Of a stretch of 35,142 nucleotides of DNA, positions 1-35,142 are shown piece by piece. Within the stretch, counting starts at the first letter, position 1; the number at the start of each line of letters is the position of its first letter. This DNA comes from Candidatus Nomurabacteria bacterium (GTDB lineage: Bacteria; Patescibacteriota; Minisyncoccia; Phycocordibacterales; UBA5272). Made by a program: the position numbers and the translations under genes. The notes under the pieces were generated by a model, which ran no database searches, was not told the origin of the DNA, and saw nothing but the letters and a program-made list of their open reading frames with translations. Where the stretch lies: positions 1-35,142 of the forward strand of contig JARIGQ010000014.1 in the NCBI GenBank assembly GCA_029288775.1. Reading direction: 5' to 3'.

Positions 1-164
1 CTGGAACTGCCGGAAACGGAATTGCAAACGCCAACACAGCAGCTTCAAACGCTGCAACAAACGTTGCGTCTGACTTCAACGGTGCAGGTACTCAGGAAGG
101 TGCTGCAGGAACATGTACTACAGCGCTTACGACGTGTATCTACGACGTAGTACCTGAGAACTAG
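1..164 (+). CDS. C-terminal end of a pilin-like protein (partial)
   Basis: An open frame enters from the left edge and stops at TAG 162-164, leaving 53 residues. They are rich in Ala, Asn, Thr and Gly, with two cysteines seven residues apart close to the C-terminus and the ending VVPEN. The next gene starts 7 nt later and encodes a prepilin peptidase, followed by four minor pilins, so this is most likely the end of a major or minor type IV pilin. The low-complexity Ala/Asn/Thr composition fits the exposed C-terminal part of such proteins. The diagnostic N-terminal prepilin signal lies outside the window, so the call rests on context and composition. Confidence 0.55.
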   Translation, partial: GTAGNGIANANTAASNAATNVASDFNGAGTQEGAAGTCTTALTTCIYDVVPEN

Positions 165-171
165 TAGAAGT

Positions 172-960
172 GTGGTAGAAGTTTTACTCTATACACTATT
201 CTTTATACTCGGTGCCGCTATCGGAAGTTTTGTGCAGGTTATCGTGAGTCGGCTTAATGTTGCTCCGATAGCCAAGTCTAGAAGCAAGTGCCTCTCCTGC
301 GGAGAGGCACTTCGCGTCTCGGACCTTGTCCCTATTTTCTCCTATCTCTTCTTGCGGGGAAAGTGCAGGTACTGCAAAGTTCCTTTCGGTGCAGAGGCGC
401 TCTTTGTTGAAATTGGGTTTGGCATTATTTTTATTCTCCTGCTTCACTTTATGCTCTTAGGTGCAGCATTCCCAGCGTCACTAGGATGGCTTGTGTATTA
501 CACCATGCTTTTCATTACGCTTGGAGTAATTGCACTCTATGATTTACGTCATACGTACATACCTACAGCATATCTCCTTTGGTTTTCAGCATTGGCGTTT
601 GTGCTTCTTGTAATGCGTTTTCAGGCGGATCCTTCCGCAACGACACTTCTCGGTCCACTCGTAGTCGCTTTACCTTTTCTTCTTATCTGGATGTTTTCTA
701 AGGGAAGAGCAATCGGGTTTGGGGATGTGATTTTGTTTATGGCAATTGGCGCTTTCTTTGGGATTGAGCAAGGGCTTGCGGTGGTGCTTGTAGCTGTGTG
801 GTTGGGAGCCATTATCGGTATTGGTGTGATGGTGATACAAAAATTGAAAGGCAAAAAGCATTCTTCCGTTATCCCATTTGTGCCCTTTATCGTGCTTGCA
901 TTTCTGATTGTTTTGTTCACAGACACTTCCATCTTTTCCTTAGCAGGTCTCTTTGCTTAG
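172..960 (+). CDS. pilD: Type IV prepilin peptidase (A24 aspartic protease)
   Basis: Membrane aspartic protease that cleaves the short leader of type IV prepilins and usually N-methylates the new N-terminus. The N-terminal cytoplasmic loop has the four-cysteine zinc site (C40, C43, C65, C68). The two catalytic aspartates of the family are present: D124 in a YDLRHTYIP context and D185 in the GFGD motif. Several hydrophobic segments follow. At 262 residues it is close to the usual family length. The start is GTG at 172; no convincing Shine-Dalgarno sequence precedes it. It opens a tight gene run with four pilins that are its expected substrates. Confidence 0.95.
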   Translation: MVEVLLYTLFFILGAAIGSFVQVIVSRLNVAPIAKSRSKCLSCGEALRVSDLVPIFSYLFLRGKCRYCKVPFGAEALFVEIGFGIIFILLLHFMLLGAAFPASLGWLVYYTMLFITLGVIALYDLRHTYIPTAYLLWFSALAFVLLVMRFQADPSATTLLGPLVVALPFLLIWMFSKGRAIGFGDVILFMAIGAFFGIEQGLAVVLVAVWLGAIIGIGVMVIQKLKGKKHSSVIPFVPFIVLAFLIVLFTDTSIFSLAGLFA

Positions 961-976
961 TGTTACTATTACATAC

Positions 977-1630
977 ATGAAGATGCCCTTACGGATTGGC
1001 GCTTTTACGCTCATTGAGTTAATGGTAAGTATGACTATTATTACCATTCTTACGTTTATCTTCTTTGGACAATATCCCGAAGCAGCGACACGCTTGTCAC
1101 TTATCAACGTGTCTCATACGACATCGCTTTTGGTACGTGAAGCTCAAGTACGCGGAAGTGCGATTGATTCCTTAAATAGCGCTCTAGGTGGATATGGCGT
1201 ATACGCTACTTTAAGTTCCCCTGACAGAATTGTTTTGTTTGGTGATACGGTAGATAGCTCAGTTCCAAAGCCTAATGGGGTTGCCGTCGGCAACGGTCTT
1301 TTTGATAATTCCCCCATTAATGAAACCAAAACTACATCCATTTTTCCTACGGGATATATCGTCAAAAAGCTCTGTGTGGGAAGTGGTTTTCCTTTTACCT
1401 GTAATACAAACAATACCCCTAACATTACCTCGCTTACGATTTCTTTTACTCGTCCGGATCCTGAACCACACATTTATATTAATAACGCTACATCTTCATC
1501 TGCTTCAGCGGGGTGTATAGAATTGCGAGCACCGCTAGATACTCGCTCGGGGCATATTCGATCGGTGCAAGTATATAATTCCGGCAGAATTACGATTGTT
1601 GTAGGTAAGTGTGATAATAGTTCATCATGA
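977..1630 (+). CDS. Minor type IV pilin / pseudopilin (GspH-like position)
   Basis: The protein of about 217 residues starts with a short charged leader (MKMPLRIGA) followed by FTLIELMVSM and a long hydrophobic helix, the class III prepilin signal. Cleavage should occur before the Phe, leaving Ala instead of the usual Gly at -1 and Glu at +5. The frame could start at TTG 953, overlapping the peptidase gene, but ATG 977 gives a normal prepilin leader and is preferred. Two cysteines (SGFPFTC region) and one near the end may form disulfides. It overlaps the next pilin gene by ATGA, suggesting translational coupling. Exact class (GspH/FimT-like) is inferred from gene order only. Confidence 0.85.
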   Translation: MKMPLRIGAFTLIELMVSMTIITILTFIFFGQYPEAATRLSLINVSHTTSLLVREAQVRGSAIDSLNSALGGYGVYATLSSPDRIVLFGDTVDSSVPKPNGVAVGNGLFDNSPINETKTTSIFPTGYIVKKLCVGSGFPFTCNTNNTPNITSLTISFTRPDPEPHIYINNATSSSASAGCIELRAPLDTRSGHIRSVQVYNSGRITIVVGKCDNSSS

Positions 1631-2268
1631 TGTATTTACTCCGTCACAACACAGGTAAGATGGCTGGGATGCGAGGATTTACTCTGGTTGAGCTTCTCGT
1701 TGCGATGGCAATTTTTGTGTTCGTAATCACCATAGCCACGGGCGCGCTCTTTTCTGCGCAAGCTGTGAATGGAAAATTGGAACAGACGCAGAACGTGCTT
1801 GATGGTGTGAATCTTTCCGTTGAATTATTGGTTCGCGATATACGGTACGGTTCTAACTTTTGGTGCGGAACCGGATCGGTACCAGCCGTAGTTCCAACTA
1901 CAAGAAATTCTTGTCCATCGTCGGGAGGTAACGTACTTGTGTTTCGACCAAGTATTGCTCTCTCTGGAACAACTGATCAAACTCAGGATAGGGTAGCCTA
2001 TTATCTTTCCAACGGAGTCTTGTATAAAAGCGAATACCCGTACGGAGTTTCGTCGCGAACCTTTCAAATTACTTCAGGGGACGTAAAGATAAGCACGCTT
2101 GCCTTTTTTTCCAAAGGATATGAGAGTTCTTATGATACGTCCGTGGATTATAATCAGCCTATAACAACCATTGTATTATCCGGAACCACTATTCCTTTAA
2201 AGATAACTGCCAAGCCTGTACAATTTTCCATACAAACAAGTGCCTCATCTCGTGTTTTGGATAAATAA
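1627..2268 (+). CDS. Minor type IV pilin / pseudopilin (GspJ/PilW-like)
   Basis: The 213-residue protein carries a prepilin signal with the classic junction RG / FTLVELLVAM, so cleavage leaves Phe at +1 and Glu at +5. A leader of about 16 residues precedes it and a hydrophobic helix follows. The start ATG at 1627 overlaps the stop of the upstream pilin (ATGA), and a second ATG lies at 1630. The downstream region contains the VRDIRYGSNFW segment typical of GspJ/PilW-type minor pilins, which have a basic, charged stretch after the helix. Likely part of a minor pilin complex that primes pilus assembly; the subclass is an inference. Confidence 0.87.
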   Translation: MMYLLRHNTGKMAGMRGFTLVELLVAMAIFVFVITIATGALFSAQAVNGKLEQTQNVLDGVNLSVELLVRDIRYGSNFWCGTGSVPAVVPTTRNSCPSSGGNVLVFRPSIALSGTTDQTQDRVAYYLSNGVLYKSEYPYGVSSRTFQITSGDVKISTLAFFSKGYESSYDTSVDYNQPITTIVLSGTTIPLKITAKPVQFSIQTSASSRVLDK

Positions 2269-2270
2269 CC

Positions 2271-2960
2271 ATGACTCATTTTTTTTCTCGCCGCCAACAT
2301 TCTCATTTCAAAGCGTTCACGCTTGTTGAGACGCTCGTTGCAACTATGATTATTACCATGGTAATTTTGGGCCCGCTTACCGTGGCGACGAATGCTTCCT
2401 CATATGCTCGCGTGACCAAGGATACACTTACGGCAACCTATCTTGCACAAGAAGCAGTGGAATTGTTGCACCATCAGCAGGATTCAGTGTATATCCGCTG
2501 TGTGCAAGAAGCTGGTAGTGTGTGTACGCTAATTGGATCCGAATCACCTTCGCAAGCTGCGTGGAGGATATTCCGCAATCGATTGAATGCTTCAAGTTCG
2601 CTGTCCTGCTTTTCAAACGAAAATGCGCTCGGATGTTCCTATGATTATATTGATATGACTACAAATGAGGACGCGACTCCGTCTAAGTACAGAAGCGATC
2701 TTGCTTCTTGTAATAAACTTTCGATTCAGACAAGTACTGGACTTTACGTATGTACTGGAGCTCATGGGTCGGGTGCGGGATACACACCTACCTACTTCAA
2801 TAGAAGTGTATCTATTACTTCTATTCCAACCTTCGGATCTGGCACCAATGAGCAGAATTACAATGATGATTTGCGTGTGACGGCAACAGTAACCTTTACG
2901 CGAACCAATGGCTATCAGCGCCAAGTGAAGGTCGTAGATTTTCTCCACGCCCGAGCATAA
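2271..2960 (+). CDS. Minor type IV pilin / pseudopilin (GspI/PilV-like)
   Basis: A prepilin signal lies at residues 12-24: basic leader, then KA / FTLVETLVA, giving Ala at -1 and Glu at +5. The segment YLAQEAVELL after the helix resembles the conserved AQ.A.E motif of GspI/PilV pseudopilins. The 229-residue protein has several cysteines (IRCVQ, SVCTL, LSCF, LGCS, ASCN, YVCT), suggesting a disulfide-stabilised extracellular domain. It begins 3 nt after the previous stop and ends 2 nt before the next start, so it belongs to the same transcript. Confidence 0.86.
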   Translation: MTHFFSRRQHSHFKAFTLVETLVATMIITMVILGPLTVATNASSYARVTKDTLTATYLAQEAVELLHHQQDSVYIRCVQEAGSVCTLIGSESPSQAAWRIFRNRLNASSSLSCFSNENALGCSYDYIDMTTNEDATPSKYRSDLASCNKLSIQTSTGLYVCTGAHGSGAGYTPTYFNRSVSITSIPTFGSGTNEQNYNDDLRVTATVTFTRTNGYQRQVKVVDFLHARA

Positions 2961-2961
2961 T

Positions 2962-5620
<2,659 letters not shown>

Positions 5621-5627
5621 TCTAACT

Positions 5628-5912
5628 ATGTCATTTACTCGAGAGGATTTGGATAATCTTTCGGCGCTTGCGCGAATTACGGTGAAAGAGGAAGAAAAAG
5701 ATAAGATGCTTGCTGATATGCAGGCAATTTTGGGATATGTATCTGAAATTAATGAAGTTTCAGGTGATATTGAGCGTATCAAAGGAACACACTACAACAT
5801 TGTACGAGAAGATGTGGTCACGCATGCATCCGGGTCAAACACGGAAGCACTTCTCCGTGAAGCGCCAGCAACTGAAGATGGTTATGTAAAGGTGGCTCAG
5901 GTTTTAAAATAA
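5628..5912 (+). CDS. gatC: Asp-tRNA(Asn)/Glu-tRNA(Gln) amidotransferase subunit C
   Basis: Small subunit of GatCAB, which converts mischarged Glu-tRNA(Gln) or Asp-tRNA(Asn) to the correct amide form. GatC wraps around GatA and stabilises the GatA-GatB contact. The 94-residue length is typical. The N-terminal segment (TREDLDNLSALARITVKEEE) and the central DMQAILGYVSEINEV helix are recognisable family features, as is the C-terminal REDVV segment. It lies 7 nt after ligA and 1 nt before gatA, so gatCA form one unit. gatB is elsewhere in the window on the other strand. Confidence 0.95.
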   Translation: MSFTREDLDNLSALARITVKEEEKDKMLADMQAILGYVSEINEVSGDIERIKGTHYNIVREDVVTHASGSNTEALLREAPATEDGYVKVAQVLK

Positions 5913-5913
5913 T

Positions 5914-7317
5914 ATGAAGACGCTTATTGAACTACATGGAGAGCTTGTGTCTGGCGCAACAACTGTCGAAGCGCTCGTGTCCCAAGCTAAAAAGACGATT
6001 ACTGAAAAAGATGGTGAGATTCACGCGCTTTTAGGGCTCTATTCAGATGCGCTTATTAATGCGCAAATTGCTCATGCAAAGGATATGTTTGCTCGTGGAA
6101 CCGCAACTGCTCTCACGGGCATTCCGGTTGTGCTTAAGGACAATATCGTCGTACGTGGCGAAAAGGCGACAGCAGCATCCAAGATTCTGGAAGAGTATGT
6201 TGCAACCTATGACGCAACAGTGGTGAAGAAATTAAAAGACGCTGGAGCGATTTTACTCGGACGAGCGAATATGGACGAGTTTGCGATGGGAGGATCCACC
6301 GAGAATTCTGCTTTTGGCGTCACCAAGAACCCGCATGATGCAACTCGCGTTGCTGGAGGCTCTTCGGGAGGATCTGCGGCTTCAGTTGCCTACGGTGCAG
6401 TACTTATTGCTCTTGGATCGGATACAGGAGGATCAATTCGTCAGCCGGCATCATTTTGTGGCATTGTGGGGCTTAAGCCAACATACGGCACGGTGTCACG
6501 CTATGGCCTTATGGCGATGGGTAGTTCGCTTGATCAGATTGGTCCATTTGCAAATTCGGTAGAAGATGCAGAGATCGTCTTCAACGCTATTAAAGGAGCG
6601 GATGACTTGGATAGCACATCGGTCAAGAATATTCCTGAACAGAATCATACGCTTAAGAAAAAAATTGGTGTGCCATGGTCATTCGTGAGGCGTGAAGGTG
6701 TCGATGCAGAAGTGTTGAAAAATTTCGAAGCATCAATTGAAAAACTCAAAGGTGCGGGGTATGAAATTGTCGATGTTTCATTGGAACATTTGGAAAAATC
6801 TCTTTCTGTATATTACGTGGTGGTGTTTGCGGAGATTTCTTCCAATCTGGCGCGCTACGATGGTATTCGCTACGGTATGTCCATTAAGGATGAAAGCATG
6901 ATTAAAGGATATTTAAAGACACGTACGGAAGGATTTGGTCCGGAGGTTCGTCGTCGCATTTTGCTCGGTACCTATGTGCTTTCATCGGGTTATTATGATG
7001 CTTATTACAACAAGGCAAACCTTGTACGTGAAATGCTTCGTCAGGAATTTGAAAAGGTATTTGAAGAAGTTGATGTTGTCGCCATGCCAACTTCTCCAAT
7101 CCCTGCGTTTAAGATAGGTGAGAAGGCACACGATCCACTTGCAATGTATTTAGCCGATATTTTTACCGTTCCCGTTAATATTGTCGGTGTCCCGGCTATT
7201 TCCATTCCTTCTGGAAAAACTGCTGAAAACTTACCACTTTCTCTTCAGCTAATTGCTCCACATTTCGGAGAGTCCACACTCTTTGCTATCGGCAAAGACT
7301 TTGAAAAGCTATACTAG
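5914..7317 (+). CDS. gatA: Asp-tRNA(Asn)/Glu-tRNA(Gln) amidotransferase subunit A
   Basis: Amidase subunit of GatCAB that releases ammonia from glutamine for transamidation in GatB. The Ser-cis-Ser-Lys catalytic triad is visible: K75 (PVVLKDNI), S150 in GGSSGGSAAS and S174 in DTGGSIRQPAS. The 467-residue length and the N-terminal helical part match the family. It starts 1 nt after gatC. A membrane protein gene starts 8 nt after its stop and may be co-transcribed. Confidence 0.98.
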   Translation: MKTLIELHGELVSGATTVEALVSQAKKTITEKDGEIHALLGLYSDALINAQIAHAKDMFARGTATALTGIPVVLKDNIVVRGEKATAASKILEEYVATYDATVVKKLKDAGAILLGRANMDEFAMGGSTENSAFGVTKNPHDATRVAGGSSGGSAASVAYGAVLIALGSDTGGSIRQPASFCGIVGLKPTYGTVSRYGLMAMGSSLDQIGPFANSVEDAEIVFNAIKGADDLDSTSVKNIPEQNHTLKKKIGVPWSFVRREGVDAEVLKNFEASIEKLKGAGYEIVDVSLEHLEKSLSVYYVVVFAEISSNLARYDGIRYGMSIKDESMIKGYLKTRTEGFGPEVRRRILLGTYVLSSGYYDAYYNKANLVREMLRQEFEKVFEEVDVVAMPTSPIPAFKIGEKAHDPLAMYLADIFTVPVNIVGVPAISIPSGKTAENLPLSLQLIAPHFGESTLFAIGKDFEKLY

Positions 7318-7325
7318 GAAGTGCA

Positions 7326-8708
7326 ATGTACTCCCTGTCGATAGACTATTTGTTCAATCGCGTATACGACGGTCTCCTGTGGATCAAGTATGTGTGGCTG
7401 TTTGTAGTGCTTCATAAAAGTCAGGAGGACTATTTGGCAGCACACACGGCTTCGGATTATGATGGGTTACGTGATCGCGGCTGGCTTGATGTTGCAACAC
7501 AACAGAATGTACCCGTACCTCCTGCAGAGGTTCATGTTTCCTTGTGGCAGCGTTTTTTGGAAAAATTGGGAATTTCTTTTAAGGATTCAGATCATGACGG
7601 TAATCCTGATATTACGGATAGTAAGGAACATGATCCTTACAACCTCACGCCGGCTCAATTAAAAGAGCGGTACAGTGAAGATTATTCACTTATGGATCAT
7701 GTGCGAGATTGGTTTGGTATTGGACCAAAAGACTCAGATGGGGATGGGGTTCCGGATAGTTATGAATTAGCTCATCATCTTGATCCTCACAATCCCGACA
7801 CTGATATGGATGGAATTCCAGACGGACAGGAGCTTGCCATGGGAACAGACCCTTTGAATAATGATACCGATGGGGACTTAGTGCTTGATGGAAGGGATGC
7901 TTATCCGCTTGATGGTACGCGTTCGATTGCGGAAAATGATGTTGATTCGGATGGGGATGGTGTGGGGGACAAGTATGAAACTGCTTTGGGAACCGATCCA
8001 CATAATCGTGATACCGACGGGGACGGTATTCCAGATGGAATGGATACCTATCCGCTAGATCCCAATAATGTAAGTCATATTCAAGCGCTCGATCTTCATA
8101 CTGCATCTCAGGGTATTCATTTTTCAGTACAAAATCCGGTGCTTGCTCTTTTTACTTCGTTACTGTCCATTGCGGCTATCGCTATTCTCTTGGTGTTTGT
8201 ATATGTGGTGTTGAGATGGTTATGGACATTTTTGGACGGACTCAATCATTTTGATCATCATTTTGCTCATGACAACCACGGTGCTCACGGAGACCTTCAT
8301 GTCGTAGAAGATGAACACGATGCTATACTAGCGGGCATTGCAAATCTGCCCGTTTTTGAAGATGCACCTGCACCGCCTCCATCTTCTCAGGATTTCGAAG
8401 AGCATCCGCGTTTTGCAATTATTCAAGGATATATGTCATCTAACAGCGAAGCGCTCTGGAGAATTGGCATTTTGGAAGCAGATAATATGTTATTTGAGGT
8501 AATGCGCGCTAAGGGGTACACAGGGGAGACAGTGGCGGATATGCTTAAGAGTGCCAGTTTCAAGACCGTACAAATGGCGTGGGACGCTCATGGGGTGCGC
8601 AATCGCATTGCTCACGAAGGATCGAATTTCCAATTGACCGAACGCGAAGCAAAGAGGGCATTTACGCTTTACGAGTCGGTATTTAGGGAATTGAAGGCAA
8701 TTAGATAA
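7326..8708 (+). CDS. Membrane protein with thrombospondin-3-type calcium repeats and RxxxxH C-terminal domain
   Basis: The 460-residue protein is not a family I can name as a whole. A hydrophobic stretch lies near residues 17-30. Residues 86-245 hold at least five DxDxDG-type repeats (KDSDHDGNPD, KDSDGDGVPD, DTDMDGIPD, DSDGDGVGD, DTDGDGIPD), the acidic calcium-binding pattern of thrombospondin type-3 repeats. A strong transmembrane helix spans about 271-298. A His/Asp-rich linker (308-331) follows, then a Pro-rich linker and a helical C-terminal domain (about 360-460). That domain contains RNRIAH (425-430), which fits the RxxxxH motif of HEPN-type domains. The repeats would be outside and the helical domain in the cytoplasm. 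It follows gatA by 8 nt and ends at a strong terminator. Domain names are inferred from motifs only. Confidence 0.75.
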   Translation: MYSLSIDYLFNRVYDGLLWIKYVWLFVVLHKSQEDYLAAHTASDYDGLRDRGWLDVATQQNVPVPPAEVHVSLWQRFLEKLGISFKDSDHDGNPDITDSKEHDPYNLTPAQLKERYSEDYSLMDHVRDWFGIGPKDSDGDGVPDSYELAHHLDPHNPDTDMDGIPDGQELAMGTDPLNNDTDGDLVLDGRDAYPLDGTRSIAENDVDSDGDGVGDKYETALGTDPHNRDTDGDGIPDGMDTYPLDPNNVSHIQALDLHTASQGIHFSVQNPVLALFTSLLSIAAIAILLVFVYVVLRWLWTFLDGLNHFDHHFAHDNHGAHGDLHVVEDEHDAILAGIANLPVFEDAPAPPPSSQDFEEHPRFAIIQGYMSSNSEALWRIGILEADNMLFEVMRAKGYTGETVADMLKSASFKTVQMAWDAHGVRNRIAHEGSNFQLTEREAKRAFTLYESVFRELKAIR

Positions 8709-8710
8709 AA

Positions 8711-8746
8711 GTAAAAACCGAGAAGAAAAGAGTTCTCGGTTTTTAC
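8711..8746. terminator. Bidirectional intrinsic terminator
   Basis: A perfect 14-bp stem (8711-8724 with 8733-8746) with an 8-nt loop. A/T runs at both ends let it work for the upstream plus-strand gene and for the minus-strand tRNA-Asp. Confidence 0.9.
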
Positions 8747-8752
8747 TTTTTG

Positions 8753-8826
8753 CGCAGTGAATGGGATTTGAACCCACGACCCCCGCCGTGACAGGGCGGT
8801 GCTCTAACCAGCTGAGCTACCACTGC
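8753..8826 (-). tRNA. tRNA-Asp (GTC)
   Basis: A full cloverleaf of 74 nt on the minus strand. The acceptor arm is GCAGTGG paired with TCACTGC, with discriminator G. The D arm is GCTC/GAGC. The anticodon arm CCGCC-CTGTCAC-GGCGG carries GTC, and the T arm has loop TTCAAAT. CCA is not encoded. It has its own likely promoter just upstream and a terminator 7 nt downstream. Confidence 0.95.
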
Positions 8827-8844
8827 ATATTTCTTAACTTACCC

Positions 8845-8858
8845 ATTCTAGCAAAAAA
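8845..8858 (-). promoter_or_regulatory. Likely tRNA-Asp promoter
   Basis: On the minus strand the sequence reads TTTTTTGCTAGAAT, identical over 14 nt to the promoter in front of the rhodanese-family gene at 11591. The -10 hexamer TAGAAT is at 8845-8850, about 18 nt before the tRNA 5' end. The site also lies in a 7-bp inverted repeat (8845-8865), so it could instead be a hairpin. Confidence 0.55.
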
Positions 8859-8878
8859 CTAGAATCCGTCGAAACGGG

Positions 8879-8952
8879 TGTCAGTGGGTGGGATCGAACC
8901 ACCGACCTAAGGCTTATGAGTCCTTCGCTCTAACCAACTGAGCTACACTGAC
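8879..8952 (-). tRNA. tRNA-Met (CAT), elongator type
   Basis: A 74-nt cloverleaf on the minus strand. The acceptor arm is GTCAGTG/CACTGAC with discriminator A. The D arm is GCTC/GAGC with loop AGTTGGTTA, the anticodon loop is CTCATAA and the T arm is GGTGG/CCACC. CCA is not encoded. The last anticodon-stem pair (31-39) is A.G, a mismatch. A CAT anticodon can also mean tRNA-Ile2, whose C34 is changed to lysidine by TilS. Sequence alone does not settle this, though a separate initiator tRNA is present. Confidence 0.88.
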
Positions 8953-9000
8953 ATTCGTCAATTCATTCACTTTAACAGAATCATAAGCCTGAAGGAATAT

Positions 9001-9043
9001 AGCCTTATGGGACTTCGACTCGGATAAACTGAGCTACACTGAC
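9001..9043 (-). pseudogene. Truncated copy of the neighbouring CAT tRNA (5' half)
   Basis: The minus strand starts with 17 nt identical to the 5' end of the tRNA at 8879-8952 (acceptor strand plus first D-stem strand). It then continues as a degraded match through the D arm and anticodon region (GAGTCGAAGTCCCATAAGGC). No T arm or 3' acceptor strand follows, so it cannot fold as a tRNA. It looks like the remnant of a tandem duplication. Confidence 0.75.
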
Positions 9044-9056
9044 ATATTCAACTGAA

Positions 9057-9099
9057 AATCTTAAGCGCCGCCCACACTACGTGGGCGGCGCTTAAGATT
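9057..9099. terminator. Perfect 19-bp GC-rich hairpin between tRNA genes
   Basis: 9057-9075 and 9081-9099 are perfectly complementary over 19 bp, with the 5-nt loop ACTAC. No real T-run follows on either strand, so it is an unusual terminator. It could instead be a processing hairpin between the initiator tRNA and the downstream tRNA remnant. Confidence 0.6.
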
Positions 9100-9120
9100 A
9101 CCTGTCACGTAGTTTTCTTG

Positions 9121-9191
9121 TTGCGGAGGCTGGAATCGAACCAGCGTCCCGAGGTTATGAGCCTCGTGAGTTACCTCTACTCTACTCCGCT
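9121..9191 (-). tRNA. Initiator tRNA-fMet (CAT)
   Basis: A 71-nt cloverleaf on the minus strand with bacterial initiator hallmarks. Positions 1 and 72 are unpaired (A.A), followed by a 6-bp acceptor stem GCGGAG/CTCCGC. The D stem has A11:U24. The anticodon stem is CGAGG/CCTCG around CTCATAA. The usual three G:C pairs of the anticodon stem are reduced to two, because pair 29:41 is A:U. The D loop and variable loop are short (7 and 4 nt). CCA is not encoded; discriminator A. Confidence 0.93.
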
Positions 9192-9216
9192 AAATGACTC
9201 TTTATAGAGTCCGCAT

Positions 9217-9245
9217 ATCATACCATACGACGGCGTTCTTATCAA
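9217..9245 (-). promoter_or_regulatory. Sigma-70 type promoter of the tRNA cluster
   Basis: On the minus strand: -35 TTGATA (9240-9245), 17-nt spacer, -10 TATGAT (9217-9222). The initiator tRNA 5' end is 25 nt downstream of the -10 box. Confidence 0.8.
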
Positions 9246-9261
9246 CCTCTTACCTTTGATA

Positions 9262-9267
9262 TATACT
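9262..9267 (+). promoter_or_regulatory. -10 box of the VOC-family gene
   Basis: TATACT at 9262-9267 lies 8 nt before the ATG, implying a leader of about 2 nt. It is divergent from the tRNA promoter, and the two overlap back to back. Confidence 0.55.
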
Positions 9268-9275
9268 ATCTCTAT

Positions 9276-9650
9276 ATGTCATTAGTACACATTGGTTTTA
9301 CTGTAGGCGATATTTTAAAAACAAAGGAAATGTATAAGAAAGCTTTGGCGCCGCTTGGGCTTTCAGTGGTTATGGAAGGGGAAGGATATGTGGGTCTTGG
9401 GAAACAAGGAGCATCTCAATTGTGGTTAGGTAGCCCAAGTGAACATCATCCTACGGTTGCAAAAGATATACATGTGGCATTTCTGGCTGACAATAAGGAA
9501 GCTGTAGATGCTTTTCATGCCGAAGGATTAGCTGCAGGCTTTACAGATAATGGTGCCCCTGGTATTCGTGAAATGTATGCTCCTAATTATTATGCCGCAT
9601 TTTTACACGATGCAGACGGTAATAATATCGAAGTAGTTTGTTTTGTATAA
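9276..9650 (+). CDS. VOC superfamily protein (glyoxalase/dioxygenase fold)
   Basis: A 124-residue protein with the paired beta-alpha-beta-beta-beta layout of the vicinal oxygen chelate fold. It opens with LVHIGFTVGDILKTKEMYKKAL, has a central IHVAFLADNKEAVDAFHAEGL and ends AAFLHDADGNNIEVVCF, the standard DPDGN-IE ending. Candidate metal ligands are H5, the second-module His in IHVAF and the Glu in NIEVV. Members include glyoxalases, dioxygenases and drug-binding proteins. The substrate cannot be read from the sequence. It is monocistronic and convergent with the next gene. Confidence 0.88.
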   Translation: MSLVHIGFTVGDILKTKEMYKKALAPLGLSVVMEGEGYVGLGKQGASQLWLGSPSEHHPTVAKDIHVAFLADNKEAVDAFHAEGLAAGFTDNGAPGIREMYAPNYYAAFLHDADGNNIEVVCFV

Positions 9651-9657
9651 ACCGAAC

Positions 9658-10839
9658 TTATTGCTCAGTTAATTTGAACCCTTGGTAGATGCCAGCATTT
9701 TTGAGAATGCTTTTGGTGTAGCGTTCATATTCGAACAATGAACATAACGAGGAACGTACTGGGGAAAGCGAGCAGGATACATTGACGGATTTATCTTGCT
9801 TGTCTTTGTTTTGGAATATAAACCCAAAAGTCATATTCACTATATCAAAGGATGAGAATCGCTCTTTAAGCCCCAGTTCGTTTAATGTTTCATCTAGCGA
9901 CTGAAGTCCTGTATATTCCTTACCTGAAGGTAAAGCAATACGAATTGTCTTTTTTCCGTTTGCATAGGACACTGTTACTGATTTGATGGTTGCTTTGATA
10001 AAAGGGGTACCTTTATTAAACAAAGTAAAATCATGGGCGAGGTTTTTAAGAGGAGATAAATCAAAGCGTTCTATTTTTCCTTCATACCCGCCTTTGGTAA
10101 CAACGCGCAGGAAGGTATCCAAATAGATAAGTTTTTCCTGCTTATCTACGGTTCCGGAAATAAGAGCTATTTCTTCTTTTGGTAAATAGGCGATACGGAC
10201 AGACTTTACTTGCCGAGTCATATGCTTGCGGTCTGTTCCTTCTTCACTTAATGATTCGTGTACATCATAGCCTTGATGGAAAGTTGAAGAGATATAGAGG
10301 ATCTCATCCAAAAAAAGATGTTCCATGTGCTGTTCAGTCGCATTGTCATCTTTGTTGGCAATACGGGTGAATTCGCGTGAAAGCTCAGTGAGCGCAAGCT
10401 CTGCCTGTGTTTTGTCCACACTGAGGGCTTCGTAAGAAAGATAACTTTTTGAGGCATAAAAAGGTGCGAGAAATGCGAGCTTGGAAGCGATTTCTTCATG
10501 GCGAAGATAGAAATACAACATGAAGTCCTGGTCGCTTATGCACTCAATCTCAGGCTCACAGGCTTTTCCTGTCTGCTCTTTGTGCAATTTCTTTCCCAAT
10601 GACGCGCTGTGTCCGTTTGTAATAGAAGCGAGGTAAGAGAGCTCCTTGATTATTTCCAAACGCTTTTCGGTCTCCATTGATTTTATAGAATCCTCCATAA
10701 GTTGGATGGACACCTTGCGGGGAGTATCTTCGCTTATTTCAAAGAAGAAGTCAGTTTCATATTTTTTTGCCAATTCGGCAAGCAGTTGATGTGCGTGTAG
10801 TTTGGAGAGGTACTTTTTTACAGAAAACGATTGAGCCAT
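9658..10839 (-). CDS. Hypothetical protein, 393 residues
   Basis: I do not recognise a family. The protein has no signal peptide or membrane helix and appears soluble and mixed alpha/beta. The N-terminal 190 residues are helix-rich (SVKKYLSKLHAHQLLAELAK at the start), and the C-terminal half looks strand-rich (VKSVRIAYLPKEEIALISGT, IKATIKSVTVSYANGKKTIR). It is a lone gene, convergent with the VOC gene (7 nt between stops) and divergent from the gene at 10903. The long intact frame with normal composition supports a real gene. Confidence 0.7.
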   Translation of the reverse strand: MAQSFSVKKYLSKLHAHQLLAELAKKYETDFFFEISEDTPRKVSIQLMEDSIKSMETEKRLEIIKELSYLASITNGHSASLGKKLHKEQTGKACEPEIECISDQDFMLYFYLRHEEIASKLAFLAPFYASKSYLSYEALSVDKTQAELALTELSREFTRIANKDDNATEQHMEHLFLDEILYISSTFHQGYDVHESLSEEGTDRKHMTRQVKSVRIAYLPKEEIALISGTVDKQEKLIYLDTFLRVVTKGGYEGKIERFDLSPLKNLAHDFTLFNKGTPFIKATIKSVTVSYANGKKTIRIALPSGKEYTGLQSLDETLNELGLKERFSSFDIVNMTFGFIFQNKDKQDKSVNVSCSLSPVRSSLCSLFEYERYTKSILKNAGIYQGFKLTEQ

Positions 10840-10902
10840 GCGTACAGGAAATTAAAATAATTTCTCCAGTGTACCATGGCCCTATGATATGATGATATCT
10901 TC

Positions 10903-11271
10903 ATGATCATCACCAAGATCTCCCAAACCCATTTCAATAATGGTTTATATGACCTTGAAACAAAGTCGTATCTTAAGCATGATTTGGTGCACTTTGCGGT
11001 CGACAAAGCGCTTGGTCTTTACAATGACGAGGACCCTACAACGCACTCTGAGGAATTGGAAAAAGTGGCCGGCATTCTACATGCTGTGTATGATGAGTCA
11101 GTAACGAATGCTCGTATCTTGGAAGGGGCGGATAATCTTTTTTCTGCTTTCGGCAAAGAGCGGCCCTTCTATCTGACCGATGATTTTGTGCAGGACATTC
11201 GTACTACTGTTCATACATTGTTTCATCGATACGCGGCACTTAAGACGGGGGAATCTATGGAGCTTGCATAA
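10903..11271 (+). CDS. Hypothetical protein, 122 residues
   Basis: Unknown soluble, mostly helical protein. It contains HDLVHFAVDKALGL and TTVHTLFHRYAALK segments with several His residues but no family signature I can name. A possible -10 box TATGAT lies at 10883-10888, 14 nt before the ATG. Its stop overlaps the start of the next gene in a TAATG arrangement, so the two are probably translationally coupled. Real by length, context and coupling. Confidence 0.65.
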   Translation: MIITKISQTHFNNGLYDLETKSYLKHDLVHFAVDKALGLYNDEDPTTHSEELEKVAGILHAVYDESVTNARILEGADNLFSAFGKERPFYLTDDFVQDIRTTVHTLFHRYAALKTGESMELA

Positions 11272-11552
11272 TGCTTTCGAATCTTAAGGAGGCGTTTTTC
11301 TGGACGCTTACTTTTATCATGAGAATAAGTGCCGGAATCGGATTTGGCTTTGCTGCGCTTTGGGGTTGGTTAAGCGGATTTTCAGAGGTAACTTCCGTCA
11401 CGTCTTTTGTAATGCCAAAAATTTCTCTTGTGCTTATCGGGAAGCTTCTCACACCATTTCCTTGGTGGGTGCTGATTGCTTTATCCTTTGCTCCGCCCCC
11501 GCTTGTGATGACACTCTTTTTTGTAATGATTATCGTGGTCCTTAAGCAGTGA
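11271..11552 (+). CDS. Small membrane protein, 93 residues
   Basis: Unknown protein with hydrophobic segments near residues 9-33 and 66-91 separated by a loop with GKLLTPFPWW. This fits at least two membrane helices. It overlaps the upstream gene by one base (TAATG). No similarity to a known transporter or toxin is visible. It ends just before the T-rich promoter of the next gene. Confidence 0.6.
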   Translation: MLSNLKEAFFWTLTFIMRISAGIGFGFAALWGWLSGFSEVTSVTSFVMPKISLVLIGKLLTPFPWWVLIALSFAPPPLVMTLFFVMIIVVLKQ

Positions 11553-11567
11553 TTCAAAAAGTGCTTC

Positions 11568-11581
11568 TTTTTTGCTAGAAT
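11568..11581 (+). promoter_or_regulatory. Extended -10 promoter of trhO
   Basis: TTTTTTGCTAGAAT: T-run, TG at 11573-11574, -10 TAGAAT at 11576-11581. The ATG follows 9 nt later. The 14-mer is identical to the tRNA-Asp promoter on the minus strand at 8845-8858. Confidence 0.75.
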
Positions 11582-11590
11582 CCAAATACT

Positions 11591-12481
11591 ATGGGGTATC
11601 AAGTGCTTCTCTTTTACAAATACGTTACTATCGAACAGCCACAAGACTATGTGGTGCAGTTTCGTGCGCTGTGTGAAAAGCACGCATTGCTAGGGCGCGC
11701 TCTCATTGCTGAAGAGGGTATCAATGCGACTTTGGAAGGAACACTTGAAGCAACAGAAGCTTTCGTTCAAGAATGGAAGGAAGATTCCCGATTCAGCGAT
11801 GTACAAATAAAACGAAGTCCTGGTACGGGAGCGGCATTCAGAAAGCTTTCTGTGAAATTCCGCAATGAAATTGTCGGCACCAAGTTCCCGCAAGAAGTAG
11901 ACCCGCGCGTTAAAACGGCACCGCACATTACACCGGATGAACTTCATTCGCTCTACGAGAAGAAGGATGATTTTGTAGTGGTTGATATGCGCAACTCATA
12001 TGAATACGCATCAGGACATTTTGCTAATTCCATTGATCCTGGTATGAACGCCTCACGCGAGCTTCCGGAAAAAGTTGAAAAGTTACGAATCCATAAAGAT
12101 AAGAAAATAATCACGGTATGTACCGGGGGTATTCGTTGTGAAAAAATGTCCGCCTACCTTCTTCATGAAGGTTTTGAAAATGTGTATCAGCTCGATGGGG
12201 GTATGCATACCTATATGGAAAAATATCCCGAAGGGTATTTCAAGGGCACGCTCTTTACCTTTGACGATCGTATGACAATGGACTTTGGCGGCAAGCGTGA
12301 GATTGTAGGGAAGTGCAAACTCTGCAATAGTACAACTGAAAGCTATCAGAATTGTTCGAATGCTGAATGTAATATGTTGTTTCTTATTTGTGACGATTGT
12401 ACGGGAGATGCAGGTCCGGTATTTTGTGACGAGGCTTGTAAGGCTAGGGCTGTGCATATTTTAGATCGCGTGCGCCGGTAG
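11591..12481 (+). CDS. trhO: tRNA uridine(34) hydroxylase (rhodanese family)
   Basis: TrhO (formerly YceA) makes 5-hydroxyuridine at wobble position 34 of certain tRNAs. The 296-residue protein has the family's acylphosphatase-like N-terminal domain (about 1-95, with EEGINATLEG), then a rhodanese domain (about 110-215) with the active loop CTGGIRCEK (C177, C183). A C-terminal cysteine-rich domain follows (C242, C245, C255, C260, C267, C270, C279, C283), probably metal-binding. It is followed 1 nt later by a PrmC-like methyltransferase gene, suggesting a small translation-related operon. Confidence 0.93.
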   Translation: MGYQVLLFYKYVTIEQPQDYVVQFRALCEKHALLGRALIAEEGINATLEGTLEATEAFVQEWKEDSRFSDVQIKRSPGTGAAFRKLSVKFRNEIVGTKFPQEVDPRVKTAPHITPDELHSLYEKKDDFVVVDMRNSYEYASGHFANSIDPGMNASRELPEKVEKLRIHKDKKIITVCTGGIRCEKMSAYLLHEGFENVYQLDGGMHTYMEKYPEGYFKGTLFTFDDRMTMDFGGKREIVGKCKLCNSTTESYQNCSNAECNMLFLICDDCTGDAGPVFCDEACKARAVHILDRVRR

Positions 12482-12482
12482 T

Positions 12483-13229
12483 ATGAAGTTTGAAGATAAA
12501 GTAGCGCGCTTGCGCAAGGAGAAGTACGGAGGAAAAGAAACTCCTGAGCTTTTGGAAGATATCCGTAAGATGACGGAAGGGGAATCGCTAGAATATTTGT
12601 TAGGAGGTGTAGAGTTTGCGGGAGCAAAGATAGATCTTTCATTTCGTCCTATGATTCCGCGACCGGAAACAGAACGATGGGTAAAAGATGCAATTGAAGA
12701 CATCAAAGCAACCCGGCGCGAATACGTGCTTCGATGTTTGGATTTGTTTTCAGGTTCCGGGTGTGTAGGCCTTGCGGTACTGAAAAATCTTCCTGAAAGT
12801 ACAATGGATTTTATTGAACTTGATCCGAAATTGAAGGAGCAGATAGAGATCTCGATTGCAAAAAACAATATCAAGAAACTTCGCACACGAGTGCTGACAG
12901 GTGATACGTGGCAAGGTGCACAAGGAACCTACGATTGCATCTTCGCAGTTCCACCGTATGTGCCGCAATCTATGAAAGAAGAAGTGATGAAGGAATTATC
13001 TAGCGAAGACCCGCTCTCCTTTTTTGATAAGGAAGATGGATTTTATTACCACACAGAAGTATTAAAGCAGGCTAAGGAATTCCTAAAAGATGGCGGAGCA
13101 CTTTATTTGGAATTTGATATCACTCAGCGAGAGAAAATAGAAGAAATGGTCAAAGAATGCGGATGGGCGATTTACTCCTTTTTGAAGGACCCTTATGGTC
13201 ATGAGTGCGCTATAAAGCTTGTAAAATAA
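12483..13229 (+). CDS. prmC: PrmC/HemK-like protein-glutamine methyltransferase with altered NPPY motif
   Basis: PrmC methylates the GGQ glutamine of release factors RF1 and RF2 with S-adenosylmethionine. Recognisable features are IPRPETE (58-64, the family's IPRPDTE), the SAM-binding loop LDLFSGSGCVGLAV (86-99) and ELDP (112-115). The motif that should read NPPY reads VPPY (V156-Y159), replacing the Asn that normally binds the substrate glutamine. At 248 residues it is shorter than the usual 275-290, mainly in the N-terminal domain. It may be a divergent PrmC or a related enzyme with another target. The gene sits 1 nt after trhO. Confidence 0.75.
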   Translation: MKFEDKVARLRKEKYGGKETPELLEDIRKMTEGESLEYLLGGVEFAGAKIDLSFRPMIPRPETERWVKDAIEDIKATRREYVLRCLDLFSGSGCVGLAVLKNLPESTMDFIELDPKLKEQIEISIAKNNIKKLRTRVLTGDTWQGAQGTYDCIFAVPPYVPQSMKEEVMKELSSEDPLSFFDKEDGFYYHTEVLKQAKEFLKDGGALYLEFDITQREKIEEMVKECGWAIYSFLKDPYGHECAIKLVK

Positions 13230-13238
13230 AAGCTTTTT
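13214..13238 (+). terminator. Weak intrinsic terminator overlapping the prmC stop
   Basis: AAAGCTT (13214-13220) pairs with AAGCTTT (13230-13236) around a 9-nt loop, followed by more T. The stem includes the last codons of the gene. Confidence 0.45.
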
Positions 13239-13241
13239 AAC

Positions 13242-13270
13242 TTGACTTTTATATAAATATGTGACATAAT
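13242..13270 (+). promoter_or_regulatory. Sigma-70 promoter of the orphan gene at 13334
   Basis: -35 TTGACT (13242-13247), 17-nt spacer, -10 CATAAT (13265-13270). Transcription would start near 13277, giving a leader of about 57 nt with a Shine-Dalgarno sequence. Confidence 0.8.
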
Positions 13271-13333
13271 ATAAATGATGCGATTAACTCCGTAGCCCTT
13301 TTAAAGTTTGATCCCATGTAAGAGGAAACGATC

Positions 13334-13687
13334 ATGATCCAGATTGAGCAAAAGTTTGTGGATAGTTTCCGGGATGCTGACATAGGTCTCCTATGGTTTC
13401 TGTCTTCTCAGGGTGATCTCTTCTGTAGTGATAGTGGTACACACCTAGAACTTTTTAAAAAAGTTTCCCAATGGAAGGGTTCTGAAAAATGCATCCCTCC
13501 AAAAGACAAGTCAGATATCGTAGCCGCCGGACGAGTGGTGTATCTTTTGAGTGGCCCCAAGTACAACTGGGGAAGTGACTCCCTTGGTGTGTCCACCCCA
13601 GAAGAGATAAAAGCAATTATTGAGAGAGCCTTAGGAGAAGAATTTCCTAAACAGGGTCTTTGCTTTTGGGATCGGTCACCAATTTGA
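13334..13687 (+). CDS. Orphan hypothetical protein, 117 residues
   Basis: I do not recognise this soluble protein. It contains GLLWFLSSQGDLFC, a Cys-Ile-Pro-Pro motif and an ending GLCFWDRSPI. Unlike most genes here it has a consensus -35/-10 promoter, a leader of about 57 nt and a Shine-Dalgarno sequence (AGAGGA at 13321-13326, 7 nt before the ATG). A G/C-rich terminator follows its stop. It is thus a free-standing single-gene unit, similar in layout to the orphans at 15521, 18029, 26225 and 26685. Confidence 0.7.
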   Translation: MIQIEQKFVDSFRDADIGLLWFLSSQGDLFCSDSGTHLELFKKVSQWKGSEKCIPPKDKSDIVAAGRVVYLLSGPKYNWGSDSLGVSTPEEIKAIIERALGEEFPKQGLCFWDRSPI

Positions 13688-13693
13688 AGATTC

Positions 13694-13739
13694 ACCCGCT
13701 CGACACGCGAAAAGCTCGCGCAGTTCGGCGGGTTTTTCT
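13694..13739 (+). terminator. Intrinsic terminator
   Basis: ACCCGC (13694-13699) pairs with GCGGGT (13728-13733), enclosing a CGCG/CGCG inner stem, followed by TTTTTCTTTT. Confidence 0.8.
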
Positions 13740-13885
13740 TTTGTGTATTCCATACTCCCACCTGAACCTTTGAACCAACTCTCGGAGCGCGACGGCGCGA
13801 GAGTGAACTACTTTTCTAGCAAGAAAAGATAGTGTTTGGTTTTAAGGTTTAGGTTAAAAAAGAAGTATTTTTGAAATATAAAACC
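13740..13885. other. Gene-free stretch with a 7-bp hairpin
   Basis: No credible frame on either strand. ACTCTCG (13778-13784) and CGAGAGT (13798-13804) form a 7-bp stem with a CGC/GCG inner pair set, and CTTTTC...GAAAAG follows at about 13811-13828. Together with the promoter and leader after it, this fills the 364-nt gap before the DEAD-box gene. Confidence 0.5.
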
Positions 13886-13914
13886 TTGACATTCGCTAGC
13901 ATGTCTGCTAAAAT
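13886..13914 (+). promoter_or_regulatory. Sigma-70 promoter of the DEAD-box helicase
   Basis: -35 TTGACA (13886-13891), exact consensus; 17-nt spacer; -10 TAAAAT (13909-13914). Predicted start near 13921. Confidence 0.85.
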
Positions 13915-13920
13915 AGAAAT

Positions 13921-14051
13921 ATTATTTCCTTTATGGATATCCATGTGTAGTCAGGCGATAGGTTAATTCTGATTTGACGCGTTGTGGTTAGCCATATAAA
14001 CCTTCCACTCTTTACGGCAGGTAAGCGCAAATAATTAACTTAAGATTACAT
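13921..14051 (+). promoter_or_regulatory. Long 5' leader (about 130 nt) of the DEAD-box helicase
   Basis: The distance from the predicted start to the ATG is about 130 nt, while many genes in this window have leaders of only a few nt. No Shine-Dalgarno sequence is next to the ATG. By analogy with cold-induced RNA helicase and cspA mRNAs, it may be a thermosensing or autoregulatory leader. This is inference; I cannot name a known riboswitch or cold-box. Confidence 0.5.
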
Positions 14052-15359
14052 ATGTATACCATCACTACTGGTGGATCGTCCGATACTTCGGAGCGATCAC
14101 ATTCTCGTTCACGTTTTAATTCTGATCGTCCATCTCGCGGACGTTCCTTCTCTTCCGATCGTGGAGGGCGTGGAGGAGGTTCTCGTGGTCGTTTCAGCTC
14201 TCGTGGAGGTTCTCCAAAGCCATTTAATCCCAAGAAAGGATTTCGTAAGGATTATATCGATGAGAAGCTTTTTATCAATAAAGATGCTGCCGTATCTGAA
14301 GCTACGGATTATGTAGCGGAACACGTGTTCACCGATTTTGGCATTGCAGAATTACTTTCCGCGAACTTAACCGCAAAGGGACTCATTAAGCCATCTCCTA
14401 TTCAGGATCAGGCTATTCCTGTGGTGCTTCAAGGTAAAGATGTTGTTGGTATCGCTTCCACCGGAACCGGTAAGACTGCAGCCTTTCTTATTCCGCTTAT
14501 TAACAAGCTTGTGGCAAACAAAGATCAGAAGTTCATGGTGCTTTGTCCTACTCGCGAACTTGCCCTTCAGGTAGAAGCAGAGTTCATCAACTTTACTCGA
14601 GGCATGAAACTCTTTTCAGTTTCATGTGTGGGTGGTGCGCCAATCATGCGCCAGATCAAGGAACTTGAACTCGGTGTGCATGCGGTTATCGGTACGCCAG
14701 GTCGCGTGAAGGATCTTATCGAACGCGGCAAGATTAATATGAAGTATTTCGATTCTATCGTCCTTGACGAAGCGGATCGCATGCTTGATATGGGATTTAT
14801 CGATGATATGCGTCTTATTCTTGGTCTCATGCCAGAATCAAAGCAAGGACTCTTCTTCTCGGCGACATTTTCGCCTGAGATTAAGCGCCTCGTGAATGAT
14901 TTCTTGAAGGATCCTGTAACGATTTCTATCAAGAGTCGTGATACAGCGTCATCAGTAATCCAGGACGTTATCCGTGCAAACACTGATGCGGAAAAGCTCG
15001 AAGCACTTCATGATATTTTGGTTCGTCCAGAAGCGAAGAAGGTACTTATCTTCCGCGAAATGAAGCGTCACGTAGATAAGCTTGCCGAGGAACTCAAGGC
15101 TCGTGGATTTAACGCACTTGGGCTTCATGGTGATATGCACAACCGCGAACGCGAACGTGCGGTGAAGTCACTGGAAACGGGCCGTGTACAAGTTGTGATT
15201 GCAACGGACGTTGCTGCTCGCGGACTTGATATCTCTGACATCTCGCTTGTCGTGAACTACGATATTCCAAACAACTACGAAACCTACATTCACCGTATTG
15301 GACGAACAGGACGAGGGACCAAGCTAGGCTACGCACTTACCTTCGTACCTAATCGGTAA
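14052..15359 (+). CDS. DEAD-box ATP-dependent RNA helicase with N-terminal RGG region
   Basis: Unwinds RNA duplexes using ATP, with likely roles in ribosome assembly, mRNA decay or cold adaptation. The helicase core is complete: Q motif (PSPIQDQ), motif I ASTGTGKT, Ia PTRELALQ, Ib GTPGR, II DEAD, III SAT, V TDVAARGLDI and VI HRIGRTGRG. The protein ends right after motif VI, with no C-terminal RNA-binding extension. Instead the first 65 residues are a disordered Arg/Gly/Ser tail with RGG repeats (R37, R40, R51). RGG tails more often lie at the C-terminus of bacterial DEAD-box proteins. It has its own consensus promoter and a long leader. Confidence 0.96.
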   Translation: MYTITTGGSSDTSERSHSRSRFNSDRPSRGRSFSSDRGGRGGGSRGRFSSRGGSPKPFNPKKGFRKDYIDEKLFINKDAAVSEATDYVAEHVFTDFGIAELLSANLTAKGLIKPSPIQDQAIPVVLQGKDVVGIASTGTGKTAAFLIPLINKLVANKDQKFMVLCPTRELALQVEAEFINFTRGMKLFSVSCVGGAPIMRQIKELELGVHAVIGTPGRVKDLIERGKINMKYFDSIVLDEADRMLDMGFIDDMRLILGLMPESKQGLFFSATFSPEIKRLVNDFLKDPVTISIKSRDTASSVIQDVIRANTDAEKLEALHDILVRPEAKKVLIFREMKRHVDKLAEELKARGFNALGLHGDMHNRERERAVKSLETGRVQVVIATDVAARGLDISDISLVVNYDIPNNYETYIHRIGRTGRGTKLGYALTFVPNR

Positions 15360-15362
15360 TCA

Positions 15363-15477
15363 TTAGTAATTTTAGCGAGCTACTTTGTTGCGGAGCCTCG
15401 CGTGCTCGTCAACGTAGGAATATATCTACGTCTCCTCGCACGCACTCCGCGCCGCGTATCTCCTCTAAAATAACTAA
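15363..15477. repeat. 115-nt near-palindromic element, copy 1 of the CAACGTAG hairpin family
   Basis: Nested helices: TTAGTAATTTTAG (15363-15375) with 15465-15477 (12 of 13 pairs); GCGGAG (15390-15395) with 15445-15450; GCGTGC (15400-15405) with 15438-15443; ACGTAG (15412-15417) with 15426-15431 around an 8-nt loop. The innermost hairpin is bounded by a symmetric 6/6 internal loop. It lies 3 nt after the helicase stop. The core TCAACGTAG-N8-CTACGT recurs at 16978-17000. Confidence 0.75.
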
Positions 15478-15493
15478 CGATAAATTCAAAACA

Positions 15494-15518
15494 AAGGCGC
15501 CTCAATGAGGCGCTTTCG
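15494..15518. terminator. Intrinsic terminator between convergent genes
   Basis: GCGCCTC (15497-15503) pairs with GAGGCGC (15507-15513) around a 3-nt loop, with A-rich and T-rich flanks. It can serve the helicase unit and the minus-strand gene ending at 15521. Confidence 0.7.
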
Positions 15519-15520
15519 TG

Positions 15521-15895
15521 TCAGTAGTGGTAGTAGCCGAAATGCTGTGACTTTTTCAAACGATATCGGCGGAGAAAATAAACATTTTTCTCTTCGTGGC
15601 TGAAAGGACTTAGTTGACGAAATTGATCCTCCAGCCTCTTGCCTAAAACTTCAGGGAGCCTGTCTCCATGGATTGTTGTCACTTCTTGGGGAGGAGTTAA
15701 AGGATATGTCGGATGTCGATACACGCAAAGGTTAAGTCCCGCCATTCCGCCATCCATCTCGAAAATGAAATGTTGTTTGTTTCCTTCCAGGAAAGCTTTC
15801 AGCTTCTGGAACTCCTTCATTGTGTAGCGTGTGCTCCTGCAATTGACACGGCTTGCAATTTCTTCAATTGCCTGTTCTTCAGAAAGGGTGGACAT
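15521..15895 (-). CDS. Orphan hypothetical protein, 124 residues
   Basis: Unrecognised soluble protein with a helical, charged N-terminus and a basic, aromatic C-terminus (RRYRLKKSQHFGYYHY). A MDGGMAGLNLCVYRHPTYPL segment lies in the middle. A clear Shine-Dalgarno sequence (AAGGAG, complement of 15903-15908) lies 7 nt before the ATG, and a -10 box TATAGT lies at 15925-15930. Like the orphan at 13334, it is a stand-alone unit with leader, ribosome binding site and terminator. Confidence 0.7.
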   Translation of the reverse strand: MSTLSEEQAIEEIASRVNCRSTRYTMKEFQKLKAFLEGNKQHFIFEMDGGMAGLNLCVYRHPTYPLTPPQEVTTIHGDRLPEVLGKRLEDQFRQLSPFSHEEKNVYFLRRYRLKKSQHFGYYHY

Positions 15896-15902
15896 GAAAG
15901 TT

Positions 15903-15930
15903 CTCCTTGTGAATCTGGAAATAGACTATA
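15903..15930 (-). promoter_or_regulatory. -10 box and Shine-Dalgarno of the gene at 15895
   Basis: Minus strand: TATAGT (15925-15930), a leader of about 23 nt, and AAGGAG (15903-15908) before the ATG. No good -35 is visible. Confidence 0.65.
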
Positions 15931-15948
15931 CCTTTTAAAGAAAAAAGT

Positions 15949-16287
15949 CTATCGGAATTCAAATAGCTTCTCCTCAAAGTTTTTGATCTTTCCTTTTTCG
16001 TCTACTTCGATCTTTTCTTCTTTGTAGAGCTTCATTCGTTTTGCTTTGTATTCGTCGCTTACCCAGATGTGACCATCAGCATAGACGATGCGATGGAAAG
16101 GAATGTCTTTGTGTCCCGCGATCCACGCTTTGCTTAGGATAGATGTGACACTTTGAGACGCTATAGGGCCAGCACCTGCAGCCCGAGCGATACGACCATA
16201 GGTAGTTACTCTTCCTTTTGGAATGGAAAGCGCTATTTCTACGACGCGTTCACTAAAGCTTTTCCCTAGCGCCGCTTTCTTTTTCAT
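15949..16287 (-). CDS. atl: Alkyltransferase-like protein (ATL, MGMT fold)
   Basis: ATL proteins resemble the C-terminal domain of O6-methylguanine-DNA methyltransferase. They bind O6-alkylguanine and flag it for nucleotide excision repair instead of removing the alkyl group. The 112-residue protein has the helix-turn-helix segment (IPKGRVTTYGRIARAAG) with the Tyr and Arg used for base flipping. The active-site motif reads PFHR where MGMT has PCHR and most described ATLs have PWHR. An in-frame start at 16326 exists, but ATG 16287 lies 6 nt after a -10 box and gives a normal N-terminus. Confidence 0.88.
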   Translation of the reverse strand: MKKKAALGKSFSERVVEIALSIPKGRVTTYGRIARAAGAGPIASQSVTSILSKAWIAGHKDIPFHRIVYADGHIWVSDEYKAKRMKLYKEEKIEVDEKGKIKNFEEKLFEFR

Positions 16288-16293
16288 ATTAAA

Positions 16294-16299
16294 AGTATA
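16294..16299 (-). promoter_or_regulatory. -10 box of the ATL gene
   Basis: TATACT on the minus strand, 6 nt before the ATG at 16287. The first transcribed base would be the A of the start codon, so the mRNA would be leaderless. Confidence 0.65.
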
Positions 16300-16320
16300 C
16301 TCTAGGAACGGAGTTATGTT

Positions 16321-16349
16321 TTGCAAGGAAGCGTCGTCTGGGGTATAGT
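16321..16349 (+). promoter_or_regulatory. Likely promoter of the peroxiredoxin gene
   Basis: -35 TTGCAA (16321-16326), 17-nt spacer, -10 TATAGT (16344-16349). The predicted leader is about 47 nt. It is divergent from the ATL promoter 20 nt away. Confidence 0.6.
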
Positions 16350-16402
16350 AAATGTCTACCGTACAGTGATTTTGTATTACTAGTAACTAGCTAATTTCAA
16401 CT

Positions 16403-16942
16403 ATGAACTATTTAAAAGAAGGGGATAAGGTTCCACAGGTTACCTTTAAGACTCGTGTTCGCGATGAGTCCGTAGGCGGAGACAATCCGTTCCGTTGGCA
16501 AGACCTTACCACTGACGACATCTTCAAAGGGAAGAAGGTTGTACTCTTTGGTCTTCCGGGTGCGTTTACTCCGACGTGTTCGTCAACGCATGCTCCAGGG
16601 TACGATGCGAAGTATGAAGAATTCAAAGCGCTTGGAGTAGATGAAGTGATTTGTCTTTCGGTAAACGATGCATTCGTCATGTATCAGTGGAAGCAGAAGC
16701 TTGGTCTTGCTCATGTGTTCATGCTTCCAGATGGAAATGGAGATTTTACGAAAGGTATGGGAATGCTCGTGGATAAGAGCAATCTTGGATTCGGTCACCG
16801 CTCCTGGCGTTATTCGATGCTTGTTGAGGACGGTGTCATTAAGAAGCTGTTTGCAGAACCGGGATTTATGGATTTGTGCCCAACAGATCCATTTGAGGTG
16901 TCGGACGCAGATACTATTCTCAATTATCTAAAGACAAATTAG
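16403..16942 (+). CDS. Peroxiredoxin, Prx5 type
   Basis: Thiol peroxidase that reduces H2O2 and organic hydroperoxides in the cytoplasm. The active-site motif [12 protein letters not shown] contains the peroxidatic C59; the conserved Arg lies in [10 protein letters not shown]84 and C159 could act as resolving cysteines. The 179-residue length and the ending [12 protein letters not shown] match the Prx5/PMP20 group. Some of these are fused to a glutaredoxin domain; here there is none, but a separate small glutaredoxin-like gene lies at 34896. The gene is monocistronic and followed by copy 2 of the hairpin element. Confidence 0.95.
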
Positions 16943-16966
16943 CCTCATCTGCCTTGTCGCTATAAA

Positions 16967-17014
16967 GTTTTTCTCTTTCAACGTAGCATCTAAACTACGT
17001 TTCAGTCGAAAAAC
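16967..17014. repeat. Copy 2 of the CAACGTAG hairpin family
   Basis: Helix GTTTTTC (16967-16973) with GAAAAAC (17008-17014), a symmetric 6/6 internal loop, then AACGTAG (16980-16986) with CTACGTT (16995-17001) around an 8-nt loop. The architecture and core sequence match the inner part of the element at 15363-15477, but the outer helix has a different sequence. It lies 24 nt after the peroxiredoxin stop. Confidence 0.72.
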
Positions 17015-17085
17015 CTCTAAGCTTCGCGCATCTAACTCTATTTTCTCTTTAGATTTTTAAAGAACCCTCAGTACTATAAACATAC

Positions 17086-17119
17086 AAAAGAAACCGCCTA
17101 AGTCTAGGCGGTTTCTTTT
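17086..17119. terminator. Perfect 15-bp terminator overlapping the next promoter
   Basis: 17086-17100 pairs perfectly with 17105-17119 around the loop AGTC. The T-rich 3' arm runs straight into TG-C-TATACT, the promoter of the following gene. Confidence 0.85.
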
Positions 17120-17127
17120 GCTATACT
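17119..17127 (+). promoter_or_regulatory. Extended -10 promoter of the gene at 17136
   Basis: TG (17119-17120), C, TATACT (17122-17127) after TTTCTTT; the ATG is 8 nt downstream. Confidence 0.75.
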
Positions 17128-17135
17128 TTGGAGAT

Positions 17136-17342
17136 ATGAAAACTGAGCTCAAGCATTTTGTAAAGAAAGTAAACGGCTGGAATTTGTTTGTTGGCATTGT
17201 GATTGGGTTTGCTCTTGGGGTATGTTTTATTAACCTCCTTATTCCTAACGCCAATGAAGTCATCAAGATGTACTATTGGGAGTATAAGTTTAATCATGGC
17301 GATAGAATGTTGCCTCCTTCGATGACTACTCCGAAGAAATAA
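17136..17342 (+). CDS. Small single-pass membrane protein, 68 residues
   Basis: Unknown protein with a basic N-terminus (MKTELKHFVKKVNGW), one hydrophobic helix (about residues 15-37, LFVGIVIGFALGVCFINLL) and a polar tail ending PPSMTTPKK. A longer frame starts at 17118, but that start overlaps the promoter, so ATG 17136 is chosen. The UDG gene frame begins 3 nt after the stop, so the two may share a transcript. Confidence 0.65.
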   Translation: MKTELKHFVKKVNGWNLFVGIVIGFALGVCFINLLIPNANEVIKMYYWEYKFNHGDRMLPPSMTTPKK

Positions 17343-17381
17343 TGGGTGTATCTCGACGCTCCATTCTTTTTCTCTGTTTGT

Positions 17382-17975
17382 ATGAATAAGGAAGCAAAGA
17401 TGAAACAGTTGGAAGAGGAGGTTTTGGCGCGTATTGATTTGCCACTGTATGCTTTTCGAAAAGAAAATAACTATCTTCCCGTGATGGGCGAGGGTTCGCT
17501 TGCGGCTAAAGTGTTTTTTGTAGGAGAGGCACCAGGTAAGACAGAAGCAGAAACTGGTAAGCCATTTTGCGGGAGATCTGGGAAATTTTTAAGTGAAATG
17601 CTGGCTTCTATTGGACTTACCCGCGAGGAAGTCTTCATCACAAGTGTGGTCAAAGATAGACCGCCGGAGAATCGAGATCCTACTCCTCAAGAGATTGCGT
17701 TGTATGGACCATATTTGGATAAGCAGTTAGAGATCATCAAGCCACAGGTTATTGTACTTTTGGGACGCATCAGTATGAAATACGTTTTTACATTGGTGGG
17801 TATCGAAGACGAGCTTGATACGATAGGTACGATGCACGGTAAGGTATATATGGGGAAACTTTCTTATGGAAAGGTAACGCTTTTACCGCTGTATCATCCC
17901 GCGGCAGCACTGTACAATCCAAAAAATAAATCGGTGCTTTTGGAGGATTTTAAGGTGGTGAAAAACTATATATAG
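17382..17975 (+). CDS. udg: Family 4-like uracil-DNA glycosylase lacking Fe-S cysteines
   Basis: Removes uracil from DNA to start base excision repair. Residues are numbered from ATG 17382. Motif A is GEAPGKTEAETGKPFCG (E49 region) and motif B is HPAA (H172), both typical of family 4 UDGs, as is the RPPENRDPTPQE segment. Family 4 enzymes normally bind a 4Fe-4S cluster through four Cys. Here the N-terminal CxxC is absent (ARIDLPLYAFRK) and the later pair is replaced by D92 (KDRPP) and Y108 (ALYGPYL). The frame can extend to GTG 17346, but ATG 17382 gives the better N-terminus. Confidence 0.88.
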   Translation: MNKEAKMKQLEEEVLARIDLPLYAFRKENNYLPVMGEGSLAAKVFFVGEAPGKTEAETGKPFCGRSGKFLSEMLASIGLTREEVFITSVVKDRPPENRDPTPQEIALYGPYLDKQLEIIKPQVIVLLGRISMKYVFTLVGIEDELDTIGTMHGKVYMGKLSYGKVTLLPLYHPAAALYNPKNKSVLLEDFKVVKNYI

Positions 17976-17988
17976 TATCTATATAAAG

Positions 17989-18012
17989 AAAAGCCGCATG
18001 AACGCGGCTTTT
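17989..18012. terminator. Intrinsic terminator
   Basis: AAAAGCCGC (17989-17997) pairs with GCGGCTTTT (18004-18012), 9 bp, loop ATGAAC. It serves the UDG gene and possibly the convergent small gene at 18029. Confidence 0.85.
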
Positions 18013-18028
18013 GCACGGAGGCGGAGAT

Positions 18029-18169
18029 CTAGAGGGCGGCGATGAGAGCCATTCCGAGAAAAGCTCCAATCCCTACACGGATCCACCATTTTCCTGTGAA
18101 AAAAACGAGGATCATCGCAGCGCCCAGAGCTCCACCTAATGAATAGGCTATAACGGGTCCTGAAATCAT
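18029..18169 (-). CDS. Very small membrane protein, 46 residues
   Basis: The minus-strand frame from ATG 18169 to TAG 18029 encodes a 46-residue protein beginning MISGPVIAYSLGG and ending MALIAAL. It has two hydrophobic segments joined by TGKWWIR, consistent with a membrane hairpin with a basic turn. A Shine-Dalgarno sequence (AAAGGA) lies 7 nt before the ATG, with a -35/-10 pair further upstream and a terminator downstream. It is Gly/Ala-rich, and the function is unknown. Small hydrophobic proteins of this kind include toxins and membrane-complex subunits, but nothing here decides. Confidence 0.6.
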   Translation of the reverse strand: MISGPVIAYSLGGALGAAMILVFFTGKWWIRVGIGAFLGMALIAAL

Positions 18170-18203
18170 TTGCTATCCTTTCTGCTCAATGAGCATCTTT
18201 ATT

Positions 18204-18232
18204 AGCCTAGCGATAACAACGTGGGTAGTCAA
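18204..18232 (-). promoter_or_regulatory. Likely promoter of the 46-residue gene
   Basis: Minus strand: -35 TTGACT (18227-18232), 17-nt spacer, -10 TAGGCT (18204-18209). The -35 lies at the very end of the oxidoreductase gene. The leader holds a short GCTCA/TGAGC hairpin before the ribosome binding site. Confidence 0.55.
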
Positions 18233-18805
18233 TTATGCTAAAGCCTTGATTTCACTTAGGAATCTTTCGAAATGTCGGTCAGCTCTTTCTCCTCGCCACT
18301 TGTCTAAGTTGCCGCAGATTTTAAAATCCACAACATCAATGCCTACGAAATTGAAAAGTGTCGTAATCCAGAATTGACGAAGCGGAAGTATTGGTAAATG
18401 GTACCACCATGATGGTCCGCCAGCGGTTGCAAAAATTTTGGCAATTTTTCCTTCAAGCATTGGTTGCACCTTGCCGTCCGGCATGTATTTGTACGCGAAA
18501 TGTACCCAAAAGGTAAGATCCACCCAGTTTTTCATTACTGCAGGAGGAAGTCCCCACCAAATTGGGTGCACCATCACAATTTCATCAGCCCAGGTGACTT
18601 GATCCTCAAAGGTCTTCTGGAGTGCAGGAGGCGTCATTTCGCGAATATTTTCAAAACAGAGAAGTTCGCAGGTATATTCTTGAGAATACAAATCAACGAG
18701 CTTTACTTCATGACCTTTTGCTTGTTTTGCGTTTTTATAGGCTTCAGCGATTTTGCGGGCATGACCATTGTGAGAAGGATGAGCAAGTACGATAAGGGAT
18801 TTCAT
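18233..18805 (-). CDS. NAD(P)H-dependent oxidoreductase, flavodoxin fold (MdaB/KefF/NQO group)
   Basis: FMN- or FAD-dependent quinone reductase-type protein of 190 residues. The N-terminus MKSLIVLAHPSHNGHARKIA is the usual nucleotide-binding loop. The pattern DEIVMVHPIWWGLPPAVMKNW is the conserved segment of this family, and ATAGGPSWWY matches the third flavin-contact region. Likely roles are two-electron reduction of quinones or electrophiles, consistent with the nearby peroxiredoxin. It is preceded by a -10 box 9 nt before the ATG. Confidence 0.9.
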   Translation of the reverse strand: MKSLIVLAHPSHNGHARKIAEAYKNAKQAKGHEVKLVDLYSQEYTCELLCFENIREMTPPALQKTFEDQVTWADEIVMVHPIWWGLPPAVMKNWVDLTFWVHFAYKYMPDGKVQPMLEGKIAKIFATAGGPSWWYHLPILPLRQFWITTLFNFVGIDVVDFKICGNLDKWRGERADRHFERFLSEIKALA

Positions 18806-18814
18806 ACATTATAG

Positions 18815-18820
18815 TTTATA
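18815..18820 (-). promoter_or_regulatory. -10 box of the oxidoreductase gene
   Basis: TATAAA on the minus strand, 9 nt before the ATG at 18805. A second TATAAT lies even closer to the ATG but is too near to be the -10 box. Confidence 0.5.
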
Positions 18821-18946
18821 GCCGAAGTAGGTTCTTACCCAGGGGATAAATAGAGTTAGATATTTCTAGTGGGGTGCCCTTTAAAACAGGTTCAGGATAA
18901 AAATTCTTCCTTCTAGTATGTATTCCTTTACTTGTGAAAGTTCTTA

Positions 18947-18955
18947 TGTTATAAT
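18947..18955 (+). promoter_or_regulatory. Extended -10 promoter of rpoBC
   Basis: TG-T-TATAAT (18947-18955) with a weak -35 TTTACT 17 nt upstream. Transcription would start near 18962, giving a leader of about 129 nt. Confidence 0.75.
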
Positions 18956-19050
18956 CCACCCACTATTGACCACTGATTGAGTTCCGTCTGAGAGGCAATG
19001 GAGAGGAAAAGAACGAAATTATTAGGGTTTCTCAATTTTATATAGTTATA

Positions 19051-19078
19051 GCCAAAACGAGACGACGCCCGTTTTGGC
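19051..19078 (+). promoter_or_regulatory. Hairpin in the rpoB leader
   Basis: GCCAAAACG (19051-19059) pairs perfectly with CGTTTTGGC (19070-19078), 9 bp with a 10-nt loop. It ends 12 nt before the rpoB ATG, so it is well placed to limit ribosome access or to bind a regulator. Confidence 0.6.
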
Positions 19079-19090
19079 CCAATTACGTTT

Positions 19091-22000
19091 ATGCCAAAGT
19101 CACGCACCACTGTACGACCGCAGAAAACCTTCTCGAAATATCGAGAACCTCTTACCAAACTACCTAACCTCGTCGAAAATCAAATCCTTTCCTATAAGGA
19201 GCTTACAGAAAAGGGTATCGTGGAAATTTTCCGCGAGTTTTCTCCGCTTCGCGATTATTCTGAAAAGAAGTTCGATCTTGAATTCATTTCATTTGAACTC
19301 TCTAATCCAAAGTATGACGAAGTGTACGCAAAGGAAAATAAACTTACCTACGAAGCTCCTCTTCGTGCGCGTGTAAAACTTTCTAACAAAATCTTAAATA
19401 CCGTAAAGGAACAGGAAATCTTCATGGCGGACTTCCCGCTTATGACCATTCACGGCACATTCATCATCAATGGTGTTGAACGTGTAGTAGTTCCTCAGCT
19501 TGCCCGATCATTCGGTGTCTTTTTCGACTCTGAAGAAAGCAAGGGAAAGCGTTATTTCGGCGCTAAAATCATTCCATCTCGTGGTGTATGGATTGAGCTT
19601 GGTACAGAAGCAGATGGTGGTATCTACGTACGTATCGATAAGAAGCGAAAGTTCTCTATTATTGCGCTCCTTCGTGTACTTGGATTGAATACTGACGATC
19701 AGATCAAGGCTGCATTTGCGGGACATGAACTTTCAGGTCCGCTTATGGCTGCTTTGGTTGAACGTGATGAAGTGAAGACGATTCATGATGCCTACATTGA
19801 AATTTACAAGCGTCTTCGTGATGGTGATCTTGCTACTCCGGAAAACGCTAAGGAACACATTGATTCTATTCTTTCTGCGGAACGCTATGACCTTTCTCCG
19901 GTAGGTCGCTTCCGCTTTAACAAACGTTTTGGCAAGTCTATCGATCCAAAGGACAAGGACGCGTCTCGTCGTACGCTTTCTAAGGAGGATTTCATCGATA
20001 TCATCAATCATGTTGTTGAACTCAACAATAACCCAAACGCCCAGGAAGACGATATCGATCACCTTGGTTCTCGTCGTGTGCGTTATGTGGGTGAAATGAT
20101 GGCACAGAAGATACGCACCGGTATGATGCAGATGAAGCGAAACATTCAAGATAAGATGTCGGTAATCGATACGGATACGACGCTTCCGATCGCTATCATC
20201 AATCAGCGTCCGCTTCAGGCTCGTATTAAGGAGTTCTTCACGACCAACCAGCTCTCCCAGTTTATGAACCAAGAAAACTTGCTTGCGGAAGTGGAACACC
20301 TTCGTACGCTTTCAGCTCTTGGTCCCGGAGGTCTTACCCGTGAACGTGCAGGCTTTGAAGTACGCGACGTACACACGAGTCACTATGGACGTGTATGTCC
20401 GATTCACACTCCAGAAGGTCCAAACATCGGTCTTATCCTTCGTCTTTCCAATTATGCCCGTATTAATGATTTCGGCATCATCGAAACCCCGTACGTAAAG
20501 GTAGAAAAGGGAAAGATTACCAAGGAAGTGGTGTATATGAACGCACTGGAAGAAGAGCGTCATATCATTGCTCATGCTGGTAATCGTTATGATGAGGAAG
20601 GTAAATTGACCGAAAAGAAGATCGAAGCTCGCGTACAGGGACAGCCAGCACTTGTTGAACGCAATGAAATTGAATTCATTGACGTTGCAACCAATCAGGC
20701 ATTCTCTGTGGCAACTTCCATGATTCCATTCCTCGAACATGATGACGCGACTCGCGCACTCATGGGTTCGAACATGCAGAAGCAGGCGGTTCCGCTTATG
20801 TGCCCAGAAGCGCCGTTTGTTGCAACGGGTATGGAGGGCGAAGCTGCAAAGCACATCGGTCGTCTTGTGATCGCTGAAGAAGCAGGTGAAGTTAAGTACG
20901 TAGACGCTAAGAAGATTGTCGTTAAAGGTGAAAAGAAGGAACAGGAATATAGTCTCATTAACTTCGCTCGCACGAACGCTTTCAATCTTTTCCATCAGCG
21001 ACCAATCGTTTCTCTTGGAGATAAGGTTAAGAAAGGACAGGTAATGGCGGATGCGGCAACTTCTGATAATGGTCAGATTGCGCTTGGTCATAACGTTCGC
21101 GTGGCGTTCATGAGCTGGAACGGGGCAAACTACGAAGACGCTATCATCCTTTCGGAGCGTTTGGTGCGCGAAAGCAAGTTCTCATCGATTCACATTGAGG
21201 AGTTCGTGTGTAATGTGCGCGATACCAAGCTTGGGCCTGAAGTGACTACGCATGATATTCCAAACGTGGGCGAAACAAAGCTCAAGAACCTTGATGAAGA
21301 AGGCATCATCCGTATCGGTGCAGAAGTTCGTCCCGGAGATATTTTGGTAGGTAAGATTACACCAAAGGGTGAGACTGAACTTACTCCGGAAGAACGGCTC
21401 CTTCGTTCAATCTTCGGTGAAAAGGTGCGTGATGTGAAGGACTCGTCACTTCGCCTTGATCATGGAAAGCGTGGACGTGTTATTGGTGTAAAGGTATTCT
21501 CACGTGAACGCGGAGATCAGCTTGAATCAGGTATTATCAAGCGCATCCATATTGAAGTGGCACAGGTACGTAATATCTCAGTAGGTGACAAGCTTGCTGG
21601 ACGCCACGGAAACAAGGGTGTGATCTCAACGATTCTTCCTGTAGAAGAAATGCCGTTTGATAAGGATGGAACTCCTATTGATATCATCCTTACACCGCTT
21701 GGTGTGCCATCACGTATGAACCTTGGTCAGATTTTCGAAATGTATCTTGGTCTTGCTGCGGATGCACTCGGTTACCAGGCAATCGTGCCATCATTCCAAG
21801 GTGCAAATGAGGCGGAAATCAAGGAAGAGCTTGTAAAGGCTGGGTACAACGAAAAGGGAACAGTACAACTTTTTGACGGACGTACAGGCGAAGCTTTCGA
21901 ACAAGAAACTGCCGTGGGTGTGATGTATATCATGAAACTTCACCACATGGTAGAAGACAAGATTCACATGCGTTCCATTGGTCCGTACTCGCTCATTACT

Positions 22001-22306
22001 CAGCAGCCGCTTGGAGGAAAGGCACAAGGTGGAGGACAGCGCTTTGGCGAAATGGAAGTATGGGCACTTGAAGGCTACGGTGCGGCACACATTCTCCGCG
22101 AAATGCTTACAGTTAAGTCTGACGACATCCAGGGACGTTCAGCTGCGTTTGATTCCATCATCAAGGGTGAGGATGTGAAGGAGCCAAATACTCCTGCATC
22201 ATTTACGGTGATGTTGAATACGCTTCGTGGACTCTCGCTTGATGTTGCGCCACGCAAGATCGAAAGCGTGAAAGAGCAACTTATCGGGGAATCGACGACC
22301 AATTAA
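19091..22306 (+). CDS. rpoB: DNA-directed RNA polymerase beta subunit
   Basis: Beta subunit of the core RNA polymerase, forming one side of the active-site cleft. The 1071-residue length is compact compared with E. coli (1342), suggesting absent lineage inserts. Conserved blocks include SALGPGGLTRERAGFEVRD, HTPEGPNIGLI, MSWNGANYEDAII, GDKLAGRHGNKGVIS and GGKAQGGGQRFGEMEVWALE. In the rifampicin-binding cluster the sequence NQLSQFMNQENLLAEVEH differs from E. coli. The equivalents of D516, S522 and R529 are N, A and T. The gene is not preceded by rplJL here. It is followed after 22 nt by rpoC. Confidence 0.99.
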   Translation: MPKSRTTVRPQKTFSKYREPLTKLPNLVENQILSYKELTEKGIVEIFREFSPLRDYSEKKFDLEFISFELSNPKYDEVYAKENKLTYEAPLRARVKLSNKILNTVKEQEIFMADFPLMTIHGTFIINGVERVVVPQLARSFGVFFDSEESKGKRYFGAKIIPSRGVWIELGTEADGGIYVRIDKKRKFSIIALLRVLGLNTDDQIKAAFAGHELSGPLMAALVERDEVKTIHDAYIEIYKRLRDGDLATPENAKEHIDSILSAERYDLSPVGRFRFNKRFGKSIDPKDKDASRRTLSKEDFIDIINHVVELNNNPNAQEDDIDHLGSRRVRYVGEMMAQKIRTGMMQMKRNIQDKMSVIDTDTTLPIAIINQRPLQARIKEFFTTNQLSQFMNQENLLAEVEHLRTLSALGPGGLTRERAGFEVRDVHTSHYGRVCPIHTPEGPNIGLILRLSNYARINDFGIIETPYVKVEKGKITKEVVYMNALEEERHIIAHAGNRYDEEGKLTEKKIEARVQGQPALVERNEIEFIDVATNQAFSVATSMIPFLEHDDATRALMGSNMQKQAVPLMCPEAPFVATGMEGEAAKHIGRLVIAEEAGEVKYVDAKKIVVKGEKKEQEYSLINFARTNAFNLFHQRPIVSLGDKVKKGQVMADAATSDNGQIALGHNVRVAFMSWNGANYEDAIILSERLVRESKFSSIHIEEFVCNVRDTKLGPEVTTHDIPNVGETKLKNLDEEGIIRIGAEVRPGDILVGKITPKGETELTPEERLLRSIFGEKVRDVKDSSLRLDHGKRGRVIGVKVFSRERGDQLESGIIKRIHIEVAQVRNISVGDKLAGRHGNKGVISTILPVEEMPFDKDGTPIDIILTPLGVPSRMNLGQIFEMYLGLAADALGYQAIVPSFQGANEAEIKEELVKAGYNEKGTVQLFDGRTGEAFEQETAVGVMYIMKLHHMVEDKIHMRSIGPYSLITQQPLGGKAQGGGQRFGEMEVWALEGYGAAHILREMLTVKSDDIQGRSAAFDSIIKGEDVKEPNTPASFTVMLNTLRGLSLDVAPRKIESVKEQLIGESTTN

Positions 22307-22328
22307 TAGCTAAGGTACTGCAACAACT

Positions 22329-25300
22329 ATGAAAACAATCGATACACAAAATTTTGACGGTCTTGCGATCAAGGTTGCTTCACCTGAAGCTATCCGATCA
22401 TGGTCGTTTGGAGAAGTTACTAAGCCGGAAACCATCAACTACCGAACGGGACGTTCAGAACGATATGGTCTCTTTGACGAGCGTATCTTTGGTCCAGAAA
22501 AGGATTATGAGTGCTACTGTGGAAAATACCGCCGTATTCGTTATAAGGATATTGTCTGTGAAAAATGTGGAGTAGAAGTTACCAAGTCTATCGTTCGTCG
22601 CGAGCGCATGGGTCATATTGAACTTGCGTCTCCTGTTGCGCACATTTGGTTCCTTCGTACCGTACCGTCTCGCATTGCAAATATTCTCGCCCAGCCAGTA
22701 TCTGATGTCGAGAAGGTGATTTACTTTGCGGGGTATGTAGTGAAGTCGGTTAATCAGGCTGCTAAGGAAGAAATCCTGGCTAATCTTGATTCGGAATTTA
22801 AGGCAAAGGTAAAGTCTGCAGCCGATGAAAAGACCCAGGATAAACTTCGCGAGCTTTTGACCGCAACTAAGAAGGAAATCGAGGAAATTAAGCCTTGGAA
22901 AATCTTTGACGAGCTTACGTATCACCGCTATGCGATGAAGTACGGCACTATGTTTGAAGCAGGCATCGGCGCGGAAGCGATTTATGAAATCTTCAAGACC
23001 ATTGACCTTACCGATCTTGAAGCGCGTATCGTGCTTCAACTTGAAAAGGCTGGTGCACTTGAACGAGAAAAGGCAGAAAAGCGTCTCTCGCTTGTACGCG
23101 CATTTAAGAATGCAGGCATTCGTCCGGAATGGATGTTCATGACAGTAATCCCGGTTATTCCACCAGGCATTCGCCCTATGGTTGCTCTTGAAGGAGGTCG
23201 CTATGCAGCATCTGATGTGAACGATTTGTATCGTCGCGTGATCAATCGTAATAATCGCTTGAAGAAGCTTATGGAAATCGGTGCGCCAGATGTTATCTTG
23301 CGCAATGAAAAGCGTATTCTTCAGGAAGCAGTTGATGCCCTCATCGATAACTCTGCTCGTCACGGACAGGATGCGGTGATGAGCCAGTCGCAGAAGCGTC
23401 AGCTTAAGTCGCTTTCTGATAACTTGAAGGGTAAGCAAGGACTTCTCCGTGGAAACTTGCTTGGTAAGCGTGTGGACTACTCAGCGCGATCGGTGATCGT
23501 GGTAGGTCCTTCACTTGCACTTAATGAGTGTGGTCTTCCAAAGCATATGGCACTTGAACTCTTCAAGCCATTTGTAATTTCAAAGCTCCTTGAGCGTGAA
23601 CTTGCGTTCAACATTCGTGGTGCAAACAAGCTCATCGAAGACGGTATTCCAGAAGTATGGGCAATTCTTGAAGAAGTAATCGAAGGTAAGTTCGTACTTC
23701 TTAACCGTGCGCCAACACTTCACCGCCTCGGTATTCAGGCGTTTAACCCTCGTCTTATTGAAGGTAATGCTATTCAGCTTCACCCGCTTGTATGTCAGGC
23801 CTTCAACGCTGACTTCGACGGTGACCAGATGGCCGTGCACCTTCCGCTTTCAGTAGCAGCTCAGGAAGAAGCGAAGACATTGATGGCTGCAAATCGCAAC
23901 CTTCTTCGTCCAGGTTCTGGTGACTCTATTGTGAACCCTCGCATGGATATGGTGCTTGGTGTGTATTGGATGACCAAAGAGATTCCGGGAGAAAAGGGTG
24001 AAGGTAAATACTTCGCGTCTCCAAATGAAGCAATCACCGCGTATGACTTCGGCATGGTGTCGTTCCGCGCTAAGGTCTGGGTAATGGCAAATGCTGACAA
24101 ACCAAAGTACGCTTCGTTTGAAGGTAAGCCATTTGAGACAACTATCGGACGTCTTCTCTTTAACTCAGTATTCCCATCTGACTTCCCGTACATCAATGAC
24201 GAAGTGACTATCAAGAAGATGAACTCAATCATCGATCAGGTAATCCTTACGTATGGTCTTGAAACGGCACCTAAGGTGATCGATAAGATCAAGAGTTTCG
24301 GGTACAAGTATGCAACCGTTTCTGGTACGACATGGAATCTCGATGCCGTGACTATTCCTGAAGAAAAGGAAGCGCTTATTCAGGAAGGGTGGGACATTGC
24401 AGCGCGTGTAGAAGCGGATTATCAGGAAGGTCTTCTTTCTGATGAAGAGCGTTATACGCGTACTATCGAAGTATGGCAGGATATTCGTTCTCGTATCGAA
24501 AAGATTCTTCCAAACTCAATCGAAAAGCATGGTTCACTCTACGACCTTATTACCTCTGGTGCCCGCGGTACTATGGCTCAGGTGATTCAGATGGCCGGTA
24601 TGAAGGGTATTATCGTGAACAACTCAGGACGTAACATCGACTTCCCGGTTATCTCATCATATAAGGAAGGTCTTACTCCGCTTGAGTACTTCATTACCAC
24701 CTACGGTGCCCGCAAAGGTAACTCTGACACCGCGCTTAAAACAGCGCAGGCCGGATACCTTACGCGACGTCTCGTGGATGTGGCGCAGGACGCTATCATT
24801 ACGGAGGTTGATTGTGGTACCAAGGAGTCCAAGGTAGTAAGCAAGTCAAATGCTCTCGGTATCGAAGTGCCAATTTCTAAGAATGTTCGTGGACGTGTAC
24901 TTGCAGAAGACATCGTTTCTAATGGCGAAGTCCTCTTCAAGAAGAATCATCTTGTCACTAAGGATGATGCAATTACGATTGAACAGCAGGGTGTAGAGGA
25001 AGTGAAGGTATTTTCTCCGCTTACTTGTCAGGCTATGCATGGTATTTGTCAGAAGTGTTACGGTCTTGATATGGGACGTAACAAGCGAGTGGATCTTGGT
25101 GAAGCCGTAGGTATTGTGGCGGCACAAGCGATTGGTGAACCAGGTACTCAGCTTACGATGCGTACCTTCCACGCCGGAGGTGTGGCAGGAGCCGACATTA
25201 CTTCGGGTCTCCCTCGTGTTGAAGAAATCTTTGAACGACGTGCTCCAAAGAATCCTGCAGTTGTTGCGCATGAGTCCGGTGAAGTTATCGGTATTCGTGA

Positions 25301-25934
25301 TGAAGGTAAGGAAAAGATCATTGTGCTTCTTGCAGATGATGACGGGGCAAAGGGTAACAAGAGTGGTAAGCAAATCGAATACACCGTACCATTCCGTCGC
25401 CAGCCACTTGTAAAGATTGGAGACAAGGTAGCTAAGGGGCAGATGATGACAGATGGTTCGGCGGACATCGAAGAACTCTTTACCTATGCTGGTAAGGAAG
25501 TTGCTGAAGAATACATCGTGGCCGAAATTAACAAGGTATACGAACTCCAAGGTGCAGCCATTACTCGTAAGCACGTTGAAGTGATTATTAAGCAGATGTT
25601 TGGTCGTGTGAAGATTGTAAACCCAGGAGACACGCGCTTTACGCAGTCTGATGTGGTTGAAATCTCTACCTTCCGTGGGGAAAACGCTCGCGTGAAGGCA
25701 CTTGGTCAGACAGAAGCAAAGGGTCGTCACTTGGTGCTCGGTATTACCGATGTTGCTCTCTCGACTGACTCATGGCTCTCCAGCGCGTCATTCCAGAATA
25801 CGACTCGTGTACTTATCACTGCTGCAACTCGCGGACAGATGGATGAGCTTCGCGGTCTTAAGGAAAACGTGATCATCGGACGACTTATTCCTGCGGGAAC
25901 AGGTCTTCGAGGTAAGTTGGAAGAGAATCAATAA
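22329..25934 (+). CDS. rpoC: DNA-directed RNA polymerase beta' subunit
   Basis: Catalytic subunit of RNA polymerase, 1201 residues. The N-terminal zinc ribbon is [20 protein letters not shown]. The active-site magnesium loop [12 protein letters not shown] is near residue 495. The bridge-helix/trigger-loop region ([17 protein letters not shown], then [27 protein letters not shown]) is intact. The second zinc site is formed by a Cys at DCGTKES and the [11 protein letters not shown] cluster. Short relative to E. coli (1407), fitting a compact polymerase. Co-transcribed with rpoB. Confidence 0.99.
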
Positions 25935-25959
25935 CCTTCTACAAGATTGACGATCTGCT

Positions 25960-26027
25960 CGGGAGAATTCTCCGGCGGGGCTCAATGTACCACTTCTACG
26001 TCTCACCGCTATCCTCGAATTCTCCCG
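25960..26027. repeat. Diverged copy 3 of the intergenic hairpin family
   Basis: CGGGAGAATTC (25960-25970) pairs perfectly with GAATTCTCCCG (26017-26027). Inside is CAATGTA...CTACGTCTC, which matches the CAACGTAG...CTACGTCTC core of the element at 15363 with one change in the left arm that still allows a G.T pair. The intergenic region 25935-26127 contains this element and a terminator, and no gene. Confidence 0.6.
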
Positions 26028-26082
26028 TCGCATTTCATTCAATTTTTTAAAAGGCTGACGGTGTAGGGGAATTTAAAAAAAT

Positions 26083-26114
26083 CAGAAAAACGCCTAGAAA
26101 TAGGCGTTTTTCTG
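26083..26114. terminator. Intrinsic terminator after rpoC
   Basis: Perfect 14-bp stem (26083-26096 with 26101-26114), GAAA loop, A-run before and T-run in the 3' arm. Confidence 0.9.
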
Positions 26115-26127
26115 TAAGTCGGTATAC

Positions 26128-26155
26128 TTGACAATTTAATAAGTTAAAGTATAAT
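26128..26155 (+). promoter_or_regulatory. Consensus sigma-70 promoter of the gene at 26225
   Basis: -35 TTGACA (26128-26133) and -10 TATAAT (26150-26155), both exact consensus, with a 16-nt spacer. The leader is about 63 nt and contains a small GGGA/TCCC hairpin. Confidence 0.9.
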
Positions 26156-26224
26156 TATATTAAGCCTATATGGTGGGAATAATCCCGTCAAATAGAAATT
26201 CTTTTAGAAAACAAGGAGCGTGGC

Positions 26225-26587
26225 ATGAAATTGAAAGACTATCAGGAGTCCCAAAGGAACTTTGTACGTGCAGGCATTGCCTTTCAAGTGGTGTTGCTGA
26301 CGGACAATGTCCCTCATCCGAGTTATCGGATGGTGTGCTGGAGTACACGGGGCTCTAATGCTGATGGCACCAACGGCGTGAGGTGCCAACCTGACGGTAG
26401 AATCCCGTACAGCTTCTACGCCTTCGTCTCTGAAAAGGAGATTGCAAAGGCTGTTGAGGTGTTAACCGAAGAGTCTCGCGCTAACGGCATCCAGTTTATT
26501 TTGGATGATGAAATGACGAAGGAACTGGGAAACGGCACCCATCTTTTCTACAAAATGAGTGTGCTACGGTCCGCTCTTGTGGATTGA
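26225..26587 (+). CDS. Orphan hypothetical protein, 120 residues
   Basis: Not a family I recognise. The N-terminal half is strand-like (GIAFQVVLLTDNVPHPSYRMVC), followed by a SFYAFVSEKEIAKAVEVLTEE strand-helix unit and a final strand region. It is probably a small alpha/beta protein without membrane segments. The Shine-Dalgarno AAGGAG (26213-26218) is 6 nt before the ATG. With a perfect consensus promoter it should be one of the most strongly transcribed units in the window, and a G/C-rich terminator closes the unit. Confidence 0.72.
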   Translation: MKLKDYQESQRNFVRAGIAFQVVLLTDNVPHPSYRMVCWSTRGSNADGTNGVRCQPDGRIPYSFYAFVSEKEIAKAVEVLTEESRANGIQFILDDEMTKELGNGTHLFYKMSVLRSALVD

Positions 26588-26596
26588 AGTTTCCAC

Positions 26597-26634
26597 ACCC
26601 GCGACGAAACCCCGCGTTTCGGCGCGGGTTTTTC
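26597..26634 (+). terminator. Intrinsic terminator
   Basis: ACCCGCG (26597-26603) pairs with CGCGGGT (26623-26629), enclosing a CGAAAC/GTTTCG inner stem, then TTTTT. It resembles the terminator at 13694. Confidence 0.85.
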
Positions 26635-26684
26635 ATTTGTAGAAAATAGTGTAGGATAGTCGAAGTCCTTTTTTGGGAGACCGT

Positions 26685-27203
26685 ATGAATCTGATGGATG
26701 CTTGGCATGTGCCGTTGTCGGTGCGCGACCTGTATGCGCGTGTTCGCACGCTCTACGATGCAATTGAAGATAAACTATACTTCGAGACGCCGGTTATGGA
26801 CGGGGGCAAGATCCGGTTTATTCCGAGTTTTCCCAACTGCGAAGATCAAGCAGAAATCTTCGCCTCAGTGTTTCCGGAACTTCGTCCCCGAAACATCTTA
26901 ATAGGAGCGAAGTTTCTTAGTACCGAAGAATTCCACAAGATGACACTTGAAGTTTTTAAGTGTAAGTGGGGAAATTATTTTAAGGATCATGCCTGGTGCA
27001 GGATTTATGGAGTAGCTTCCTTTGTGATTGATCCGCGTCCAATCGGTATTCTTTCCGGACCAGTACTTCAGTCGCTCGATTGGTTCAATTATCACTATAT
27101 TGAACTGGAATATTCGGTACTTCGAAAGCCCGCATATCGCAAGCGGCTGGAGATGTGGAAGAGGATTGCTCAACGCGAGGCCCAAAGGCTTCGCTTGCTT
27201 TAA
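26685..27203 (+). CDS. Orphan hypothetical protein, 172 residues
   Basis: Unrecognised, probably soluble protein. It has a LYARVRTLYDAIEDKLYFET helix-strand region, a YFKDHAWCRIYG segment and a basic helical C-terminus (KRLEMWKRIAQREAQRLRLL). ATG 26685 is chosen over the upstream TTG 26673 because GGGAGA (26675-26680) is a good Shine-Dalgarno sequence 4-5 nt before it. A possible -10 box TAGGAT lies at about 26652. The stop codon is part of the terminator stem. Confidence 0.68.
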   Translation: MNLMDAWHVPLSVRDLYARVRTLYDAIEDKLYFETPVMDGGKIRFIPSFPNCEDQAEIFASVFPELRPRNILIGAKFLSTEEFHKMTLEVFKCKWGNYFKDHAWCRIYGVASFVIDPRPIGILSGPVLQSLDWFNYHYIELEYSVLRKPAYRKRLEMWKRIAQREAQRLRLL

Positions 27204-27226
27204 AACCCCGCCCCGGCGGGGTTTTT
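27202..27226 (+). terminator. Intrinsic terminator
   Basis: AAAACCCCGCC (27202-27212) pairs with GGCGGGGTTTT (27215-27225) around a tight CC turn, then T. It begins inside the stop codon of the upstream gene. Confidence 0.85.
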
Positions 27227-27233
27227 GCTTGCA

Positions 27234-27242
27234 TGGTAAAAT
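27234..27242 (+). promoter_or_regulatory. Extended -10 promoter of dnaG
   Basis: TG-G-TAAAAT (27234-27242), 6 nt before the dnaG ATG; transcription would begin at the start codon. Confidence 0.65.
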
Positions 27243-27248
27243 GGGGGT

Positions 27249-28865
27249 ATGAATCCTAAAGACCAGATCAAGGAAAATCTCTCCATTGTCGATGTGGTCT
27301 CGACTTATGTGCGATTAGAAAAGTCAGGCAGTCAGCTCCGCGCCCGCTGTCCTTTCCATAATGAGCGCACGCCGTCTTTTTATGTATCTCCTGAGCGTAA
27401 GAATTTTCATTGTTTCGGCTGCCAAGCACATGGAGATATTTTTACCTTTGTTGAAAAAATTGAGAACATTCCGTTTTTTGAAGCGCTCAAGATTTTAGCT
27501 GATCGTGCCGGAGTATCGCTTCAGGATAGCGAGCGCAATAAAGAAGAGTCGCGTCTCATCGCGCTGCTTAAGGATGCAACCGAACACTTCGAAAAGAATT
27601 TGCAGGCATCTCCCGAAGCCATGCAATACCTGCTGGAGCGTGGGTTAACGGAAGAAACAATCAGAACCTTCCACATTGGGTATGCGAAAAACGAATGGCG
27701 CGACCTGTTCATCTTTTTGGCATCAAAAGGATATCGCGAAGAAGAAATGGAACAGGCCGGGCTCATGATTAAGACTGAGAAAGGCTGGTATGATCGTTTT
27801 CGCGGACGCGTGATGTTTCCGATTAGAAATGTGTCCGGAGCGACAGTTGGATACTCGGGCCGTATCTTGCCTGCTTTTGTAGATCCTACTGTTGCGCAAG
27901 GGAAGTATGTTAATACACCTGAAACGCCTCTCTACCATAAGTCAAAGATTCTTTTCGGTTATGACACAGCCAAGAAGGAAATGGCACACTGTAAGGAAGT
28001 GGTCGTTGTAGAAGGGCAAATGGATCTTTGTATGAGTTATCAAGCGGGGGTACACAATACGGTTGCCGTTTCGGGAACAGCATTTACCGATGAGCACATT
28101 AATCTTATCAAGCGCTTTTGTGATACAGTTATTCTTTCCTTTGATGCGGACTCGGCTGGTCAAAGCGCGCTTAAGAAGACGGCCATGCTCTGCCTTCTTG
28201 GAGGATTGGATGTATACGCGCTTTCAGGGCTCGATACCAAAGATCCGGCGGACCTCATTAAGGAACATCCTGAACGTTGGAAAGAAATCATCGAAAAACG
28301 CCGTCATATCATACAGGTAATGCTCGCCATGGTACTTGCAGAAGAATCAGATACCCGCCTGCAAGGCCGGCGCATTGTCTCGGAAGTATTGCCATTTGTC
28401 CGCGCAGTTCAGTCTCCCGTAGATCGCGCGCATTTTATCAAAGTGATAAGTGACGCATCCCGCATTCCCGAAACGACACTCATGGAAGAACTTTCACGAG
28501 GCGCACTTGTTTCTCCGGAAAGTAAACAGCAGGAAGCAACGCTTGCTGTTCCGAGTAAGGAAAGGCTTGCAAAAGAGCTGGTAGCTTTTGTTTCATTGTA
28601 TGGAAGAAAAGATGATGCGGAATACCTTGCTTTACGCATCGATGCTTCACAATTTCCAGAAGCTATTCTTCAGGAAGAAATGTTTAAGTTAGAAGAAAAG
28701 CTCTCAGGAAATAAGGATGTATTCTTCAAAGATTTGATAGCAAGTTATAAAGCAGAGCTTGCCAAAGAACGGCATTCAGTGCTCCTCACGCAAGCCAAAG
28801 GAAGCGATGATGATGCTCTTATTGCCGCTCAGCAGTTGTGGGAACTTAAGAAAAAAGGGGAATAA
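27249..28865 (+). CDS. dnaG: DNA primase
   Basis: Synthesises RNA primers at the replication fork. The CHC2 zinc ribbon is C34-H37-C55-C58 (CPFHNERTPSFYV...FHCFGC). The TOPRIM catalytic core includes VVVEGQMDL and ILSFDADSAGQSA, with the metal-binding acidic residues. A YLLERGLTEETIRTFHIGY segment sits between them as in other DnaG proteins. The 538-residue length is near normal. The C-terminal helical part should bind the replicative helicase but is weakly conserved. rpoD follows after 51 nt, the common dnaG-rpoD arrangement, without rpsU here. Confidence 0.97.
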   Translation: MNPKDQIKENLSIVDVVSTYVRLEKSGSQLRARCPFHNERTPSFYVSPERKNFHCFGCQAHGDIFTFVEKIENIPFFEALKILADRAGVSLQDSERNKEESRLIALLKDATEHFEKNLQASPEAMQYLLERGLTEETIRTFHIGYAKNEWRDLFIFLASKGYREEEMEQAGLMIKTEKGWYDRFRGRVMFPIRNVSGATVGYSGRILPAFVDPTVAQGKYVNTPETPLYHKSKILFGYDTAKKEMAHCKEVVVVEGQMDLCMSYQAGVHNTVAVSGTAFTDEHINLIKRFCDTVILSFDADSAGQSALKKTAMLCLLGGLDVYALSGLDTKDPADLIKEHPERWKEIIEKRRHIIQVMLAMVLAEESDTRLQGRRIVSEVLPFVRAVQSPVDRAHFIKVISDASRIPETTLMEELSRGALVSPESKQQEATLAVPSKERLAKELVAFVSLYGRKDDAEYLALRIDASQFPEAILQEEMFKLEEKLSGNKDVFFKDLIASYKAELAKERHSVLLTQAKGSDDDALIAAQQLWELKKKGE

Positions 28866-28868
28866 CTG

Positions 28869-28897
28869 TGGACAGAGGATAAAAATTGTAGTATAAT
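28869..28897 (+). promoter_or_regulatory. Promoter of rpoD
   Basis: -35 TGGACA (28869-28874), 17-nt spacer, -10 TATAAT (28892-28897). The ATG is 19 nt downstream of the -10 box. Confidence 0.7.
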
Positions 28898-28916
28898 CGC
28901 GGGTACACGTCACAGT

Positions 28917-30272
28917 ATGGCGAAGAGAGGATCTTCACAAAAAAAGAGTTCACCGAAAAAAGTCGCGACCAAAAGCGCGGCCAAAAAAACAAAAACAAAG
29001 GCAAGTGCAAAAAAGAGCACGCCAGCCAAGAAGGCATCTGCGAAGAAAACTAAAGTCATAGCCAAGAAGGCAGCGAAACCGACAGCTGCTGCCAAGAAAT
29101 CTCCGAAAGCTGTAAAGGCTGCTCCGAAGGTTGAAGCAAAACCAAAATATAAACCAAAGGCGTTTACCATTAAAACTGGTCCATCCAAGCCACGTGCTCC
29201 GGAAAAACCAAAAAAAGTAACGACACGGGAACAAAATGAAGCGGAACTACTCCAGAAGGGGAAGGAACGCGGTTTTATCACGTATGACGAAATCATGCGG
29301 TATTTCCCGACGATTGAAACAGATATCGTTTTTTTGGAAGAACTCTATCAGAAATTAGAAGGTGCAGGAGTTGATGTACTTGAAGGTGGAAATCTTCTCG
29401 ACATGGATGAAGAAGGTAAGCTTGCGGGAAGCGATTCTACTCATGACTCAATTCAGATGTATCTTCGCGAAATTGGTCAGTACCCTCTCATTTCAGGAGA
29501 TGATGAACGCGAGCTTGCAAAGCGTATCGCCAAAGGAGACATGGAAGCAGGTGCACTTCTTGCAAAAGCAAACCTTCGTCTTGTGGTATCTATCGCCAAG
29601 AAGTATGTGGGACGATCAAGTGATCTCACACTACTTGACCTTATTCAGGAAGGAAACCTGGGGTTGTTTAAAGCAGTGGAGAAATTCGACTTTACGAAAG
29701 GATTTAAATTCTCAACGTATGCTACCTGGTGGATTCGCCAGGCTATTACTCGTGCGCTTGCCGATCAGTCTCGTACGATTCGTATTCCGGTGCACATGGT
29801 AGAAACTATTGCCAAGTACAAGCAGGTGGTGCGTCGTCTTTCTCAAGATCTTGGACGAGATCCGCTTGCAGAAGAGATTGCGGTAGAAATGGGTGTTGAT
29901 GTTGATAAGGTGCATATCATTGAAAATATCAATCAAGATACTGTGTCGCTCGAAAAACCAATTGGAGATGATGATGATAAGTCAACGCTTGGAGAATTTA
30001 TTGCGGATGATAAGATTCTTTCTCCAGATCAGGAAGCATCTCATCGTATTCTGGCAGATCAGATCAATGAAATTCTTGATGATCTTTCTCCAAAGGAACG
30101 CAAGATTGTAGAGATGCGAAATGGTCTCGGAGAATTCGACGGCGTCATGCATACGCTTGAAGAAGTAGGTGCAGAATTTGGTGTCACTCGCGAACGTATT
30201 CGTCAGATCGAAGCCAAGGTGCATGAGAAAATTCGTTCTCACGACAAAGCAGAGAGATTGCGAAATTACTAA
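28917..30272 (+). CDS. rpoD: Primary sigma factor (sigma-70) with histone-H1-like N-terminal tail
   Basis: Main promoter-recognition factor of RNA polymerase, 451 residues. After a long tail comes region 1.1 (about 103-160, [15 protein letters not shown]), then 1.2 ([11 protein letters not shown]), region 2 ([35 protein letters not shown]), region 3.0 ([10 protein letters not shown]) and region 4.2 ([20 protein letters not shown]). The His and Glu in HMVE correspond to the residues that contact the TG of extended -10 promoters, in line with the promoters seen here. The first 100 residues contain 34 Lys and about 21 Ala in AKK-type repeats, like a histone H1 tail, which is unusual for a sigma factor. 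Confidence 0.97.
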
Positions 30273-30310
30273 GGCAGTGGGCTTAGTAGATTAAGTACAT
30301 ACAGTAATTA

Positions 30311-30347
30311 AGTAAACAAAAGCGCCTGAAGGGCGCTTTTGTTTACT
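30311..30347. terminator. Intrinsic terminator after rpoD
   Basis: 16-bp stem (30311-30326 with 30332-30347), loop TGAAG, with a T-rich 3' arm. It also faces the convergent gene ending at 30399. Confidence 0.9.
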
Positions 30348-30398
30348 GAGCATACTGAAATCTACTGGGTTACTTGTATGTACTTACTTTACTATGTT

Positions 30399-30857
30399 TT
30401 AGTAGCAGATGTACTGTCCGTACATGTTGTACGAGCAGTTTAGATAATTTTGGTAACCGCTATAGTTGGTATAGGTGTTGCTGAAAATGCTGCTCGAATA
30501 TCCCGGGTACCAGGAGCCATTATTGTATCCATAGGTATAGTATTGCGTTGTCGGGTAGGTATACGTAGTTGGATAGTAAGTGGTGGCTGGATAGGTGGTG
30601 TAGTAATAACTTGTTGGTTGATTGTAAGTGGTGCAAATATTTTGAGTGGAGATTTCTGCGCCTGTGGAGGTATTGTAATAATGCGTCACACATCCAATTG
30701 TGTAGGAACCTACTCCACTTCCATAACTTACGTAGGATGAATTGCCATAATACGGACGCTGATAGTAGTAGGTATTGGTTGTATACTGCGCGCTTGCCGT
30801 ACCAAGTCCGGTAATTGTAAGCCCTAGAAAGGAAAGCATGAGAAAGATTTTTTTCAT
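30399..30857 (-). CDS. Exported tyrosine-rich low-complexity protein
   Basis: The 152-residue protein starts with a standard signal peptide (MKKIFLMLSFLGL..., cleavage likely after ASA at residue 23). The mature part is about one quarter tyrosine (34 of 129), with much Thr, Ser, Asn and Gly and only a few charged residues. Four cysteines (GCVTH, NICTT, NCSY, YICY) could form two disulfides. It is therefore a secreted or surface structural protein, perhaps adhesive or coat-forming; this is inferred from composition. ATG 30857 is preferred to TTG 30866, which overlaps the -10 box. Confidence 0.75.
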   Translation of the reverse strand: MKKIFLMLSFLGLTITGLGTASAQYTTNTYYYQRPYYGNSSYVSYGSGVGSYTIGCVTHYYNTSTGAEISTQNICTTYNQPTSYYYTTYPATTYYPTTYTYPTTQYYTYGYNNGSWYPGYSSSIFSNTYTNYSGYQNYLNCSYNMYGQYICY

Positions 30858-30865
30858 AGTAGTCA

Positions 30866-30871
30866 ATTATA
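30866..30871 (-). promoter_or_regulatory. -10 box of the tyrosine-rich protein gene
   Basis: TATAAT on the minus strand, 8 nt before the ATG at 30857. Confidence 0.7.
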
Positions 30872-30925
30872 TGCGTTATGGATAATGACGATACGTCTAT
30901 TTCAATATTACACTATAGCGAGCCC

Positions 30926-30954
30926 TTGAAAAAGTCTTAGAAATATGGTACTAT
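30926..30954 (+). promoter_or_regulatory. Promoter of obg
   Basis: -35 TTGAAA (30926-30931), 17-nt spacer, extended -10 TG-G-TACTAT (hexamer 30949-30954). The ATG at 30962 is 7 nt downstream. Confidence 0.75.
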
Positions 30955-30961
30955 GTGTGCC

Positions 30962-31936
30962 ATGTTAATCGACTCCATTACCCTTACGATACGGGCCGGA
31001 AAAGGCGGTGACGGCGTAGTTCGCTGGCGGCGCGAGAAGGGTATTCCGTATGGAGGGCCAGCTGGAGGTGATGGTGGTAAGGGTGGTAATGTGTACTTCA
31101 AAGTGGTGCGTGATATTGCTGCACTTGCTCAATATAAGCATAAGACTGATTGGGAAGCAGAAGGTGGTGAAGCCGGACAGAAGCGCAGCATGCACGGTTC
31201 CAATGGCGAGGATCTTTATTTACCCATTCCGCTTGGAGCAGTGATTCATAATCGCGAATACGATACGACGTATGAATGTCTCACTGAAGGCGAGGCAATT
31301 TTGGTCCTTCGTGGAGGTGAGGGTGGGCTGGGTAATGAGAAATTTAAGTCTTCTACCAATCGTACACCGGAAGAATTTACCAAAGGTGCTCCGGGTGAGT
31401 TCGCTACGTTTGATATCGAACTTCGTCTTATTGCGGATGTAGGTATCATCGGTCTTCCAAATGCTGGTAAAAGTTCACTTATTAATGCACTCACTAATGC
31501 GTCTGCAAAAGTAGGCGATTACCCCTTTACCACTCTTGAGCCGAATCTGGGTGCTTATTATGGTTATGTCCTTGCCGATATTCCAGGGCTTATTGAAGGG
31601 GCAAGCGAAGGAAAAGGTTTGGGGCATAAGTTCCTTCGTCATATTACGCGTACACGTATTCTTCTTCATCTCGTATCAGCAGAAAATGAAAACGTAGGCC
31701 AAGTGTATTCAACTATTCGAGATGAGCTCGGGAAATATGACAAAACACTGCTTGATCGCAAAGAGGTTGTGATTTTATCGAAGATTGATACTGTCGATGA
31801 AGCAACATGTGCACAAAAGCTCAAGGAACTGGCCAAAGTTTCGAAACAGGACCCCATTGCCTTGTCGCTTTTTGATGACCTTTCGGTTAAGTCATTCGGA
31901 GATACCCTTATTAAGATTCTTAGGGCAACAGATTAA
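30962..31936 (+). CDS. obg: Obg family GTPase (ObgE/CgtA)
   Basis: Essential GTPase for large ribosomal subunit assembly and growth control. The N-terminal Obg fold is glycine-rich (RAGKGGDGVVRWRREK, GGPAGGDGGKGGNV). The G domain has G1 GLPNAGKSSL, switch I YPFTTLEPNLG, G3 DIPGLIEGASEGKGLG and a G4 variant SKID where NKxD is usual. It ends after the G domain at 324 residues, without a C-terminal OCT domain. An upstream ATG at 30953 overlaps the -10 box, so ATG 30962 is chosen. Its 3' end overlaps the convergent gene by 17 bp. Confidence 0.96.
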   Translation: MLIDSITLTIRAGKGGDGVVRWRREKGIPYGGPAGGDGGKGGNVYFKVVRDIAALAQYKHKTDWEAEGGEAGQKRSMHGSNGEDLYLPIPLGAVIHNREYDTTYECLTEGEAILVLRGGEGGLGNEKFKSSTNRTPEEFTKGAPGEFATFDIELRLIADVGIIGLPNAGKSSLINALTNASAKVGDYPFTTLEPNLGAYYGYVLADIPGLIEGASEGKGLGHKFLRHITRTRILLHLVSAENENVGQVYSTIRDELGKYDKTLLDRKEVVILSKIDTVDEATCAQKLKELAKVSKQDPIALSLFDDLSVKSFGDTLIKILRATD

Positions 31937-32498
31937 CAGCACTTCCCGGGGTGAAAATACCGACGTGACGGACATCTAGTTTCATACACGAGGCGAGCGT
32001 ATATGCTACCGAGTTGGAATTAATCGTTTCGTTTTTAATACTGAATCCGTATGGTGGGTAAGGGATATGTTTGGCGTTAATCGGTTCAATGCAGGATTCG
32101 GCAGCAGACCACAGCGCCTCTATATTTTCTTTGCTTCCTTGCGCTAAGATGATGCCAGGAAATGATTTTTCTGAAATATAATGTGAGCTATCAAATTGCC
32201 ATACATGAAGTTGATCAGTATTCTCGGAGCCTATGTATTTCCAATCTCCCGTTACAGGATCGGTTGCCAGTCCATGAAGCTCTTCTATGATAGCTCCATG
32301 TTCATCGCGCAAGGCAAGATAGTTGTGTCCGGCAAAACCAAATAGAAGCGGATGCTGCATGTATTGAATACTCCAATTGCCAGGGGTGGGTTTTGGCATG
32401 GGGTGGGTCATTGGATTGTGAGTTACTCCATACAAAAGTGCGACAATAAAGCATGCATAGAGCAGATCTTTGGTGGGTTTGCTGAGTCGCGCAAGCAT
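31920..32498 (-). CDS. Membrane-anchored hypothetical protein, 192 residues
   Basis: No family is certain. A single hydrophobic helix near residues 11-25 (DLLYACFIVALLYGV) would anchor it, with the rest outside. The segment GHNYLALRDEHGAIIEELHG and the later NSNSVAYTLASCMKL loosely resemble papain-like or NlpC/P60-type folds in which His, Asn and Cys matter. The order and spacing do not let me assign catalytic residues. It starts 3 nt after the gatB stop and is probably co-transcribed with gatB. It overlaps the 3' end of obg tail to tail. Confidence 0.7.
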   Translation of the reverse strand: MLARLSKPTKDLLYACFIVALLYGVTHNPMTHPMPKPTPGNWSIQYMQHPLLFGFAGHNYLALRDEHGAIIEELHGLATDPVTGDWKYIGSENTDQLHVWQFDSSHYISEKSFPGIILAQGSKENIEALWSAAESCIEPINAKHIPYPPYGFSIKNETINSNSVAYTLASCMKLDVRHVGIFTPGSAVNLLP

Positions 32499-32501
32499 GC
32501 G

Positions 32502-33971
32502 TTATTTGAGAGCTTCCTTGAGTAATTCTTGGAAGAGACTTGGATTTCCTGCACCTTTGGATTTTTTCATGCACTGACCAACGAAATACATGAACATGGA
32601 TTCCTTCCCGGACTTGTAGTCTTCTACTTGCTTTGGATTTTCTGCAATGATTTCAGATACGATAGCTTTGAGAACCTCAGGATCATTTTTCTGAATCAAA
32701 CCTTTTTCTTCAGCAAGCTCTGTAATTTGTTCAAATGTGAGCTCCTGTTGAGATTTCATGAGAGTTGGCAATAAATCTTTTGCTCCTCGTGAAGAAATAT
32801 CACCACGCATAATTAAAGATATAAATGCCTGGAAGGTGTACGGGTCCGGAAGGGTAAGAAGGGAATCTTTCGCAAGTAACCCCATAGCATCAGAGAGTAA
32901 GTAGTTTGCGGCGCATACTGAAAATTCTTTACCGTTAAAGATACTTGTTTCGTTCGGTAAAGGAAGAGACAGTTCTTTGAAAATTATCGTATCATAATAG
33001 ATAGCTAGTTTTGGATCGGCAAGAAGTGTATCAACGTAATTTTTTTGCAAACCATATGATTCATAGCGTGTGCGACGTGCGGCTGGAAGTTCAGGGAGTG
33101 CAGCTTTTAATTCTTCGTTATTGAAGAGTTCTGAAAGGTACAGCTTTGGAAGATCTGGATCAGGGAAGTAGCGATAGTCGTGGGCATTTTCTTTTTTACG
33201 CTGTGAGAAAGTTTCCATCTTGGTTTCGTCCCATCCGCGAGTTTCCTGTACCACTTTTTCTCCGCGCTCAATGAGATCAATATGGCGGTCTACTTCATAC
33301 TTGATAGCTTCTTCAACGGACCTAAAAGAGTTAAGATTTTTTACTTCGCATTTAGTACCGAAGACGTTCTTATCTGTAGATACGGAGATGTTCGCTTCCA
33401 CGCGCATTTCTCCTTTTTCCATATTTGCTTCTGAGGCCCCGATATAGCGAAGGATACGCTGAAGTTCACGCGCAAATGCACCTGATTTTTCTGCAGCTTC
33501 CTCTTTGGAAGGATACGTTACCGGATCAGTTACGAGCTCCATGAGCGGCACTCCCGCGCGATTGTAGTCCACAAGCGTATAGCCATCATTATCGTGCGAT
33601 GACTTGGCAGTATCTTCTTCAAGGTGTACGCGGGTGAGTGGCCAATTGTTAATTGATCCCCCAGAAACGATAGGGAGTTTGTATTGCGAAAGCTGATATC
33701 CTTTTGGAATATCTGGATAGAAGTAATTCTTGCGATCAAACTCAGTAAAGTCTGCGATGGTGGCGTTTACTGCAAGACCCACTTGAATTACTTTTTTGAT
33801 GGCATCTTTATTGGTAACAGGAAGTGTGCCCGGGTGAGCCATACACACCTCGCAGACATTTGTATTTGGTTTCTCTGCAAGGGGTTCGTTTTTGCATCCG
33901 CACCACATTTTAGATGCGGTGTGAAGTTCGGCGTGGATTTCCAAGCCAATGGTTACGAAGTAGTTTGACAT
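32502..33971 (-). CDS. gatB: Asp-tRNA(Asn)/Glu-tRNA(Gln) amidotransferase subunit B
   Basis: tRNA-binding kinase/transamidase subunit of GatCAB that activates the mischarged Glu or Asp and adds ammonia delivered by GatA. Signature segments are VTIGLEIHAEL, the Zn-related cysteines (MWCGCKNEP, NVCEVCMAHPGTLP), FDRKNYFYPDIPKGYQLSQY, DYNRAGVPLMELVT and KNLNSFRSVEEAI. The C-terminal YqeY-like helical tail is present. The 489-residue length is normal. The frame can extend to TTG 33980, but that overlaps the -10 box; ATG 33971 is the start. Confidence 0.98.
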   Translation of the reverse strand: MSNYFVTIGLEIHAELHTASKMWCGCKNEPLAEKPNTNVCEVCMAHPGTLPVTNKDAIKKVIQVGLAVNATIADFTEFDRKNYFYPDIPKGYQLSQYKLPIVSGGSINNWPLTRVHLEEDTAKSSHDNDGYTLVDYNRAGVPLMELVTDPVTYPSKEEAAEKSGAFARELQRILRYIGASEANMEKGEMRVEANISVSTDKNVFGTKCEVKNLNSFRSVEEAIKYEVDRHIDLIERGEKVVQETRGWDETKMETFSQRKKENAHDYRYFPDPDLPKLYLSELFNNEELKAALPELPAARRTRYESYGLQKNYVDTLLADPKLAIYYDTIIFKELSLPLPNETSIFNGKEFSVCAANYLLSDAMGLLAKDSLLTLPDPYTFQAFISLIMRGDISSRGAKDLLPTLMKSQQELTFEQITELAEEKGLIQKNDPEVLKAIVSEIIAENPKQVEDYKSGKESMFMYFVGQCMKKSKGAGNPSLFQELLKEALK

Positions 33972-33979
33972 TACAAGCA

Positions 33980-33993
33980 ATTATAGCAAAAAA
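33980..33993 (-). promoter_or_regulatory. Extended -10 promoter of gatB
   Basis: The minus strand reads TTTTTTGCTATAAT, with TATAAT at 33980-33985, 8 nt before the ATG at 33971. It is the best match in the window to the shared promoter pattern. Confidence 0.8.
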
Positions 33994-34000
33994 GAATGGC

Positions 34001-34858
34001 TTATTCTACTTGGATAATGGTGGCAAAAGGGAGGTATCTTTTGTTCCACGTGTCTTGTCGCTTTGCATATTGCATGGTTTTGGTGATAAGTTCCTGCTTC
34101 ATGTCTTCTTCGGAAAGTGCGCCTTCAAGGTATTTGCCAATAGTTTCATATTCTAAACCAAAGCGCTTCATATGTAAGGAATCAAATCCTTTTTCCATCA
34201 GCTGTTTTACTTCCTCTATCATGCCTATGTTCAGTCGCTTTTCCAAACGTGCAGCAATTCTTTCTCGCAATAATGCTCGCGTAGGCTGAAGAAGGTAGAG
34301 CTCTGTGTCATAGAGAAGTTTTGGTTCATGTAAAACTGGCACGAAGCCAAGTTCATGCACAATCTCAAGCGCCCGAATGAGGCGAACTTTGTTATATCTA
34401 TCGACTGTATCTGCGCGGTAGGGGTCTTTCTCTGCCAGTTCACGATAGAGTTCGTCTACGTCTTTTTCTTCAAGTTCTTGGCGCAGGGTTTTGTTTGGAG
34501 GCACCGGTGGAGTGGCGACATCATACATGAGCGCGTCGATATATTGGCCGGTACCGCCACAAATGATCGGGGTTTTGCCACGAGCGAGGACGTCTTCTAG
34601 AATCGGTCGCGCGAGGCGTGCGTATTCTGCAACAGAAAAGTCTTCTCCTACATCAACTACATCAAGCATGTGATGCGGAATACCTTTCATCTCTTCGGTG
34701 GTAATCTTTCCGGTCCCAATATCCAAGCCTTTATAGACTTGTCGGGAATCTGCAGAAATAATTTCTCCATTTACTTTATGGGCAAGCTCCACAGCAAAGT
34801 CACTCTTCCCGCTTGCGGTAGGTCCGGCGACGACGATGACTTTATAACTTTCCTTCAT
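34001..34858 (-). CDS. miaA: tRNA dimethylallyltransferase
   Basis: Adds a dimethylallyl group to N6 of A37 in tRNAs reading UNN codons. The P-loop is GPTASGKS (residues 12-19). The conserved DSRQVYKGLDIGTGK segment, the HHMLDVV motif (normally HHLID) and GGTGQYIDAL (normally GGT-LY) are present, as is the YNKVRLIRALEI region. It is 285 residues, somewhat shorter than E. coli (316). It lies upstream of gatB on the same strand and diverges from the glutaredoxin-like gene. Confidence 0.97.
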   Translation of the reverse strand: MKESYKVIVVAGPTASGKSDFAVELAHKVNGEIISADSRQVYKGLDIGTGKITTEEMKGIPHHMLDVVDVGEDFSVAEYARLARPILEDVLARGKTPIICGGTGQYIDALMYDVATPPVPPNKTLRQELEEKDVDELYRELAEKDPYRADTVDRYNKVRLIRALEIVHELGFVPVLHEPKLLYDTELYLLQPTRALLRERIAARLEKRLNIGMIEEVKQLMEKGFDSLHMKRFGLEYETIGKYLEGALSEEDMKQELITKTMQYAKRQDTWNKRYLPFATIIQVE

Positions 34859-34895
34859 GGTATGCTAACACTAACACTTTAAAAAACGTATTGCC

Positions 34896-35126
34896 ATGCT
34901 TATTTTATATACCAAGGACAATTGTCAGTATTGCGAGAAGGTGAAGAAAGCTTTTTTGGAAGGTTCGGTTGTGTATGAAGAACGGAATATTAAAAATCCT
35001 GACTATCTCAAAGAGGTTCAAGCACATCAAGCTCGCACTATGCCTTTTCTTGTAGATACATCGGCCAATACTGTGGTGCGGGAATCTGACGATATTATTG
35101 ATTACGCAAGCGAATATAGTTTTTAA
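34896..35126 (+). CDS. Glutaredoxin-like protein
   Basis: A 76-residue thioredoxin-fold protein with the redox motif CQYC (C10, C13) after strand LILYTKDN. The cis-Pro loop TMPFLVD and a DDIIDYASE helix follow, all placed as in small glutaredoxins/NrdH-type proteins. It could reduce the Prx5-type peroxiredoxin encoded at 16403 or ribonucleotide reductase; the partner is not shown by the sequence. It is divergent from miaA. No clear -10 box; a T/A-rich TTTAAA lies at about 34878. Confidence 0.88.
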   Translation: MLILYTKDNCQYCEKVKKAFLEGSVVYEERNIKNPDYLKEVQAHQARTMPFLVDTSANTVVRESDDIIDYASEYSF

Positions 35127-35142
35127 GGAAAAAGTCGCGTCG

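Follow-up and report, generated by a model that had tools for sequence, protein, structure and literature searches.

Canonical uracil-DNA glycosylases (UDGs) of family 4 carry a [4Fe-4S] cluster that pins the N-terminal CxxC arm to the RPPxNR-bearing loop that lies between the third and fourth ligands. An open reading frame of a Candidatus Nomurabacteria bacterium raises the question of whether such an enzyme can do without its cluster, and of how the cluster came to be lost. The gene lies in a contig stretch of 35,142 nucleotides, which is called the window below; the host is a patescibacterium with a draft genome of 692,275 bases (~692 kb; 98.9% complete). A preliminary description, made from the letters of the window, had proposed a family 4 enzyme with a cluster-free fold, perhaps owing to a limited capacity for Fe-S assembly in a reduced genome. 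Features of the gene are collected in Table 1; for the reading frame at 17382-17975, mechanical ORF calling also allows an alternative GTG start at 17346.

Table 1. Position of the uracil-DNA glycosylase gene in the window and of the residues discussed in the text.
Feature	Position	Strand	Basis
Putative cluster-free family 4-type uracil-DNA glycosylase, 197 aa	17382..17975	+	TIGR00758, PF03167, AlphaFold2 model
R-I-D-L, codons 17-20, aligned with the N-terminal CxxC; neither Cys kept	17430..17441	+	alignment
Four-residue insertion of the window clade, codons 29-32, after the lost CxxC arm	17466..17477	+	alignment
Motif 1 GEAPG (48-52), E49 = Thermus E41	17523..17537	+	sequence, alignment
Ala, codon 56; Asp in 98% of full-ligand homologues	17547..17549	+	alignment
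Ser (AGT), codon 88, in place of the Asn that contacts uracil (Thermus N80, UdgX N91)	17643..17645	+	alignment
Asp, codon 92, at Cys ligand 3 (Thermus C84)	17655..17657	+	alignment
Asn, codon 97, intact; the residue of motif 3 that positions water (Thermus N89)	17670..17672	+	alignment
Tyr, codon 108, at Cys ligand 4 (Thermus C100)	17703..17705	+	alignment
Motif 2 HPAA (172-175), H172 = Thermus H155, intact	17895..17906	+	alignment

The predicted protein gives the only PF03167 match in the whole genome (E 1.4e-36) and is thus its sole UDG-superfamily gene. With 189.4 bits it passes the cut-off of the family 4 profile TIGR00758 (125.3 bits); the type-4 equivalog model NF040953 is the best-scoring one, yet its score of 203.9 bits remains below the cut-off of 250, and the UdgX profile TIGR03914 stays below its own (76.3 against 190 bits). 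Among solved structures 4zbx, the Sulfolobus tokodaii UDG, is nearest; an AlphaFold2 model (pLDDT 92.1) fits it with Z 29.9 and 1.5 Å across 188 residues, while TDG structures reach only about Z 15. The preliminary description had allowed for a closer match to one of the UDG families devoid of a cluster; instead, by structure as well as by sequence, the best matches are family 4 enzymes that bear one. Membership in family 1, 2, 3 or 6 was rejected on motifs (GEAPG and HPAA with RPPxNR), profile scores and structure comparison, and we give it next to no probability. Family 5 (UDGb), defined by the motifs GLAPA and HPSPLN (PMC10359453), was also rejected: both motifs are absent, and GEAPG and HPAAAL are found instead. 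A scan of viral contigs yielded no viral relatives. By descent and by predicted fold, the protein is a member of family 4; our reading is that of a cluster-free variant which probably remains a uracil glycosylase. If the cluster is taken as a defining trait, the protein is not a full member of the family.

Comparison with characterized enzymes supplies the details. Family 4 UDGa enzymes (4zbx, Thermotoga TM0511 1vk2 and Thermus 1ui0) share its fold within 1.5-1.8 Å, are 38-46% identical to it in structural alignment, and have motif 1 GE(A/G)PG, motif 2 HPA and motif 3 RPPxNR in common with it. Unlike them, the window UDG lacks the [4Fe-4S] ligands, has a serine for Thermus N80, and shows residues and insertions that will be described below as traits of its clade. 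UdgX of Mycobacterium smegmatis (6ail) is similar in fold at a lower level (Z ~24, 24% identity), but keeps the cluster, GEQPG and the KRRIH crosslinking loop, in place of which the window UDG has GEAPG and DRPPEN. No published cluster-free family 4 UDG was found among open-licence papers, which is weak evidence of novelty.

Residues were assigned by alignment to 4zbx, 1vk2 and 1ui0, and numbers in the core equal the Thermus (1ui0) number plus 8; Thermus E41, F54 and N89 thus become E49, F62 and N97. All four ligands are gone, as the preliminary description had stated, with D92 and Y108 at the two later positions; R17 and L20 occupy the places of the N-terminal cysteines. The single cysteine of the protein, C63, lies outside the ligand positions. 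RPPxNR is kept with its N97, a residue with 100% conservation. The accompanying statement that the catalytic motifs are intact needs a correction: GEAPG, HPAA and the DRPPENRDPTPQE segment (residues 92-104) are present, but the uracil-binding asparagine has become Ser88.

UDG matches were detected in 80 of the 118 genomes of the host's order. The aligned set comprised most of these 80 together with a further 100 taken from a sample of the whole phylum, which was drawn for family diversity among the best-scoring matches listed and with SufB/D status visible at selection. Aspartate at 92 together with tyrosine at 108 (the window type) is shared by 61 sequences, spread over 48 GTDB families. In the UDG tree these sequences group as a single clade, and a single change accounts for the type when the tree is built without the trait columns. 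Both residues are identical in all 61 homologues, and chance is therefore excluded as the origin of the ligand replacement. Further traits of the clade are A56, F111, P33, Y134, S20 (in 93% of members) and insertions at 29-32 and 141-146. Positions 17 and 20, which are cysteine in 100% of full-ligand homologues, bear L/F and S in the clade, with mostly hydrophobic residues (L, F, M) at 17; codons 29-32 fall in a gap in 100% of full-ligand homologues, and N29 is found in 88% of the clade. The possibility that close orthologues might retain the cysteines, raised at the outset, can be set aside: the ligand set is missing from each of the 61 aligned members, and Cys-bearing or partly degraded UDGs are found elsewhere in the order, in other of its families and outside the clade.

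Absolute conservation of D92 and Y108, along with a near-constant S20, would also fit a different metal site in place of the cluster (Fe or Zn, for instance, held by Asp, Tyr and Ser), as an alternative to packing. We consider this very unlikely: the hydrophobic character of position 17 and the leucine found at position 20 of the window UDG would leave at most two potential ligands, and the clade has gained no conserved Cys or His. Alanine or serine at 56 accompanies D92 in 61/61 clade members, and position 56 aligns with UdgX Asp59, an essential residue for which a salt bridge with a motif 3 Arg has been described (PMC10776899). The joint D56A and C92D exchange suggests a carboxylate that moved from one position to the other; the two changes make up one event, and for this reason the idea is offered as a suggestion.

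Ligand states are diverse among relatives. Besides the canonical CxxC/C/C set, we found CxxC/H/C, C-x-C or single-Cys arms with K-Y and Cys, K-Y/F in Saccharibacteria-like sequences, K-R/Y, and the D and Y of the window type. Histidine as third ligand (CxxC...KHRPP...C) was observed in 24 sequences (L100, L101, L123, L135 and L139 among them), and SufB/D or IscU is present in the genomes of all 24, which suggests a natural Cys3His ligand set.

The preliminary description had proposed a search for isc/suf genes, and neither SufB/D nor IscU/NifU was detected in the host. Matches were missing for SufB/D (SUFBD_core, PF01458), the IscU/NifU scaffold (NifU_N, PF01592), radical SAM proteins (PF04055), the A-type carrier (Fe-S_biosyn, PF01521) and Fer4 ferredoxin (PF00037), all of which were matched in control genomes; the search covered these named families in a draft that is nearly complete, and absence is not proof. 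A cysteine desulfurase-like gene was seen, apparently split over two contig ends (G000:C8:5275-6051 and G000:C7:26-295; L244, L245). Kept in a genome with no detected Fe-S scaffold, it could serve tRNA thiolation. The window also encodes a MiaA-like tRNA dimethylallyltransferase (34001-34858, minus strand), named from its translation only; no radical-SAM protein of MiaB type was found. A genome of the same genus (G090) shows the opposite pattern, with IscU and radical SAM proteins present and no UDG match.

Is ligand loss related to Fe-S machinery beyond this genome? A full ligand set was defined as Cys-Cys-Cys/His-Cys, and machinery as SufB/D or an IscU/NifU scaffold. Among 176 patescibacterial homologues (62 with full, 44 with partial and 70 with no ligands), machinery was found in the genomes of 61/62 full-ligand, 21/44 partial-ligand and 12/70 ligand-free UDGs (Fisher, full against none, p 6e-24). 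When each GTDB family was counted once, 39 families were full with machinery and none full without, 19 had lost ligands with machinery and 59 without (p 5.5e-17; 7 families were mixed). In 20 further loci, added later, the ligand set was full in 10 cases with machinery and in 1 without it, and lost in 3 and 6 cases, respectively. A Pagel-type four-state likelihood test, run on a short gene tree with weak support and not on a species tree, favoured dependent evolution (LR 27.3, p 1.7e-5), with a ligand-loss rate of 2.56 without machinery and 0.33 with it, that is, about eight times faster without; the rate of ligand gain lay at its lower bound. An independent-pairs test on starred branches found only 3 supported pairs and had no power. 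The association lends support to the earlier reading of a cluster-free family 4 enzyme tied to poor Fe-S assembly.

An association of this kind might reflect shared ancestry only, if one old clade lost both traits by accident. The single origin of the window type is in line with that view, as is the large share of the signal that comes from the host's order (53 of the 58 ligand-free UDGs without machinery). Such an accident seems unlikely, however, when the rest of the tree is considered. The best tree shows about 14 changes of ligand state, machinery accompanies 57/58 full-ligand cases outside the order, the replacement residues differ in further ligand-free types (K-R with Y, K-Y with F), and the likelihood ratio given above favours dependence.

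The relationship is not a rigid one. A strict rule of "no scaffold, no cluster" was rejected, given the scaffold-bearing genomes among ligand-free and partial cases and two genomes (G186, G389) with full-ligand UDGs and no detected scaffold; SufB/D alone was rejected as a predictor because 30/62 full-ligand genomes have IscU without SufB/D. Eleven of the 61 window-type UDGs reside in scaffold-bearing genomes, so that the form can be retained even where machinery is present. These eleven include 6 of the 7 found outside the order, which indicates that the type persists in, or moves into, genomes able to make clusters. Nothing relevant to loss of Fe-S assembly in CPR was found in the open-licence literature.

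We regard as probable that the window UDG is a family 4 enzyme that folds without [4Fe-4S], and that its ligands were lost after cluster assembly had been lost. The lineage of an ancestor would have lost the capacity to assemble clusters; the ligands would then have been without value, and relaxed selection would have led to their loss. Once lost, they would never have been regained. D92, Y108 and the longer arm would have been fixed afterwards, with D92 and Y108 filling the old cluster site, and no metal would be held there. Packing of L/F17, S20, D92, Y108 and the four-residue arm extension may do the anchoring job of the cluster. If packing has replaced the anchor, the protein should still work, and the chemistry would still be performed by the motif 1 Glu, the stacking Phe62, the motif 3 Asn97 and the motif 2 His172. 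Precedent exists for partial independence from the cluster: Cys-to-Ser changes in the Pyrococcus and Archaeoglobus UDGs reduce activity by only ~40%, and the cluster is proposed to stabilise the loop that two of its cysteines hold in place (PMC5295032).

Ser88 bears on the quality of the window's own enzyme and not on the clade. Asparagine occupies this position in 189/191 homologues, including 59/61 members of the window clade; the only other serine is that of L029, and the AGT codon is one step away from an Asn codon. Thermus N80 contacts uracil through two hydrogen bonds, with N3 and O4, and the N80A change lowers k2/Km from 2.4e5 to 5.5e3, a ~44-fold loss (PMC5387724); the equivalent UdgX mutant, N91A, is inactive (PMC10776899). 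Judged from the substitution, S88 in the sole UDG of the genome may entail lower activity or altered specificity. One could go further and propose that robust uracil glycosylase function has been lost in this lineage, the enzyme being in decay or re-specialised and the ligand loss a sign of general decay. The rarity of the substitution and the crippled Asn mutants just mentioned would agree with this proposal. We find it rather improbable, as the other active-site residues of the window UDG are intact, the catalytic residues of the 61-member clade are, like D92 and Y108, conserved at or near 100%, hydrogen bonding, as donor or acceptor, remains available to serine, and the reading frame of this only UDG is undisrupted.

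Other base-excision enzymes of the order were also considered. A clusterless MutY is, like the window UDG, a glycosylase naturally devoid of [4Fe-4S], with an HhH fold unrelated to that of UDGs. Enzymes of this kind have already been described (Trasvina-Arenas et al. 2016, as cited in PMC11078426), and the host genome encodes one: its MutY-like protein (L224:418-1281) matches TIGR01084 over residues 1-190 of 277 only. The match ends about where the [4Fe-4S] loop would begin, and that segment contains no Cys. All readable MutY-like proteins of the order lack the cluster loop, SUF-bearing genomes included, and within the order MutY cluster loss therefore does not track SUF; it is older, or general in the order. 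Nth-like proteins of the order with a readable segment have a degraded four-Cys loop, in which 0-3 Cys are left (L200, L201, L213, L221, L222). A broader reading, which we advance tentatively as something possible, is that the clade, which many members of this order possess, converted its family 4 UDG into a metal-free enzyme through coordinated exchange (the CxxC arm turned into L..S plus the four-residue insertion, C92D coupled to D56A, and C108Y), that base excision repair with UDG, MutY and a degraded Nth became independent of Fe-S, and that in the species of the window the additional N88S has shifted base recognition as well.

The role of [4Fe-4S] in base-excision glycosylases has long been disputed, the candidates being DNA-mediated signalling, loop anchoring and stability. 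Patescibacteria provide natural intermediates, with Cys4, CCHC, three-ligand and ligand-free UDGs in genomes with and without cluster assembly. Activity and stability across these natural versions could reveal what the cluster is for, with no need of engineered mutants. In a wider sense, the case shows repair enzymes following a cofactor pathway that is lost as genomes shrink.
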